From Gammaproteobacteria bacterium (GTDB taxonomy: Bacteria > Pseudomonadota > Gammaproteobacteria > Pseudomonadales > JAUIET01): DNA of 64,000 nucleotides. Numbering within the stretch: position 1 is the first letter of the stretch; each line of letters opens with the position of its first letter. Below, piece after piece: positions 1 to 64,000 of this stretch. Where the stretch lies: NCBI GenBank assembly GCA_030429735.1, contig JAUIET010000010.1, positions 62,001 through 126,000 on the forward strand, written 5' to 3'. The position numbers were made by a program, and so were the translations under genes. Below the pieces are notes generated by a model. It was not told the origin of the DNA and did not search any database. It saw only the letters and a list, made by a program, of their open reading frames with translations.

Positions 1-1
1 G

Positions 2-508
2 CATCACAATGTGGGTGGCCTGCCGGATACGATGAAGTTAAAGCTGCTGGAACCTTTGCGAGAGTTGTTCAAGGATGAAGTGCGAAAGCTCGGCCTTGAG
101 CTGGGCCTGCCGTACGACATGGTGTATCGCCACCCGTTTCCGGGCCCAGGTCTGGGTGTTCGAATTTTGGGTGAAATTAAAAAAGAATACGCAGACGTGC
201 TGCGCCAAGCCGACGCGATTTTCATCGAAGAACTGCACGCCGCTGATTTGTACCACAAAGTCAGTCAGGCATTCACTGTGTTCATACCTGCCAAATCGGT
301 GGGGGTGGTGGGTGACGCACGTCGTTATGCGTGGGTGGTGAGCCTGCGCGCGGTGGAGACAATCGATTTTATGACAGCACGTTCAGCGCGACTGCCGTAT
401 GAGTTGCTTGAGAAAGTATCGGGCCGAATCATCAATGAGATCGAACATATCTCACGCGTTACGTACGATATTTCCAGTAAACCGCCGGCGACTATAGAGT
501 GGGAGTAG
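2..508 (+). CDS. guaA: GMP synthase (glutamine-hydrolysing), C-terminal part
   Basis: This is the last ~168 residues of GMP synthase, which converts XMP to GMP using glutamine and ATP in the cytoplasm. The frame is open from the window edge (HHNVGGLP), so the amidotransferase and most of the ATP-pyrophosphatase domain lie outside. Visible family signatures are [13 protein letters not shown], the dimerisation-domain stretch [18 protein letters not shown] and the invariant C-terminus KPPATIEWE. In Pseudomonas guaA is followed directly by tadA; here about 25 kb separates them. Identification is very secure; only the 5' end is missing. Confidence 0.97.
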
Positions 509-773
509 CGCAGATCTGGCACTGGCAGGCATCGGCAAGCAGTTAGCACCACTTTTCCATGGTATAGATCATGGTATCGCCACACTCACAATCAGCGTGG
601 CGCGCCGATATCATGCCATGCGTATCGCGCCCGTCATGGTATTAGTGACCAAGTACTAGCCATACTGGCTCCGGTGCTCCCAGGGCCATGAACTCACCCA
701 GATCACTTCCCTCTCTGGGCGGCGTAGTTGTTTGTTCTCAGATTTCTAGCTTTCATGATCAAAGGCTTGTAAA
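509..773. other. Intergenic stretch without a recognisable gene
   Basis: No reading frame here resembles a protein and no tRNA-like fold was seen. The octamer CATGGTAT occurs at 558, 570 and 635. This stretch is the junction between the conserved guaA end and the accessory island. Confidence 0.4.
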
Positions 774-793
774 GTGTACCAAATATGGTACAC
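774..793. promoter_or_regulatory. Perfect 20-bp palindrome, probable higBA operator
   Basis: GTGTACCA-AATA-TGGTACAC is a perfect palindrome with 8-bp arms. It lies 21 bp before the likely start of the decayed higB and upstream of the intact HTH antitoxin. HTH antitoxins of the HigA family usually repress their own operon through a palindrome in this position, so this is the natural candidate site. Binding is inferred from position and symmetry only. Confidence 0.6.
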
Positions 794-814
794 ATGTTTC
801 AAATGTATGCCGAT

Positions 815-1145
815 ATGCCTCTTGATGTAGTTTTTACCGAACGGAATCGGGAAATGAACCGGTTCGCGCATGGTTGCAGGAGCTGAGCAAACAGGACAAG
901 AGGATGATCGGTGGTGATATTAAAACGGTTCAATATGGCTGGCCGATCGGGATGCCGGTGGTGCGAAAAATGGAGCCCGGACTATGGGAAGTCAGATGTC
1001 GGTTTGATCAACGCATTGCTCGAATTCTGTTTACAGTAAGGGTGAAAAGATGATTTTGCTGCATGGCTTCATCAAGAAGTCCCAGAAGACACCACAAGCC
1101 GATTTGCAATTGGCTAAAGATCGCAAAGCCAACCTGGAGAAGTAA
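815..1145 (+). pseudogene. HigB/RelE-type (Gp49-like) toxin with two frameshifts
   Basis: Read across three frames, the segment gives a complete phage Gp49-like/HigB toxin of about 110 residues: MPLDVVF, then YRTESGNEPVRAWLQ, DIKTVQYGWPIGMP, DQRIARILFTV, then ILLHGFIKKSQKTP. The first break is a one-base loss in the T run at 831-835. The second is a one-base loss in or next to the GGG at 1040-1042, which creates a TGA at 1051-1053. Such toxins are ribosome-dependent mRNA interferases, and this one cannot be made intact. The antitoxin follows 1 bp after its stop. Long intact genes elsewhere argue against general sequencing error, but both losses are in or next to short runs, so read support should be checked. 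Confidence 0.75.
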
Positions 1146-1146
1146 C

Positions 1147-1428
1147 ATGAGCAAACATATTGGCAGTAACTTCGATGATTTTCTGGAAGAGGAAGGTATG
1201 CTTGCGGAAGCGGAAGCTATCGCAGTTAAACGTGTGCTTGCCTTCCAACTCGAGGAATTGATGAAGGCGCAGAAACTCAACAAGACCCAACTGGCCAAGC
1301 GGATGAAAACCAGTCGTTCCGCATTGGAACGGTTGCTGGATCCCGATAATCCTTCAGTAACGTTGCTGACCTTGGAGCGTGCAGCCAGAGCGCTGGGCAA
1401 GAATATCAAGATTGAAATCGCCGCTTGA
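1147..1428 (+). CDS. HigA/XRE-family antitoxin
   Basis: A 93-residue helix-turn-helix protein. The HTH is clear (LNKTQLAKRMKTSRSALERLL, then SVTLLTLERAARALGKNI). The ATG at 1147 directly follows the toxin stop, and GGAG at 1136-1139 is a fair ribosome-binding site. In the HigBA family this protein neutralises HigB and represses the operon. Here the cognate toxin gene is frameshifted, so the antitoxin appears orphaned: it could persist as a repressor or protect against a related toxin elsewhere. The assignment to an XRE antitoxin is secure; the exact subfamily is less so. Confidence 0.85.
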   Translation: MSKHIGSNFDDFLEEEGMLAEAEAIAVKRVLAFQLEELMKAQKLNKTQLAKRMKTSRSALERLLDPDNPSVTLLTLERAARALGKNIKIEIAA

Positions 1429-1490
1429 ACATTTGGTTAAGTCATCTGGGAAGTGGCGTATAGCAGACGAATAGCGTACGAGAGGCGGCG

Positions 1491-1541
1491 ATGTATATTT
1501 CGGAGCTCAAAGTCGAGAACTTCCGCCTGTTTGGAGAGGGG
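1491..1541 (+). pseudogene. N-terminal scrap of an OLD/RecF-like ATPase-nuclease
   Basis: Seventeen codons starting at ATG 1491 read MYISELKVENFRLFGEG, the typical first strand of OLD-family overcoming-lysogenisation nucleases and related SMC/RecF-type ATPases. The Walker A motif should follow about 15-20 residues later. Instead the sequence changes to the shared end of the transposase element at 1541. No continuation is visible to the right of the element. The fragment is very short, so the family call rests on a single motif. Confidence 0.42.
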
Positions 1542-2474
1542 ATTAATAGGGTCAGGTCTTCAGTTTATGATTGTGATCCTATACAATGCGAGAAAAAGTA
1601 ATAAGGGAACTGCCACAAAATGGCCCGGCCTCTGCGTCTGGAATTCTCTGGCGCGCTTTACCATGTAACCTCCCGCGGTGATCGCCGGGAAGCGATTTAC
1701 GAAACCGCTGGCGACTTTGAGCGCTTTCTACAAATATTGGATGGTGTTTGCGAGCAGCACAATTGGCTGTGTCATGCGTTTTGCTTGATGGACAATCATT
1801 ACCACCTATTGATCGAAACGCCAGATGGTAATTTGTCCAAGGGGATGCGGCAGCTCAATGGCGTGTACACACAGTGGTTCAACAAACATCACAACCGGGT
1901 AGGCCACGTTTTTCAGGGGCGTTACAAAGCGATTCTGGTTGATAAGAATGAGTATTTGCTGGAGCTGGCGCGGTATATTGTGCTCAACCCCGTTCGTGCC
2001 GGCATGGTGCGAGCAGCGAAGGACTGGCGCTGGAGCAGCTATCGCGCCACGGCGGGCATCGCCGTTGCTCGCAGCTGCCTGCACCGTGACGGGTTGCTGG
2101 CGGCATTTGGTAGGCGCAGATCGAAGGCAGAGGAGAGCTACAAGCGGTTTGTTGCCGCGGGTAAAGGCCAGCCCTCACCTTGGGCGATGCTGCGCAATCA
2201 GGTGTACTTGGGTGGCGAAGAATTTGTAGAACAGGTTCAGCAGCGCATTGATGATGATAAAGACCTGAGCGAAATACCGTCATCTCAGCGCCGGCCAGTG
2301 CCTAAGCCGATCGGGTATTACGACAATGCCCATAAACACCGCAACGACGCCATCGTTGCGGCATACGGCAGTGGCGGGTACACACTAAAAGAGGTTGGCG
2401 ACTACTTTGGTCTGCATTACTCTACGGTGAGCGGGATTATCAAGAATCATAAATAGAAGACCTGACCCTATGCT
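1541..2474 (+). mobile_element. REP-associated tyrosine transposase element, copy 1
   Basis: A 934-bp segment present again at 4394-5327 in the same orientation with about four base differences. Just inside its ends are perfect 16-bp inverted repeats, ATAGGGTCAGGTCTTC at 1546-1561 and its complement at 2456-2471; the right one overlaps the transposase stop codon. No target duplication is evident, as expected for HUH-type enzymes. The left junction interrupts an OLD-like gene start. The near-identity of the copies points to recent movement or gene conversion. Confidence 0.9.
1620..2456 (+). CDS. REP-associated tyrosine transposase (HUH, IS200-like)
   Basis: A 278-residue single-strand DNA transposase of the RAYT branch of the IS200/IS605 superfamily. 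The metal-binding HUH motif is H60-Y61-H62 (DNHYHLLIE). The helix with the likely nucleophile is YLLELARYIVLNPVRA (Y119 or Y112). The C-terminal HTH (GGYTLKEVGDYFGLHYSTVS) resembles a DnaA-type DNA-binding module. A -10-like TATACAAT lies at 1580-1587 and AGGGA at 1604-1608 precedes the ATG. RAYTs act on short palindromes. The 16-bp inverted repeats of this element are probably the sites recognised, which is inference. Confidence 0.92.
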   Translation: MARPLRLEFSGALYHVTSRGDRREAIYETAGDFERFLQILDGVCEQHNWLCHAFCLMDNHYHLLIETPDGNLSKGMRQLNGVYTQWFNKHHNRVGHVFQGRYKAILVDKNEYLLELARYIVLNPVRAGMVRAAKDWRWSSYRATAGIAVARSCLHRDGLLAAFGRRRSKAEESYKRFVAAGKGQPSPWAMLRNQVYLGGEEFVEQVQQRIDDDKDLSEIPSSQRRPVPKPIGYYDNAHKHRNDAIVAAYGSGGYTLKEVGDYFGLHYSTVSGIIKNHK

Positions 2475-2513
2475 TTCTATGCTTTTTGTACGGTCTACGA
2501 TATGTTGGTGTCA

Positions 2514-2608
2514 TCGACATATTCTTGTTACGTGTCGATAAAAATCGGTTATTTCGACATATTATATTGACGTGTCGGCACTATCGACATATGATAGTTA
2601 TGTGTCGA
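2514..2608. promoter_or_regulatory. Three 25-bp palindromic operators upstream of fic
   Basis: Three copies of the pattern TCGACATA-N9-(A/G)(C/T)GTGTCG(A/G) lie at 2514-2538, 2554-2578 and 2584-2608. Each has TCGACA and TGTCG(A/G) as mirror arms with an AT-rich centre, and the starts are 40 and 30 bp apart. The last site ends 22 bp before the fic ATG. Symmetry, repetition and position suggest a dimeric regulator. The Fic protein itself is a candidate, because its C-terminal part resembles a winged helix. Confidence 0.6.
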
Positions 2609-2630
2609 TGAAAAAGGATTTTATAAACAT

Positions 2631-3734
2631 ATGACTTGGAAACCTGAACAGCCCTACAACGGCCTACCGCCGTTGCCTCCAGCCATTGATCTGGAGACAA
2701 AATCCGTGCTCAAGCACTGTATTGAAGCACGAGCAGTCTTGGCAGAACTGAAACAAGCAGCAGAATTGATTCCCAATCAAAACATGCTTATTAACACCTT
2801 GCCGTTGCTTGAAGCTAAAGACAGCTCTGAGATTGAGAACATTGTCACGACAACAGATAAACTGTTTCAGAACCTACAGGGCAATCAGCAGACTGACCCG
2901 GCGACAAAAGAAGCTCTCCGTTATCGAACAGCACTGTATCAAGGTTGGCAGTTGTTAGAACGCAGGTCGATTAATACCAACATGGCGGAATTGATTTGCA
3001 CGCAGATCAAAGGCGTTGAAATGACAGTCCGCAAAGTGCCGGGAACAAAGCTCGCCAATGACAAAACTGGTGAAATCATTTATACACCGCCAGAAGGCGA
3101 GGCTGTTTTACGCGACCTATTAAGCAATTGGGAAAAATGGCTGCATGAATACCCGGATATTGATCCGCTGATCCGTATGGCGGTCATGCACTACCAGTTT
3201 GAGGCCATCCACCCGTTTACAGATGGGAATGGCCGCACTGGTCGTATCCTGAATATTCTGTATCTTGTGCAGGAAGGTCTGATAACACTGCCGATCCTCT
3301 ATCTGAGCCGATACATCATTCAGAATAAAAATGACTATTACAGCAAACTGCTCAATGTGACTCGTGAAGATGTGTGGGAATCTTGGGTGATTTACATGCT
3401 TAGTGCGGTAAAGGAAACGGCCACTTGGACGACACAGAAAATCACTGCTATCCGTGATCTGGCTGACATTACAGCGGATTATGTGCGTGAGAAGTTGCCG
3501 AAAATATATAGCCGGGAACTCATCGATACGATCTTTGAGCAGCCCTATTGTCGCATAGGTAATTTGGTGGATGCCGAAATAGCCAAACGGCAAACCGCTT
3601 CGGAATATCTAAAGAAATTGGTTAGTATTGGTGTTCTGTCAGAAATGCGGGCAGGTCGTGAAAGGTTGTTTCTCCAACCAAAGCTATTGAAGCTCGTATC
3701 CAGCGACAACATGGACTTTGAACAATACAAGTAA
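2631..3734 (+). CDS. Fic family protein (class II, probable AMP-transferase)
   Basis: A 367-residue Fic protein close in architecture to Shewanella SoFic. Such enzymes transfer AMP from ATP to hydroxyl side chains of target proteins. The Fic core motif HPFTDGNGRTGR is at residues 194-205 with all catalytic positions present. The inhibitory helix motif SSEIEN (S/T-x-x-x-E-G/N) is at 65-70, ahead of the core, which defines class II self-inhibited Fic. Residues ~290-360 look like a winged helix (RIGNLVDAEIAKRQTASEYLKKLVSIGVL). No separate antitoxin is needed in this class and none is seen. The gene appears intact, unlike its neighbours, and has three operator-like palindromes upstream. Confidence 0.93.
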   Translation: MTWKPEQPYNGLPPLPPAIDLETKSVLKHCIEARAVLAELKQAAELIPNQNMLINTLPLLEAKDSSEIENIVTTTDKLFQNLQGNQQTDPATKEALRYRTALYQGWQLLERRSINTNMAELICTQIKGVEMTVRKVPGTKLANDKTGEIIYTPPEGEAVLRDLLSNWEKWLHEYPDIDPLIRMAVMHYQFEAIHPFTDGNGRTGRILNILYLVQEGLITLPILYLSRYIIQNKNDYYSKLLNVTREDVWESWVIYMLSAVKETATWTTQKITAIRDLADITADYVREKLPKIYSRELIDTIFEQPYCRIGNLVDAEIAKRQTASEYLKKLVSIGVLSEMRAGRERLFLQPKLLKLVSSDNMDFEQYK

Positions 3735-3891
3735 GCCGAAACAATGAGCAGGTGGGACGATCATTTTGAAAATCACGCCGTACATGCCACCCTGGGAATC
3801 TGGGGACAGTTTACCTAATCTAGAAATAGAGGTGAGTATAAGAAAAACAAAGCACCTGTTTTGAAGGTCAATATTCGGTGCAATTCAACAG

Positions 3892-4050
3892 TGATGGCCC
3901 TGAATGCCAAACTGGAAGCGTTTATGGGGAGCACGTCTACCCCCGCGAGCGCGACTGGCACGAGTGGACACTCAACCAGGACAATCTCTGGGAGACCCCC
4001 CCTGGTTTGATGAGCAGCGAGAACTGGCCAAGGCCCAGCTGCTCAGATAA
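3892..4050 (+). pseudogene. Scrap resembling an acyl-CoA dehydrogenase N-terminus
   Basis: Three short frames join to LNAKLEAF / YGEHVYPRERDWHEWTLNQ / WFDEQRELAKAQ. This matches the start of long-chain acyl-CoA dehydrogenases (ACAD10/11-like), where an 'EHIYP' helix precedes a tryptophan-rich turn. Joining needs one extra T after 3921-3923 and one extra C in the C7 run at 3996-4002. The rest of the gene is absent. The stop overlaps the opposing vapC remnant. Family assignment is by recall of a short motif and is tentative. The open frame through 3878-4180 is not a real gene. Confidence 0.35.
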
Positions 4051-4393
4051 ATGGGTTGTGCAAACGCAGCCCCATTCCTTCAAAATCACTGGTGTTGCGA
4101 GTTACCAATATCAAGTCGTTACTCAACGCCGTTGCGGCAATCTGTTTATCAATTGCATTCTCATGCTTCGGTACTCTTAGGCGGCCCCACAGCTGCGCTT
4201 CGTCGCTGGTAAATTCCAAAACGCGCTCTGAATAATCTTCCAATATAAGAGTCAGCCATTTTTCTAACTGCCTTGCCTGATTTGTATCTCCCCGATGCCT
4301 GATGAGTTCTACGCCGCGGCGCAATTCTCCGACAGTGATGACGCTCAGATAGAGCGATGAGTCTCCGGAAGAAGCCTCCTTGAAGATTATGAA
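4043..4393 (-). pseudogene. VapC/FitB-type PIN toxin, 5' end removed by transposase element
   Basis: Reading from the element junction at 4393, the frame gives SSLYLSVITVGELRRGVEL, then VLEFTSDEAQLWGRL, DKQIAATALSNDLILVTRN and FEGMGLRLHNPF to a TGA at 4043-4045. This is a FitB-like PIN ribonuclease from its second conserved block onward. The first ~35 residues, with the DTNV motif and first catalytic Asp, are missing because copy 2 of the transposase element begins at 4394. No vapB antitoxin remains on either side. The remaining acidic residues cannot form a complete active site. Confidence 0.75.
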
Positions 4394-5327
4394 GATTAAT
4401 AGGGTCAGGTCTTCAGTTTATGATTGTAATCCTATACAATGCGAGAAAAGGTAATAAGGGAACTGCCACAAAATGGCCCGGCCTCTGCGTCTGGAATTCT
4501 CTGGCGCGCTTTACCATGTAACCTCCCGCGGTGATCGCCGGGAAGCGATTTACGAAACCGCTGACGACTTTGAGCGCTTTCTACAAATATTGGATGGTGT
4601 TTGCGAGCAGCACAATTGGCTGTGTCATGCGTTTTGCTTGATGGACAATCATTACCACCTATTGATCGAAACGCCAGATGGTAATTTGTCCAAGGGGATG
4701 CGGCAGCTCAATGGCGTGTACACACAGTGGTTCAACAAACATCACAACCGGGTAGGCCACGTTTTTCAGGGGCGTTACAAAGCGATTCTGGTTGATAAGA
4801 ATGAGTATTTGCTGGAGCTGGCGCGGTATATTGTGCTCAACCCCGTTCGTGCCGGCATGGTGCGAGCAGCGAAGGACTGGCGCTGGAGCAGCTATCGCGC
4901 CACGGCGGGCATCGCCGTTGCTCGCAGCTGCCTGCACCGTGACGGGTTGCTGGCGGCATTTGGTAGGCGCAGATCGAAGGCAGAGGAGAGCTACAAGCGG
5001 TTTGTTGCCGCGGGTAAAGGCCAGCCCTCACCTTGGGCGATGCTGCGCAATCAGGTGTACTTGGGTGGCGAAGAATTTGTAGAACAGGTTCAGCAGCGCA
5101 TTGATGATGATAAAGACCTGAGCGAAATACCGTCATCTCAGCGCCGGCCAGTGCCTAAGCCGATCGGGTATTACGACAATGCCCATAAACACCGCAACGA
5201 CGCCATCGTTGCGGCCTACGGCAGTGGCGGGTACACACTAAAAGAGGTTGGCGACTACTTTGGTCTGCATTACTCTACGGTGAGCGGGATTATCAAGAAT
5301 CATAAATAGAAGACCTGACCCTATGCT
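4394..5327 (+). mobile_element. REP-associated tyrosine transposase element, copy 2
   Basis: The second copy of the 934-bp element, directly repeated relative to copy 1. Its 16-bp inverted repeats are at 4399-4414 and 5309-5324. The left end cuts the vapC-like gene. By eye it differs from copy 1 at four bases: two upstream of the transposase, one missense and one silent. Direct repeats of this length make loss of the intervening fic segment by recombination possible. Confidence 0.9.
4473..5309 (+). CDS. REP-associated tyrosine transposase, second copy
   Basis: 278 residues, identical to the copy at 1620-2456 except residue 31 (Asp here, Gly there). The HUH motif at 60-62, the ARYIVLNPVRA helix and the C-terminal HTH are all intact, so both copies could be active. 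Upstream sequence and ribosome-binding site are also shared. Residue 31 lies in the first helix, outside the catalytic motifs, so no functional difference is predicted. Confidence 0.92.
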   Translation: MARPLRLEFSGALYHVTSRGDRREAIYETADDFERFLQILDGVCEQHNWLCHAFCLMDNHYHLLIETPDGNLSKGMRQLNGVYTQWFNKHHNRVGHVFQGRYKAILVDKNEYLLELARYIVLNPVRAGMVRAAKDWRWSSYRATAGIAVARSCLHRDGLLAAFGRRRSKAEESYKRFVAAGKGQPSPWAMLRNQVYLGGEEFVEQVQQRIDDDKDLSEIPSSQRRPVPKPIGYYDNAHKHRNDAIVAAYGSGGYTLKEVGDYFGLHYSTVSGIIKNHK

Positions 5328-5404
5328 ATTAGCAAGGCTTGGATGTTTAACTGATCGCTGATAAAACATTGCAAATACGGAGTTTGGCTCCTAAAATACA
5401 AGGT

Positions 5405-6574
5405 ATGATAGAGCGCCAAATTACAGAGAGACTGCAAGCAACGATCGCACAGGTGCCAGCAGTTGTTTTGCTAGGCGCGCGGCAGGTCGGCAAGACGACG
5501 CTGGCAAAAACCATTGCGAAAGACATCGACTCAATTTACCTCGATTTGGAAGCCCCCGAGGATTTGCTGAAGCTCAGCGACCCCACCAGTTTTTTAAGTG
5601 GTCATGCCGATAAGCTGGTTATTCTGGATGATATACAGCGAAGCCCGGAATTGTTCCTTGTGCTTCGGGGCCTGATCGATAAAAACAGGGAGCAGGGCCG
5701 TAGAGCAGGTCAGTTTTTGCTGCTTGGGTCGGCATCAATGGATTTGATGCGTCAGTCTTCGGAAAGCCTGGCAGGTCGGATCAGTTACATCGAAATGAGC
5801 GGTCTGAACCAGGCTGAGATTAATAGTAAGCAACAACACAGGCAGACCCTCTGGCTGCGGGGAGGTTTTCCGGACAGCTATCTGGCAGCCGATGATGATG
5901 TGGCTATGGACTGGCTTGAAAACCTGATTCGCACTTATCTTGAGCGTGACATTCCGCAAATGGGCTTCCGTGTTCCCGCAGCAAGGTTGCGCCGACTGTG
6001 GACGATGCTGGCTCATTTGCAAGGTGAAACCATTAATTATTCCAAACTGGCATCAAACCTTGAAGTCGATGCCAAGACGGTCAGTCACTACATTGATATT
6101 CTGACGGACCTTTTGCTGGTCAGGCGCCTTGAGCCCTGGCATACAAACGTCAAAAAGCGATTAGTGAAATCACCCCGTTACTATGTGCGTGACAGTGGCA
6201 TTCTGCATCGCTTGCTTGGTATCAGTAGCTACGATACTTTGCTGTCCACTCCAGTTTTGGGAAAGAGTTGGGAAGGCTTTGCGGTTGAAAACATTCTTTC
6301 GGTTCTGCCCAGTCGCGCGCAAAGCTACTTTTACCGAACAGCCGCCGGAGCAGAGGTCGATCTGGTTATCAAGATGCCATCGTCTGAAATCTGGGCCATT
6401 GAGATCAAGCATGGCGTTGCTCCCAAAATCGGCAAGCACTATAGCCAAACCTGTGAAGATGTTGGCGCGGCACATAAATACATCCTTTACGGTGGTGACG
6501 ATGAGTTTGCTGTGGGGAATGATGTGAAAATGATTTCTCTGTCAGGGCTTATGGAAAGACTTCATTCAGGCTGA
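5405..6574 (+). CDS. AAA ATPase with DUF4143 domain
   Basis: About 389 residues from ATG 5405. An in-frame ATG at 5369 would add 12 residues, but family members usually begin near IERQI. Walker A is GARQVGKTT and Walker B LVILDDIQ. The C-terminal half is DUF4143, ending in a PD-(D/E)xK-like core (AEVDLVI...WAIEIKH). These ATPases are widespread in mobile regions. Their role is not established, although some occur next to toxin-antitoxin genes. It begins 78 bp after transposase copy 2 and is followed by an unknown helical protein 13 bp downstream, so the two may be cotranscribed. Confidence 0.85.
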   Translation: MIERQITERLQATIAQVPAVVLLGARQVGKTTLAKTIAKDIDSIYLDLEAPEDLLKLSDPTSFLSGHADKLVILDDIQRSPELFLVLRGLIDKNREQGRRAGQFLLLGSASMDLMRQSSESLAGRISYIEMSGLNQAEINSKQQHRQTLWLRGGFPDSYLAADDDVAMDWLENLIRTYLERDIPQMGFRVPAARLRRLWTMLAHLQGETINYSKLASNLEVDAKTVSHYIDILTDLLLVRRLEPWHTNVKKRLVKSPRYYVRDSGILHRLLGISSYDTLLSTPVLGKSWEGFAVENILSVLPSRAQSYFYRTAAGAEVDLVIKMPSSEIWAIEIKHGVAPKIGKHYSQTCEDVGAAHKYILYGGDDEFAVGNDVKMISLSGLMERLHSG

Positions 6575-6587
6575 TCTTCTTAAATAT

Positions 6588-7877
6588 TTGAACATGGTAT
6601 TTGGTGATGGTATGACTAAGCCGGCCACACACAAATGGATATTCCCGGCACGTTTCCGTACGGGCGCTTATGGCTGGAACTCTTCACGATTAGCTTGCCA
6701 GCGATTACGTGAAGCTGTTTCCGAAATCAAAAAGGTGGCAAAGAAGCAACCTGACATTGCTGCAGAAGGTGTTGTTCGCCTGATCGAAAAGCTCTGGCCT
6801 GCACTGGAGCATGTGGACAGTTCCAGTGGTGCCCTGGGTTCCGCGGTAAACAAAACGCTTGATGGCCTGATTCCTCTCATTGTCAAAGCCAAGGCCGATG
6901 CCAAAACTCGTAACAAATGGCTCGAACGCTTATGGCAGGCCATGGAGGATGACGGTGTTGACTATCTTGGACCTGTGGGTGACCGCTGGGGAGAGATATG
7001 CGGTTCGCTGGAAACGGCCAATCAGTGGGCGGAGGAATTGATGCCGACACTGAGGTCGTGTTGGACCAACCCGAATCCCGGCAACTATTTCCACGGCACA
7101 ACGGCCTGCCTGTCTTGTCTCTTGGTAGCGGGGCGTTACCAGGAACTGCTCGATCTGTTGGCGCTGGACCGCAAACCCTTCTGGCATTACCGCCGTTACG
7201 GAGTCGAGGCACTGCTGGCGATGGGCAAGAAATCAGAAGCCCTGAAATACGCCGAAGCGTCCAGAGGGCTGAATCAACCGGATTCGGCCATTGATCAGGC
7301 CTGCGAAGAAATCCTGATTTCCTCGGGCCTGCATGATGAGGCCTATCGGCGCTATGGGTTGAGGGCTGCCCAGGGCAATTCCTACCTCGCGCGGTTTCGC
7401 GCTGTGGCAAAACGCTATCCCATGATGGCGCCGGCAGATATTCTCGCAGATCTGATCAAGACCACACCGGGGGACGAGGGCAAGTGGTTTGCCACGGCCA
7501 AAGATTTGCAACTCTACGAGTTCGCCTTGCAGCTCGTTGACCAGAGCCCTTGCGAGCCGAAGACCCTGACCAGGGCAGCGAGAGATTTTCTTGAGTCGGA
7601 ACCTGAGTTTGCACTCGGTGCGGGATTGGCGGCGCTTCGCTGGTTGAATGAAGGGTGGGGTTATGAGGTGACAAGCGTCGATGTGATAGAAGCTCATGAC
7701 CGGGCGATGGATGCTGCAAACAGATTGAATAAGGCTGACGACGTCGTCGAGTGGATCCGGCAGCTCGTCCGAGCTAACGACAATTCCGGTGCGCAGCACG
7801 CGGCGAGACAGTTTGTTCGTACTGCCTTGCAGGGACGAGTGCGAGACTACGCGGACGACAATTCCCCCGCGCCATAA
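6588..7877 (+). CDS. Helical-repeat protein of unknown function (DUF6880-like)
   Basis: A 429-residue soluble protein with no signal peptide or membrane segment. It is built almost entirely of paired helices (for example LLVAGRYQELLDLLALDR, LLAMGKKSEALKYAEASRG), a TPR-like layout. The stretch REAVSEIKKVAKK...ALEHVDSSSGALGSAVN resembles hypothetical proteins I associate with DUF6880; this is recall and not certain. No ribosome-binding site stands out before ATG 6588, and ATG 6612 is an alternative. It sits 13 bp after the DUF4143 ATPase. No catalytic motif is visible, so a scaffold or binding role is as far as inference can go. Confidence 0.6.
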   Translation: MNMVFGDGMTKPATHKWIFPARFRTGAYGWNSSRLACQRLREAVSEIKKVAKKQPDIAAEGVVRLIEKLWPALEHVDSSSGALGSAVNKTLDGLIPLIVKAKADAKTRNKWLERLWQAMEDDGVDYLGPVGDRWGEICGSLETANQWAEELMPTLRSCWTNPNPGNYFHGTTACLSCLLVAGRYQELLDLLALDRKPFWHYRRYGVEALLAMGKKSEALKYAEASRGLNQPDSAIDQACEEILISSGLHDEAYRRYGLRAAQGNSYLARFRAVAKRYPMMAPADILADLIKTTPGDEGKWFATAKDLQLYEFALQLVDQSPCEPKTLTRAARDFLESEPEFALGAGLAALRWLNEGWGYEVTSVDVIEAHDRAMDAANRLNKADDVVEWIRQLVRANDNSGAQHAARQFVRTALQGRVRDYADDNSPAP

Positions 7878-7878
7878 A

Positions 7879-8094
7879 ATGGGCCCTTGTTCGGGTATTG
7901 ATAAAGGTAACTATATCAATGCGACGGTCGGATTTGAGGAGCTCTCCCAAGTATTCGAGAAATCGAGCAAGAGTCTCATGCGCATGTTCGGGCCTAAAGG
8001 GAATCCCCAGGCGAGTAACCTGTTTGGGGTAATCCATTACCTGCAGAAGCAGGAGGGGATACACCTGGAAGTCAAGGCACGGAAAGTGGCCTAG
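7879..8094 (+). pseudogene. Shortened addiction-module antidote protein
   Basis: Seventy-one codons whose second half reads YINATVGFEELSQVFEKSSK, SLMRMFGPKGNPQASNLF and VIHYLQKQEGIHLEV. This is the C-terminal HTH half of the ~100-residue HigA-like antidote proteins partnered with RelE/HigB-type toxins. The family normally has about 45 residues before YINATVGF, including a 'SGDVDTGK' turn. Only a scrambled remnant (CSGIDKGN) precedes it here and no toxin gene is adjacent. The DNA-binding part could still be produced, so pseudogene status is probable but not proven. Confidence 0.6.
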
Positions 8095-8304
8095 GGCGCA
8101 GTGAATCAGTGTTCAATCGGCAATATTTTTCGAGTATTTTGAAGGATTTTCTGAGCATGGTATTTTTCATGGTCGTACAAATTAATAGGAAAATAAGCCA
8201 TTGAAAATAAAAGATAAAAAAGTCTTATTTACAATCGAGTGGGAATAGGCGCATCGCCGGTTACTAAGCCATAGCGCCCTAAAAGAACACTATCTACGTG
8301 CACA

Positions 8305-9504
8305 CTAGGTTTGCTCACCGCGACTAACCCTACGCGCATACCACTGCGCACCAGGTGCTGCACTCACTCCATGCAGCAGGGCGCTGATCCATACGGCGTT
8401 TATGGCGACGGCAAGTACGGCGTCTGCGTAGGCGTCATTGATATCACCAACAATCAGCAGTGCAAACAGCGCAGTCGCTAGCCCCCTTGGTCCAAACCAG
8501 CCAAAGAACAGCCGGGTTAGGGGTTTTGTATCGGTGCCGATCAAGCTCAGCCAAATCGCCAATGGCCGTACAACGAATAAGCTAATCAGAATAAGCAGCA
8601 GCATCGGCAGGTTAAGCTGGTGTAAGGCTTGGGGTAGCAATGCCAGTCCGAGCAACAGAAATGACGCCCATATTAAGATTTGACCTTCGCTTTCGGCAAA
8701 CTCGTATACGTATTTGACTCGGTCTTTCAATATGTACCCGAATGCAAGACCGCCAACAAACGCGGCGATGAACCCGTTGCCACCGGCCATGCTCGCGGCG
8801 ATGTACGCGCCTATGGCAAGCGCTATTGCGGCCACACCTTCGTACAACGGCTCGGTATAGCCCTGCTCAGCCGCGCGAACCATTGCGTTAGCACCCAGCC
8901 AGCCAACCAGGCCCCCAATGATTGGGCCTAAAATCAGTTGCTGCGCGGTGAAGATGAGGAAATTACTTTCGTGTTCGCCTTCCATGGTTGCCAGAGTACA
9001 GGAAAAAAACAACACCACCGGCAGCGCAAGACCGTCGTTAAGACCACTCTCAACCGCGAGTGTGCGGCGTTCTTCAATCGGCACGGATCGATTGCTTACC
9101 ACGGCTTGGCCAAGCGCGGCATCGGTTGGAGCGAGAATGGCGGCAAGCAGTGCTACAGCAAAAATAGACCAGTCTGGATAAAGCAGCATGGCAACAAGGG
9201 TGCCAATCAACACCGACAGCGGCAGGCCTATCAATAGCATCCGTTGTGGCCAGACGTGCTGCCTGCGCAGAGCCACAAAATCGATTTGGGTGGCATCTAC
9301 AAACAGTAAAATGATCAGCGCAACCTCGGCAACAATGTGCAGCAGTTCCTCAGTGTGCTGCTGCTGCATTACACCGCTTATTGACAGTACATAGCCCAGA
9401 CCGATAAACAGCATGGGTGCTGTGACTACCGTGCTGGACAATCGTTTTGCACACATCGCATAAGCGACAGCACACAACATGATGATAAGCAGTCCGGCGT
9501 GCAT
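8305..9504 (-). CDS. Cation:proton antiporter, CPA1/NhaP-like
   Basis: A 399-residue membrane protein with about 12 hydrophobic segments. Family motifs include LAPTDAALGQ in the fifth to sixth helix region and ESGLNDGLALP, the acidic ion-binding motif of CPA1 exchangers. A second conserved block is FFGWFGPRGLATALF. It would exchange Na+ or K+ for protons across the inner membrane. The start lies 3 bp after the stop of the K+ channel gene, so the two form an operon and may act together in ion or pH balance. Substrate cannot be read from the sequence. Confidence 0.88.
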   Translation of the reverse strand: MHAGLLIIMLCAVAYAMCAKRLSSTVVTAPMLFIGLGYVLSISGVMQQQHTEELLHIVAEVALIILLFVDATQIDFVALRRQHVWPQRMLLIGLPLSVLIGTLVAMLLYPDWSIFAVALLAAILAPTDAALGQAVVSNRSVPIEERRTLAVESGLNDGLALPVVLFFSCTLATMEGEHESNFLIFTAQQLILGPIIGGLVGWLGANAMVRAAEQGYTEPLYEGVAAIALAIGAYIAASMAGGNGFIAAFVGGLAFGYILKDRVKYVYEFAESEGQILIWASFLLLGLALLPQALHQLNLPMLLLILISLFVVRPLAIWLSLIGTDTKPLTRLFFGWFGPRGLATALFALLIVGDINDAYADAVLAVAINAVWISALLHGVSAAPGAQWYARRVSRGEQT

Positions 9505-9507
9505 CGC

Positions 9508-10437
9508 TTACTCCGAGTTTATTTTGCCAGTGCCGCGACAATGCGGGCAGCGGTCGCTGTGTATCACAGCGTCCTGTATCCCTTTTGCGTCTTTTTCGCT
9601 AAGGAAAAGCCTTTCGCGTGCCAGCTCAAGCGCCTCCATGTCCTGATCGTCCAGGCTGCCATCACTCTGGCGTTCTTTCACCAAATCCGAGTAGTCTTGT
9701 TTGCGCCGATGCAGTTCTTCTGAAAAGCGCGACGCGAGCATACCCGCAGGCAGCGCAACCGCACCCAAGGACAGTACGGTCATCAGGGCCGCAAAGACCT
9801 TACCACCAATTGTCATTGGCACCACATCGCCATAACCCAGCGTGGTCAAGGTAACTGTTGCCCACCACATTGCGGCTGGGATACTTCCGAAGTCTTCGGG
9901 CTGCACATGACGTTCAAAAAAATAAATGCCACCGGCTGCAATGAACACCAGAATCAACAGCACGAATGTTGCTGCCATAAAAGCACGCGATTCCGCCCGA
10001 ATAACTTGCGCCAGCATAATTAGCGGTGAAAAATAACGAATGAGTTTTAGCAGCCGTAATAAACGCAGAACGATCAATGATCTCAACTCAAGACCAAACA
10101 GCAAGCTCAGATACAAAGGTAAAATACTGACTATGTCGATGATAGAATCGAATTTCCCGAGGAAGTGGCGTCGGCTCTGATAATCCGGCCGTTCAGGGGC
10201 GGTCCACAGGCGCAGCAGAAATTCCGCAGTAAATACAGCAACTGAAAAAATTTCGAAATACCAAAATTGACTTGAATAGCGCTGATCAAGACTGTCGATC
10301 GTTTGTAAGCTAATCGCGACCAGATTCGTAATAATCAACGTGATCAAAAAGCTATTGACCCAGATCGACGCCGAAGAATGGTGATCTTCCGGATTGAGGA
10401 GTGCATACACCTGCCGGCGCGGGGTTAACATTGTCAT
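9508..10437 (-). CDS. Voltage-gated potassium channel (Kv-like)
   Basis: About 309 residues from ATG 10437; a second ATG two codons later is equally possible, and the longer open frame to 10605 has no family support. Six transmembrane segments are visible. S4 carries regularly spaced arginines (LIVLRLLRLLKLIRYF) and the selectivity filter is TLTTLGYGD. The short cytoplasmic tail is charged and ends with CPHCRGTGK, a possible metal-binding knuckle. It would mediate voltage-controlled K+ flux. It is the first gene of a two-gene unit with the antiporter downstream. Confidence 0.92.
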   Translation of the reverse strand: MTMLTPRRQVYALLNPEDHHSSASIWVNSFLITLIITNLVAISLQTIDSLDQRYSSQFWYFEIFSVAVFTAEFLLRLWTAPERPDYQSRRHFLGKFDSIIDIVSILPLYLSLLFGLELRSLIVLRLLRLLKLIRYFSPLIMLAQVIRAESRAFMAATFVLLILVFIAAGGIYFFERHVQPEDFGSIPAAMWWATVTLTTLGYGDVVPMTIGGKVFAALMTVLSLGAVALPAGMLASRFSEELHRRKQDYSDLVKERQSDGSLDDQDMEALELARERLFLSEKDAKGIQDAVIHSDRCPHCRGTGKINSE

Positions 10438-10718
10438 GGCGTTTGCTTTTAGGTCAATTGAACGTCTGTTATCACATGTACACAATGTGGGTCTGTCGTA
10501 AGTTGCCGTTTCCCGGAGCGTATTCGACAGTTGCACCACATCAGGAACGCGAACACCCTTGCCGGCCCACAGCCCGGCATAGATCGTAAAAGACGGATTA
10601 TGCAACGAGGCAAGTCATACTTGCTAATCGCCTGTCATTTATTCCATGCAAATTTTGCCAAGCCCACTTACATTGTGCGATTCCGTCCGCGCAATTTCAT
10701 TCACCGCATCAATCCGCT

Positions 10719-11462
10719 TCAAAGTCTCTGAATGCCCTTGTCTGCCAGGTGCAGGTAGGTAAGGTCGCCACGACGCTCCAGCTGACCGGAGATTGCCACT
10801 GGCATAGCGATGGTGTGCGCGACTTCGTCGGCGGCCGAATTACCGTGTTGATCAACCAGAAGGTAGCCATAGCGGCCTCCATCGGTTTGTTTAACAACCA
10901 GCATGGGAGGGATTCCCCCGGCGACACAGAGTGCGGCACAGGCTCGATGCACCTTACTTCCGCCAGGCTTCATCACGCCCAAAAAACACTTTGAATCTAC
11001 CACTTCGCCCTGTAAGGTCACTGTCGTTAGCGGTTCAATTTCCGGCACTGACGCACCATCGGGTGCTTTGCTTACGGCAATGTCGTCATTGCTGCGCAAC
11101 TCCATTGACATCCAGTCACCGCGTTCAATTGAAAACCCGGTAACGTCCACGTGCGCGCCATCCAGCGCATCAGTAAACGCGCCGGCGGAGTGCTTACCCT
11201 GCCTGAGCAGCATGATTGAGCGAGGATTTGCGCCGGTGGTATGCAATACCGGATAAGGATCAACGCTTAAAAAGCCACTGACACGCGTGGTGTCTGCAAC
11301 ATTCCATTGCCCTTTGCCGGCACTTTCCTGAGCGGACGACACCCAAAACGCGAAACCAGCACCCAGGCACAACAACAGTGCGACCAATACCTTATAGAAT
11401 TGGCCCAGGCGTGCCGGCATAGGGAAATAGCCAACAAAAAACTCGTCTCTATTGTCAGGCAT
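10719..11462 (-). CDS. Single-pass membrane protein of unknown function, Rieske-linked
   Basis: About 247 residues from ATG 11462. A single membrane anchor (VLVALLLCLGAGFAFWV) near residue 30 is followed by a periplasmic region. The C-terminal half has a distinctive block, VVDSKCFLGVMKPG...HRACAALCVAGGIPP, with three cysteines and one histidine that could bind metal or form disulfides. Its start overlaps the end of the Rieske gene by 8 bp, implying translational coupling. I do not recognise a named family; an accessory redox or membrane anchor role for the Rieske partner is inference. Confidence 0.6.
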   Translation of the reverse strand: MPDNRDEFFVGYFPMPARLGQFYKVLVALLLCLGAGFAFWVSSAQESAGKGQWNVADTTRVSGFLSVDPYPVLHTTGANPRSIMLLRQGKHSAGAFTDALDGAHVDVTGFSIERGDWMSMELRSNDDIAVSKAPDGASVPEIEPLTTVTLQGEVVDSKCFLGVMKPGGSKVHRACAALCVAGGIPPMLVVKQTDGGRYGYLLVDQHGNSAADEVAHTIAMPVAISGQLERRGDLTYLHLADKGIQRL

Positions 11463-11853
11463 TGTTTTGTCTTTCGGAATGTGTCTGTGCTGTTGCCGTA
11501 TCAATTAACTCATCGATGATTGTAACCGGGCGCTCAGTGCCGTCTGACAGCGCCTTCGGGTTCAACAACACGGTATCGCCATCAAGCTGCAGTTCATACG
11601 TTGCGATTTTTTCGGTAAACGGCGGGGGTGAACAGCCATCTTCAGGTCGATACTGAAAACCGTGCCAGGGGCAGGTGATACAGCCATCAATGTAGCCGTC
11701 TGACATCAGCGCGCCGCGGTGTGCGCACCGACCGTACAGCACGGAGACTTCCTCGTCATAACGAACAACAACCAGATCAACATTGTGCACAAGCGCGTAG
11801 GCCGGCTCCCTGTCGTTCAACTCGGCCAGCTCCAGCAGAACGTGTTTTTTCAT
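11455..11853 (-). CDS. Rieske [2Fe-2S] domain protein
   Basis: A 132-residue soluble ferredoxin-type Rieske protein. The cluster-binding motifs are CAHRG (C-x-H) and CPWHGFQY (C-x-x-H), 16-17 residues apart as in dioxygenase ferredoxins. There is no signal or membrane segment, so it is cytoplasmic and probably an electron carrier. It overlaps the membrane protein downstream and follows the YHS protein by 65 bp on the same strand. No oxygenase or reductase is adjacent, so its redox partner is not identifiable here. Confidence 0.88.
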   Translation of the reverse strand: MKKHVLLELAELNDREPAYALVHNVDLVVVRYDEEVSVLYGRCAHRGALMSDGYIDGCITCPWHGFQYRPEDGCSPPPFTEKIATYELQLDGDTVLLNPKALSDGTERPVTIIDELIDTATAQTHSERQNNA

Positions 11854-11918
11854 GATTGCTTTCCTTATTATTTTTTGGCGTTTTCCTTATGTTTTACTTG
11901 TACACTACCAGACCCTAA

Positions 11919-12371
11919 TCACTCCAGCACTTTCGGCCAGTTTTCGTTGGCCTGTTTAATGAATGAGTCGCGATTCTGCTGCCATTTTTCCTGAATATTG
12001 GCGTTGTAATTGAGGTAGAGCTTGCCATCCAGAACAGTGAATTGGTGTGGGTCTATGCCAGCGGTTGTATTCTGCGAAACGGCGTACGCGCAGTAACCGC
12101 CGTATTGCGGTGCGTACTTTTCAGGGTTATCCGCAAACAAGTCACGATTTGCAGCGCTGCTGAAGTTCCATTTTGCGCCCTGCCATTTGTGTTGATACTT
12201 CTTGCTCCCTTCAACCGCCTGGTTTTGCTGGAAATATGCCACCGGGTCGTAACCTTCAATGGCAATGTTGCCAAAGAAGCTTGAGTTGATCGGGTCTTTG
12301 GCGTTGACCGTTACCGTAAACATCGACGTAAGTATTGCAAGAAGCAGGGCGGCAGTTGTTTTATGTTGCAT
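11919..12371 (-). CDS. Exported YHS-domain protein
   Basis: 150 residues from ATG 12371, chosen because it gives a clean signal peptide (TTAALLLAILTSMFTVTVNA). The YHS region reads IEGYDPVAYFQQNQAVEGS, then WNFSSAANRDLFADNPEKYAPQYGGYCAYAV. YHS domains are linked to metal binding and occur in heavy-metal and redox proteins. The single Cys in GGYCAYAV is conserved in this periplasmic subgroup. It is upstream of the Rieske gene on the same strand. Its specific function is unknown. Confidence 0.82.
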   Translation of the reverse strand: MQHKTTAALLLAILTSMFTVTVNAKDPINSSFFGNIAIEGYDPVAYFQQNQAVEGSKKYQHKWQGAKWNFSSAANRDLFADNPEKYAPQYGGYCAYAVSQNTTAGIDPHQFTVLDGKLYLNYNANIQEKWQQNRDSFIKQANENWPKVLE

Positions 12372-12581
12372 GAATATTGTCTCTATCAGGATTTGTTCTG
12401 TACTGATAGACACCCCAAAGCGATACCAGTTCCCGAGTCGGCCCATATGCATCAGTAGTTCAGCCGGCCGCCATGGAGGCCCTCTCATTTGGTCGAATGA
12501 ACTAAGGTGGAGAGAAACAATTCATGAGCAGGGCAGGAATGCTCTGCTGTCAGCAAATGTGTGCGGACCTGGCCTCTGTGC

Positions 12582-13877
12582 TCAGTTGGTTTTCGCGCGC
12601 TGCAACCAACGTTTTAGTTCACGTAAGCCAGTGGGTTTGGCAAAGAAATACCCTTGCGCGTAGTCGCAACCCAAGCCTTTCAATACCTCCAGGCTTTCTG
12701 CGTTTTCCACGCCTTCGCAAACCACCTGCATCTTGAATTTATGGGCAAGCCCAGTGATTGCTGAAACAATCTCGGCATCGGCTGGCGATTCCGCGAGGTC
12801 GGTGATGAACGACCTGTCAATTTTTATTTCATCAGCAGGAATTTTCTTGAAATACGACAGCGAAGAGTAGCCGGTACCGAAATCATCAATAGAGACTCGT
12901 ATACCATGATTACGAAGATCGTTCAGGATTCGAAAACATTCGTCAGGGTTATCGATAATGGCACTCTCGGTTACCTCGATTGTGAGTAACTCAGGGGGCA
13001 TCTCCCAGATTCTTAAGGCGTCGACAATGGAAGCTTGCAAGCCAACCGTGCGTATGTCTGAAGCCGATATGTTAAGCGCAACTCCCAGCCTTTGATCACC
13101 GAAGCGCAACTGACTGGCTTCCCGAATTGTTGTTTTAATCACCCACTCAGTGACCGTTGGCATCAAACGCTGCTGTTCGGCCATCGCGATAAAGTGCTCG
13201 GTGTTCACGGGGTGTTCCGCACCCTCGGGCACCCAGCGCAACAGTGCTTCGCAGGTTGCCGGTGCACCGCTTTTCAGGTGTATTTTCGGTTGGTAGGCCA
13301 TGCTGAACTCGTTGGCTGCAATTGCTTCATTCAATGCGAGACCGCTTAAGTACGGGATGTCTTGCAGCATGGGGTTGGGGTTGGCGATAACATACGGCAA
13401 ATGCGATCGTTGTGCGCTAAGCGCACTTTCCTCCGCAATGGTCAGCAAGCCATGACCATTGCTGCCATTTTCGGGTGCTACTGCTATTCCCAGAGCGCAA
13501 CGAGCTACTGTGGTGTTGCCGTCCTGTGTGAAGGGTTCATCCAACAGCTGCCTAATTTTTTCAGCGGCAACGGGTAACAGACGTTCTGATTTGAGGCCGG
13601 GGATTGCCAGGGCAAAACGCGTGCGATCAAGGCGTACCAGGAAGTGCGCTTTCTTAAGAGATTCTTTAAGGCGCTTCTGCAGGTTGAGCAAAAGCTGGTC
13701 GCTAAAACGGTAGCCGAAGTGACGATCAATTCTATCCATACCATTAGCGTCAATCACCAATAGCGCCAGCTTTTCCTCGGCCCCCAGGGTTTCTAGCTCA
13801 CTGTTTATGTAATGAAATAGCTTTTCTCTGCTGAGCAGCAGCAACTGTGCGAGGCTGGGCTTAGATAAAGAGGTCAT
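12582..13877 (-). CDS. GGDEF(degenerate)-EAL protein
   Basis: About 431 residues from ATG 13877 (a start at 13898 is also possible); either overlaps the HD-GYP gene. The N-terminal ~150 residues are a GGDEF fold in which the signature is lost (LVRLDRTRFAL where GGDEF should be), so cyclase activity is not expected. The EAL domain is well kept: CEALLRW, ALNIS, IEVTES, DDFGTGYSS, KIDRSFI and CEGVE. It could therefore hydrolyse c-di-GMP. No membrane segment or sensory domain is seen. Translational coupling with the upstream HD-GYP gene suggests joint control. Confidence 0.9.
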   Translation of the reverse strand: MTSLSKPSLAQLLLLSREKLFHYINSELETLGAEEKLALLVIDANGMDRIDRHFGYRFSDQLLLNLQKRLKESLKKAHFLVRLDRTRFALAIPGLKSERLLPVAAEKIRQLLDEPFTQDGNTTVARCALGIAVAPENGSNGHGLLTIAEESALSAQRSHLPYVIANPNPMLQDIPYLSGLALNEAIAANEFSMAYQPKIHLKSGAPATCEALLRWVPEGAEHPVNTEHFIAMAEQQRLMPTVTEWVIKTTIREASQLRFGDQRLGVALNISASDIRTVGLQASIVDALRIWEMPPELLTIEVTESAIIDNPDECFRILNDLRNHGIRVSIDDFGTGYSSLSYFKKIPADEIKIDRSFITDLAESPADAEIVSAITGLAHKFKMQVVCEGVENAESLEVLKGLGCDYAQGYFFAKPTGLRELKRWLQRAKTN

Positions 13878-15075
13878 CGGTAGCGATGCCGAATGCACCT
13901 TCCTCCAGGCTTCGAACGATATCCAATGGTGTTCCGTCAGCAGCGTGTGTTTCGCTGGCCAGATCTACCGTACGATTGTCGGTGATAGGCTGCTTATCAG
14001 CATCTGCCAGTAGCACAATTTTTGGGCGCAAGCGTCGCCCCCGGTATTCGGCCAGCACCATGCCCACTTCGCCGCTGGAAAGCTCTACCAGTGTTCCAAC
14101 CGGATAGATGCCAACGGCTTGTATGAATTCCTCAATGAGTTCTTCCTGGAATTTTGTATTGCGCAGCGCGTAGAGTTCTCTGACTGCTTCGGCAGGTGAG
14201 CGCGCACAGGCATACGCCCGATGGTTGGACATTGCATCATACGTGTCGGCAATCGCGACAATTCGTGATGTTAGAGGAATGTCTTCACCGGTCAGCCCTT
14301 CGGGATAACCTGACCCATCCATTCGTTCATGGTGGTGTTTTACGGCAATCAGTACTTTCTTGGTAATGAATGATTGCGTACGCATATGGTTAAGGCTTTG
14401 CACAACATGGCCTTTTACCAACTCAAATTCGTCCGCTGTCAGTTTGGCCCCTTTTTTGATGATGTCATCCGGCACGGAAATCATGCCAACGTCACACATA
14501 AGTGCGGCAAGACAGACATCCGAAATATCGGATTTCGGCAGCCCAAGCTGCCGGCCGAAAGCCGCTGCCCAGATAGAAGTGCCGGTTGCGTGATCGAACA
14601 GATAATCCCCTTTGCGGCGCATCTTCTGCAGCAGCAAGCACGCGTCAGGGTTTGAGATAATGCTGGACACTATGCCATCAACAGATGCCTTGACTGTTCT
14701 GTAGTCCAGGCTGCCACTGCCACGCATGCTGACAAACAGCTTATCAACCGAGATTTCGAAATCCTGAAATACTTCTCGAGCATTGACAATTTCTTCGTCA
14801 AAGCTCTTACGGTCTGTATACACTTCGCGCCGTTTGGCGAGCTTTCGGCTGCCCTGGTGGCGGCCCAGTGTGCTCGCACTGCCAGTGCCTGCTGCAGATT
14901 TTCCTGAATCCACCACCACGTGGTCGCACAGGTCCATGAGCTGTTTTCGCTCATCAATCGTGTTAACGGTAAAGCCTTGCAGCAAAAATGGGGATTCTTC
15001 CCATGGGCGGTCTAATTCGGCCACAAACATACCAATAGCTACTTCGTGCGCTGGTATTTTTACGAATTTACCCAT
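13861..15075 (-). CDS. HD-GYP domain protein with DUF3391, altered HD site
   Basis: A 404-residue cytoplasmic protein. An N-terminal DUF3391 (KIPAHEVAIGMFVAELDRPW) is followed by HD-GYP at about 140-320. The HHE/GYP block is intact (KHHHERMDGSGYPEGLTGEDIPL). The canonical HDIGK is replaced by CDVGM, so the first metal-binding histidine is a cysteine and the lysine is lost. In the family that His-Asp pair binds the catalytic metals, so activity may be lost or altered. It is upstream of and overlaps the GGDEF-EAL gene. Confidence 0.9.
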   Translation of the reverse strand: MGKFVKIPAHEVAIGMFVAELDRPWEESPFLLQGFTVNTIDERKQLMDLCDHVVVDSGKSAAGTGSASTLGRHQGSRKLAKRREVYTDRKSFDEEIVNAREVFQDFEISVDKLFVSMRGSGSLDYRTVKASVDGIVSSIISNPDACLLLQKMRRKGDYLFDHATGTSIWAAAFGRQLGLPKSDISDVCLAALMCDVGMISVPDDIIKKGAKLTADEFELVKGHVVQSLNHMRTQSFITKKVLIAVKHHHERMDGSGYPEGLTGEDIPLTSRIVAIADTYDAMSNHRAYACARSPAEAVRELYALRNTKFQEELIEEFIQAVGIYPVGTLVELSSGEVGMVLAEYRGRRLRPKIVLLADADKQPITDNRTVDLASETHAADGTPLDIVRSLEEGAFGIATDDLFI

Positions 15076-15271
15076 GGCTGATAATTGAGATGTCCAAAAA
15101 GTCCGTTTTGCTGTTATCGCAGTCTCTTGCGCTTGTTTCAGTACAGTTTATTGCTCGCACAATTGCATGTATTTTCGAGCAATATTTACATCAAGCGCCG
15201 AGTTCTCGACGAAAGGCGCTGAACGCCGATTTGCTCAATAGGGCGATTGGTCCGGGCAACGCATGTTTTTA

Positions 15272-15288
15272 TGGCATAACTAATGCCA
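15272..15288. promoter_or_regulatory. 17-bp palindrome before nitronate monooxygenase
   Basis: TGGCAT-AACTA-ATGCCA has perfect 6-bp arms and ends 48 bp before the ATG at 15337. Its size and position suit a dimeric repressor such as the TetR protein encoded at 16362. The rest of the 261-bp gap shows no gene. Confidence 0.4.
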
Positions 15289-15336
15289 ATACAATATCCT
15301 GCGCATACCTATCAAAGCAGCAAACTGAGGATATGA

Positions 15337-16305
15337 ATGAAAACACGGATAACCGAACTATTGGGCATAGACACTCCCATCGTCTGTGGCGGCATGATGC
15401 GAGTGGGCACTGCAGATCTGGCCGCAGCGGCTTCGAATGCGGGCGCGCTGGGTGTGATGACAGCACTTACCCAGCCAACACTTGAGGGTTTGGAAGCTGA
15501 AATTGCTCGGTGTCAGTCACTGACGGATAAACCCTTCGCGGTAAACCTCACCGTGGGGGTGGTCGCCAGCGAAATCAACTATGACGACTATGTAGACGTT
15601 ATCGTTAACAGTGGCGTTAAGATTGTAGAAACGGCTGGCCGCAGTCCGGAGCCATTTATGGAGCGGTTTAAGGCTGCCGGCATTAAAGTGGTTCACAAAT
15701 GCGTGGCTGTGCGCCATGCATTGAAAGCTGAGCGTATCGGTGTTGATGTGGTCAGCATCGATGGCTTTGAATGCGCCGGGCATCCGGGTGAGCAAGACGT
15801 GGGCGGCCTGGTATTGTTTCCCGCGGCCACTCAAGCGCTCAAGATTCCCGTGCTGGCCTCAGGAGGTATAGCAGACGGTCGCGGCTTGGCCGCTGCGTTA
15901 GCGCTGGGCTGCGAGGGCATCAATATGGGCACTCGTTTCCTGGTCACCAAGGAAGCGCCTATTCATGAGGGCATCAAACAGAAAGTGGTGGAAATGGATG
16001 AAAATCAGACCCGCCTGATCTTCAGAAGTTACCGGAATACAGCACGGGTGTACCGAAATTCGGTCGCTGATCAGGTGGCTGAGATAGAAGCGGCCGGTGG
16101 CGATTTTTCCGAGGTGCACGGTCTGGTGTCCGGTGCCAATCAGGAAAAGGCTTGGAGTACCGGAGATATTGACGCTGGCATGGTGACTGTGGGTATGTGC
16201 GGTGGCCTTATCAATGATATTCCAAGCTGCAAGGAGTTGGTGGAAACGATTGTCAGCGACGCCGAACGGATCATAAATGAGCGACTTGCGTCGATCGCAC
16301 GCTGA
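15337..16305 (+). CDS. Nitronate monooxygenase family (FMN) protein
   Basis: A 322-residue TIM-barrel flavoprotein of the nitronate monooxygenase/2-nitropropane dioxygenase family, which oxidises alkyl nitronates; related enzymes include enoyl reductases. Key features are IVCGGMMRVG at the N-terminus, ECAGHPGEQDVGG with the likely catalytic His, the FMN-phosphate loop LASGGIADGRG and INMGTRFL. It is cytoplasmic. A TetR gene follows 56 bp downstream, then two GST-like genes, suggesting a shared detoxification or aromatic/fatty-acid role. The true substrate cannot be told from sequence. Confidence 0.88.
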   Translation: MKTRITELLGIDTPIVCGGMMRVGTADLAAAASNAGALGVMTALTQPTLEGLEAEIARCQSLTDKPFAVNLTVGVVASEINYDDYVDVIVNSGVKIVETAGRSPEPFMERFKAAGIKVVHKCVAVRHALKAERIGVDVVSIDGFECAGHPGEQDVGGLVLFPAATQALKIPVLASGGIADGRGLAAALALGCEGINMGTRFLVTKEAPIHEGIKQKVVEMDENQTRLIFRSYRNTARVYRNSVADQVAEIEAAGGDFSEVHGLVSGANQEKAWSTGDIDAGMVTVGMCGGLINDIPSCKELVETIVSDAERIINERLASIAR

Positions 16306-16361
16306 TCATGCAGTAGTGGCTTGAGAAATACGAATTCGCGTTTTGGGAAACAACAGACACC

Positions 16362-16949
16362 ATGTCAAAAACAATGCAGACGGACCTGATTGACGGTCGG
16401 CGAGCGCGCAGTGAGCGCAGCAAGCAGGCTATCGTGGATGCGGTTTTAGAACTGATGGAAGAAGGCAATCTCATTCCGACTGCGCAACAGATTGCCGATC
16501 GTTCCGGGGTAAAAATTCGTTCCTTCTTTCGTCACTTCGAAGACATGGAAACACTGTTTGCAACCATAGACAGCCAGAACCGCGAAGCAACTGAAGCCCT
16601 TTTTATCGGTGGTGATCGCACCGGCGCGCTGGAAGAGCGTATTGTGCGCTCGGTAGAACGTCGAGCGGAAGGGTTTGAGAAATACAATAATATGATTCTC
16701 TCTACTACCGCTCAGTTATGGCGCTCTGACATTTTACGTAAGAATTACGCCCGCTATCAGCGTGGTTTGCGTAAAGATCTGGAGCGCTGGCTTCCGGAAA
16801 TAAAAGCTTTGTCGCACAGTGAACGCGAAGCGGTAGAGGCGGTTTCATCTTTTGAAATGTGGCATCGTTTGCGGTATCACCAGGCGCTTAATCGCGCAGC
16901 GGCGGCCGGTGTGCAGGTTGCCATGCTTAACTCCCTGCTGGCCAGTTGA
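16362..16949 (+). CDS. TetR-family transcriptional regulator
   Basis: 195 residues. The N-terminal HTH reads RSERSKQAIVDAVLELM, then IPTAQQIADRSGVKIRSFFRHF, a standard TetR fold with FFRHF in place of the usual YYHF. The ligand domain is helical and not family-diagnostic. It lies between the nitronate monooxygenase and two GST-like genes, all on the plus strand, with short palindromes at 15272, 16950 and 18214 as candidate operators. Control of this cluster is inferred. Confidence 0.88.
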   Translation: MSKTMQTDLIDGRRARSERSKQAIVDAVLELMEEGNLIPTAQQIADRSGVKIRSFFRHFEDMETLFATIDSQNREATEALFIGGDRTGALEERIVRSVERRAEGFEKYNNMILSTTAQLWRSDILRKNYARYQRGLRKDLERWLPEIKALSHSEREAVEAVSSFEMWHRLRYHQALNRAAAAGVQVAMLNSLLAS

Positions 16950-16963
16950 GCATCAAATGATGC
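16950..16963. promoter_or_regulatory. Short palindrome after the TetR gene
   Basis: GCATC-AAAT-GATGC lies directly at the stop of the TetR gene and 77 bp before the GST-like ATG. It shares the half-site (G)ATGCCA with the palindrome at 15272-15288 but has a different spacing. It could be an operator for the GST-like gene or a weak RNA hairpin. Confidence 0.3.
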
Positions 16964-17039
16964 CACACAAATCCTAAGGCGTGATACCACCATAGTGATT
17001 GAGCCGTGCCATTTCTATTAACCCATTTCTGGTCTGCCG

Positions 17040-18170
17040 ATGTCTGATTCACACATACTTTATGCAATCACACACTCTTTGTATTCGGGGCGTGCGCGCA
17101 GCTATCTGATTAAAAACCAAATCCCCTTCAGGGAATTATCTACCGGTCATGAAAGCTTCAAGACCGAGGTTTTACCCAAGGCCAAACTACCGACCATTCC
17201 AACGCTGATCACCCCACAAGGCGAGGTTATTCGCGACGGCGCTGCCATAATTGAACACTTCGAAGCCAACAATGGTCGCCCTTGTCGCCCACCGGGTCCA
17301 AAACAGCAGATTGTCAGTGCACTGTTTGACGCAATAGGCGCCGAGGGTTTGTTGCGGCCCGCGATGCATTATCGATGGAATTTTCCAGAGGATAATCTGG
17401 ATTTTGTGCGCTACCACTTCCTGCATTCGCAGCGTGACACGTCACAAAGGGAAGAAAAAACGGAGTACATGATGAATCGCATGCGTCATGCGGCGATGAT
17501 TTTCGGTGTTACGGAACACACCCATGATCTGGTCGAGTCTCTATACCTTGACTACTTACAGGCCTTGAATGCCCACTTTACACAGTACCCGTACCTGTTA
17601 GGCTGGCGACCATGTGTAGGTGATTTTGGGCTCATTGGCCCAATGTATGCACACCTTGGTCGAGACCCCTATCCCGCCAGATTGATGCAGCAGCGTGCTA
17701 CCAGCGTGTATCGATGGGTGGAGCGAATGAACCGATCCGACCAGGACGCGCCTGAATTCTTTAATGCCGGTACGGAATTTCTGGCAAATGATGAAGTACC
17801 AGAGAGTCTTTTGGCTGTGATGAGGGTGTGCGCCGAAGATTTTGTGCCGGAAACTCTTGCTGCTGCAAAGCGAATCAACCACTGGTTAGCTGAGAATTCC
17901 CCAGCGCCAGGCACAACCGCTGTAGGTCGCCTGGCTGAATCGCCGGGCAACGCTGAGTTCAGCCTGCGTGGTCAAAAGATAAGTGCCCTGGCGCAACCGT
18001 ATCGCTTCTTCCTGTTGCAGCGTGTGCAGTCACTGTATGCAGAACTGAACGAAACTCATCGGTCAACGGTTGACGCCATGCTGGAAACCTGTGGCATGTT
18101 GCCGGTGCTTACCGTGGGCCTGGACAGGCAGATACATCGTGAAGGCAACCTGGAAGTTTGGGGTGACTAG
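17040..18170 (+). CDS. GST-like protein (thioredoxin-fold N-terminus), first of two
   Basis: 376 residues, longer than a classical ~210-residue GST. The N-terminus is a GST/glutaredoxin fold (ILYAITHSLYSGRARSYLI, then PTIPTLITPQGEVIRDGAAI) with the cis-Pro and the glutathione-binding D-G-A-A-I turn. A helical domain follows (YLLGWRPCVGDFGLIGPMYAHL, typical GST-C), then an extra ~120 residues. It is cytoplasmic. The next gene encodes a distant paralogue of similar length. Both may act on glutathione conjugates in the TetR/nitronate monooxygenase cluster; substrates are unknown. Confidence 0.8.
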   Translation: MSDSHILYAITHSLYSGRARSYLIKNQIPFRELSTGHESFKTEVLPKAKLPTIPTLITPQGEVIRDGAAIIEHFEANNGRPCRPPGPKQQIVSALFDAIGAEGLLRPAMHYRWNFPEDNLDFVRYHFLHSQRDTSQREEKTEYMMNRMRHAAMIFGVTEHTHDLVESLYLDYLQALNAHFTQYPYLLGWRPCVGDFGLIGPMYAHLGRDPYPARLMQQRATSVYRWVERMNRSDQDAPEFFNAGTEFLANDEVPESLLAVMRVCAEDFVPETLAAAKRINHWLAENSPAPGTTAVGRLAESPGNAEFSLRGQKISALAQPYRFFLLQRVQSLYAELNETHRSTVDAMLETCGMLPVLTVGLDRQIHREGNLEVWGD

Positions 18171-18213
18171 CCGCTAGCGGGATTCAGTGCAGTGTTCGTT
18201 GGGGTTTACATAA

Positions 18214-18230
18214 TGACACTAGTTGTGTCA
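18214..18230. promoter_or_regulatory. 17-bp palindrome before second GST-like gene
   Basis: TGACAC-TAGTT-GTGTCA has perfect 6-bp arms and a 5-bp spacer, the same geometry as the palindrome at 15272-15288. It is 72 bp before the GTG start at 18303 and is a candidate operator for a dimeric repressor. Confidence 0.4.
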
Positions 18231-18302
18231 ATATAGTGTGAATGTCGTTGCAAGTATCTGCTCGCCAATTCTATTTTTGCGGGAAGGTAGGGAGAACCGC
18301 AC

Positions 18303-19349
18303 GTGACTGCACAGCAGACAGTTCAGTTGGTAGGGGGTACTGGCTCGCCCTATACACAGAAAATGGTAGCCCTATTGCGCTTCAGGCGCATTCCCTATGC
18401 AGTGACCTGGGCTGACCCTGCTGAAACCTGTGACTTACTGGGCGTTGAGCAACCTAAGCCAATATTTATGCCCACCTTCTTTTTTGAGCAGGCGGGTAAA
18501 ACCAAAGCCGAGTGCGACTCAACGCCGATTATCAGACGACTTGAAAACCTGTATTCAGGTCGCTCAGTGCTACCTGACGATCCTGCTGTGGCGTTTGTTG
18601 ACTACTTGATCGAAGATTTTGCTGACGAGTGGTGCACTAAATACATGTTTCACTACCGCTGGTACCCACAAGCAGATGCCGATAACGCCAGTACTCTTTT
18701 GCCACTGGGAATGAGCGTTAGTCTTGAAGAAGGCGCGCACAAGCAGTTTAAAGACTGGATATCAGAGCGCCAGATAGGGCGGCTGTATGTGGTGGGTTCC
18801 AACGCCACTACCGCACCGGTGATAGATGCCAGCTATCGGCGTTTTCTGGCAGCAATGGACAATCATCTTGCGCAGCAGAAATTCATGCTTGGAAATCGCC
18901 CGGGTGCCGGAGACTTCGCCCTTCATGGACAGTTAACTCAATTAGTGGGTTTTGATCCCACACCACGGAAAATCACTCACGAGCTGTCACCACGCACAGT
19001 CGCCTGGGTGGATCAAATGTGCGACCAAAGCGGCCTTGAACCAAACGACTCTGACTGGCTAAGCCTCGAACAACAGCCCGACAGCCTGCATGAGTTGATG
19101 GCAGAGATAGGCCGGGTATACGTTCCTGCACAATTGGCCAATGCCCGAGCCGTGAAAGCGGGCGAAAAGAACTGGGAAACCGTTATTGACGGCACGCGAT
19201 GGACGCAACAAACGTTCCCATACCAGGCTAAATGCCTGCAGTGGACGAATCAGCGCTATCGGGCGCTTTCGGATGCAGACAGGGCGCGCGTTGATGCACT
19301 ACTGCAAGGGTCCGGCGTAGAAGCCATGCTGTCGCTTGCAACTGAATAG
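18303..19349 (+). CDS. GST-like protein, second of two
   Basis: 348 residues from GTG 18303, chosen because GGGAGA at 18290-18295 gives good ribosome-binding spacing and the N-terminal thioredoxin-type strand follows at once. The N-terminus reads VQLVGGTGSPYTQKMVALLRF, then MPTFFF with the cis-Pro. The GST-C helix reads FMLGNRPGAGDFALHGQLTQL. It is a divergent paralogue of the upstream gene, sharing layout but little sequence. It lacks the CPxC of glutaredoxins. Probably glutathione-dependent; the reaction is unknown. Confidence 0.78.
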   Translation: MTAQQTVQLVGGTGSPYTQKMVALLRFRRIPYAVTWADPAETCDLLGVEQPKPIFMPTFFFEQAGKTKAECDSTPIIRRLENLYSGRSVLPDDPAVAFVDYLIEDFADEWCTKYMFHYRWYPQADADNASTLLPLGMSVSLEEGAHKQFKDWISERQIGRLYVVGSNATTAPVIDASYRRFLAAMDNHLAQQKFMLGNRPGAGDFALHGQLTQLVGFDPTPRKITHELSPRTVAWVDQMCDQSGLEPNDSDWLSLEQQPDSLHELMAEIGRVYVPAQLANARAVKAGEKNWETVIDGTRWTQQTFPYQAKCLQWTNQRYRALSDADRARVDALLQGSGVEAMLSLATE

Positions 19350-19385
19350 AGTGAATGGGGGGCGCGACACAGCTGCGACATCTGT

Positions 19386-21743
19386 TTATTCCACCAGTCT
19401 CTTCTTGCTAATGGCGGCTTTTTTTACCTCTTGCTCAGTAAACGGTATGTCAATGAGCTTGCCGCGCGCAAACCACTCTGTCATTTCACTGGACTTGGGT
19501 GATTTTGGATTGGACGATTGAGAGTAGGCCATCACTCCCTTCACCGTGGTGGCGCCTGGTGTTAACGCGGTCGTCATTATCCAACTGGCTGCAGAGCCGG
19601 TAACGTCGGGATATCCGTTTGCGGCAATAGGCTCAAAGGCCATCTTGTTAAAGACACCTTCAAATTCCTCGCCGCCAGGTAAGGCAATTTTTTTATCGTT
19701 GCGAATCACATACTGTATGTCGCCAAGCGCGGCGTCTGCAGGAACACCCGCTTTATTCAGTGCAAGAACGGCGTTCGCCAAAGCTGTGAGTACAGCCGGG
19801 TTGTCGTTTGTGTCCAAGCCTCTTGGGGTGTTCACAGGGTCGTTTACATCGAATTCAACGGCGTAGTTGAATGATGTTGGCAGCCAGCGCGTAAACCGGC
19901 CTTCATTGGCCGCGCGCAGGAACTCACGGAACAAGTGGGCACCCCGGCTGTCAACATTCGCCGTTAAATCCCACTTGGCCAATACCTGGCATGCCTGGCT
20001 TACGTCTATTTTTTTATCACCAAGTAATACCTGTGGATTTTCACTGCACAGTGTGACCAGGTCATCTCGCAATATTTGGCCCGCGTAATGCTGATTGCCC
20101 AGCATGCGTTCGCTCAACGAATCAATGTCAAAACCTTTGCCATTCAAACCATCAGAACCATCAATGCGTTGCTGCACCATCGTCAGTCCTGATCGTGTAC
20201 GAAGAGTGCGCTCGCTGCGGCTGTTACCTTGTACTTCAGGTATGCCAGAAAGAGGTTGTTCAGGGTTTGAGAGCCAGTAACTGTCATTGGAATTGGTTAC
20301 GTAGTCGCTGCGAATCAGTACAGCCTGTTTGCTGGCTCCTAACACGCCAGGTATTGCAGAGTCCTCATCGGTATTCCAACTGCAGGCACTGGTATTACCC
20401 TTGAGCAGTGGCGCTTTCACCACACAGTCACTTAACTGTTGGTCGCTTAAATTAGCCACGGGACCCAAATCACCATACAGCACCTTGCCGTGCTTATCTG
20501 CAGCAATCGTATTAGTGCCGGGTGTCGATTGATATCTGTTGATTGCGCGTCGTAACTCTTCAACGTTTCTCGCATTCGCCATCGCCATCGCGCCACCCTG
20601 GAAGCCACGAGCACCCTCGTTTGCGATACGCAAACTCACTGCAAAGCCGTCAATCCATGGGAATTTTCCGCCAACCACATAACCGTGATTCGCTTTATAG
20701 AATGTGTGTTTACGCTCGAACAACTCGCCACCGTCATCCAGAACGTTAATACTGACGGTTACCGGTTCGATGGCTACTTCCTTACCGTCGAACAGGTAGC
20801 GCAATGGTTCGCCAGGCACCAGGTCAAGCTGGTAAAAAGTGAAGACCTGCGAGCGAGATACCGTATTGGTCCAGGCGATATCGCCATTTGTGCCAAATCC
20901 CACGTGCGCCCGTTGTGCCTGATTGGCACCTAACAGATTGCTGACACCAGGAATGATCTGATGCATGGCGTACATTCGAAAATCAAAGTTCTTCCATTCA
21001 AGGTGTGGATTTGCGAATAGCAAACCGGAACCATCAACGCTGACCTCTTTACCAATCGCCACGCCATTGCTGCCCTTGCCGGTGGGCTCATAAAAGCTCA
21101 TTACGTAATCAGTTAGTGAAGTGGGAACATCCTTATCTACCAGGTTCGCACCACGCTGTGATTCCACGTGTGTCGATAGTTTTCCAGCGGGCGGTTTCGC
21201 CGCCAGAATCAGAGGAGAGAAACTCGATAGAAACGCCGGTGTGAGATGAAAGCGTTTAACGTCTAGAAATGATAGCGTTGGTATCCAGCTTGCACCTTTA
21301 CAAGCAGGGTCTGTAATATTGCTGATACCCGTATCGCGCGCGTAACGATTGAAACCTGCGGCGTAGCCAGCGAACAAAGCCTCGAATTCAGGGTCAATAT
21401 TTTCGTCGAATATGCCTTCTTTCTCTAACAGCTTGTAGAAGAAGTCGGAGTTGCTGTTGTCTTCGGAGAAACCGAATGTTGCAGATAACTCACCACGAAA
21501 CTTCAACGTATTACGAGCTTGCTCGCAAAAATGATCTTCAGCGGCGGCAAACCCCGTACCGTAACCAATACTGCGCCAATCACCCGCCACAATGTGGGGT
21601 ATGCCGCCTTCGGTGCGATACAGCGTGGCGTCAAAGTTAGATGCAGGCGACAGTTCATTTGTGTGGTTGCTTGTGCAGCTACTCAGTAACCAAGCAGCGA
21701 GCAGCAAAGGCAAGTAAGAAAGAATGTGCAGGTGGGGTGCCAT
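19386..21743 (-). CDS. Penicillin-acylase family lipoprotein (possible AHL acylase)
   Basis: 785 residues from ATG 21743; the longer open frame lacks a signal. The lipobox LLSSC puts the lipidated Cys at residue 23. This is an Ntn-hydrolase precursor: an alpha part, a spacer, and a beta part beginning at Ser225 in GKGSNGVAIG, where autocleavage exposes the nucleophile. The beta part also shows GTNGDIAWTNT and the AADKHGKVLYGDLG region. Homologues include PvdQ/QuiP-type acylases that cut N-acyl homoserine lactones, but beta-lactam or other amide substrates are equally possible. It lies 113 bp downstream of a kelch-like lipoprotein gene on the same strand. Confidence 0.85.
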   Translation of the reverse strand: MAPHLHILSYLPLLLAAWLLSSCTSNHTNELSPASNFDATLYRTEGGIPHIVAGDWRSIGYGTGFAAAEDHFCEQARNTLKFRGELSATFGFSEDNSNSDFFYKLLEKEGIFDENIDPEFEALFAGYAAGFNRYARDTGISNITDPACKGASWIPTLSFLDVKRFHLTPAFLSSFSPLILAAKPPAGKLSTHVESQRGANLVDKDVPTSLTDYVMSFYEPTGKGSNGVAIGKEVSVDGSGLLFANPHLEWKNFDFRMYAMHQIIPGVSNLLGANQAQRAHVGFGTNGDIAWTNTVSRSQVFTFYQLDLVPGEPLRYLFDGKEVAIEPVTVSINVLDDGGELFERKHTFYKANHGYVVGGKFPWIDGFAVSLRIANEGARGFQGGAMAMANARNVEELRRAINRYQSTPGTNTIAADKHGKVLYGDLGPVANLSDQQLSDCVVKAPLLKGNTSACSWNTDEDSAIPGVLGASKQAVLIRSDYVTNSNDSYWLSNPEQPLSGIPEVQGNSRSERTLRTRSGLTMVQQRIDGSDGLNGKGFDIDSLSERMLGNQHYAGQILRDDLVTLCSENPQVLLGDKKIDVSQACQVLAKWDLTANVDSRGAHLFREFLRAANEGRFTRWLPTSFNYAVEFDVNDPVNTPRGLDTNDNPAVLTALANAVLALNKAGVPADAALGDIQYVIRNDKKIALPGGEEFEGVFNKMAFEPIAANGYPDVTGSAASWIMTTALTPGATTVKGVMAYSQSSNPKSPKSSEMTEWFARGKLIDIPFTEQEVKKAAISKKRLVE

Positions 21744-21856
21744 TTTTTTCGAATTCCAATGTGGGTGCAGCGGGAACACAAAACTCGCCTCAGAATTGTG
21801 GTAATTTACGCGAGACGCTCGATAACTTACAATGCTTTGCCAGTCAAAAAAACAAA

Positions 21857-24007
21857 TTACTTCAAATTCAGATCCGCGCTTAAGCCCTTGCGCCAACCAT
21901 CCTCAAAATCTCGCCATATAGACGGCGGTTTGGCAAAGTCATATTCTATCCCCCAAAATCTGTCAGCAAAAACACCTATTGATGTGTTCTGTCCAAGAGC
22001 AAACTCACCTTCATCCACCCATGCGATACCATCTGTTGATGACCAGTGTTTCGATCCACTGAAAAGCCATAGTTGATTATTTTTCACAACCACTCGCGCG
22101 CCATCAACAGAGTCGAAATTTGCGCTGTCTGTTTCCAAAAACCAATCACTGCCATTTTCTGAGGACCATACTTCTTTCACTCCAGTTTCTGTTTCACAGG
22201 GCCTGCCAAGGAAGGCGAGCTTGCCGCAGGTGATTCTCTCACTAAAAGAACGTTCTATTTTCTGCACCCCGCCTATCTGCCAGAATTTATCCTGAAATGA
22301 CACGAAGGCAGCCTCTTCGGCGTGGGGTATTGGCGATTCGGTGATTATCTGCCGCCATTCAGTACCATCAAAGGCGTAAATTGATTGGTCGGTCAGCGAA
22401 GTGCTAACTCTTAGCCAAATCTCGTTGCGCACGGCCGCTGCCGCCACTAGCGTTCTTACTTTAGGGGATTTTGGAGGGCTTGGTTCTTGCCGCCAAGCGT
22501 GCCCATTTACCGAAGACCAGATTGAATCCAGATTATCGTAAAGGTTGTGGGTAATCAGCCAAAGCCTTCCGTTGTAGGAAAGCAGATTTTGTCCCGGTCT
22601 ACTACTTGTCTCGCTATAGAACTCATCCGCGCTACCAATCCTTGTCCAGTCCGCACCATCTTCAGACGACCATACACCTTGTTGCTTACTAACTGCCCAC
22701 AGCTTTCCAGCGTGTTCGACGGCTTCTGAAGTGTTTATTATCGGAATTCGTTCACCACGGCGTTCCCATGATTCACCGTCGTTGGAGAACCATGATTGCG
22801 TTTGATTATTTCCTACAGACAGAAGCTGGTCTTCAAATACCAGCAACTCACCGCTTGAAGTTGGACTGAACCCGGTGTCAGTAGTTACCTGGCGCCACTC
22901 TTCACCCTCTGCTGAAGTCCATAGGTCAGCTACCTGTCCGGTACCTGTTCTTCCACCCATAATCCAAAGAGCGTCTTTGTAGCCTACCAACTGGTGGTGC
23001 TGACGGCTACGATACTCAGCATTTTGGGTAGTGGCCTGCCAATTTTCCCCGTCTTCTGAATACCAGGTATCGTTTAGGTGTCTGGTGCCATTCCACCCTC
23101 CTGCAAGCCAGAGTTTTCCATCACGAACAGTTACAGCGTGGCCACTTCTGGGCAACAAGCCTTCTGTTACATCGGATGCTTCCCATTCGACACCGTTGCT
23201 TGTGCTCCAAACCTGTTGGTTAAAGCCATCAGCTGTGCTGCCACCAATTAACCACAATCGGTCATTAAAAACGACTGTTGTATGTAGCGACACCGGTGGG
23301 AACTCAGCCGACTTGCGCTCTAACTGCCAGTTTATGCCGTCTTCGCTAGACCACACATCGTTCAGTGGTCCAACCGGCGGTAAATAACCTTGCGATCCAG
23401 CAATCAACCAAATCTTGTTTTGAAACACCACGATTTCGTGACCTGCACGACGCAAAATTTCCACATCAGTTTGCTCCGCGCGCCAGTTATAGCCATCGTT
23501 CGAGCTCCATGCTTTAAAATCGAATTGAGGAAAACCTGTTGCGTTGGGTGTAATTCGCCATAGCTTGCCGCGAAAACTGAGCACTTTACCCATGGCGCTG
23601 TTTTTGGAGCCGTTCATCAGACGCGCACGGCTTATACCGTGCTCATTTTCCAAGGCGTAATAAGCAGAATTGTGTAGCGTTAATGCTGTGTCTCTGACGA
23701 AGTCTCCCGTCGGTAGGTCCGCTTGGCCAAACTCACAAGACGTATAGTTTGAGAAGTCGCAGTCTTCTTCTCGGCTGCGATAGAATAAAGTAAGCTCATT
23801 TCTTGAATTGCGAACATCGACCAAGGTGTCCTGTTCCCCGACCCAGGCTGTAATGCGGGCTTCGACAGACAGTGAAGGTTCGGCCTTCTCTGAAGGCAAT
23901 GCCTCCATGCTAACGGATGAGATATCTGTGCCGTCTGCGCAGCCGGAAATGTAAAAGGTAAACAGTAAAAAAAGCAGATTTCTGATGAACAACCCGATGC
24001 TCGTCAT
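21857..24007 (-). CDS. Kelch-like repeat lipoprotein
   Basis: 716 residues. The lipobox YISGC gives a lipidated Cys near residue 22. The rest is a run of about a dozen ~45-residue repeats, each with a hydrophobic strand ending in LW/IW (for example GKLWLAGGWNG, DRLWLIGGSTA, DALWIMGGRTG) followed by WSSEDGxNW. These are kelch-like beta-propeller blades, enough for two propellers. It is probably anchored in the envelope. No catalytic residues stand out, so binding is more likely than catalysis. The acylase gene follows. Confidence 0.75.
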   Translation of the reverse strand: MTSIGLFIRNLLFLLFTFYISGCADGTDISSVSMEALPSEKAEPSLSVEARITAWVGEQDTLVDVRNSRNELTLFYRSREEDCDFSNYTSCEFGQADLPTGDFVRDTALTLHNSAYYALENEHGISRARLMNGSKNSAMGKVLSFRGKLWRITPNATGFPQFDFKAWSSNDGYNWRAEQTDVEILRRAGHEIVVFQNKIWLIAGSQGYLPPVGPLNDVWSSEDGINWQLERKSAEFPPVSLHTTVVFNDRLWLIGGSTADGFNQQVWSTSNGVEWEASDVTEGLLPRSGHAVTVRDGKLWLAGGWNGTRHLNDTWYSEDGENWQATTQNAEYRSRQHHQLVGYKDALWIMGGRTGTGQVADLWTSAEGEEWRQVTTDTGFSPTSSGELLVFEDQLLSVGNNQTQSWFSNDGESWERRGERIPIINTSEAVEHAGKLWAVSKQQGVWSSEDGADWTRIGSADEFYSETSSRPGQNLLSYNGRLWLITHNLYDNLDSIWSSVNGHAWRQEPSPPKSPKVRTLVAAAAVRNEIWLRVSTSLTDQSIYAFDGTEWRQIITESPIPHAEEAAFVSFQDKFWQIGGVQKIERSFSERITCGKLAFLGRPCETETGVKEVWSSENGSDWFLETDSANFDSVDGARVVVKNNQLWLFSGSKHWSSTDGIAWVDEGEFALGQNTSIGVFADRFWGIEYDFAKPPSIWRDFEDGWRKGLSADLNLK

Positions 24008-24197
24008 GTTGAAGATCTCGCCTGGAATGTCGCCCTAAGAGCGTCCAATTACAGTAGGGAACCCTAATTGATGGCGGGGTAGGACAGATGAGAGCCGCCA
24101 ATGAGAACAATTATAGATGATTTGTGAGCTAACACAGTCGCAATTCCGCCTGAGTGTGGTCCTCAAGCCAATTAATATTGCTCAGTCCTGTTGTGCC

Positions 24198-25673
24198 TCA
24201 TTGAAACGGAAAGGGCGGATTGGACGCCAGTACTCCGCTGATAAACGTGTCGACAATGTCATTGACAGGGCCAGCATCATTGGTGGGTACGTGGCCAACG
24301 CCATCAAGAATGGACACCTGGTGAGGGCTGTTTGTTTGATCTGCCACGGCCTGGCGTACGCCATCAAACACCCAGTCGCAATTGTTCAGTCCAGAGCCGC
24401 TGGCTTCCGGAATGGTTGCCAGGTTTCCGGCGCAAAAAGGGTCTGCATCGCCGCCCAGGAACAGGCTTGGTACTGCGGTATAGCCTGCGTTAATTCTGGC
24501 CTCAGGGTAACCGTGCAGTTCTGGGTCAATATAGAAACCCACTTTGTCGATAGCGCCCTGCGCTTCGAAGCCGGCAACCAGCGGAAAACCGGACGTGCCC
24601 GCGTATCGGTCGGTGATGGGTAGAAGACGCGGTGTGATCGCGTATGAATCTGCCACAATTGCCGTTAACTCGGTGCTTTCCTGGGCGAAAGCGCTGGCCA
24701 GCGAAAAGACGCCTACCGAGCCGGCACTGGTGCCGTGCGCGATGACGTGACTTGTCGGGTAATTTGCAACCGTGTATTCAACCGCGGCCATTGTCGCTTG
24801 CAGGCCGTTCACTTGGCCGCCGTTTGGGTTGTTAGAGTATGCGGAACCTTGGCCGGAATACACATCATGATCGCACATGGACACCACCAACAGGCGGTAC
24901 CCTTCTTCAATGCGTCGCCGCAGGGTGTTGTCGACTGGATTGCCAGCGCCGTCCAAAACACGGTCTCGCACCTGGTTGTTCCAAAGGTCGTTGAAGGTTT
25001 CTTCCTGATTCCAGGTGTTTTGCGTCTGGCCTTGTAGAGCCCGGTAGTTGCCGCTGCTGTCGAAATAGCCCACACCACCGCCATGCAGGTACACCCACAA
25101 TGGTGCCTGCGCGCCAGCATTGTTGCTGGGTTCCACCACTAGAAACGTGTAGTTGCCGGATACGCCGCAGCTGTAGGCAGTGTTGCGGTAGAAGTCCAGT
25201 TCCCAGTTACCACCGAATGCGCTCTCGGATGATTGTTGTGCCAGTACCACTGAGGCCGTGCTGCGCGGCGGCACCGGTACAGAGATCGGGCAGCCAGTTG
25301 CATCAAGGCCAAGCCCTGTGTTGGCCTGGTTCGGGCAAGAGTCGGCGTTGTCTAAAATGCCATCGCCATCTGAATCTGTATTGGCGCTGGTGTCAGTATT
25401 TGTATCGGTACCTGTATCCATATCGGTGCCGGTATCCGTGTTCGTATCACCACCCGTGTCAGAACCTGTATCGGTACCCGTATCAGTGCCTGTATCGGTA
25501 CCAGTATCTGTCCCGGTGTCAGTGCCAGTATCAGTATCAGTATTAGTATCGGTATCAGTATCTGTTACCGCCCCCCCATTGCTACTCACACCAGTCCCGG
25601 CGTCGCTACCGCCGCCTCCTCCGCTGCAAGCAGTGCAAAGCAACATGGTAAAAATACAAAGTAACCTCAACAA
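24198..25673 (-). CDS. Lipoprotein esterase with Asp-Thr linker (pectin-acetylesterase-like fold)
   Basis: 491 residues. The lipobox LCTAC gives Cys16, followed by a glycine-rich stretch and a ~60-residue Asp-Thr repeat (37-96). A thrombospondin type 3-like calcium motif comes next (DSDGDGILDNADSCP, 101-113). The alpha/beta-hydrolase domain has the oxyanion HGGG at 197-200, the nucleophile Ser316 in HGTSAGS, and a likely His in GVGHVP near the C-terminus. The layout resembles pectin acetylesterase/notum-type esterases. It is predicted to be envelope-anchored, with the catalytic domain held away by the linker. Substrate unknown. Confidence 0.75.
   Translation of the reverse strand: MLRLLCIFTMLLCTACSGGGGGSDAGTGVSSNGGAVTDTDTDTNTDTDTGTDTGTDTGTDTGTDTGTDTGSDTGGDTNTDTGTDMDTGTDTNTDTSANTDSDGDGILDNADSCPNQANTGLGLDATGCPISVPVPPRSTASVVLAQQSSESAFGGNWELDFYRNTAYSCGVSGNYTFLVVEPSNNAGAQAPLWVYLHGGGVGYFDSSGNYRALQGQTQNTWNQEETFNDLWNNQVRDRVLDGAGNPVDNTLRRRIEEGYRLLVVSMCDHDVYSGQGSAYSNNPNGGQVNGLQATMAAVEYTVANYPTSHVIAHGTSAGSVGVFSLASAFAQESTELTAIVADSYAITPRLLPITDRYAGTSGFPLVAGFEAQGAIDKVGFYIDPELHGYPEARINAGYTAVPSLFLGGDADPFCAGNLATIPEASGSGLNNCDWVFDGVRQAVADQTNSPHQVSILDGVGHVPTNDAGPVNDIVDTFISGVLASNPPFPFQ
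25386..25565 (-). repeat. Asp-Thr coding tandem repeat
   Basis: About 180 bp of imperfect 6-bp units encode (D-T)n with occasional G, N, S or M, residues 37-96 of the esterase lipoprotein. The plus strand reads as repeats of GTATC(A/G/T) and related hexamers. Unit length is a multiple of three, so slippage would change linker length without breaking the frame. The long open frame on the plus strand here (Val-Ser/Pro repeats) is a mirror image and not a gene. Confidence 0.85.
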
Positions 25674-25927
25674 GTCAGCAGGCTCCCGATGATAGAAGTG
25701 ATTGGTTGATATCCGGGCAATGATAGGGATGGAGTATCACCCATGCAACACAGTCGCGCCCGCCGGTGCGCCGTATGTCGGATAGCGCCGCGTGGCCCTT
25801 GCGTCACAGTCTTCGCATGCGGAACAGTGGACCGAACAACGGCCCGAAATGACCAGTCATCTGGTAAAAGTGAATTTGATCCGGTTTGTCCAAACGACCA
25901 CCTGCGGTAACGCGGTAAACTTACCTG

Positions 25928-26398
25928 ATGGAAAACGAGGGAATTGAAAAAGAGCAAGACAGGCAATGGATGACGCGGGCGCTACTGCAGGCAAGGAAAG
26001 CACTTGCGATCAATGAAGTACCCGTTGGCGCTGTGCTGGTCAGACAGGGCAGCTTGATCGCCGAAGGGTACAATCAAGTGATTACTGCCTGTGACCCTAG
26101 CGCTCATGCGGAAATTGTTACGCTAAGGACGGCAGCAAAAGCAGAGGCCAACTATCGATTACCTGACTCAACCTTATACGTCACCATCGAGCCTTGTGCG
26201 ATGTGTGTGGGCGCGCTGGTGCATGCACGAGTGGCGCGACTTGTGTTTGGTGCCACTGAGCCAAAGGCGGGCTGTGTGCTCAGTCATTCCGCATTATTGG
26301 ACGGGGGACAATTCAATCACTCGTTCGAGGTGACTTCGGGAGTGTTGGCTACGGAGTGCGGTCAGTTAATGTCAGGTTTTTTTGCGGCTCGGAGATGA
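25928..26398 (+). CDS. tadA: tRNA-specific adenosine deaminase
   Basis: 156 residues. TadA deaminates A34 of tRNA-Arg(ACG) to inosine, allowing it to read CGU, CGC and CGA. The zinc-deaminase motifs are HAEIVTLR (His ligand and catalytic Glu) and PCAMCVGALVHARV (two Cys ligands). It is cytoplasmic and usually essential. mltF lies convergently downstream and purL beyond it, as in Pseudomonas, but guaA is displaced by ~25 kb. The start ATG at 25928 gives the normal length. Confidence 0.96.
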   Translation: MENEGIEKEQDRQWMTRALLQARKALAINEVPVGAVLVRQGSLIAEGYNQVITACDPSAHAEIVTLRTAAKAEANYRLPDSTLYVTIEPCAMCVGALVHARVARLVFGATEPKAGCVLSHSALLDGGQFNHSFEVTSGVLATECGQLMSGFFAARR

Positions 26399-26465
26399 AT
26401 TTGGCGTCGCGAACACGCCTGTTGACCGAAAAGCTCAGCGTCTGCCACTAATACGTGCTCTTTGC

Positions 26466-26493
26466 AGCCCGGGGGTTCATGAAAATCCGGGCT
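26466..26493. terminator. Bidirectional hairpin between tadA and mltF
   Basis: AGCCCGG (26466-26472) pairs perfectly with CCGGGCT (26487-26493) across a 14-nt loop. It lies between the convergent ends of tadA and mltF and overlaps the mltF stop codon. No long T tract follows, so it may serve as a weak or factor-assisted terminator. Confidence 0.5.
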
Positions 26494-27925
26494 AGATAGC
26501 GGGAATGGTCCGAGATAATACCTCGGGCGCCCGATGCGACATTTCTACAGGAGGCCGTATCCGCTCCCGCGCAATTTCATGCAAACGCAACACCTGGTAG
26601 TAGTGCCGAATATTGTGCACATAGGTGACCGGCTCATTACCTCGCGCATAGCCATAGCGAGTGCGGCTGTACCATTTTCGCTGCCTGAGCAGGGGCAGGT
26701 GCTCCTTTACGTCCAACCAGATATGCGGGTCAAACCCCTGCGATTCAGTGAGCTTGCGCGCGTCTTCTAGATGTCCGTAACCAACGTTGTAGGCCGCCAA
26801 TGCGAACCACGTACGATCCGGTTCATGCACGTCTTCTGGAATTTTCGCCAGCATGTCCTTGAAGTAGCCCGCTCCGCCGCGCAGGCTTTGCTCAAGGTTG
26901 GCGCGGTCCTCGATGTTGACTTGTTCTGCGGTGGCCTGGGTCAGCATCATCATGCCAACCACGCCTGTGGGTGATACAGCATTCGGGTTCCAATGCGACT
27001 CCTGGTAAGAAATGGCCGCGAGCAACTCCCATGGTATGTTGTATTCGGTTGCTACTGAGCGGATCAGTTTTTCGTAGAGTGGTAGGCGTTGCTGAATATT
27101 GCCAGCGAATTCCAGGGCATCTGCCTGGTTTATATCCTCGAAATGACTGAAGTAACGCTCCTGCAGCTGCTTCAGTCGGCCGGAGTTCTGCATTTCCATC
27201 AGGAAGCGGTCCAGCTCGGTATACAAACTCGCAGCGCGCCCGTCACTGCGTTGCATCGCCCAGGCGATTCGCTGGGTTGCGCCAAGCCGCATGCCCAGGC
27301 TCAGTCTGGGGTAGACGCCGCGGTGGGCAACAAACTCATGCTCGCCCAGAATCGCAAAGTCCAGTTCATTGTTGTTTAACTTGTCCATCAGGTCTATGGC
27401 TTCAAGGTCAAACACTGCTCTCCAGCTGATTTGTGGGTGTTCTTGTTTTAGCTGCTCAAGAAAAGACTCAAAATAGCTGTCGGCGCCGACCGCGATGCGT
27501 TTGTTGTAAAGATCTTTAAGTTTGCGTGGTTTGCGGTTGCCCAGCTTGTAGATCACGCGTGGCTGGGTTTGATAGTAGGCTGCTGAATAACGAACCGTAT
27601 CCAGTTTTGACGGGGTAATGATCAATCCTGCGGAGGCCAGGTCGGCTTTGCCATACTTCAAGCGCCGAAATACGTCGTCGCGGCCAAACACGCTCACCAT
27701 ATTCAGCTCCACGCCAAGATGCTCAGCAAATTCGCTGGCCAATCGGAATTCGAAGCCATCGTAGCCGATCAATGCCGGGAAGTAGGTGACAGGTCCGTTC
27801 CGGGTAGCAACGTTTAGTACACCGCGTGCCTGAATCTGTTCGAGTGTGGACGCCTGTTCACAGCCAATCGCCGCAATTAGGGTGGCGAGCAGTAAACAGC
27901 GATTAAACAGACGGGAAAAACTCAT
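26492..27925 (-). CDS. mltF: Membrane-bound lytic murein transglycosylase F
   Basis: 477 residues. The lipobox AAIGC puts the lipid anchor at Cys22. Residues ~30-265 form a periplasmic substrate-binding-protein module (GVLNVATRNGPVTYF...GFEFRLASEFAEHLGVEL), the regulatory domain of MltF. Residues ~285-430 are the lytic transglycosylase: catalytic Glu in AISYQESHWNP, SPTGVVGMMMLT, and FALAAYNVGYGH. It cleaves peptidoglycan to 1,6-anhydromuropeptides at the outer-membrane inner face. It is divergent from purL. Confidence 0.95.
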   Translation of the reverse strand: MSFSRLFNRCLLLATLIAAIGCEQASTLEQIQARGVLNVATRNGPVTYFPALIGYDGFEFRLASEFAEHLGVELNMVSVFGRDDVFRRLKYGKADLASAGLIITPSKLDTVRYSAAYYQTQPRVIYKLGNRKPRKLKDLYNKRIAVGADSYFESFLEQLKQEHPQISWRAVFDLEAIDLMDKLNNNELDFAILGEHEFVAHRGVYPRLSLGMRLGATQRIAWAMQRSDGRAASLYTELDRFLMEMQNSGRLKQLQERYFSHFEDINQADALEFAGNIQQRLPLYEKLIRSVATEYNIPWELLAAISYQESHWNPNAVSPTGVVGMMMLTQATAEQVNIEDRANLEQSLRGGAGYFKDMLAKIPEDVHEPDRTWFALAAYNVGYGHLEDARKLTESQGFDPHIWLDVKEHLPLLRQRKWYSRTRYGYARGNEPVTYVHNIRHYYQVLRLHEIARERIRPPVEMSHRAPEVLSRTIPAI

Positions 27926-28016
27926 GCCCTATTGTATGCAAGCCTTTACGCTGCCACCAGCTCGGCCTTAAAATAGCGCCCGCTCGTCCCCGATCAACTA
28001 CTACTCAGGCCACGAT

Positions 28017-31000
28017 ATGATATTGCGCGGTACGCCCTCACTTTCGGCGTTTCGGAGGGCGAAGCTGTTGCACAAGCTGCAACAGATCCTGCCTTCCATT
28101 ACAGATGTTTATGCTGAGTTTGTTCACTTTGCTGAATTGGACTCAGCGGTGACAGAGCTGTCTGATGGTCAGCGCTCGGTGCTTGAGCAATTGCTGCATT
28201 ATGGCCCCAGCCAGGCCGCCGAAGAGCCTGAGGGAGTGTTGTTTGTTGTGCTTCCACGGTTTGGCACTATCTCGCCTTGGTCCAGTAAAGCCAGCGACAT
28301 TGTTCGAAATTGCGGTCTCGACCAGGTCAAGCGGGTGGAGCGCGGTGTGGCGTACACCGTGTCAGGCGCCGCGCTTGATGAGGCACAGTACCAACAAGTG
28401 GGGGCTGAGTTGCATGACCGTATGGTGGAAACATTAGCAAGCTCTTATCAGGCGGCAATCGGCTTGTTTGAGCACCATTCGCCTGCCGAGATGCAACGAG
28501 TGGATGTGTTGGCAGGGGGCTTGGCGGCGCTGCAAACGGCGAATACGAACCTGGGCTTGGCGCTGAGTGACGATGAATGCGAGTATTTGCTCGAGGCTTT
28601 CACACAACTGCAGCGTAACCCCAGTGACGTTGAGTTGATGATGTTCGCTCAGGCCAATTCCGAACATTGCCGGCACAAGATTTTTAATGCGAGCTGGAGC
28701 ATTGATGGCGAAGAACAGCCTAATTCGCTGTTCTCAATGATTCGCAATACCTATCACAGCATTGACGGAGAGGGCGTTCTGAGTGCCTATGCGGATAATG
28801 CATCGGTCATCGAAGGCCTGCCCTCGCAGCGTTTTTATCCAAACCAACAGGGCTGCTACCAGGCGCATCCGCAAACGGCGCATATTCTGATGAAAGTGGA
28901 AACCCACAACCACCCAACCGCGATAGCGCCACTGCCTGGCGCAGCAACCGGCTCTGGCGGTGAAATTCGCGACGAAGGTGCGGTGGGCCGGGGTTCCAAG
29001 CCGAAGGCTGGCCTAACAGGCTTCACGGTATCCAACCTGCAGATACCCGGCTTCACCCAGGCCTGGGAGGCTGACGACTATGGCAAGCCTGGTCGAATCG
29101 TGTCCGCACTGGACATCATGTTGGAAGGTCCAATAGGTGGCGCAGCATTCAATAATGAATTTGGCCGACCCAACCTTTGTGGTTACTTTCGTACCTTTGA
29201 GCAAACAGCCGATCACAGCGACGGTACTGAACGCTGGGGCTACCACAAGCCGATCATGATTGCCGGCGGCTTGGGCAACATTGTTGAAGAACACGTTGAT
29301 CAGCATGATATCCCTCTGGGTGCCAAACTCATTGTGTTAGGCGGCCCGGCGATGCTGATCGGGCTTGGTGGCGGTGCAGCGTCATCCATTGCCAGTGGCA
29401 GCAGCAGTGAAGACTTGGACTTTGCGTCGGTGCAACGCCACAATCCGGAAATAGAACGCCGCTGTCAGGAGGTGATTGATCGCTGCTGGCAAATGGGCGA
29501 TGACAATCCAATTGCATTTATTCACGACGTGGGCGCGGGCGGGCTGTCCAATGCGCTGCCTGAGCTGGTCAAGGACGGTGGCTGCGGTGGCCGTTTTGAC
29601 TTGCGTGCCATACCCAGCGACGAACCAGGTATGTCGCCTCTGGAAATCTGGTGCAATGAGAGCCAGGAGCGCTATGTATTAGCGGTGAATAACAAAGACC
29701 TTGCGGCGTTTGATGCACTGTGCGCTCGAGAGCGATGCCCGTATGCCGTGGTGGGCGAAGCTGTGGCAGAGAAAATCATTGAATTGACCGATACTCACTT
29801 CAACAACAAACCCGTGGACCTGCCGATGCCTGTGCTGTTCGGCAAGCCACCTAAAATGCACCGCAGTTTCGCACGCAATGACCTGACAGCGCCCGGCCAG
29901 TCTGCGCCGTTTTCTGATGTTTCGCTGCCTGAGGCGGTTGACCGTGTGCTGCGGTATCCCTCGGTGGCCAGCAAATCGTTTCTGATCACTATTGGTGACC
30001 GCTCGGTGACCGGCCTGGTGGCGCGGGATCAGATGGTTGGGCCCTGGCAGGTGCCGGTTGCCGATGCCGCTGTCACACTCAATGATTACGAAGGCTATTG
30101 TGGCGAGGCAATGGCGATGGGAGAGCGCACTCCATTGGCGGTTGCAAACTCTCCGGCATCGGCTCGTATGGCCGTAGGCGAGGCATTAACCAATATTGCC
30201 GCTTGTCCTGTAGGCGAGCTTGGCAAGATAAAACTGTCAGCTAACTGGATGGCTGCTGCAGGAACTGGACACGAAGACCAGAAGTTATTTGACGCTGTCA
30301 ACGCCGTTGGCATGGAGTTATGCCCGGCTCTGGGTATTGCCATTCCGGTAGGTAAAGACTCTATGTCGATGCGAACCGCATGGCGAACAGAGGATGGCGA
30401 AAGCAAAAGTGTGACCGCACCACTGAGTTTGATTGTGTCGGCATTCGCGCCGGTCAACGACGTGCGCAAGTCAGTTACACCGCAACTTCAGGCTGATGAG
30501 TCGGCCGAGCTGTTGTTGCTGGATATTGGGTTGGGTCAAACCCGTCTGGGTGGGTCTGCGCTGGCCCAGGTGTTTCAGCGACGTGCCGGTGCAGAGCCTG
30601 ATCTGGACAGCAGCGATGCGTTTAAAGCCTTCTTCTCGCTGGTTCAACACGGAGTGGAAACCGGCGACATCCTGGCCTATCACGACCGTTCAGACGGTGG
30701 CTTGTTGACTGCGGTAGTGGAAATGGCCTTTGCCGGCCACTGTGGTGTCAGCCTGCAACTTGATGAGTTAGCAGAAGATGTACTGGCTGTATTGTTCGCT
30801 GAAGAGTTGGGCGCTGTTGTGCAGCTGAGTGCGAGTGCAGTTGAACATTTTCTGGCAAAAGCAGAGGCCCTTGGCGTGCGCAAGCATGTTCATCGCATTG
30901 GGCGCAGCAACTCGAAAGACTGCATAGATATTACTCGTGCCGGGAGGCTTGAGTTTTCCGCCGAACGCGCAACCTTGCAACGCACGTGGTCTGAGACCAG

Positions 31001-31907
31001 TTTCCGCATGCAAGCGCTGCGTGATAATGCCGATTGCGCGCAGCAGGAATTCGATGGTTTGCTGCGTAGCGATGACCTGGGACTGAACCCAAGCCTCAGT
31101 TTTACCATCAGCCCACCACCTATGGTGGGTGGCACAAGGCCCCGGGTAGCTGTATTGCGTGAGCAAGGTGTTAATGGGCAGTATGAAATGGCCGCTGCAT
31201 TTACCCGTGCCGGTTTTGAAGCCATTGACGTGCACATGTCCGACCTGCAAGCAGGCCGCTACGAATTGGCTGAGTTCCATGGCCTGGCTGCCTGCGGCGG
31301 ATTCTCTTACGGTGACGTACTGGGAGCCGGCGAAGGATGGGCTAAAAGTGTGCTGTTTAATGCCATGCTTCGTGAGAAGTTTCAGGCCTTTTTTGAACGA
31401 CCCGACAGTTTTTCACTGGGTGTATGCAATGGCTGCCAAATGCTGTCTAACTTACACAGCTTGATACCGGGTGCTGAACACTGGCCGCGTTTTGTTGGTA
31501 ATCTGTCCGAGCAGTTTGAAGCGCGACTGTCGCTGGTACAAGTGGCTGAATCGCCAAGCGTATTGTTGGCTGGTATGCAAGGCTCGCGCATACCAGTGGT
31601 GGTGTCACATGGGGAAGGGCAGGCTGAACTGAGCGCTGCGGCGCTGAACTCCTTGCAACGTGCCGGGGGTGTAAGTCTGCAGTTTGTTGATCATCGCGGT
31701 GAGGTAGCTGACCAGTATCCATTGAATCCGAACGGCTCCGCCAAGGGCTTAACCGGTGTGACCAGCGAAGATGGCCGGGTGACGATCATGATGCCGCATC
31801 CTGAGCGGGTGTTTCGGACCGTGCAGCACTCATGGGCGCCTGAGGAGTGGGGCGAAGACGGCCCCTGGATGCAATTGTTTTACAATGCGCGGCAGTTTGT
31901 GGGCTAA
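28017..31907 (+). CDS. purL: Phosphoribosylformylglycinamidine synthase
   Basis: 1296 residues, the large fused gammaproteobacterial form. It makes FGAM from FGAR, glutamine and ATP, the fourth step of purine synthesis. It has an N-terminal linker domain, two AIR-synthase-like repeats ([27 protein letters not shown]-like block [11 protein letters not shown]) and a C-terminal glutaminase ([17 protein letters not shown], catalytic Cys near 1137 in [10 protein letters not shown], His in [10 protein letters not shown]). The start [13 protein letters not shown] matches the family. The gene is intact over 3.9 kb. Confidence 0.98.
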
Positions 31908-32016
31908 GTGGCTGGCCAGGCCTTGAATTTGTTGCCTGGGGCCCCATAGAGTCCTATTACACGCTGCGTTATAATGCGCCGCGTTTTCGCACCCACCCAG
32001 ATTGGCACCGCCGTCC

Positions 32017-33870
32017 ATGCTTAATAAATACCCGCTCTGGAAGTACCTGCTGATTCTGCTGGTCATGACATTTGGTGGCATTTATGCCGCGCCCAATTTG
32101 TACGCGCCTGACCCGGCGGTGCAGATCACGTCGGAAGTTAGCGGCACCGTGCTGACCGAGGCTGACCTTCGGCGCGCTACAAGTGCGCTGGAAGAAGCTG
32201 GTGTGCCTGTGTCTCGCCATGAGATGACCGACGCCAACATGCTGTTGCGTTTGACTGACCCGGATGATCAGTTGGCCGCTCAGGCCGCTTTGCAGCGGGT
32301 AATGGGTGACGACTTCGTGGTCGCCCTTAATTTAGCGCCTACAACACCAGCTTGGCTGGAATCTTTGGGTGCGCAGCCAATGAAACTGGGTCTGGACCTG
32401 CAAGGTGGCGTGCACTTCCTGATGGAGGTTGACACGCAGGCGGCGATAGACACGCGCATAAAAACCAATTTCACCGAGATTAAACGCGCCTTGCGCAAGG
32501 CGCGGGTGATATCCCGTTCGCAGATTCTGGACGATGGCCGTATTGAGCTGCTTTTTAAGACCGAAGAGCTGCGTGACAAGGCCCGTGATGTACTCGCCAC
32601 TGATTTTGCCACTCTCACCCGCACAAATTCTGAGCGCGATGAACAGTTCATTACCTATTTGAGTTTGACCGATGAAGGCCGCAGGGAAATAGAGACCTAC
32701 GCGGTGTCCCAAAACCTGACGACCTTGCGCAACCGGGTGAATGAACTGGGTGTTGCCGAGCCGCTAGTAGCTCGGCAGGGCACAAACCGGATTGTGGTCG
32801 AGTTACCGGGTGTCCAAGACACGGCGAGAGCCAAGAAAATTCTGGGTAAGGCCGCCAACCTTGAGTTTCGTCTGGAGGCGGAGATTGACGACTCCATGGC
32901 CAGCAAGGAAGAGTTTGAGTTTCGCAGCCCGCGTGACCGTGGGCGCAAGGCCTACCTGGAACGTGACATTATCATCACCGGTGAGCGAGTCTCGGACGCG
33001 CGGGCCAGTTTTGACGAAAACAGCCAGCCGCAGGTGAACATATCGCTGGACAGTATTGGCGGGCAGCTAATGAATCGCGCTACATCTAAAGCGATCAAGC
33101 GCCGCATGGGTGTGTTGTTTATAGAGCGAAAAACCAACACTATTCGTGACCCTAAAACGGGCGATGAAATTAGCAAGGAAAGTTATGATGAAAAGAAAAT
33201 CATCAGTCTTGCCACCATTCAAACTGCCTTACCTCGCCAGTTTCGTATAACCGGCCTGGACAATATACAGGAGTCTTCCGAACTGGCCTTGTTGCTCCGT
33301 GCCGGTGCCTTGGCCGCACCCATTGAATTTGTAGAAGAGCGAACAGTGGGGCCTTCGCTCGGTGCTGAAAATATTTCCTTAGGCATGAAATCTGTGCAAA
33401 TCGGCATGGGACTGGTTCTGATCTTTATGCTTATTTATTACCGGGTATTCGGTATTGCGGCCAATCTTGCGCTGGCTTTAAATCTGGTATTACTGATTGC
33501 CGTGATGTCGCTGTTGTCAGCTACCCTGACCTTGCCCGGTATTGCCGGAATAGTGCTGACCGTGGGTATGGCGGTGGACGCGAACGTGCTGATTTTCGCG
33601 AGAATCCGTGAAGAACTTAAAAACGGCTTGTCACCGCAGGCGGCCATTAATTCCGGCTATGAGCGCGCTTTTGTAACCATCATGGATGCGAATCTAACTA
33701 CTTTGCTTGTTGCAATTATATTGTATGCAGTCGGCACGGGCTCAGTGAAAGGGTTTGCGGTCACCTTGTCGATCGGTATTTGTACCTCAATGTTCACCGC
33801 GATTGTCGGCACCCGTGCGCTGATTAACTTGATTTACGGCGGGCGCCGGGTCAAGTCATTGTCTATTTAG
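32017..33870 (+). CDS. secD: Protein translocase subunit SecD
   Basis: About 618 residues from ATG 32017 (MLNKYPLWKYLLI); an in-frame TTG at 32002 has no family support. SecD with SecF uses the proton-motive force to complete Sec-dependent export. The first transmembrane helix is followed by the large periplasmic domain with LGLDLQGGVHFLMEVD and ELGVAEPLVARQG. The C-terminal membrane half includes TVGPSLGAENI, GIVLTVGMAVDANVLIF and ARIREEL. It starts 109 bp after purL and 18 bp before secF. yajC, which normally precedes secD, is not here. Confidence 0.97.
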   Translation: MLNKYPLWKYLLILLVMTFGGIYAAPNLYAPDPAVQITSEVSGTVLTEADLRRATSALEEAGVPVSRHEMTDANMLLRLTDPDDQLAAQAALQRVMGDDFVVALNLAPTTPAWLESLGAQPMKLGLDLQGGVHFLMEVDTQAAIDTRIKTNFTEIKRALRKARVISRSQILDDGRIELLFKTEELRDKARDVLATDFATLTRTNSERDEQFITYLSLTDEGRREIETYAVSQNLTTLRNRVNELGVAEPLVARQGTNRIVVELPGVQDTARAKKILGKAANLEFRLEAEIDDSMASKEEFEFRSPRDRGRKAYLERDIIITGERVSDARASFDENSQPQVNISLDSIGGQLMNRATSKAIKRRMGVLFIERKTNTIRDPKTGDEISKESYDEKKIISLATIQTALPRQFRITGLDNIQESSELALLLRAGALAAPIEFVEERTVGPSLGAENISLGMKSVQIGMGLVLIFMLIYYRVFGIAANLALALNLVLLIAVMSLLSATLTLPGIAGIVLTVGMAVDANVLIFARIREELKNGLSPQAAINSGYERAFVTIMDANLTTLLVAIILYAVGTGSVKGFAVTLSIGICTSMFTAIVGTRALINLIYGGRRVKSLSI

Positions 33871-33888
33871 AGAGGAAGGCTGTCACAC

Positions 33889-34830
33889 ATGAGTGAAACA
33901 AAGATTATTCCTTTCATGTCCTGGCGCAAGCTCGCCATGGTCTTGTCATTGATTCTGGTAAGCGCATCAATCTATTCGCTGGCCACTCGAGGCATTGCGT
34001 TTGGTTTGGATTTCACCGGCGGTACCCAGGTGGAAGTGGGCTACAGCACCCCACCAGACCTGGAAAATATTCGTACCTCGCTGGATGCCAGTGGCTTCAA
34101 GAACGCGGTTGCTGTGCACTTTGGTTCTGAAACCGATATTTTGGTGCGTCTGCAAAACGATGACTCGCTGAAGGACATGAAGCAAGACGAAGTGGGTACC
34201 CGTGTGCTCGAGTCGCTCAGGGCGCAAACGGATGCCACTGTTGACTTGCGCCGTATCGAATTTGTAGGCCCGCAGGTAGGTGAAGAGCTGCGCGAACAAG
34301 GTGGCCTGGCTCTTGTGATCGCTTTGCTGATGGTGATGATCTACATTGCGTTTCGATTTCAGTTCAAATTTTCGGTGGGTGCCGTGGCAGCATTGGCGCA
34401 CGATGTGTTGATCACGCTGGGGTTCTTTTCCTTCTTTCAATGGGACTTTGACCTGACCGTACTCGCCGCATTATTGGCCGTGATCGGTTATTCACTGAAC
34501 GACACAATTGTGGTGTCGGATCGTATTCGAGAGAACTTCCGCATGTTGCGAAAGCAAAGTTCAGAGGCAATCGTGAATATCTCCCTGACCAATACCCTGG
34601 GCCGAACCATGGTCACCTCCTTAACCACATTGCTGGTGTTAACCACCTTGTTTTTCACAGGTGGAGAGTTGATTAACGGTTTCTCAAAGGCCTTGATTAT
34701 TGGTGTTATTGTTGGAACCTACTCTTCGATTTACGTGGCGTCCAATATCCTGCTTAGCCTGAACATATCCAAGGAAGATTTGATGGTGCCAGAGAAGGAG
34801 GGTGTGGCATTTGATGATGGCATGCCCTAA
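33889..34830 (+). CDS. secF: Protein translocase subunit SecF
   Basis: 313 residues. The first membrane helix is followed by GIAFGLDFTGGTQVEVGY, the SecF counterpart of the SecD motif. The C-terminal membrane region has VGEELREQGGLALVIALL, GYSLNDTIVVSDRIREN and NTLGRTMVTSLTTLLVL. A good ribosome-binding site (AGAGGAAGG) lies at 33870-33878. It forms the SecDF pair in the inner membrane with the gene upstream. Confidence 0.97.
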   Translation: MSETKIIPFMSWRKLAMVLSLILVSASIYSLATRGIAFGLDFTGGTQVEVGYSTPPDLENIRTSLDASGFKNAVAVHFGSETDILVRLQNDDSLKDMKQDEVGTRVLESLRAQTDATVDLRRIEFVGPQVGEELREQGGLALVIALLMVMIYIAFRFQFKFSVGAVAALAHDVLITLGFFSFFQWDFDLTVLAALLAVIGYSLNDTIVVSDRIRENFRMLRKQSSEAIVNISLTNTLGRTMVTSLTTLLVLTTLFFTGGELINGFSKALIIGVIVGTYSSIYVASNILLSLNISKEDLMVPEKEGVAFDDGMP

Positions 34831-34901
34831 CAGACAGCGCGAGGTGCTTGTCATGTGCCGTGCTTGTACGTGCTTGTAATCAGTCATTGGCCCTGTCTGT
34901 T
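34829..34901. repeat. Inverted repeat with three GTGCTTGT repeats after secF
   Basis: AACAGACAG (34829-34837) mirrors CTGTCTGTT (34893-34901). Inside are three direct copies of GTGCTTGT at 34844, 34860 and 34870. The structure begins at the secF stop codon and lies between the convergent secF and CorC-like genes. It could act as a processing or termination signal; there is no T tract. Confidence 0.4.
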
Positions 34902-34940
34902 CATTGCGAACACCTAAGGCCTGCGGGCTGTATTTAGTAT

Positions 34941-36212
34941 TTAAGGCGCCGCTTTCGCGTTACTCTGGGTACCTTCGGGCGGCAATTTACGAATTGAAAC
35001 CCGCACTACATGCGTCGGTTCTGCGTCGACCACTGTCAATCGATAACCCTTCCAGTCAACACTGTCACCCTCTTTGGGCAGGTTCTCCATCAATTCTGTG
35101 ATCTGTCCGCCAACACTTTTAGCACCGGTATTGGGTTGCCATTCAATTCCGAGGTAGTCGCAAATATCTCGCAGTTCAGCATTGGCATTCACTTCAACGC
35201 TGCCATCCAGGCGTCGTTGCAGTTTATCGGCGCTGGTGTCTGATTCATCGTAGATGTTTCCAACCACTTCTTCGATGACATCTTCCAACGTGACGATGCC
35301 GTCTACATTGCCGTACTCGTTGACCACAATCGCCATATGGCTGCGTGAATCCTGAAACTTTCGCAGCGCTTTGCTCAAGGTTTTGTGTTCAGGAAACACC
35401 AGTGGTTCGCGCACCATGCTTGTCCAGTTTGAGGGTTCTGCCGTGCTGTCACGTAAGTACAACAGCAGTTCCTTCGCTAATACCACACCAACCAGATCAT
35501 CCAGTTCACTGCTGCTGGAAACCGGCAGGCGGCTGAATCCGCTACTGTGCACGACCTCAAGCACCTGTTCCAACGACATATCGCTTGATAAAAAGGTAAT
35601 GCTCTGGCGGGGAATCATAATATCGCGCACGTGCGTTTTCCCCAGCCGGGTGGAACGCTCAATCATCTTTGCTGTTTGTTCGGCAACCGCGCCCTCTTTG
35701 CGGCCAAGAATAGCGAGTAGGCGAATCTCCTCGCTCGAGGTCACCGGCTGAGAGTCTTCGCTGCGCAGCATTCGCGAAATGCGTTCGCTGACCACAACCA
35801 GTGGATGCAGCGCCAGGTTTAGAAATTTTATCGCATAGGCAACCGGAACGGCCAGCTGACGCGAATACGCAACCCCCAGGGTCTTCGGAATAACCTCCGA
35901 CAACAAAAGCACAGCAATCGTAAAAACGATACTGAATATCCACAATGAATCGGCGCCTATAGCTGTCTCATAGCTCGCCCCAGCGACGGTTGCGCCAATG
36001 GTGTGCGCAATCGTGTTGACGATCAGTATCGATGCAATCGGTGCATCCATATTGTTCTTGAAACCGCGTAAAATAGTGCCGGCCGGTTGGCCCTTGCGCG
36101 CCAATGCCTCAACGTCAGAATTGCGCACCGTTAGCAGTACCGACTCCATGATTGAGCACAGAAATGAGATCAGCAGCGCCAATGTGACGGCGGCAATAAA
36201 AACCAGCATCAA
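34941..36212 (-). CDS. CNNM/CorC-family transporter (hemolysin-like, CBS domains)
   Basis: 423 residues. The N-terminal CNNM/DUF21 membrane domain includes VNTIAHTIGATVAG and LLSEVIPKTLGVAYSR. A CBS pair follows (VRDIMIPRQSITFLSS, then MAIVVNEYGNVDGIVTLEDVIEEVVGNI) and then a CorC_HlyC C-terminal domain. Family members are implicated in Mg2+ or Co2+ handling at the inner membrane. Despite the historical 'hemolysin' label there is no reason to expect toxin activity. It is convergent with secF. Confidence 0.9.
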   Translation of the reverse strand: MMLVFIAAVTLALLISFLCSIMESVLLTVRNSDVEALARKGQPAGTILRGFKNNMDAPIASILIVNTIAHTIGATVAGASYETAIGADSLWIFSIVFTIAVLLLSEVIPKTLGVAYSRQLAVPVAYAIKFLNLALHPLVVVSERISRMLRSEDSQPVTSSEEIRLLAILGRKEGAVAEQTAKMIERSTRLGKTHVRDIMIPRQSITFLSSDMSLEQVLEVVHSSGFSRLPVSSSSELDDLVGVVLAKELLLYLRDSTAEPSNWTSMVREPLVFPEHKTLSKALRKFQDSRSHMAIVVNEYGNVDGIVTLEDVIEEVVGNIYDESDTSADKLQRRLDGSVEVNANAELRDICDYLGIEWQPNTGAKSVGGQITELMENLPKEGDSVDWKGYRLTVVDAEPTHVVRVSIRKLPPEGTQSNAKAAP

Positions 36213-36285
36213 GGTTCTCCGTTAAAAAAGCGTGATGAGCAAAGTGTGCCATACGTTGCGGCCATGTTGTTACCCATTTTCGCAG

Positions 36286-38229
36286 TTAAGGCGTATACCA
36301 GATAGGTGAGCTGTACGCGCGGTCCTGAATTTCTGTTGGTGCTTCCTCTGGTATGTCCCAGCCAAACAGTTTCTTGTCGTACTCAGTCCAACGTGGCGTT
36401 GGAATTTCCAATACCCGGGCGTAGTAGAAGGCACGTTGCTTCGGGTTGAAGTCAGGGTCTTGCCAGACCACTTCAAATTGCGCATTGCCCACGTCGTTGG
36501 TATAGGTCAGTGATTCAATATCCACGGTCGACTTAATTGGTGTGGTCCTGCCGTTACCGTCTAAACGGCGGTCGTCTGACACGGCTATGTTGTAGACTTT
36601 TTCGCGCAGGCTGCCGTTGTCATCGTGCCAGCCTTTAATGATTTGCACACGATCGAGGTTCGCGCCAATCGGGTCTTTGGCGGCAATTACCATAAATGTG
36701 GGCGCCTGTTCTTTTCGCGCACCCACCAGATCGCCACCCATCGGAACCCCCAACGAATAGGCTTTGCGAATACGATCAGCAGATTGCAGGTCTTTATCGG
36801 AATAGTACCAGCCGCCAAAGAAGCGCAGTGCTATGCGCGAACCGGTAGTGGCGTAGACTTCCTTGCGCTTCATCGCATCGAATACACCGGCGCGGGTATT
36901 TTCAGTGGCCCAAACGGCGGCATAGCCAGCGGCGACTTGTTCCCATGCCATGATTGGGTCGGGTTGCCCAGGCGTGCCGGGCATAAACGCACCGGACACT
37001 CTTTCAAAGCCGGGTTCCAGCATAGATGCTTTACCCCAGAAGTTGTTCTCTGCCGCGGTTGCTAGCGATGTGTGCGCGTCGGTGCTACCGATCATGCCAA
37101 ATTTGAATGGATTCTTGCCCGTTCGGGCCTGCTCTCCCAGCCCCAGTTTCAATGCTGAGCGTGCGTATTCGTATTGCAGCATCTCTTTCTTTTTCAGGTG
37201 GCTCTTGAATGGGTTCAGGTTGCCCTTATCCCAATTCTCAAAATCGGCGAACTCGTCATCGGGCGATAAGTAGGGATGCGCCTCACTGTCGCCCTTGATC
37301 TGGGTCACTTCCACGATTGGCTCCCATCGTTGACGCAAGGCGTTGTAGCGATCAGTCAGAGGGTTGGCAAAGGAATCCTGTAGCGCAAACATACGGCCGT
37401 TGCTAACGTTCGAATTATGCGGTATCGCCATAATCTCACCACCGGTCTGTGCTTCATAGTCAGCCATAAACGCCCACAGTTCTTCCGGTGTCTGGGCGTC
37501 AAGTGATGAAAACGGTGGCATTGAAGCGGCCTTATCGGCGCCGTCTTTGTAGACAACTACCCGGTGCAAGTTGTCGCCCTGCGGGAAATACGTCCATTCG
37601 TAGCCGATCAGTGCCGTGAAATGCCCCGGTTCATTGAATTGATCCGCAGTGTTTGAGCCGGCTTTCCACGCATCCAGCGTCACTTCAGGCACCTCATACT
37701 CTCTATCACTGTTGGCGAACGCAAAAATAATATCGGCAAACAATTTGGTAATTGCCTGATCGCCTTTACCCATCTCGTTGAGTAGTCTTCTCCCACCCTC
37801 GCTGTTGCGCAGCGATTTATCGCCGACTTTGAGCAAGGGCAGCAGGCCCAGGTATTCCGCGTGATCGGAGACAACTAAAAAATCCAGTGGCCGGCTGAGC
37901 CGAACCGGCTGGCCATTGTTGGCAATCACCTGATCACCGCGCGCGAACTGGTACGCCTCCGCTGGGCTTAACTTCTCATTTCCCGCAGTATTGGCATCAA
38001 TGCTTTGTGAGCTGTGCAAATGGGTGTCACCCCACAACAGCATCTGTGGCACGGCAGCGCCGGTGTACGGCGAGTAGTCTTTGCCAGTTTTGGTCTGGCG
38101 TTGTTCTGCCGGCGTTGCCGCGAAAGGGTTGTCTCTAGCCTCATCGTTGGCAGGTTGTGCCCAAGTGGTGACTGGCAATGCGGCCCAAAATGCAAAAATA
38201 AGGGCGAGAATCGTGCGTTTGCAGAACAT
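36286..38229 (-). CDS. Exported DUF3604 protein
   Basis: 647 residues with a signal peptide (ILALIFAFWAALPVTTWAQ). The body is DUF3604, related to PHP-type metal-dependent phosphoesterases: LLWGDTHLHSSQS near the start of the mature protein, LDFLVVSDHAEYLGLL, GEIMAIPHNSNVSNG and FGMIGSTDAHTSLA supply the histidines and aspartates of a metal site. It is predicted to be periplasmic. The family's substrate is not established. The gene stands alone, with a divergent bactofilin gene beyond. Confidence 0.82.
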   Translation of the reverse strand: MFCKRTILALIFAFWAALPVTTWAQPANDEARDNPFAATPAEQRQTKTGKDYSPYTGAAVPQMLLWGDTHLHSSQSIDANTAGNEKLSPAEAYQFARGDQVIANNGQPVRLSRPLDFLVVSDHAEYLGLLPLLKVGDKSLRNSEGGRRLLNEMGKGDQAITKLFADIIFAFANSDREYEVPEVTLDAWKAGSNTADQFNEPGHFTALIGYEWTYFPQGDNLHRVVVYKDGADKAASMPPFSSLDAQTPEELWAFMADYEAQTGGEIMAIPHNSNVSNGRMFALQDSFANPLTDRYNALRQRWEPIVEVTQIKGDSEAHPYLSPDDEFADFENWDKGNLNPFKSHLKKKEMLQYEYARSALKLGLGEQARTGKNPFKFGMIGSTDAHTSLATAAENNFWGKASMLEPGFERVSGAFMPGTPGQPDPIMAWEQVAAGYAAVWATENTRAGVFDAMKRKEVYATTGSRIALRFFGGWYYSDKDLQSADRIRKAYSLGVPMGGDLVGARKEQAPTFMVIAAKDPIGANLDRVQIIKGWHDDNGSLREKVYNIAVSDDRRLDGNGRTTPIKSTVDIESLTYTNDVGNAQFEVVWQDPDFNPKQRAFYYARVLEIPTPRWTEYDKKLFGWDIPEEAPTEIQDRAYSSPIWYTP

Positions 38230-38377
38230 TCGTCGGGTTCTCTGTCGGGTTTCGTGCAGATTTTACTACCGCTGGTCTCTCAATCGGCTAAAAATTTGAA
38301 GTGGTTCACATTCCACACTAGCCTGAGTAAAAAATGAGCGATCATTAAGATGGTTCTGGATGAAAGAGGAAGTATTT

Positions 38378-38863
38378 ATGCCAGAAGATTTTTACCCAGG
38401 TAGTTTGAAATCGGGTACCGCGATAGGCGCCACCTCAGTGATCGCCGAAGGTGTATTTTTCAAGGGTAATTTGCTGGGTGACAAAAACCTGGTGGTGGAA
38501 GGCAAAATAGAAGGCCGAATCGATTTGCGCTCAGCCGATGTGATTGTGCGCGAGAACGGCATAGTGAAAGCAAACATAGTTGCTGACAAAGTCACGATAG
38601 AAGGCAAAGTGTATGGCGATGTGACCGGCATGCAACAGGTGTCTGTCGGCAAGAACGGCGCCATCTATGGCAATATCACCTCACCCAGAGTGTCGCTCGA
38701 GGATGGCTGCACCTTTCAGGGCAAAATCGACATGGACGCTAAAGCACTAAGCGCTGTAGTCGCCACCTTGAAAGCGGTGGAGAAGGTTGTGGCGCAGGAA
38801 GATCAACCACAAGCACCCGTCGAAACTCTGGCCGAAGCACTGGGCAGAGCAGCCAACGAATAG
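38378..38863 (+). CDS. Bactofilin (polymer-forming cytoskeletal protein)
   Basis: 161 residues from ATG 38378, preferred over 38360 because GAGGAAG sits 5 nt upstream of it. The central ~100 residues form the bactofilin beta-helix (DUF583) with repeated turns: GNLLGDKNLVVEGKIEGRI, ADKVTIEGKVYGDV, GKNGAIYGNI. The tail is acidic and proline-rich. Bactofilins self-assemble into filaments at the membrane and act in cell shape, stalk or chromosome positioning. It is monocistronic, between DUF3604 and suhB. Confidence 0.92.
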   Translation: MPEDFYPGSLKSGTAIGATSVIAEGVFFKGNLLGDKNLVVEGKIEGRIDLRSADVIVRENGIVKANIVADKVTIEGKVYGDVTGMQQVSVGKNGAIYGNITSPRVSLEDGCTFQGKIDMDAKALSAVVATLKAVEKVVAQEDQPQAPVETLAEALGRAANE

Positions 38864-38945
38864 TGCCTGAAAGGTCGATCGGGGCTGATGCCTTATCCAA
38901 TTTGGGGCAGTGATAACCAGAAAAGGGTTAACGGTTGGGGCGATA

Positions 38946-39746
38946 TCAACCCAGTATCGGCCCAACAACCTGCAGTACAGACTTAAAACACTTCGGGTTA
39001 CCACAGACAATATCACCGCTCTTCAGGAAGTTTGGCCCGCCCTTAAAGTCGCTGACTAAACCTCCTGCTTCCTGCACAAGCAATGCACCCGCGGCAATAT
39101 CCCACTCACTCAAACTGGTTTCCCAGAACGCGTCAAACCGGCCAGCCGCCACATAGGCCAAATCCAGCGATGCAGACCCCATACGCCGGATGCCAGCGCT
39201 TTGCGACGTGAGCGTTTCCAGTGTTCGCATATACTCCGGTATTTTTTCAGCCTGGCGAGCGCGGTAGGGGATACCTGTTCCTAGCACAGCCTGGGCGAGA
39301 TCATTGCGTTTGGAAACGCGCAGCCGGTTGCCGTTAAGTTGTGCGCCCTTGCCCCGCGTTGCGCTGAATTCTTCCTGACGCACAGGGTCATACACCACAC
39401 CGTGCTCAAGCTTGCCGCGATGCTTGCAGGCGATTGAAATTGCGAAATGCGGAATGCCGCGCACAAAATTGGTGGTGCCATCCAGGGGGTCTATCACCCA
39501 CTGAAATTCAGCAGAGTCATCGCCCACACTGAAACCGCCTTCTTCGCCAAGAATGGCGTGGTCAGGAAATGCTTTGCTTATCTGGTAAACAAGCTCCTGC
39601 TCAACTTGACGATCCACCTCTGTAACGAAATCATTCTGCCCTTTTTCCTCGATGACAAGGCGGTCCAGACGGTCCATGGAACGCAAGATGAGCTTGCCAG
39701 CGCTGCGTGCCGCTTTGAGCGCGATGTTGACAGTAGGGTGATGCAT
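38946..39746 (-). CDS. suhB: Inositol-1-monophosphatase family protein SuhB
   Basis: 266 residues. The Mg2+-dependent phosphatase motifs are ILGEEGG, WVIDPLDGTTNFV and the C-terminal WDIAAGALLVQEAGG. SuhB hydrolyses inositol phosphates in vitro and in E. coli joins NusA/NusG-dependent antitermination on rRNA operons. It is divergent from trmJ with 95 bp between starts, the same neighbourhood as in Pseudomonas. Confidence 0.96.
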   Translation of the reverse strand: MHHPTVNIALKAARSAGKLILRSMDRLDRLVIEEKGQNDFVTEVDRQVEQELVYQISKAFPDHAILGEEGGFSVGDDSAEFQWVIDPLDGTTNFVRGIPHFAISIACKHRGKLEHGVVYDPVRQEEFSATRGKGAQLNGNRLRVSKRNDLAQAVLGTGIPYRARQAEKIPEYMRTLETLTSQSAGIRRMGSASLDLAYVAAGRFDAFWETSLSEWDIAAGALLVQEAGGLVSDFKGGPNFLKSGDIVCGNPKCFKSVLQVVGPILG

Positions 39747-39841
39747 GAGCTGGCCGGTGACTTGAGGGCGCGCGATTATATCACTGTCTGGTAGACTTCT
39801 GCCTCGCCAACTCCATCGAAACTACAGCCCCGCAAATCAAA

Positions 39842-40624
39842 GTGTCTGACCTGCAAGCTCTCAACGCCATTCGTATCGTGCTGATCAATACGTCCCACCC
39901 GGGAAACATTGGTGCGGCGGCACGCGCCATGAAGAACATGGGCTTGAGCAAGCTCTATCTTGTGCAGCCGAAACACTACCCGGCTGACGACGCCGTTTTT
40001 CGAGCCGCCAGCGCACTCGACGTGCTGGACACGGCAGTTGTGTGTGATTCTCTGGACGAGGCCCTGGCAGGCGTAGACCTGATTGTAGGAACCAGTGCCC
40101 GCTCGCGCCGAATACCCTGGCCGCTGCAACCACCCAGAGACTTTGCCGAATCATTACCAGGCTTTGCAGCTCAAGGTCGGGGCCGTGAAGTGGCCATACT
40201 GTTCGGGCGTGAAGACCGCGGTTTGACTAATGACGAGTTGCAACGGTGCAGCGCGCACATTCATATTCCCAGCAATAAGGAATACAGTTCACTGAATATC
40301 GCCATGGCGGTGCAGCTCATCTGCTACGAATTGCGAGTCGCTCACCTCGCGCCAGCCGAACTAAGTGCCGAGCCAACCGACGGCTGGGATTCACCCTGGG
40401 CCACCGATGAAGACAAGCAACGCTTCTACGTGCACCTTGAACAAACCCTGGTTGAGCTGGATTTTCTTGACCCTGCTGCCCCAAGGCAACTGATGACCCG
40501 GCTGCGTCGTTTGTTCGGGCGGGTTGATCTGGACCAGATGGAAGTTAACATATTGCGTGGCATACTCACGGCCGCCCAATCCAAGTCGAGAGCGGCACCT
40601 CACAAACCTGACACGAAGCAATAG
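39842..40624 (+). CDS. trmJ: tRNA (Cm/Um32) methyltransferase TrmJ
   Basis: 260 residues from GTG 39842. A SPOUT-class 2'-O-methyltransferase acting on position 32 of tRNA. Motifs include RIVLINTSHPGNIGAAARAM at the N-terminus, ILFGREDRGLTNDEL, and the knot IPSNKEYSSLNIAMAVQLI. The C-terminal helical tail (DQMEVNILRGIL) is typical. It ends 6 bp before iscS, so the two are probably cotranscribed. cysE and iscR, which lie between them in Pseudomonas, are absent. Confidence 0.96.
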   Translation: MSDLQALNAIRIVLINTSHPGNIGAAARAMKNMGLSKLYLVQPKHYPADDAVFRAASALDVLDTAVVCDSLDEALAGVDLIVGTSARSRRIPWPLQPPRDFAESLPGFAAQGRGREVAILFGREDRGLTNDELQRCSAHIHIPSNKEYSSLNIAMAVQLICYELRVAHLAPAELSAEPTDGWDSPWATDEDKQRFYVHLEQTLVELDFLDPAAPRQLMTRLRRLFGRVDLDQMEVNILRGILTAAQSKSRAAPHKPDTKQ

Positions 40625-40630
40625 TGCTGT

Positions 40631-41785
40631 ATGAGTAAACCTGACCCTATCTATCTGGATTACGCTGCAACCACACCGGTGGACCCGCGGGTGGCTGACA
40701 AGATGATGGCCTGCCTGTGCAAAGACGGCAATTTTGGGAATCCGGCATCGCGTTCGCACGTGTTTGGCTGGAAGGCCGAAGAAGCCGTGGAACATGCCCG
40801 CCGCCAGGTAGCGGACCTGATTGGCGCTGAGCCAAGAGACATTGTCTGGACCTCGGGTGCAACCGAGTCAGACAATCTGGCGATCAAAGGCGTTGCGCAT
40901 TTTCATGCGCAGCGAGGCAAACACATTGTTACCAGTCAGATTGAACACAAAGCCGTGCTGGATACCTGCAAGTTTTTGGAAGAAGAGGGTTTTGAAGTCA
41001 CCTACCTGGCGCCGGATGCTGAGGGCATTATCCAACCTGAGGCCGTGGCAGCGGCGCTGCGCGACGACACCGTGCTGGTCAGTTTGATGCACGTGAACAA
41101 CGAGATTGGTGTTATCAATGATGTGGCCGCTATTGGCAAGATAACCCGCCAGCGAGACGTATTGTTTCATGTGGACGCAGCGCAAAGCGTGGCTAAGTTG
41201 CCGATTAATCTGGCCGAGCTGAACGTAGATTTATTGTCCATCTCCGCGCACAAGTTATATGGCCCTAAAGGTATGGGCGTGCTGTACGCCCGGCGCACGC
41301 CCGCTGTACATCTTGAGGCACAGATTCATGGGGGTGGCCATGAACGGGGTCTGCGTTCGGGGACTTTGGCGACGCATCAAATAGTGGGTGTTGGCGAAGC
41401 CTGCGCAATTGCTGCGGCTGAACTTGAAGAGGAAAGCGCTCGAATTCTTGCTCTTCGCACGCGATTTCTGGATGGCATTGCTGACTTGTCGGGTGTGCAT
41501 GTGAACGGTTCGATTGAGCAGCGCGCACCTGGAATTCTGAATCTGGCCTTTGAGGGTGTAGACGGCGAATCATTGCTGATGGCCCTCAAGGACCTGGCAG
41601 TATCCACCGGTTCTGCGTGTACATCGGCCAGCCTGGAGCCATCGCATGTGCTGCAGGCGCTGGGTCTTGAAAGAGAGCTGGCGCTTGGTGCATTACGGAT
41701 TAGTTTTGGGCGGTTTACGACTGAGGCTGATGTGGATTTTGCTTGTGGGCGGGTTTTGGAGGCTGTTTCTCGGATGCGGGGGTAA
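40631..41785 (+). CDS. iscS: Cysteine desulfurase IscS, lacking C-terminal tail
   Basis: 384 residues, against about 404 in E. coli. A PLP enzyme taking sulfur from cysteine for Fe-S clusters and tRNA thiolation. Visible are [33 protein letters not shown]-lysine in [23 protein letters not shown] and the catalytic Cys in [14 protein letters not shown], all clearly of the IscS branch. It stops at VSRMRG, where E. coli IscS continues about 20 residues (SPLWEMYKQG...) that contact IscU. No iscU, iscA, hscBA or fdx follows; a hairpin element and ndk do. Confidence 0.93.
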
Positions 41786-41892
41786 GGGCGGTGTGAATAG
41801 GGTTCGGCCCTGCAGCGAGGGCTTCGGTGCGAGTTTCTGATCACTGTATTCGAACACTTTCAGGACAAATGTGTATGTCATCGTGGCACTGA

Positions 41893-42004
41893 GGCATCAA
41901 ATGGACTCATGGCTTGCGGGACCGTTGAAAAGAGGGACCTTTTCAACGAGCCCCCATGGATGGGTTCACGGCGTGTCTCGCAAGCCATGAGTCCATTTGA
42001 TGCC
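41893..42004. repeat. Nested inverted-repeat element, copy A
   Basis: Outer arms 41893-41918 and 41979-42004 are perfectly complementary over 26 bp (GGCATCAAATGGACTC... on the left), and the stem extends inward by four more positions with one mismatch. Inside is a perfect 10-bp hairpin, CGTTGAAAAG / AGGGAC loop / CTTTTCAACG, at 41923-41948. Then comes AGCCCCCATGGATGGG, then ACGGCGTGTCT. The same core recurs at 55601-55658 inside different arms. It lies in the 425-bp gap between iscS and ndk, which has no other gene. Confidence 0.85.
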
Positions 42005-42109
42005 GGTCTTTCAAGCTGCACAATTCCAGAATTCTGATACCCACAATCCAATCTACGCAAACAGTGTCAGATTAAGCTACTCACGGTATGCCAAAGCACA
42101 AAAAGTCTT

Positions 42110-42115
42110 TATAAT
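42110..42115 (+). promoter_or_regulatory. Probable -10 box for ndk
   Basis: TATAAT lies about 95 bp before the ndk start. No strong TTGACA-type -35 is visible at the usual distance, so the promoter is tentative. Confidence 0.4.
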
Positions 42116-42210
42116 AGAAAGGTTTATTCGGCCGACTTTATCCATTGGGTAAGCCCACGGCCGTTTTACCCTGATTATTTTCATTTTTTGCAGTATGTCG
42201 GAGACCTTGA

Positions 42211-42636
42211 ATGGCCGTTGAAAGAACTTTATCCATTATTAAGCCAGATGCCGTGGCCAAGAACGTGATCGGTGAGATCATCAGTCGTTTTGAAAACGGT
42301 GGTTTGCGCGTTGTTGCTGCGAAAATGCTGCAGTTGTCCAACGAACGTGCCGGCGGCTTCTATGCAGAGCATGAAGGCAAACCCTTCTTCGAGCCTTTGA
42401 TGGAATTTATGACCTCTGGCCCTGTCGTTGTACAGGTATTGGAAGGCGACAATGCAATTGCTCGCAATCGTGAATTGATGGGAGCGACCAACCCCAAAGA
42501 AGCGGATGCCGGCACTATTCGTGCGGATTTTGCAGAGTCAATTGACGCCAACGCCGTTCACGGCTCTGACTCACCCGCCTCGGCTGAGCGTGAAATAGCG
42601 TATTTCTTCGACGTCTCGGAACTCTGTGACCGTTAG
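42211..42636 (+). CDS. ndk: Nucleoside diphosphate kinase
   Basis: 141 residues. It transfers the gamma-phosphate of ATP to NDPs through a phosphohistidine. Signatures are [15 protein letters not shown] at the N-terminus, [21 protein letters not shown], and the active-site His in [16 protein letters not shown]. It is cytoplasmic. It begins the run ndk-rlmN-pilW-rodZ-ispG-hisS, whose order is conserved in Pseudomonas-like genomes. Normally the isc genes precede it. Confidence 0.98.
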
Positions 42637-42668
42637 AGCACTCTTAAACGTAAACGCGTGATTGCCCC

Positions 42669-43865
42669 ATGAGCGACGTCAATGATCAAGCGCCTGTCAG
42701 CACCGCCGAGCAGCAGCATGGCGGTGAAGTGGCGCCTGTCAATCTATTGGGTTTGTCGCCAGAGGCTATGCGAGAGTTTTGCGTCAGCATCGGTGAGAAA
42801 CCCTTTCGCGCGCAGCAATTGCTGAAGTGGATTCACCAGCGCGGAATCGACGACTTCTCAGAGATGACCGATCTCAGCAAGGCCCTGCGGGAGAAGCTTG
42901 CCAGGGTGGCTTGCGTGCAAGCCCCGGAAATTGTCTCGGAGTTGCACTCTGAAGATGGCACCAGTAAATGGCTGGTGCGCGTGGCCGGTGGCAGCTGCAT
43001 TGAAACAGTGCTGATTCCAGACAATGGACGGCGTACATTGTGTATTTCATCGCAGGTAGGCTGCGCGCTGGACTGCAGCTTCTGCGCCACAGGTAAACAG
43101 GGCTTTCAGCGTGATCTTACCGCCGCTGAGATTATTGGCCAGGTATGGTTGGTGTCAAAAGCGCTGACGGCCAGCGGGGAACTGATCAAGAAAGCGGTCA
43201 GTAATGTGGTCATGATGGGCATGGGTGAGCCGCTATTGAATTTTGACAACGTGTTGGCCAGCGTTGAATTGATGATGAATGATTACTGCTATGGGATATC
43301 CAAGCGCAGGGTGACGGTCAGCACCTCGGGCGTAGTGCCGGGTATTGATGAATTGTCGCGTCGCTCCGATCCCTCGCTGGCGCTGTCATTGCACGCTCCA
43401 ACAGATGAACTGCGCAACGTATTGGTGCCACTGAACAAAAAATACCCGCTCAAGCAAGTGCTGGCGGCTTGCCAGCGCTATCTCGACAGCCTGCCAGACA
43501 AAAAACGCAAAATCACGATTGAATACACATTGATAAAGGGCGTGAATGACAGCGTTGAGCACGCCGAGCAAACGGCGCATTTGTTGAAGGATCTGCCTTG
43601 CAAGATCAATTTGATCCCGTTTAATCCGTTTTCCCTGGTTGAGTATGAGCGACCGAGCAATAACGGTATTAATCGGTTCCGTCAGGTGTTGTTGCAGGCG
43701 GGCTACACTGTTACCGTTCGAACCACGCGCGGTGATGATATTGCAGCGGCCTGCGGCCAGCTGGCCGGTGAGGTTGCTGATCGAACCCGGCGCAGCGAGC
43801 GTTATCAGCAGTTGGCTGCAGCGCGCTCTGCGGCTGAGCCGCAACCAATTAATGTGAGGGCTTGA
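42669..43865 (+). CDS. rlmN: Dual-specificity rRNA/tRNA methyltransferase RlmN
   Basis: 398 residues. A radical-SAM enzyme methylating C2 of A2503 in 23S rRNA and A37 in tRNAs. The cluster motif is [15 protein letters not shown] (CxxxCxxC). Also visible are [40 protein letters not shown] and the C-terminal [19 protein letters not shown] with the mechanistic Cys. It starts 32 bp after ndk. A typical length with no oddities. Confidence 0.97.
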
Positions 43866-43867
43866 TT

Positions 43868-44653
43868 TTGATCCTGTCTGTTTACTCTCGACCCCTGCTG
43901 ACCGTAATCCTCGGCATACTGTTGATTGGTTTGCAGGCCTGTGTCACCACTGAAAGCAAGGTATTTACCGCTGACACCAGCCCGGAACGTGCGATTGAGG
44001 CGCGCGTGAACCTGGCCATGAAGTACTATCAGAAGAATGACCTGGAATCGGCACGGCGCAATCTTGACGAAGCGTTGAAGATTGATAACAAGTCACCGGT
44101 GGTACACAACGCGCTGGCGCTGGTATTCAGTCGTGAAGGCGATGTGAAACTGGCCGAAAAGCACTTTAAGCGCGCTATTGCCGGAGACTCTTCCTACTCA
44201 ACCGCGCGCAACAATTACGCAGCGTTCCTCTACAATCAGGAACGCTATCAGGAGGCGATGAAGCAGCTTGAACTCGTGGCTGATGATGAGCTCTATAAAG
44301 AACGTTTGCTGGCCTTGGGTAATCTGGGGCGCACTGCCAAGAAGCTGGGTGATCTGGAGCGAGCGCAAGCGGCGTTCAAGCGCATGCTGAATATTGATTC
44401 GCGAAATGTCCTGGCTTTGCTGGAATTGTCACAGCTTGCGTACGACAAAAAAGAATACGAATTGGCGTCATCCTTGTATGACAAGTATCGTCGCATTGCG
44501 CCGCAACAGTCAGCCCAGGGCTTGTTTCTTGGTCTGCGTTTGTCAGAGGCCATCACCGACACCAGTGCCAGGGCCAGTTACGTGATGGCGCTTCGCAATT
44601 TGTACCCAGAGTCTGAAGAATACCAACGCTTTTTGTCCGGTAACTACGAGTAG
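43868..44653 (+). CDS. pilW: Type IV pilus biogenesis/stability protein PilW (PilF), TPR lipoprotein
   Basis: About 262 residues. No ATG lies near the signal region. TTG 43868 is chosen because GAGGG at 43856-43860 is correctly spaced; TTG 43862 is too close. The signal ends in IGLQAC, giving a lipidated Cys. Five to six TPR units follow (for example AMKYYQKNDLESARRNLDEAL, VHNALALVFSREGDVKLAEKHF). PilW is the outer-membrane pilotin that lets the PilQ secretin assemble. It overlaps the rlmN stop region, so it is cotranscribed. Confidence 0.9.
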   Translation: MILSVYSRPLLTVILGILLIGLQACVTTESKVFTADTSPERAIEARVNLAMKYYQKNDLESARRNLDEALKIDNKSPVVHNALALVFSREGDVKLAEKHFKRAIAGDSSYSTARNNYAAFLYNQERYQEAMKQLELVADDELYKERLLALGNLGRTAKKLGDLERAQAAFKRMLNIDSRNVLALLELSQLAYDKKEYELASSLYDKYRRIAPQQSAQGLFLGLRLSEAITDTSARASYVMALRNLYPESEEYQRFLSGNYE

Positions 44654-44718
44654 CGATTATCAACAGCTCAACCGACATAGATGCCGACCAGGCAACGCCA
44701 CTGACCAGTGTTGGGTCA

Positions 44719-45735
44719 ATGTTGCGCGGTGCGCGTGAAGATCAGTCGCTCAGCCGCGAAGACGCTGCGCACGAAATTAACTTACGCCTGGATCAGCTCG
44801 ATGCCCTGGAGCGCGATCAATTTGATCGGCTACCGGGCGACACCTTTGTTCGCGGCTACCTGCGAACTTACGCGAAATGGCTGCGTCTGGATGTTGATAA
44901 GGTACTGGCTACGTATATCGAGCAAACCGGTCAATCGGTCGATGTAAGCCTCAGTTCCGAGCTGAACACACGCAAACAGTTGAACACCCGCAGCGACAAT
45001 GGCCTGATGCTGGGCGCTGCGTTGATTGTTGGTGCATTGATTCTTGGTTTTTGGTTGTACAACGCCAATACCGATTCGGTGGAAGAACTGGCAGTTAATG
45101 AAGGTGAAATTGCAGTTGATACCTTCTCTGGTAAGCCGCTGGACCAAACGCCTGCTCCTGCGAATGAGGGCACAAACAACAGTGCCGACACAAACTCCGA
45201 CACTGACACTCAAGCCGCGCAAAATAACTGGGAAAACCCTTTTACGGCCGCGGCAGAATACAACGCCAGCGTATCGGCAGAAGCAGAAATAGCAGACGCA
45301 GAAATAGCAGAAGCAGAGGGAGCAGAGGAAGCAGAACTAGAAACCTCGACCCAACCAGCGTCTGAATCGACAGGCAGCGTATCGACCGCTCAGGAAGCCG
45401 GTGCGGCTGCGCCCATCGCCGCGCCAGTAGCGGCATCCCGTTCTGGCAATGTTACGTCATCGGCCGGCAATATTTTGAATCGTGGCAGCGGGCCTGATGA
45501 GCTGTTTTTTACGTTTAGCGAGGATTGCTGGCTTGAAGTAAGCAATGCCTCTGGACGCAAAGTATTCTCCGCAGTCAGACTGGCCGGGCAAGGGCTGCGC
45601 ATTCGCGGCACTGCGCCATTTAAGGTGTTGGTTGGGAATGCTCCGGCTGTTGAGTTGGCATTTAATGGCGAGCCCGTGGCGGTTGTATCACGTAATCGGC
45701 GGAAATCAGCACGCCTGACTCTCGGAGGGAGTTAA
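44719..45735 (+). CDS. rodZ: Cytoskeleton protein RodZ
   Basis: 338 residues from ATG 44719. The frame is open back to ATT 44656, and family members usually have ~15-20 residues before LRGARE, so a rare upstream start is possible. The N-terminal Xre-like HTH ([21 protein letters not shown]...[23 protein letters not shown]) binds MreB. A single membrane helix lies near residue 100 ([19 protein letters not shown]). A long Ala/Glu/Thr-rich periplasmic linker with an imperfect AEIA-type repeat leads to the DUF4115 domain ([17 protein letters not shown]). RodZ links MreB to the wall machinery. Confidence 0.93.
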
Positions 45736-46853
45736 TGCTTCATCCTTCTCCTATCAAGCGACGCAAGTGCAAGCAGATCTTTGTTGGTGACGTGCCCGTG
45801 GGCGGTGATGCGCCGATTGCGGTGCAGAGTATGACCAACACGGAAACGTGTGACGTAGATGCGACGGTGGCGCAGGTGAATGCCATTGCCCACGCCGGTG
45901 CAGATATTGTGCGGGTGTCGGTACCAAGCATGGACGCAGCGGCTGCGTTTGGGAAAATTCGCCAGCAGGTATCCGTGCCTCTTGTGGCGGATATTCATTT
46001 CGACTACAAGATTGCCCTGGAAGTAGCCAAACACGGTGTGGATTGTTTGCGCATCAATCCGGGCAATATTGGCCGGGAAGATCGTATTCGCTCGGTGGTT
46101 GAATGCGCGCGGGACAAGAATATTCCAATCCGTATAGGCGTCAATGCCGGTTCTTTGGAAAAAGACTTACAACGAAAATACGGTGAGCCAACGCCCGCAG
46201 CGTTGGTGGAATCGGCGTTTCGCCATATCGACATACTGGACCGTTTGAACTTCGACAATTTCAAAGTCAGCTTGAAAGCCTCGGAAGTGTTTATGGCGGT
46301 TGCAGCGTATCGTTTAATAGCCGATCAGATTGATAAACCGCTGCACCTCGGTATTACCGAGGCCGGTGGTTTGCGTTCTGGAACGGTGAAGTCCTCTGTA
46401 GGTCTGGGCATGCTGTTGATGGACGGCATCGGCGACACTATTCGTATTTCTTTGGCGGCTGACCCAGTGGAAGAAGTGAAAGTGGGCTTTGATATCTTGA
46501 AAAGCCTTAAACTTCGTAGCCGCGGTATAAATTTCATTGCCTGTCCTAGCTGCTCACGGCAGAATTTTGATGTGATCAGCACGATGAATGAGTTAGAACA
46601 AAGACTGGAAGATGTGATTGAGCCGATGGATGTGGCCATCATTGGGTGTTACGTGAATGGTCCCGGCGAAGCGAAAGAGGCGGAAGTTGGCTTAACCGGT
46701 GCATCGCCCAGCAATCTTGTGTATGTGGATGGCAAACCGGACCACAAGCTGCAAAACGCAGACCTGCTGGATGGGCTTGAATCGTCTATCCGAGCCAAAC
46801 TTGCTGCCCGCAAAGCGGCAGACAACGATTTAATCGCCAGCTCTGGCGGTTAG
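45735..46853 (+). CDS. ispG: 4-hydroxy-3-methylbut-2-enyl diphosphate synthase
   Basis: 372 residues. A [4Fe-4S] enzyme of the MEP isoprenoid pathway converting MEcPP to HMBPP. The N-terminal TIM barrel shows VAVQSMTNT-like [14 protein letters not shown] and [14 protein letters not shown]. Cluster cysteines lie in [11 protein letters not shown] and [17 protein letters not shown]. Its ATG overlaps the rodZ TAA (TAATG), showing translational coupling. An Fe-S enzyme in a genome where the neighbouring isc cluster is reduced. Confidence 0.97.
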
Positions 46854-46882
46854 TCCCATCACTAGTTGAGCGTTTAAGTCCG

Positions 46883-48157
46883 ATGTCGCAGTATAAATCT
46901 GTAAAAGGAATGAATGATATTCTGCCGGCCGATGTGGCTGTCTGGCAGCAGCTTGAAGAATGCGCGGCGGAATTGTTTGCCGGTTACGGGTATAGCGAAA
47001 TACGCTTGCCTATCGTGGAACCAACAGATTTGTTTTGCCGCTCTATCGGTGAAGTGACCGATATTGTTGAGAAGGAAATGTACACCTTCACTGATCGCAA
47101 TGACCAAAAGATCAGTCTTCGCCCGGAAGGAACAGCCAGTTGCGTTCGTGCCTGCTTGCAGCACGGCTTATTACACAAGCAGACGCAGAAGCTGTGGTAC
47201 AGCGGGCCAATGTTCCGTTACGAGCGACCGCAAAAAGGCCGGCAGCGCCAGTTTCATCAGATTGGTGTCGAGGCGTTTGGTTTCTCTGGCCCCGATATTG
47301 ATGCTGAACTGTTAATGCTGACCAATCGTTTATGGCGCGTTCTGGGCATCGACGAACACGTTACGCTGCAAATCAACAGCCTTGGTACGCTGGCCGCTAG
47401 AAACGAGTTCAAGGCCGAATTGCAGAGCTACCTGCGAGCCCACGAGGGTGAACTGGATGAAGACAGCCAACGGCGCCTGAACAGCAACCCGCTTCGTATT
47501 CTTGATAGCAAAAATCCGGGCACCCAAACCTTACTGGATGCAGCGCCCAGTTTGGCCGATTACATTGATGATGAGTCGAAGCATCATTTTGCCGAACTTC
47601 GTGAACGCCTGGATGCGGCCGGTGTCAAATATTCGGTCAACTCGCGTTTAGTGCGTGGTTTGGATTATTACAGTCAAACCGTCTTTGAATGGGTCACTGA
47701 TTCGCTTGGAGCGCAAGGCACGGTGTGCGCGGGTGGTCGTTACGACGGTTTGGTTGAGCAGTTGGGCGGCAAACCTTGCCCGGCGGTGGGTTTTGCCATG
47801 GGCATGGAACGATTATGCCTGATGCTGGAACAAAGCAAGAATGCTGCCGCGGCTACCTCGCTTGATGCGTATCTGATAGTGCCCGACAATGCCCTGCATT
47901 CCTCGGCACAGCAGATTGCTGAGCGCCTGCGCGATGATTTACCACAGCTACGCCTGCAGTTGCATTGCGGGGGTGGTAGCATGAAAAGCCAGATGAAAAA
48001 GGCCGATAAGAGCGCGGCGCAGTTAGCGCTGATCTATGGCGAGACTGAGCACGCAAGTCAGAGTATGACTGTGAAGCATCTGCGTGATGCGGGCACTGAA
48101 CAACACACGTTGGCTGTCAGCGAACTTGCGGAATATCTGCTTCCGCGAATTGGCTAG
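46883..48157 (+). CDS. hisS: Histidyl-tRNA synthetase
   Basis: 424 residues, the usual bacterial class II enzyme. Motif 1 and neighbourhood: [29 protein letters not shown]. Motif 2: [23 protein letters not shown]. Histidine-specific motifs are [13 protein letters not shown] and [13 protein letters not shown]. The C-terminal anticodon-binding domain is present ([12 protein letters not shown]...[19 protein letters not shown]). It starts 29 bp after ispG. Confidence 0.98.
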
Positions 48158-48193
48158 AACGGCACACAAACAGAGCGATGGTGAGAATAAGCA

Positions 48194-48955
48194 ATGGTCG
48201 ATGAATATCGTACAGATGACGAACAGATAGAAGCAATCAAAAGCTGGTGGGAAGAGAACGGCAAGAGCACGGTACTGACCATAGTACTGGCCGTCGGCGC
48301 CACGTTTGGTTGGCAGCACTGGCAAACCAGCAAACAGGAAGCGCTTGAGGCAGCGTCATCGCAGTATCAACAACTGCTTGAGATTACTCAGACTGCTGAG
48401 CGCACTGCTAGCCAAAAGGCCACCGCTGAACACCTGGTTGAAGAAATTAAAACGAATTGGCCAAAAACCACATACGCACATTTTGCCGCCTTGCAAGCCG
48501 CAAAAATAAACGTGCAGGAAAACAACCTTAGTGCGGCGCAGCAGCAGCTGCAGTGGGTTATTGACAATAACGCACCCGAGCTCGCAATTACGGCAATCGC
48601 CAGACTCAGGCTGGCACGTGTTGTGTTTGCAGCGCAAGGCGGCAAAGAGGGGGCGGAGGCGGCTCTGGCGGTGATTGACAACGTAGAAACAGGCCCCTAC
48701 AAAGCCCTATACGCCGAATTCCGCGGTGACATGTACGATGAATTAGGCCAGCTGGATGCAGCTGAACAGCAATACAGTCTGGCGAAAGAAGCGTCAGGCG
48801 TTGCAGTGAATAGTGAAGGAAACCCGTTACTTGAATTAAAACACAAAAGCGTTACTCGCCGCCTGGCGGCGGCTGGGTCCGCGCGCAATGCACCTGAAGC
48901 CACTGACGCTTCCCCTACGGAAGAAGCAGTGGATGCTGCTGAGGCAGAGAGTTAG
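48194..48955 (+). CDS. yfgM: YfgM-family ancillary translocon subunit (TPR)
   Basis: 253 residues. The N-terminus is DDEQIEAIKSWWEENGKS, then a single membrane helix (VLTIVLAVGATFGWQHW) typical of YfgM. The periplasmic part is TPR-like helices (SQYQQLLEI, FAALQAAKINVQENNLSAAQQQLQW). YfgM binds SecYEG and the chaperone PpiD and helps hand over exported proteins. It sits between hisS and bamB as in E. coli. Confidence 0.93.
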   Translation: MVDEYRTDDEQIEAIKSWWEENGKSTVLTIVLAVGATFGWQHWQTSKQEALEAASSQYQQLLEITQTAERTASQKATAEHLVEEIKTNWPKTTYAHFAALQAAKINVQENNLSAAQQQLQWVIDNNAPELAITAIARLRLARVVFAAQGGKEGAEAALAVIDNVETGPYKALYAEFRGDMYDELGQLDAAEQQYSLAKEASGVAVNSEGNPLLELKHKSVTRRLAAAGSARNAPEATDASPTEEAVDAAEAES

Positions 48956-48959
48956 ACAC

Positions 48960-50135
48960 ATGTTACCTCTAAAAGCAGTTCACTTTACTCAACGCGTGGC
49001 TAAGCTGTGTGTGCTGGCGCTCGTTGTCAGTGCCTGCAGCAGTAATAATATTAAGGACGACGAGTTTTTCGAACCGGCTGAGTTGCAGAAATTTGATCGG
49101 CAGGTTCAATTAAAGCGAAATTGGTCTGGCAGTGTTGGCGATGGCCAAGGCAAGCGCTACGTACGTTTGGCACCGTTCTACCGAAGTGGCTCGATTGTTG
49201 TGGTGTCCCACGACGGTATCGTACAGCGTCTGGATGCTGACAGCGGTAACAAGCAATGGCAGGTAAAAACCAAGTTGCCCATCAGCGGCGGCGTGGCGAT
49301 GGACAACGGGCAGGTATTTGTCGGTACGCTAAGCGGTTATGCCGTCGCCTTATCGGCACAAGACGGTTCCGAACTGTGGCGCACCTCATTGAGTAGCGAG
49401 ATATTAAGCGCCCCGCGCAGCAATGGCGAGATAGTGGTTGTGCATTGCTACGACGGTCGAATATACGGGCTTCGCCATGACACCGGTGAAAAGGTATGGG
49501 AACACGAAACGCAAAACCCGCGGTTAACATTGCGCGGCTCGTCGTCCCCACTGATGCTAAACGGCTTGGCTATTATTGGCACGGCGGGAGGTAAAATGTT
49601 GGCGCTGGATGCCGAGACTGGCATTTTGCGCTGGGAGCAGCGTGTTGCCTTAGCGCAAGGTCGTTCGGAAATAGAGCGCATGGTGGATATAGACTCTGGG
49701 CCCGTGCTGGATGGCAGTTTGTTGTTCACTGTCAGCTATCAGGGGCGTGTTGTGGTAATGGACGCCGCAACAGGTCGGATACTGTGGCGCAAAGATGCGT
49801 CCAGCTACGTGGGTCTGGCAACCGGCTTTGGCAATGTGTACGTGGCTGAGGCCGACGGCAAACTCAGCGCCTACAAGGTGAACGACGGCAGTTTGCAATG
49901 GCAGCTGGAGGAGTTAAGCTGGCGGAAATTGTCCGCACCGGCGACGATTGGCCCGTATGTCGCAGTTGCTGACTTTGACGGATACATTCATCTCATATCG
50001 CAAATTGATGGTCAGATCGCGGGTCGTGAGCGTATTGATGGCTCTGGAGTACGCGCACCGCTGCTGAGATACCGTGACTCGCTGTTGGTGTATTCGAATA
50101 AAGGGAAGCTGGTCTCCTACTCCATCAAGGAGTAA
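48960..50135 (+). CDS. bamB: Outer membrane assembly factor BamB
   Basis: About 391 residues from ATG 48960; the longer frame from 48888 lies inside yfgM. The lipobox VVSAC is followed by an eight-bladed PQQ-type propeller, visible as repeated GxxxALDxxTGxxxW units such as ALSAQDGSELWRTSL, GLRHDTGEKVWEHE, ALDAETGILRWEQRV and VMDAATGRILWRKD. BamB binds BamA and supports outer-membrane beta-barrel insertion. It begins 4 bp after the yfgM stop. Confidence 0.96.
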   Translation: MLPLKAVHFTQRVAKLCVLALVVSACSSNNIKDDEFFEPAELQKFDRQVQLKRNWSGSVGDGQGKRYVRLAPFYRSGSIVVVSHDGIVQRLDADSGNKQWQVKTKLPISGGVAMDNGQVFVGTLSGYAVALSAQDGSELWRTSLSSEILSAPRSNGEIVVVHCYDGRIYGLRHDTGEKVWEHETQNPRLTLRGSSSPLMLNGLAIIGTAGGKMLALDAETGILRWEQRVALAQGRSEIERMVDIDSGPVLDGSLLFTVSYQGRVVVMDAATGRILWRKDASSYVGLATGFGNVYVAEADGKLSAYKVNDGSLQWQLEELSWRKLSAPATIGPYVAVADFDGYIHLISQIDGQIAGRERIDGSGVRAPLLRYRDSLLVYSNKGKLVSYSIKE

Positions 50136-50300
50136 CAGCAAGGTGTTGATAACAACTTTGGCGAGTGCAGCACCCGGCGTTTTGAGGCGAAATGCCGGAT
50201 CGCATCAGCAAATACATGGCGTCTTTGAGTTGCGAGATATCGAACGGTCGTGCCGGCCACACTGCGTGCCACGCGCTCCAGCGCAGCCGATGGTTTCCTG

Positions 50301-51707
50301 ATGCTACCTGTTATAGCTCTTGTGGGCCGGCCCAATGTAGGTAAGTCCACGCTTTTTAATCGCCTGACCAAAACGCGGGAGGCATTGGTAGCCAATTTCC
50401 CGGGTCTTACGCGCGATAGGCAGTATGGGCAAGCGCGTTTTGAAGACCGTGAATTCATCATCATTGATACCGGCGGTATTGTGGGGGATGAAGAAGGTCT
50501 GGAGGCCGAAGCCGCTCGCCAGTCTCAGTTAGCCATAGAAGAAGCCGATCTGGTACTTCTGCTGGTGGATTTGCGCGAAGGCGCGCAAGCCTCCGAGCTG
50601 GACTTGGTGCACCAGCTGCGCCGGTCTCAAAAGCCATTCCTGCTGATTGCCAATAAAATGGACGGTGTCGATGCCGATTCCGCACTGGGCGAGTTCTATG
50701 CGTACGGCGTTGCGGATACCTTGTGTATTTCAGCCAGCCAGGGGCGTGGAATTGGTCGAATGTGGGAAGTGGTGTTGTCGCACGTGGCTGAAGACACAAA
50801 CACTGAGGCAGCTGACGCAGAGCAGGCAGACAGCAACAAGGGCACCCGTATTGCGATTATCGGTCGGCCAAATGTGGGCAAGTCTACCCTGGTGAATCGA
50901 CTATTGGGCGAAGAACGGGTGGTAGTGTATGACGAGCCAGGCACTACCCGTGACAGTATTGCGATACCTTTTCAGCGTGGAGAACAAAACTACGTGCTGA
51001 TTGACACCGCAGGCGTGCGGCGGCGTAAAAATGTCAAAGAAGTGGTTGAAAAATTCTCCATTGTCAAAACGCTGCAAGCCATTCAAGACGCCCATGTTGT
51101 TCTTGTTTTAGTGAATGCGCATGAAGGTTTGGTCGATCAAGACCTGCATTTGATTGGTGCTGCCGTCGAGGCCGGTCGCTGTCTGGTGGTGGGCATCAAT
51201 AAGTGGGACGGACTGGAGTTGCATCAGCGTGAACAGGTAAAACGCGAGTTGGATCGGCGTATGCGCTTTGTGGAATTCGCTAATATCCACTTTATATCAG
51301 CCCTGCATGGGTCTGGTGTTGGCAAGCTGTATGACTCGATTGACACAGCTTATGCAGCATCTACCAAAGAATTATCAACCCCGCGGCTGACACGTATTCT
51401 TGAAGACGCCGTGCAAGACAATCAACCGCCCATGGTGAATGGCCGGCGCATTAAGCTTCGCTACGCGCACGCCGGGGGTTCCAACCCGCCACGCATCATC
51501 ATCCACGGCAATCAAACCGATGCTGTACCGAGAAGCTACCAGCGCTATCTTGAAAAAACCTTTCGTCGCGTATTGAACCTGCACGGCACCCCAGTGCGCA
51601 TCGAGTTTAAGTCCGGCGACAACCCATTCGCAGGCCGAAAGAACAAACTGACGCCCAGGCAAATGAGCAAAAAGCGCCGCTTGATGAAGCATGTCAAGAA
51701 AAAGTGA
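50301..51707 (+). CDS. der: Ribosome-associated GTPase Der (EngA)
   Basis: 468 residues from ATG 50301 ([16 protein letters not shown]); the upstream extension has no support. Two tandem GTPase domains: GRPNVGKST and DTGGI in the first, GRPNVGKST and DTAGVRRRK in the second, with NKxD motifs NKMDG and NKWDG. A C-terminal KH-like domain follows (RIIIHGN...[16 protein letters not shown]). Der is needed for 50S subunit assembly. The last 17 bases overlap the globin gene. Confidence 0.97.
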
Positions 51708-52062
51708 TCTGCAATCGCGTAACGATATAGCGCGGTTTGTAAACGCTTTTTATCAACGATTGCTGGCGGATCAACAGCTCGCTCCCATCTTTACTGACGT
51801 TGCCGGCATCACTCTGGATGAGCACAAACCCTTAATCATTGACTACTGGGAAAAGCTGCTGCTCGGCGGCAATGCCTACCGTCGACACACTATGAACATC
51901 CACAGAGCTGTGCACAGCAAGCGCCCCCTGAGCGAGGACGATTTTAAGCGCTGGCTCGCTCTTTATACGCAAACCATGGACGAGCTGTACGAAGGGCCGC
52001 TGGCAGAACGCGCCAAACTGATTGCCAACACGATAGCGGACAATATGCAGGCCTCTCTGTAG
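51691..52062 (+). CDS. Truncated hemoglobin, group III-like
   Basis: 123 residues, typical for a 2-on-2 globin. Helical signatures [39 protein letters not shown] (with the likely proximal or distal heme region) and [18 protein letters not shown] fit group III. It would bind heme and O2 or NO in the cytoplasm. It starts inside the end of der in another frame, so it is translationally coupled. A hairpin terminator lies about 35 bp after its stop. Confidence 0.85.
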
Positions 52063-52097
52063 CGCGCGGTTCTCTTCCAACATTCCGCTTCCAACGA

Positions 52098-52124
52098 TCC
52101 GCTTCACAGCGGGCGGAGTTTTTT
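52098..52124 (+). terminator. Rho-independent-type terminator after the globin gene
   Basis: TCCGC at 52098-52102 pairs with GCGGA at 52113-52117, or alternatively CCGC with GCGG at 52109-52112. A T6 run at 52119-52124 follows. It closes the long plus-strand core cluster that ends with der and the globin gene. Confidence 0.6.
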
Positions 52125-52308
52125 GCCGGCGGCATCCAAACGGCCGCCAACGCCCAGCTGTTTGGCAGCGTCTTTGCAATACAAGGCAATACAAGGCAAT
52201 TCAAAGTGTGAAAGGCCGCTCAAAACGGTTGATCAATAATTACACGTCAAAAAATAAGCACTATGCTCAATTTATAGCCACCTGGTACCAGTACCGAAGG
52301 AAGGATTT

Positions 52309-52632
52309 ATGAGCATCAATCGTGTCTACACAAGCCACGAAGGCGAGCCCACAGTCACTATTAACGTGAGTGAGTACTTCGACTATCAGTGTGTTCACGA
52401 TTTCAGAAACGCGTTTACTCTGAACTGTGCAAACGACGAAACGCGCGATGCAGATTACGTGGTTGATCTATCCTTAACAAAGTACATCGACAGCTGCGCA
52501 CTGGGCATGTTGCTCAGCCTGGACAAATTTGTGCGCAAACGAGCCAGACAACTGCGCATTGTTAACTGCAATGAGCACGTGAAGAAAATATTCGCACTCG
52601 TGCATTTCGATAAAAAGCTAAGCATACAGTAA
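52309..52632 (+). CDS. STAS-domain anti-sigma factor antagonist
   Basis: 107 residues. A single STAS domain with the phosphorylatable serine in YIDSCALGMLLSL. A strong ribosome-binding site (GGAAGGA) precedes ATG 52309. In partner-switching systems this protein binds an anti-sigma kinase when unphosphorylated. The next gene encodes a PP2C/SpoIIE phosphatase likely to dephosphorylate it. No anti-sigma kinase or sigma factor is adjacent. The layout resembles the HsbR/HsbA-type switches of Pseudomonas. Confidence 0.88.
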   Translation: MSINRVYTSHEGEPTVTINVSEYFDYQCVHDFRNAFTLNCANDETRDADYVVDLSLTKYIDSCALGMLLSLDKFVRKRARQLRIVNCNEHVKKIFALVHFDKKLSIQ

Positions 52633-52696
52633 CGCCAGGCCGCTGGCTCGGCGCAGCAAGCAATAGAATAAATACGAAAACCAAGGACCAACAACC

Positions 52697-53506
52697 GTGA
52701 ACGCAATTGACCTGCAGGCAGAAAATCGATCGCTAAAATTGGAACTGAAAGCGCTTCAACAGCAGCTGGACAAAGATAATTTGCGCAATGAGTACGAGCA
52801 GCATCTGGTGAAGCAGGTGCTGGAACATGCAGCCAGGCGCAACTTTCGCGAATTTCCAAACGTAGAGCATCATCACCGACCCTTCGGCTTCTACGACGGT
52901 GATTTATTTCTTACCGCAAAACGACCGGAAGGTGGCTTGTACGCCTTATTGGGCGATTTTACGGGTCACGGACTTGCCGCTGCCATCGGCGGTATGCCGG
53001 TTTCTGAGATCTTCTTCAGTATGGCTGCCAAGTCTTTGAGCATTGGCGAGATGGTCACCGAAATGAATTCGACGCTGCACCGTCTATTGCCGGACTCCAT
53101 GTTCTTCGCCGCGACCCTGATGGAGTTGGATGGCAAAGGCGACCGGGTTAATCTATGGACGGGTGGCATGCAGGACATTCTCTGGTACGAGCCGGCAAAA
53201 AACGCAGTGCGTCGATTAGCCTCGCAACATCCACCGCTGGGTATCGACAACGAAAAGGAATTTGATGCCAACTTCTCAAGATTGTATTGCCGGCGTGGTG
53301 ACACGTTTTTGCTGTACACCGACGGTCTGGTGGAGTCGCGCAACCCGGAAGGGGATGAATTTGGTACGCAGCGACTGGAAGCTGTGTTTCAGCGCCAACC
53401 GAATAATGCGATGGAAACCGTATTAGGCACGTTCGACGCCTTTATCTGTGATCACCAGCAAACCGACGATATCACGCTCGCCAAAATTGTCTGCCAGGGC
53501 GTTTGA
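52697..53506 (+). CDS. SpoIIE/PP2C-type serine phosphatase with coiled-coil N-terminus
   Basis: 269 residues from GTG 52697. The first ~45 residues form a coiled coil (ENRSLKLELKALQQQLDKD). The PP2C-SpoIIE domain has GDFTGHGLAAAIGG with metal-binding Asp, LLYTDGLVESRNPEGDEFG and QQTDDITLAKI. There is no receiver or kinase domain, unlike the larger response-regulator phosphatases. It lies 64 bp after the STAS gene and would reset that protein. Confidence 0.9.
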   Translation: MNAIDLQAENRSLKLELKALQQQLDKDNLRNEYEQHLVKQVLEHAARRNFREFPNVEHHHRPFGFYDGDLFLTAKRPEGGLYALLGDFTGHGLAAAIGGMPVSEIFFSMAAKSLSIGEMVTEMNSTLHRLLPDSMFFAATLMELDGKGDRVNLWTGGMQDILWYEPAKNAVRRLASQHPPLGIDNEKEFDANFSRLYCRRGDTFLLYTDGLVESRNPEGDEFGTQRLEAVFQRQPNNAMETVLGTFDAFICDHQQTDDITLAKIVCQGV

Positions 53507-53623
53507 GAACCAGTTTCCTGACTGCTCAGGATACGCAAGCGCCTCAGTGCCAATACGCGCTATTCATCACAGTTCACTGACCTGACCCCAGTGTAACTTG
53601 AGCCACCAAGCTGGCTGTTTACA

Positions 53624-53650
53624 ATGGCATCTTAACTCTGGAGATGCCAT
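53624..53650 (+). promoter_or_regulatory. Hairpin over the start site of the acyl-CoA synthetase gene
   Basis: ATGGCATCT (53624-53632) and AGATGCCAT (53642-53650) are perfect mirror arms around a 9-base loop. The right arm holds part of the GGAG ribosome-binding site (53640-53643) and the first two bases of the ATG at 53649. In mRNA this could hide the start; in DNA it could be an operator for a dimeric regulator. Confidence 0.5.
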
Positions 53651-55286
53651 GGCTACTTTCAATCTTGCCGACCTGTTTGAAATGGTGGTTGACACCGTAC
53701 CCGCAGACCGCGAGGCCCTGGTGTGTGGTGACAGCCGGCACACCTTCCAGGAAATTGACGCGCGCGCCAATCAGCTCGGTCATTTTCTGCGAAGCCAGGG
53801 CGTATCAGCGGGCGATCATGTTGGTTTGTACATGTACAACTGCAACGAGTATCTGGAAGCGATGTGGGCCTGCTTCAAGATCCGAGCGGTACCGGTCAAT
53901 GTAAACTACCGGTACGTAAACGAAGAATTGCTGTATCTGTTCGATAATGCCGATTTAGTAGCGTGCGTGCATGGGCGAGAGTTTGTACCGGCCATTGAAG
54001 AGGTGCGCCATGCGGCCCCGGACTTGACATTGTTTGTATCAGTTGAAGATGGCAGCAAGCACGCGCTGGACAGCATTGGTGCTGTTGAATACGAAGCTGC
54101 CATGCAGGATTACTCCACCGGCAGGGACTTTCCGGCACGATCAGACGACGACCTGTTTATACTCTATACCGGTGGCACCACCGGCATGCCAAAGGGTGTC
54201 ATGTGGCCGCACAAAGCATTGTTTTACGCCGCGATGAATGGCGCCGGCCATTTTCATGCCGACGGCCCCTGTAAAGTGCCGGAAGACATCATCGTACGTG
54301 CCAAAGAAAACTGGTTCATGATCAGCATGGCCCTGGCACCGCTAATGCACGGCGCCTGCTGGTGGATGGCATGCATCAGCGCACTGGCAGGTCATACTCT
54401 GGTATTGAACCCTAATCGCTCATTGGTGGCTGAGCAGGTATGGGATATTGCCGAGCAAGAAAAAGTAAACTCAATTTCTTTCGTTGGCGACGCGATGGGT
54501 GTGCCGCTCATGGATGCACTGGAGGCAAACCCAGACCGCTGGGACCTCAGCTCCGTATATAACGTAGGGTCTGGTGGCGCCGTATTTTCCAATTCCTTGC
54601 AAGACAAGTACCGTGCGCGTTTCCCTAATGTCATGATCACCAACAGTTTCGGCTCTTCCGAATCAGGCCAAATGGGCGCCGACGGTGGTGGTGGCAGCGA
54701 TGGTCTTGGCAAGGTTCAGCAGAGTGATTTTATGAATGTGGTTGTCGAAGCCACTGACGATACGCCAGCGCACTTCGCAGAGCCTGGTTCGGATGAAATG
54801 GGCATATTTGCCCGCAGTGGCCACATTCCGTTGGGTTACTATGGCGACCCGGAAAAAACCGCCAAGACATTCGTTGAAGTAGACGGGCAGCGCTGGTTGT
54901 TGACCGGTGATGAGGCGAAAATTGACAAAGACGGTGGCATCACTGTGTATGGGCGTGGTTCAAACTGTATCAATACGGGTGGTGAGAAGGTGTTTCCCGA
55001 AGAGGTAGAGCAGGCGATAAAATCGCACCCGGCGGTTTTTGATACCCTTGTTGTTGCAACCCCTGATGAGAGGTTCACTAACAAGGTCACTGCTGTGGCG
55101 CAGTTGCGGGATGGTTGCACCTTGTCATTATCAGAGCTTCAGGAACACTGCCGGAGCCATATTTCAGGATACAAGCTTCCACGAGAATTGCATTTAACCA
55201 ACGAAATTGGCAGGGCGCCTAGTGGTAAGCCTAATTATAAGTGGGCTAAAGAAGTTGCTTTAGAGGGGCGATTTTTAGTTGGTTAG
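53649..55286 (+). CDS. Acyl-CoA synthetase (AMP-forming)
   Basis: 545 residues from ATG 53649. An ANL-superfamily ligase activating a carboxylic acid through an acyl-AMP. The P-loop motif is YTGGTTGMPKGVMW, then NSFGSSESGQMG (A5), GRWLLTGDEAKID-type motif RWLLTGDEAKID, and the A10 lysine in GRAPSGKPNYKWAK. The large aromatic-rich region around MALAPLMHGACWWM resembles FadD3/FadD17-like enzymes for long or ring-derived acids, so the substrate is uncertain. It heads a plus-strand group with two crotonases and malonyl-CoA decarboxylase. Confidence 0.9.
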   Translation: MATFNLADLFEMVVDTVPADREALVCGDSRHTFQEIDARANQLGHFLRSQGVSAGDHVGLYMYNCNEYLEAMWACFKIRAVPVNVNYRYVNEELLYLFDNADLVACVHGREFVPAIEEVRHAAPDLTLFVSVEDGSKHALDSIGAVEYEAAMQDYSTGRDFPARSDDDLFILYTGGTTGMPKGVMWPHKALFYAAMNGAGHFHADGPCKVPEDIIVRAKENWFMISMALAPLMHGACWWMACISALAGHTLVLNPNRSLVAEQVWDIAEQEKVNSISFVGDAMGVPLMDALEANPDRWDLSSVYNVGSGGAVFSNSLQDKYRARFPNVMITNSFGSSESGQMGADGGGGSDGLGKVQQSDFMNVVVEATDDTPAHFAEPGSDEMGIFARSGHIPLGYYGDPEKTAKTFVEVDGQRWLLTGDEAKIDKDGGITVYGRGSNCINTGGEKVFPEEVEQAIKSHPAVFDTLVVATPDERFTNKVTAVAQLRDGCTLSLSELQEHCRSHISGYKLPRELHLTNEIGRAPSGKPNYKWAKEVALEGRFLVG

Positions 55287-55317
55287 GTTTCGTGCCAAGA
55301 GTGGGTGCGCCTATGCT

Positions 55318-55500
55318 ATTTTTTAGACACGCCGGACCCAAAGCACTCGCCGTGCTCGCGGGGCCAGCTTTGAACCCAGTCGCTTTCGGCATCCTGCCTC
55401 CCGCGACATTTGCACATCCATGTGCATCGTCCATGGGGTCTTGGCTAAAGCGCCCAAGGTTGGCTTCAAAAAGAGGGGCCTTTTTGAAGGTCTATAAAAT
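55318..55500. repeat. Nested inverted-repeat element, longer variant C
   Basis: Outer arms ATTTTTTAGAC (55318-55328) and GTCTATAAAAT (55490-55500) match with one mismatch. Inside are AGACACGCCG, hairpins AGCAC/GTGCT (55342-55356) and TGCACA/TGTGCA (55411-55426), a CCATGGGG block, and a perfect 10-bp hairpin CTTCAAAAAG / AGGGGC loop / CTTTTTGAAG (55464-55489). These resemble parts of copies A and B, with the AGACACGCC/CCATGG part inverted. Two more small stems fill 55502-55528 and 55545-55569 before copy B. Confidence 0.65.
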
Positions 55501-55572
55501 CGTCTCTGCATACTCGCTCAAACGAGACCACAAATGCCCCAAAGGTCCGAATGCTCAATTTGCACGGACTGA

Positions 55573-55682
55573 GAGGAATAGGGTGTAACGCAAATAAAGA
55601 CCATTGAAAAGAGGGACCTTTTCAATGAGCCCCCATGGATGGGTTTACGGCGTGTCTTTATTTGCGTTACACCCTATTCCTC
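55573..55682. repeat. Nested inverted-repeat element, copy B
   Basis: Outer arms 55573-55601 and 55654-55682 are perfectly complementary over 29 bp. Their sequence (GAGGAATAGGGTGTAACG... on the left) is unrelated to copy A. Inside is the shared core: CATTGAAAAG / AGGGAC loop / CTTTTCAATG (55602-55627), then AGCCCCCATGGATGGG, then TTTACGGCGTGTCT. Against copy A the second stem pair changes from G-C to A-T on both sides. It lies 35 bp before the start of the enoyl-CoA hydratase gene. Confidence 0.85.
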
Positions 55683-55717
55683 GGGCTACGAAGCACCAAC
55701 AACTACAGGACAAAACA

Positions 55718-56539
55718 ATGCAAGAACTAGACATCAGCAACAAGAATTGCACAGTAGAAAAAGACGGCAAGGTCTTAATCGTTACACTCAACCGGCCGGA
55801 AGCCAAGAATGCCCTCAGCCCCGCCATGTTGGTAGGCATGTATAGGGCGTGGCGTTTGCTGGATGACGATGATGAGCTAATGTGCGCCATCTTTACCGGC
55901 AAAGGGGATACCTTCTGTGCTGGCATGGACCTTAAGCAAGGACCGGAAGGTGGTGAAGACGATGATACCAAAATGATTCAGGAACTAATGAAAGACGTGC
56001 CTGACTTGCATTGGCAAGCATTGCTGCGCCACAACCAACCCATGAAGCCGATTATTCTTGCCGTAGAAGGTTATGCACTCGCCGGTGGCACGGAAATGCT
56101 GCAAGGTACGGATATCAGAGTGGGTGCCGAAGACGCCATATTTGGTGTAACTGAGGCCAAGCGCGGTCTGTTTCCACTGGGAGGCTCCAGCGTTCGATTG
56201 CGTCGGCAAATCCCCTATTGCCAGGCCGCCGAGATTCTGCTGACCGCACGGCACGTCACCGCTCAGGAAGCCAAAGACATTGGCCTGATCAATCATGTCG
56301 TACCCAAAGGGCACACCATGGCCAAGGCCAGAGAGATTGCCGAGACTATTTGCAAGAACGGACCGCTGTCCATCAAGGCATTGATGAAAATGTTGAGAGA
56401 AGTGGATGGCTCCATACTTGAAAAAGACGCATTGGACATCGAGTTGGAAGTGGGCAGCCCCATATTTGCAACTGAAGATGCAAGAGAAGGCATGAAGGCG
56501 TTTAAGGAAAAACGCGAACCCGTGTACCAAGGAAAGTGA
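55718..56539 (+). CDS. Enoyl-CoA hydratase/isomerase family protein (crotonase), first
   Basis: 273 residues from ATG 55718; the longer frame would run through the copy B hairpin and has no family support. Crotonase fold: VTLNRPEAKNALSPAML, FTGKGDTFCAGMDLKQG (oxyanion loop), VEGYALAGGTEMLQGTDIRVG and FGVTEAKRGLFPLGGSS with a Glu in the catalytic position. It would hydrate or isomerise an enoyl-CoA. Its stop overlaps the next crotonase start by 4 bp. Confidence 0.9.
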   Translation: MQELDISNKNCTVEKDGKVLIVTLNRPEAKNALSPAMLVGMYRAWRLLDDDDELMCAIFTGKGDTFCAGMDLKQGPEGGEDDDTKMIQELMKDVPDLHWQALLRHNQPMKPIILAVEGYALAGGTEMLQGTDIRVGAEDAIFGVTEAKRGLFPLGGSSVRLRRQIPYCQAAEILLTARHVTAQEAKDIGLINHVVPKGHTMAKAREIAETICKNGPLSIKALMKMLREVDGSILEKDALDIELEVGSPIFATEDAREGMKAFKEKREPVYQGK

Positions 56540-57300
56540 GCGTGTCAGATACCGTAGTGTGTGATGTCCAGAATGGTATTTGTCATCTAACGCTGAATCG
56601 CCCTGCAAAGAAAAACGCCTTCAGCAGCGAGCAGTGGACTGCATTTACCGAAGCCTTGCTTGCTGCGCAAGAGGATGATAACGTTAGAGTGGTTGTCATG
56701 TCGGGCGCTGGCGGCAATTTTTCTTCTGGTCAGGACCTCAGTGCGTTTATGGATGCCAGTGACGACCAAGAGCATCCATTTAGTCGCTGCGCACGCACGG
56801 TTTGCCACTTTGACAAGCCGCTGCTGGCCGCGGTGAATGGCATTGCGGTTGGCGGCGGAGCAACGCTCGCGTTTCATGCAGACCTTGTGTATGTGGGGGA
56901 GAGCCTGCGGATGCGCTTGCCGTTCGTAAGCCTTGGGCTGGTACCGGAATTCGCGAGCAGCTATCAGTTGCAAGCCATAATTGGTTCACGGCGTGCGGCA
57001 GAATTGTTTTACACAGCGGAATGGATAGACGCTGACCGCGCCATTGAAACCGGGATTGCAACCGCTAAATGCAGTGACGATTCCTTGCTGGAAATGACCT
57101 TGACTAAGGCCGGTGAGATTGCACAATGGCCGGTCAATTCCTTGCGTGAAACCAAGCGTTGCCTTAAGCAAGCGCATACGGCCGGCTTAAATGCCGCGCT
57201 GGAACTGGAAGACGCGGCGATGATGCGTCAGGCCGGCTCAGCAGAGAACATTGAAGCCATTACGGCGTTTATGGAGAAGCGGAAGCCGAAGTTTTCTTGA
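56536..57300 (+). CDS. Enoyl-CoA hydratase/isomerase family protein (crotonase), second
   Basis: 254 residues from GTG 56536, overlapping the previous stop; GTG 56542 is an alternative. Crotonase motifs: LTLNRPAKKNAFSSEQW, MSGAGGNFSSGQDLSAFM, VNGIAVGGGATLAFHADLV and RLPFVSLGLVPEFASSY. The SxLGLVPE segment resembles Delta3,Delta2-enoyl-CoA isomerases more than hydratases. It is likely to work with the synthetase and first crotonase on the same acyl chain. Confidence 0.9.
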   Translation: MSVSDTVVCDVQNGICHLTLNRPAKKNAFSSEQWTAFTEALLAAQEDDNVRVVVMSGAGGNFSSGQDLSAFMDASDDQEHPFSRCARTVCHFDKPLLAAVNGIAVGGGATLAFHADLVYVGESLRMRLPFVSLGLVPEFASSYQLQAIIGSRRAAELFYTAEWIDADRAIETGIATAKCSDDSLLEMTLTKAGEIAQWPVNSLRETKRCLKQAHTAGLNAALELEDAAMMRQAGSAENIEAITAFMEKRKPKFS

Positions 57301-57375
57301 TCTATAGTTATGGGAAAGGACGAAGCGAGCGACCATCGGTGCAATCCACTGATGATGCCAGGGATATAATGAGGC

Positions 57376-58725
57376 ATGGCGACACCAACGTTTAAAAAAC
57401 TGATGTACCGCCTGGGCGGCGCGGGGCTTGACGTCTGGCGCAGACGCTTGGGCCTGGGCGAAGAACAAACCGCGATTGATCTTTGTCATCGCCTGGTTGG
57501 TTTGCGTGGCGAGGCATCGGCCATTGTTATTGCTGATGAGATTATTTCTCGTTTCAATGCAATGAATGATGATCAAGCACTGCAATTCTTTGAGCAATTG
57601 GTAGATCACTTTCAACCAGACTCTGAAAGCCTCAAAATCGCTGCAGAATTCTATCTGGCCGAGCCCGGCCCGGAAGCGGCCTCAGCATTGGCAGACGCTG
57701 CGTTGGCGCCACGGCAATCGGTGTTTCGTTTGCTGAGTACCTCACCTGCGGGTGTACCGGCACTGGTTAAGCTGCGCGAGCGCTTGCTGGCTTTTCTTGC
57801 AAAGAACCCGCAATTGCAACCGCTGGACAGCGATTTGATGCACTTGTTTTTGTCGTGGTTTAACCGCGGTTTTCTGGAGCTAAGACGCATCGACTGGCAA
57901 ACGCCTGCGCATATTCTTGAAAAACTGATCGCCTATGAAGCGGTGCACGAAATTCGCGGTTGGGACGACTTGCGCAGACGCCTTGCTGAAGACCGCCGAT
58001 GTTTTGCTTTTTTTCACCCGGCCCTGCAGGACGAGCCACTGGTATTCGTACAGGTTGCCCTGACGCAAGACACCGCAACTGTTATTGGCGACATTATTGA
58101 TGAAGCAATGAGCGACGAGCTCATACCGCCCAAAACCGCGATTTTCTATTCCATTAGTAACTGCCAATCGGGATTGCGAGGCGTGTCGTTCGGCAACTTC
58201 CTGATCAAGCAAGTACTGCTTGAATTGAAGCAAGAGTTTCCCAGCATCGAAAACTCACTGACGTTGTCTCCGGTACCAAACTTCCGGCGCTGGGTGCAGT
58301 CTGTACTGGCTGATCCAGACCTGATTGAAACGTATGGCTTGTCAGAAAACAGAGTGGCCAGGCTCACAGCATTGGACCAAGAGATCAAGAATAATAATGA
58401 GGCTGCGGATCTGCTGGAAGAGTGCAGGCCGGCGCTGCTGCGCTTGTGCGCTGCTTTTCTGCTGTTTGAGCGCAGGGCTGATCTACCGAAAGATGCAGTG
58501 GCCAGGTTTCATCTGAGCAACGGGGCCAGTCTGGACCAGGTGAATTGGGCGGGTGATTTGTCGGCACGGCGTCTGAAGCAGTCGTTTGGCATATTGGTTA
58601 ATTATTTATACGAGGCCGATAAGCTTGAACAAAACCATGAGCAGCTGGTAAATGACGGAGAAATTGCCGCGAGTTCGATAGTGAAGAAACTGGCGAATGG
58701 CAAGCATACGCGCAGAGCGGCCTAA
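57376..58725 (+). CDS. Malonyl-CoA decarboxylase
   Basis: 449 residues, the usual bacterial length. It converts malonyl-CoA to acetyl-CoA and CO2. Recognisable blocks are the helical N-terminus, FFHPALQDEPLVFVQVALT, FYSISNCQSGLRGVSFGNFLIKQV-type core (catalytic Ser/His region), LSPVPNFRRW and RFHLSNGASLDQVNW near the C-terminus. It follows the crotonases by 75 bp on the same strand, suggesting a route that yields malonyl-CoA or regulation of malonyl-CoA during fatty-acid breakdown. Confidence 0.93.
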   Translation: MATPTFKKLMYRLGGAGLDVWRRRLGLGEEQTAIDLCHRLVGLRGEASAIVIADEIISRFNAMNDDQALQFFEQLVDHFQPDSESLKIAAEFYLAEPGPEAASALADAALAPRQSVFRLLSTSPAGVPALVKLRERLLAFLAKNPQLQPLDSDLMHLFLSWFNRGFLELRRIDWQTPAHILEKLIAYEAVHEIRGWDDLRRRLAEDRRCFAFFHPALQDEPLVFVQVALTQDTATVIGDIIDEAMSDELIPPKTAIFYSISNCQSGLRGVSFGNFLIKQVLLELKQEFPSIENSLTLSPVPNFRRWVQSVLADPDLIETYGLSENRVARLTALDQEIKNNNEAADLLEECRPALLRLCAAFLLFERRADLPKDAVARFHLSNGASLDQVNWAGDLSARRLKQSFGILVNYLYEADKLEQNHEQLVNDGEIAASSIVKKLANGKHTRRAA

Positions 58726-58793
58726 AAAACGTGATAAGAGCAACGGAATAAGAGCTAATTTTCCCGCTTAGGTGTGTGTCAGGTGGTAACGCA

Positions 58794-58852
58794 GGTGACC
58801 GGGGTAAACCATCGCTCAATGGGAGCACTTCGACGGTTTGCACCCGGTCACC
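58794..58852. repeat. Long imperfect hairpin after malonyl-CoA decarboxylase
   Basis: GGTGACCGGG-GT-AAACC (58794-58810) mirrors GGTTT-GCA-CCCGGTCACC (58835-58852): a 10-bp and a 5-bp stem with a small bulge. The loop holds a smaller GCTC-AATGG-GAGC hairpin. It lies between convergent genes (malonyl-CoA decarboxylase and the small PEP-CTERM-like gene) and may terminate both. There is no T tract. Confidence 0.5.
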
Positions 58853-58882
58853 CGCATGACCATGGTGCAGTGAGTGGCGAAC

Positions 58883-59071
58883 CTACCTCACTCTTTTGCG
58901 AGTTGCCACCAGGCTTGCAAGGCCAATTGCAAACAGTGCCAGGGTGCTCGGGTCGATTGGAGAGTGAGCCGCCTCTGCGGCGAACGCGGCACTGACCGTG
59001 CTGACGCTAAGCAGACACACCTGCGCTGCAGATTTTGCGATTTGCGTTGCTTTGCATAGCTTCTTGCTCAT
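58883..59071 (-). CDS. 62-residue PEP-CTERM-like small exported protein
   Basis: A small gene from ATG 59071, chosen for GGAG at 59080-59083 with 8-nt spacing. A signal peptide (SAAQVCLLSVSTVSAAFAA) is followed directly by IDPSTLALFAIGLASLVATRKR. That is a near-canonical PEP-CTERM sorting signal (PEP-like DPST, hydrophobic helix, arginine-rich end) with almost no mature domain between. PEP-CTERM proteins are processed by an exosortase, which is not in this window. The motif has D instead of the usual E in P-E-P. An AT-rich stretch upstream may hold its promoter. Confidence 0.65.
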   Translation of the reverse strand: MSKKLCKATQIAKSAAQVCLLSVSTVSAAFAAEAAHSPIDPSTLALFAIGLASLVATRKRVR

Positions 59072-59233
59072 GATCATCTCCAACAGAGTTTTTACGCTGT
59101 TTTTTCAGCTTTCTGTTGTAAGAGTTGCACGAGCTGTGCCACATATAAAAAAACTATATATATCAATAATATAGATGGTTTCGAGGTCGACGGGCGGTGG
59201 CCTGGTGTAAAATTTTCCGACGGGTTCTGCTTG

Positions 59234-60256
59234 CTAATCACTCGATCGCAATGTGCTGAATAGTTTGCCGCGAACGGATTTACGGTACTCCGACGGGCTT
59301 AGCTGCATATGCGCCTTGAAAAGCCCGCTGAAATAACTGGCGTCTTCATAACCCACCCGGCTGGCGATCTCTGCCACCTGCAGATCGGTTTTTGACAGTA
59401 GCTCGCGTGCATCGTTGACGCGCTTGTGTTGCAGATAGGCCAAAGGAGTGGTGCCGGTTACTTTTTTAAAGCGTCTATTGAGGCTGCGTGGGCTAATACC
59501 GAAGCGTTCTGCAATCCGGGCAATGTCTACCGGTTCACCACGGTGTGCGTTCAACAGGTCCTGAACGTCCGCTACCAGTTCGTCGTGATGCAACCGCGCC
59601 TCACCCTCCACGTACAAAGTGTCACGGTAAGTACGTCGAATTTCCGGTGAGAATTGCGATTCTACCTGACGAGCAATGGCTGCGCTGAAGTGCTGGCCGA
59701 TCAAATGGATCATCAAATCTGCAACAGAGTTGATGCTGCCCGCGCAGTAGATGGAATCAGATTGGGTAATCAAGTGGCGACGTTGCAGTAACACCTCCGG
59801 GTAGCGCGCGGCAAACTTGTCCATGTAGAACCAGTGAGTGGTCGCGGCACGGCCGTTGACCAGACCGGTTTCAGCCAATAGGAAGCTGCCGGTGCTCACA
59901 GTGCATACTAGTTTTTTCTGGTCTACGGCGGCTTCCAGCCATGTTGTCACGTCACTCGCGTATTTCACACCACGCAGGGGGTTGCGCCAGAAGGTTGGCA
60001 GCAGTATCAAGTCGCCGGGGGTTGCCTGGCTTAGCTTTTTGTCCGCGCACAATGTCAGCCCAGCCCTGGTGCTCACCTTTTTGCTACCAATTGACAGAGT
60101 TTCAATGCGTAGCTTTCCGGGAGATGACAATGCGCCGCCTGGCATGCGGTGGTCGCGTCGCCATACATCCGCGGCCGCAATCAGCATTTCCAGCGGCAGG
60201 CTAACACTTGAGGTTAGCATTTCATCCAACAGCAGGACTGATACTGACTGAATCAC
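59234..60256 (-). CDS. GlxA-type AraC-family regulator
   Basis: About 340 residues from GTG 60256, which places the first DJ-1 beta strand (IQSVSVLLLDE) at the N-terminus; the frame is open further to 60433 but that would overlap fabY. Residues ~1-190 are a DJ-1/PfpI-like ligand domain (KKLVCTVSTGSFLLAETGL with the nucleophile-elbow region). The C-terminus is a double AraC HTH: IARIAERFGISPRSLNRRFKK and VAEIASRVGYEDASYFSGLFK. It is divergent from fabY with 136 bp between starts, and direct repeats lie in that gap. Confidence 0.85.
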   Translation of the reverse strand: MIQSVSVLLLDEMLTSSVSLPLEMLIAAADVWRRDHRMPGGALSSPGKLRIETLSIGSKKVSTRAGLTLCADKKLSQATPGDLILLPTFWRNPLRGVKYASDVTTWLEAAVDQKKLVCTVSTGSFLLAETGLVNGRAATTHWFYMDKFAARYPEVLLQRRHLITQSDSIYCAGSINSVADLMIHLIGQHFSAAIARQVESQFSPEIRRTYRDTLYVEGEARLHHDELVADVQDLLNAHRGEPVDIARIAERFGISPRSLNRRFKKVTGTTPLAYLQHKRVNDARELLSKTDLQVAEIASRVGYEDASYFSGLFKAHMQLSPSEYRKSVRGKLFSTLRSSD

Positions 60257-60301
60257 TGCGAAAGTAGCTCTCTGAACGGGCAAATTTACAAGGTGGCTAA
60301 A

Positions 60302-60357
60302 ATACCATAGTGCTTGTCTCAAATACCATACAAGAAAGCCTTGCTTCGCTATACCAT
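60302..60357. promoter_or_regulatory. Direct repeats between AraC regulator and fabY
   Basis: ATACCAT occurs at 60302-60308, 60323-60329 and 60351-60357, the first two within a longer AAATACCATA. The first two are 21 bp apart, two helical turns, the spacing AraC-family proteins often use for tandem half-sites. Position in the divergent promoter region supports a role for the adjacent GlxA-type regulator. Confidence 0.5.
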
Positions 60358-60392
60358 GCAGCCGCTCTGATTCATTATGCGTAAGGTCTGAA

Positions 60393-62258
60393 ATGTCTCG
60401 CTTACCCGTTATTGTTGGTTTTGGTGGTATCAATGCGGCAGGCAGGTCGTCGTTTCACCACGGCTATCGGCGTTTGGTGATTGATGCCTTGCCTGAGGCG
60501 CAAGCCGAAAGCACCTGGCACGCGCTGGCTCAGGTGATGAATATTGATGTCAGTGGTGGTCTGACGCCCGACATCATGTCGCAGATTCGTGCCAACACGC
60601 TGATTCGACGTATAGGCGCGGATCATTTTGATACGGAGAACATACCCTGGAACCGGCGTGTTAACCTGCGCCCAGAGCCTGAACGGCCCATCTTCTTCGA
60701 CCTCAGAACCAAGCACTTACCCACGCAGATCCCCGATAGTTGGGAAATAAGCCACATGGATGACCGCACCGTACGAGTGGTTGTGCACGGCGCCTGTGAA
60801 ATGCTGCTGCCGGATTCTCTGGTGTGCGATGTGAAAGCGGCCGGTCAGTTACCAACGGGTTTTGATCCCAAAGTCTTGTATCAATCGCGCAATCACCCGC
60901 GTGGTATTCAAATGACGGTTTATGGGGCATCTGATGCGCTGCAGTCGGTAGGTATTGACTGGGAACACGTGCGAAAAAATGTCTCGCCGGATCAAATCAG
61001 CGTATACGCCGGCAGCGCAATGAGCCAGTTAGATCACGCTGGCAATGGCGGAATGATGTCGTCGCGTGCATTGGGTAAACGAGTGACGTCAAAGCAATGC
61101 GCGCTTGGCTTCGCCGAGATGCCGGCGGATTTTATCAACGCTTATGTGTTGGGCAGTATCGGCATGACGGGCACCAGCATGGGGGCGTGTGCATCATTTC
61201 TGTATAACCTGCGTTTGGCGGTGAACGATATTCGCAGTGGCAAAAGCCGTGTGGTCGTTGTCGGTAACAGCGAGGCACCGATTACCCCTGAGATTATCGA
61301 AGGCTATGCGGCGATGGGGGCCTTGGCCACCGTAAAAGAGCTGTGTGAGCTTGAAGGCAAAAGTGAATTTGAGGAACCGGACTTTCAACGCGCCTGCAGA
61401 CCCTTCAGCGCCAACTGTGGTTTTACTATTGCCGAGTCAGCGCAGTTTCTAGTGTTGTTTGATGACGAGCTGGCCATGCAGTTGGGCGCAAGCATTCATG
61501 GGGCAGTGGACGATGTGTTTGTGAATGCCGATGGGCATAAAAAATCAATTTCCGCACCAGGCATAGGCAATTACATTACCGTGGCCAAAGCGCTGGCATC
61601 CGCGCAGCAAATAGTGGGCGAGCGCTCGATTCAGCAGCGGTCATTCGTACAAGCGCATGGCACCGGCACCCCTCAAAACCGCGTGACAGAATCGCATGTG
61701 CTGAATGAATGCGCGAAGGCGTTTGGCATTGAGCGCTGGCCATTGGCGGCTGTGAAGTGTTTTCTGGGCCACAGTATCGGGGTGGCAGGTGGCGACCAGA
61801 TAAGCTCAACCCTGGGGGTATGGGCGCACGGAATTTTACCCGGCATTCGCACTATTGATCATGTTGCGGATGATGTTCATGACAGCAACCTTTTGATTTC
61901 TTCCAAACACGGTGAATTCGCAAAAGATGCGCTTGATGTGGCTATTATCAATGCGAAAGGCTTTGGCGGGAACAATGCATCTGCGTCCTTGCTGGCACCA
62001 CATGTGGTGGATGCCATGCTTGAGAAGAAGCATGGAAAGAAGGCAGTAGCGCAGTGGCGCTCCAGAAATGAGCCGGTGGCTGCAGCGGCCGATGCGTATG
62101 ATCGGCGCGCACTTGCCGGCGACGCCGAGCCGATTTACAAGTTTAATCATAATGTGTTGAGTGGGGATAATATTCGGTTTGAGGGCGGGCAATTGAATAT
62201 TGAGGGGTATGACGCTATTGAGTTGTTTGGTGAGAGTGCTTATAAAGATATGCTGTAA
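60393..62258 (+). CDS. fabY: Beta-ketoacyl synthase, FabY-like
   Basis: 621 residues, far longer than FabB/FabF and matching the FabY type of Pseudomonas aeruginosa, which starts fatty-acid synthesis by condensing acetyl-CoA with malonyl-ACP. The N-terminus is SRLPVIVGFGGINAAGRSS. The active-site Cys is in GTSMGACASFLYN and the two His in VQAHGTGTPQNR and FLGHSIGVAGG. The C-terminal GFGGNNASASLL is typical. The divergent regulator and direct repeats suggest specific control. Confidence 0.88.
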   Translation: MSRLPVIVGFGGINAAGRSSFHHGYRRLVIDALPEAQAESTWHALAQVMNIDVSGGLTPDIMSQIRANTLIRRIGADHFDTENIPWNRRVNLRPEPERPIFFDLRTKHLPTQIPDSWEISHMDDRTVRVVVHGACEMLLPDSLVCDVKAAGQLPTGFDPKVLYQSRNHPRGIQMTVYGASDALQSVGIDWEHVRKNVSPDQISVYAGSAMSQLDHAGNGGMMSSRALGKRVTSKQCALGFAEMPADFINAYVLGSIGMTGTSMGACASFLYNLRLAVNDIRSGKSRVVVVGNSEAPITPEIIEGYAAMGALATVKELCELEGKSEFEEPDFQRACRPFSANCGFTIAESAQFLVLFDDELAMQLGASIHGAVDDVFVNADGHKKSISAPGIGNYITVAKALASAQQIVGERSIQQRSFVQAHGTGTPQNRVTESHVLNECAKAFGIERWPLAAVKCFLGHSIGVAGGDQISSTLGVWAHGILPGIRTIDHVADDVHDSNLLISSKHGEFAKDALDVAIINAKGFGGNNASASLLAPHVVDAMLEKKHGKKAVAQWRSRNEPVAAAADAYDRRALAGDAEPIYKFNHNVLSGDNIRFEGGQLNIEGYDAIELFGESAYKDML

Positions 62259-62311
62259 GCATGTTTTGTGTTCAGATGCCTTGCTGCCACAAAACCTAGT
62301 CAGGTGTTTTC

Positions 62312-62812
62312 ATGCAAGAAGTTAAAAGTGATGTATTTCGGGTGGCGCAGCCAGCGGAGCAGGTTTGGGAAAAGCTCAGGGATTTGAGGGTGGCGCATTT
62401 GTATGTGCCTGGGTTGACTGGGACTAAAGTGACAACCGAGATAGCAGAAGGTGTGGGTGCCAGTCGGCAGGTGTTTAGCAAGCGGCCACCCATGGATGAA
62501 ACCGTTATTGAGTGGGTTGAACGTGAAGGCATGCTGCTGCGCTTGCACTACGGTGAGAAGAATAATTGGGGGCCGTTTACGCAGGTGTATTATCGCTATG
62601 GTATGCGCGCTGACGGTGAAGACACCATATTGCAGAATGCCATGCGCTATCAGTTAAAGGGCGGTAAGTTGGGCCAGATACTCGGTGGCGGCTTGATGTC
62701 CAAAGCGTTTCGTAAAACCTTGAATGATGTAACGCTTGCGCAGAAGTTGTATTACGAAACGGGCGAGCGGGTTACACCTGAGATTCTGGAGGCAGCCAAG
62801 AATGCAGGCTAG
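62312..62812 (+). CDS. SRPBCC-family protein
   Basis: 166 residues. The START/Bet v1-like helix-grip pattern is visible: VAQPAEQVWEKLRDL, YVPGLTG, EGVGASRQVF, then TVIEWVEREGMLLRL and a long C-terminal helix (LGGGLMSKAFRKTLNDV). These proteins bind hydrophobic ligands or act as cyclases; none of this is specific. It follows fabY by 53 bp, so a lipid-related role is plausible. Its last four bases overlap the convergent sigma-54 activator gene. Confidence 0.75.
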   Translation: MQEVKSDVFRVAQPAEQVWEKLRDLRVAHLYVPGLTGTKVTTEIAEGVGASRQVFSKRPPMDETVIEWVEREGMLLRLHYGEKNNWGPFTQVYYRYGMRADGEDTILQNAMRYQLKGGKLGQILGGGLMSKAFRKTLNDVTLAQKLYYETGERVTPEILEAAKNAG

Positions 62813-63885
62813 TGCTTTGCGTCAAGCAGCTCTGGAAATTTTCGCAGACTGGCTCGGATCTGGTGATAGCTTAAACCGAGTGACTCAGCGGCTTTTTTCT
62901 GATTGTAGCGTGATTGCTTAAGTGCTGTTGCAATGCACTGTTTTTCTACGTCATCCAGGTGTGCGCGCAAATCTCCGGGTATTGCTCCGCGTGCAGCGTC
63001 ATGTGCGGGGCTGTGCGTTTGACTGGGTTTTGAGAATTCATCGCCGTTGTCTTCTTGCGCTACGCGTTGCCTGGGCCGATAGGGTGAGGCGAACGGGTCA
63101 AACACAATCTGATCCAGTGCGTCATCCGTTTGTTCATTGCGGTACACGCTTCGCTCAATCACATTTTTAAGTTCGCGGACGTTACCTGGCCAATTGTATT
63201 CTTGCAGTTGCTGTTCAGCGTGCTGGCTAAAGCCGGCAAAATAGTCCAGGCCCAGCTCACGGCTCATGCCGGTGGCGAAATGTTCGGCAAGTAACAGAAT
63301 GTCGTCGTGACGTTCGCGCAGCGGTGGCAGGGTGACGACGTCGAAGCTTAGTCGGTCGAGCAAGTCAAAGCGGAACTTGCCGGCTTTGGCCAGGCTGGGT
63401 AAATCTTCATTGGTGGCGGCAATCAGGCGTACGTCGCTGCGCAATACCTCGTTGCCACCCAGGCGCTGGAATTCACCGTACTCGATAACGCGTAAAAGCT
63501 GTTGTTGCACGCGCTGGCTGGTGGTTGCCAGTTCATCCATAAACAGGCTGCCACCGTGACTGCGTTCGAACCGCCCGGAATGGCGTTTGCTCGCACCTGT
63601 GAATGCGCCGGCCTCATGGCCAAACAGCTCCGATTCCATTAACGAGTCGTTGATGGCAGCGCAGTTAAGCGTTTCGAAGTGCTTGTCCCATCGGCTGGAA
63701 AGGTAGTGTATGCGTGAGGCAACCAGCTCCTTGCCAGTACCTCGCTCACCCACCACGAGAACAGGCTTGTTCAACGGGGCAACCGTTGAGACGTGCTGCA
63801 ACATGGCGCTGAAACTGGGTGCGGCCCCGATCAGGCGTGTGGCACTGCGAGCATCCTCTGCGGGGGCTATGTCGTCAGTAATCAT
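62809..63885 (-). CDS. pspF: PspF-like sigma-54-dependent activator
   Basis: 358 residues: a central AAA+ domain and a C-terminal Fis-type HTH, without an N-terminal sensory domain, the layout of PspF. Motifs are GERGTGKE (Walker A), the sigma-54-contacting GAFTGA in FGHEAGAFTGASKRHSGRFE, GGSLFMDEL (Walker B), WPGNVRELKNVIERSVY and the HTH QKKAAESLGLSYHQIRASL. PspF drives the phage-shock genes. A linker of ~50 polar residues precedes the HTH. pspA would be expected divergently, beyond the window. Confidence 0.88.
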   Translation of the reverse strand: MITDDIAPAEDARSATRLIGAAPSFSAMLQHVSTVAPLNKPVLVVGERGTGKELVASRIHYLSSRWDKHFETLNCAAINDSLMESELFGHEAGAFTGASKRHSGRFERSHGGSLFMDELATTSQRVQQQLLRVIEYGEFQRLGGNEVLRSDVRLIAATNEDLPSLAKAGKFRFDLLDRLSFDVVTLPPLRERHDDILLLAEHFATGMSRELGLDYFAGFSQHAEQQLQEYNWPGNVRELKNVIERSVYRNEQTDDALDQIVFDPFASPYRPRQRVAQEDNGDEFSKPSQTHSPAHDAARGAIPGDLRAHLDDVEKQCIATALKQSRYNQKKAAESLGLSYHQIRASLRKFPELLDAKH

Positions 63886-63887
63886 TA

Positions 63888-63932
63888 AGCTATTATATAG
63901 CTAAAAAAACATAATAATAGTTAAAATAGCTA
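63888..63932. promoter_or_regulatory. Palindrome and repeated half-sites before pspF
   Basis: AGCTAT-TAT-ATAGCT (63888-63902) lies 2 bp upstream of the pspF start codon. ATAGCTA recurs at 63897-63903 and 63926-63932, 29 bp apart. In E. coli PspF binds upstream sites overlapping its own promoter, so these AT-rich symmetric sites are candidates. No convincing -24/-12 promoter was seen in the remaining sequence. Confidence 0.3.
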
Positions 63933-64000
63933 CTACTATCTGGCGTTCACATTAAAGCGAATTCGGATAAACTTCATAAAAAACAATAGGTTGCGATAAA

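Follow-up and report, generated by a model that had tools for sequence, protein, structure and literature searches.

The window, a stretch of 64,000 nucleotides, carries two copies, A and B, of an intergenic inverted-repeat element that an earlier sequence-only reading had picked out and that were recovered here. Copy A occupies positions 41893-42004, where arms GGC...GGAC and GTC...GCC form 30 pairs (one of them G.T) around a 52-nt core at 41923-41974. Copy B occupies positions 55573-55682 and consists of a 52-nt core inside 29 perfect pairs. The neighbours of copy A are a cysteine-desulfurase-like gene and ndk, and copy B lies ~35 nt ahead of the start codon of a crotonase-like gene (gene names assigned by eye). 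In a genome of the same genus (G001) the element is absent at site A, and at site B it is present in the opposite orientation. The features of both copies, with the evidence for each, are as follows.

41884-41892, + strand: left outer end TGGCACTGA, outside the stem (flank listing, by eye)
41893-41922, + strand: copy A, 5′ arm of outer stem P1, 30 nt (arm parse, RNA fold, model match)
41923-41948, + strand: copy A, hairpin P2, with hexaloop AGGGAC at 41933-41938 (covariation alignment, RNA fold, model match)
41950-41972, + strand: copy A, hairpin P3, with hexaloop ATGGAT at 41956-41961 (covariation alignment, RNA fold, model match)
41975-42004, + strand: copy A, 3′ arm of P1 (arm parse, RNA fold)
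42005-42010, + strand: right outer end GGTCTT (flank listing, by eye)
55573-55601, + strand: copy B, 5′ arm of P1, 29 nt (arm parse, RNA fold, model match)
55602-55653, + strand: copy B, core with P2 loop AGGGAC and P3 loop ATGGAT (covariation alignment, RNA fold, model match)
55654-55682, + strand: copy B, 3′ arm of P1 (arm parse, RNA fold)

The covariance model of the family matches copy A at 41901-41996 (101.5 bits) and copy B at 55580-55675 (98.3 bits), and RNA folding of the two copies gives the family shape with z of -10.4 and -11.3, the opposite strand folding with about equal energy. One 13-mer of the core is present at two places in the window, while two matches were found in none of 100 shuffles, even with one mismatch allowed. 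The P2 pair reported to be G-C in one copy and A-T in the other is real. P3 of copy A displays an asymmetric internal loop, UUCAC, and closing pairs GCC/GGC; its loop is a hexaloop in the centroid fold and a four-base loop in the minimum-energy fold. The outer ends TGGCACTGA and GGTCTT recur by eye in the same or a similar form at many copies in this genome.

A genome-wide search for the core revealed that A and B are two of dozens of copies. In this genome (G000) BLAST returned 36 rows, two of which are the arms of copy A matching each other, and the covariance model, with 150 candidates scored per genome, matched 34 places here, 83 in each of G279 and G057 and 121 in G056, the complete Stenotrophomonas maltophilia SJTL3 chromosome. 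Across the phylum, at least 22 of 299 sampled genomes, this one included, contain model matches, and all belong to the class of the window; these counts are lower bounds, obtained with stricter filters and 14 candidates scored per genome. At least 118 stretches in a collection of named genomes contain a 28-nt piece of the core without any mismatch, with hosts that include Stenotrophomonas, Xanthomonas, Marinobacter, Microbulbifer, Halopseudomonas, Shewanella, Alcanivorax and others. A search of 72,556 plasmid and 50,697 phage records with one 57-nt Stenotrophomonas core gave no match. One locus, G043:C1:94422-95646, holds a tandem array of six copies in one orientation with a spacing of ~228 bp.

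That no described element follows this plan, as the first reading had suspected, agrees with the searches performed, in which no Rfam family was matched and no description was located in the literature searched. Rfam gave no match in the window at the gathering score, and eight loci examined with E up to 1 gave 13 matches, comprising tRNAs and weak unrelated families, with no CsrB/C or RsmX/Y/Z among them. Core words looked for in paper texts were found only as the variant CCAGGGATGGGTT, in seven unrelated medical papers, and a survey of stem-loop families names neither Xanthomonas nor Shewanella in the accessible part of its text (PMC2267715). The element is a widespread, real family of dispersed structured elements with no Rfam match or located description.

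An alignment of 64 elements, drawn from 97 references and restricted to elements whose parsed arms cover 22 or more positions, displays a three-way junction in which a long outer stem (P1) closes two hairpins (P2 and P3). It comprises 38 pairs, 22 in P1, 10 in P2 and, in P3, 3 + 3 around the asymmetric internal loop. The selected stem proposed from copies A and B is borne out by strong covariation, with a score of 0.841 against 0.171 in 500 shuffles and 0.121-0.150 in slid controls. Paired cells amount to 94.2% versus 60.1% in shuffled alignments, the P1 part of this percentage being partly by construction because long-arm elements were chosen. Changes on both sides were observed at 33 of the 38 pairs (shuffled mean 28.9), while further pair types were no more numerous than in shuffles (114 versus 112.8). 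Arms of at least 12 bp, with a median of 27, were found in 203 of 232 distinct elements and at 11 of 438 control positions; the 232 had been picked by the 28-nt core pattern alone, with up to 5 substitutions and GGA required, and without selection on the arms. This pattern fixed P3, so that conservation of P3 is by construction except in diverged model matches. Among the diverged matches listed, the P3 stem varies (CCC/GGG, TAC/GTA, CAC/GTG, GCC/GGC) and the GGA loop is kept, the exception being the weakest (L347), where it is not.

P2 lay outside the search pattern. GGA nevertheless stands in or beside the P2 loop in 168 of 170 elements, and 131 of 193 distinct cores have in P2 an ANGGAN hexaloop carried by a stem of 4 bp or more, an arrangement present in 4 of 1388 control windows of 27 nt. 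The remaining 62 loops are not exact hexaloops, 58 of them carrying GGA in another form and 4 lacking it. In the accessible text of a structural study of RsmE, the high-affinity CsrA/RsmE site is a hexaloop ANGGAX placed directly on a stem (PMC4005645), and the available part of a second source gives the CsrA SELEX consensus and the bridging of two sites 10-63 nt apart by one dimer (PMC7652899). Both sequence-level properties of CsrA/RsmA sites that were examined are displayed by the element: ANGGAX hexaloops seated on stems, and two sites at a published spacing, as the distance from GGA to GGA, start to start, has a median of 23 nt (range 23-45) in cores with the P2 hexaloop. It is on account of the ANGGAN loops and this spacing that CsrA/RsmA is named here. 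CsrA is present in all 33 carrier genomes searched. This comparison could only have counted against CsrA, and the co-occurrence says little, because CsrA was also found in 18 of 20 genomes taken as element-free, 13 of which were so classed by BLAST alone, a search that overlooks distant members, those of G015 among them. The latter genome, with at least 14 elements, has nine CsrA-family matches.

A G.T mismatch on one strand is an A.C mismatch on the other, and mismatches in P1 therefore bear on which strand folds. On the core-forward strand of 207 distinct stems, 48 of which are perfect, G.T exceeds A.C (190 versus 30) and G.A exceeds T.C (76 versus 11), with related copies counted as independent, and the excess of G.T over A.C recurs in all four gene contexts of a 105-stem subset. 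It is thus folding of the core-forward strand that has been kept. The molecule that folds must be RNA or single-stranded DNA, and the mismatch asymmetry fits both. No clear replichore bias of the folding strand was observed (20+/15- and 18+/27- in the two halves) among 80 listed of the 121 G056 copies, with base 1 assumed as the origin.

These properties argue that the family is probably a dispersed structured RNA element that, when transcribed, would bind CsrA/RsmA and may influence gene expression. The core-forward strand forms the three-way junction, in which a P1 of ~30 bp, free in sequence but paired, presents P2 and P3, each capped by an ANGGAN loop of the high-affinity CsrA/RsmA/RsmE form. 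A transcribed element may bind one CsrA dimer across its two GGA motifs ~23 nt apart, and the many copies could act as local CsrA landing sites and/or collectively as a diffuse titrator. Palindromes scattered through bacterial genomes are common, and for most of them no role is known; here it is the loops that stay constant, and they follow a well-studied RNA-protein code, so that the function is directly testable. If all 121 copies carry both loops and are transcribed, the S. maltophilia genome that holds them would have more than 200 CsrA sites outside known sRNAs. A more tentative proposal, for which we see perhaps one chance in three, is that the family has spread as a repeat to form a genome-wide antenna for CsrA, with tens to more than 100 RNA elements per genome, whose two-site pads would couple intergenic transcription to CsrA availability and would titrate CsrA in lineages, Xanthomonas for example, where no CsrB/RsmZ homologue has been found. 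Under this proposal the stems would be free to change because only pairing and loops matter.

The closest functional parallels are CsrB/CsrC and RsmX/Y/Z, likewise gammaproteobacterial RNAs with GGA in ANGGAN-type hairpin loops, several per RNA. They come from a single gene or a few genes, transcribed from promoters of their own, and carry many hairpins per RNA, while the element occurs in tens to more than 100 copies with two hairpins on a long closing stem, lacks a detected promoter in this genome and matches no Rfam family. RsmU of Xanthomonas campestris is an RNA with GGA motifs that binds RsmA, as predicted for the element, and is made from a 3′-UTR; in the accessible part of its description it is >90% identical across Xanthomonas and present in no other bacteria (PMC7694677). 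It is this published description, rather than a comparison of letters, that sets RsmU apart from the element.

The strongest competitor, although we judge it unlikely, at about one chance in four, is non-autonomous mobile DNA of MITE- or REP-like type, in which the folded single strand would be the substrate of a transposase or recombinase that reads the GGA loops, and the likeness to CsrA sites would be coincidental. Scattered copies, their presence or absence between species, and strand-specific folding with no clear replichore bias would all suit such an origin, as would the mismatch pattern, since G.T and G.A are the milder mismatches in DNA as well. The arrangement of neighbouring copies also points this way. 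Close pairs are back to back (-,+) in 16 of 16 cases among the 80 listed G056 copies (starts 227-334 bp apart), in 5 of 5 among 23 copies of this genome, of which 21 come from the 150-candidate listing and 2 from the phylum-wide search, and in 23 of 26 over all loci examined, the exceptions being L154 and L194 (+,-) and L117 (+,+). A placement of pairs between convergent genes was rejected, as both neighbours were called for 14 of the 23 (-,+) pairs and only 5 of these 14 are convergent. Against mobile DNA, none of 22 Y1_Tnp matches (7 of 8 genomes) has an element in its flanks of 1500 bases, fewer at contig ends, and G040 contains elements and no Y1_Tnp match; one Stenotrophomonas core is absent from the plasmid and phage records; no mobile unit of defined extent was observed; and the CsrA form of the loops is not predicted. 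A link to RAYT/REP systems was rejected on the same 22 matches, Y1 being the only transposase type searched. The window itself has two Y1-transposase genes (PF01797, RAYT/IS200-like) ~2.9 kb apart, at 1653-1979 and 4506-4832, each in a 283-aa open frame and with no element in the flanks examined.

The known repeat families share some of these traits. REP/BIME/REPIN sequences with RAYT are likewise dispersed palindromes that often form inverted pairs, and their hosts include Stenotrophomonas and Pseudomonas. REPs span 20-40 bp according to the accessible part of one source (PMC3733652). The element, in contrast, spans 110-150 nt, has a variable stem and constant loops, and was found near none of the Y1-transposase genes examined. 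ERIC, RU-1 and other stem-loop repeats are likewise intergenic imperfect palindromes, of ~100-170 nt. In the ERIC and RU-1 families the arms travel with the repeat, whereas copies of the element with identical cores have different arms.

The gene context bears on a third explanation, an ordinary mRNA-end structure, namely a 3′-UTR stabiliser or terminator, a role commonly ascribed to REP or ERIC. Context was assigned with a crude ORF caller, an earlier one that put 74 elements inside ORFs having been discarded; from 182 distinct elements, 50 were dropped for ORF overlap and 24 for missing or distant neighbours, leaving 108 classified. Over half of these (58 of 108) have a stop codon ~40 nt away on the right, which would suit an mRNA end, as would an intrinsic terminator seen by eye between two copies at the L167 locus. 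In these stop-codon cases, however, the folding strand is antisense to the right-hand gene and so opposite to the neighbouring mRNA, and terminator-like sites follow the folding strand downstream in only 2 of 197 elements, which makes this explanation improbable, at somewhat under one chance in ten. As regards transcription of the putative CsrA-binding element, no promoter excess on the folding strand was detected in this genome (26 elements, p 0.53), for which an own promoter was rejected, or in relatives (44 elements, p 0.75). An excess was observed in 92 named-contig elements (p 0.005) and in all 197 (p 0.0003), and may reflect base composition.

The arms had been taken for local sequence unique to each locus. 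Instead, they are the element's own P1, with a narrow length range (157 of the 203 parsed arms fall between 25 and 32 bp), outer ends that by eye are common to copies of one genus, and a weak consensus, the arms of this genome having a mean identity of 0.336 versus 0.256 when shuffled (26 arms). The arms are nevertheless specific to their locus, as the first reading had it, and seven copies in this genome combine an identical 52-nt core with different arms (L001, L002-, L004-, L005+, L006+, L007-, L008). A search of this genome with up to 3 mismatches located arm A at its two sites in copy A and nowhere else; a role of the arms as guides, or an origin as shared copies, was rejected on this basis, arm A being the sole arm searched.

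Between species, P1 offers a natural series for compensatory change among close relatives. At Stenotrophomonas locus 2 (query L171), 50 of 61 genomes were compared, together with two Xanthomonas loci, and 11 were left unused; by eye, 33 rows carry the element, 4 retain one arm, 1 holds a remnant and 14 lack it. Steps between arm types, counted along a spanning tree of the types and not a phylogeny, are 37 two-sided versus 5 one-sided at locus 2, and 0 versus 4 at a second element nearby. At locus 1 they are 4 versus 9, 2 of the 4 ending in a mismatch, a count that leaves out two larger edges with 10 and 11 two-sided and 0 one-sided steps. Many paired changes have no one-sided intermediate, and a G.T pair is created or lost in 11 of the 18 one-sided steps. 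Two supported pairs of sister rows, L269/L272 and L273/L274, are separated by nothing but paired changes, two in the first case and one in the second. Sisters L254/L264 have different arm types and differ over the whole intergenic stretch, which is likely to reflect allele replacement; other arm changes may have the same cause, because alleles A and B of locus 2 also differ over the whole stretch. At the L167 locus, L240 has an inverted core relative to L235 although the arms around it have hardly changed, L231 and L232 combine nearly equal arms with different P2 types, and L244, L247, L248 and L253 have lost or reduced copies or lack them. We read the stem as kept by selection for pairing, with template switching perhaps aiding paired change.

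The proposal that the arms are target sequence copied in inverted form is not supported, as orthologous arms at one locus are alignable and differ by paired substitutions, and empty outgroup sites are armless. None of 14 orthologous empty outgroup sites contains anything like the 20 arm types of the L171 locus, the best arm identity being 0.58-0.68 against averages of 0.62-0.66 for shuffled arms. Eight sites have a single arm (L244, L248, L253 twice and L321-L324), which fits the inverted-copy idea as well. Deletion is the simpler account at L321, since it sits inside a supported clade of carriers, while L253 may represent a pre-insertion state, as its flanks are the most diverged of its set. 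Of the suggested template switch, one part survives: switching may help to match the arms, given the missing intermediates and the L240/L235 inversion. Copying of target sequence is not needed to explain the arms, L253 being compatible with it. An insertion or template switch that copies its target inverted around a fixed core is therefore very improbable, since the locus-specific complementary arms, the single-arm sites, the paired changes of locus 2 and the inverted core that would fit it are opposed by the narrow stem-length range and shared outer ends, the weak consensus and the alignability of arms at one locus, the armless outgroup sites, and a G.T versus A.C asymmetry unexpected if copying alone had matched the arms.

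Several copies have been rearranged or interrupted. L265 is a broken element with a type B left arm and a type A right arm, apparently a recombinant of two alleles at one intergenic site. By eye, other hairpin-forming sequences are set into the element at L025, L026, L015, L020, L028, L242, L243, L246 and L317, and L207 contains ~1.3 kb of extra sequence with the look of an insertion sequence; the loops and stems of the element seem to serve as targets for other repeats.
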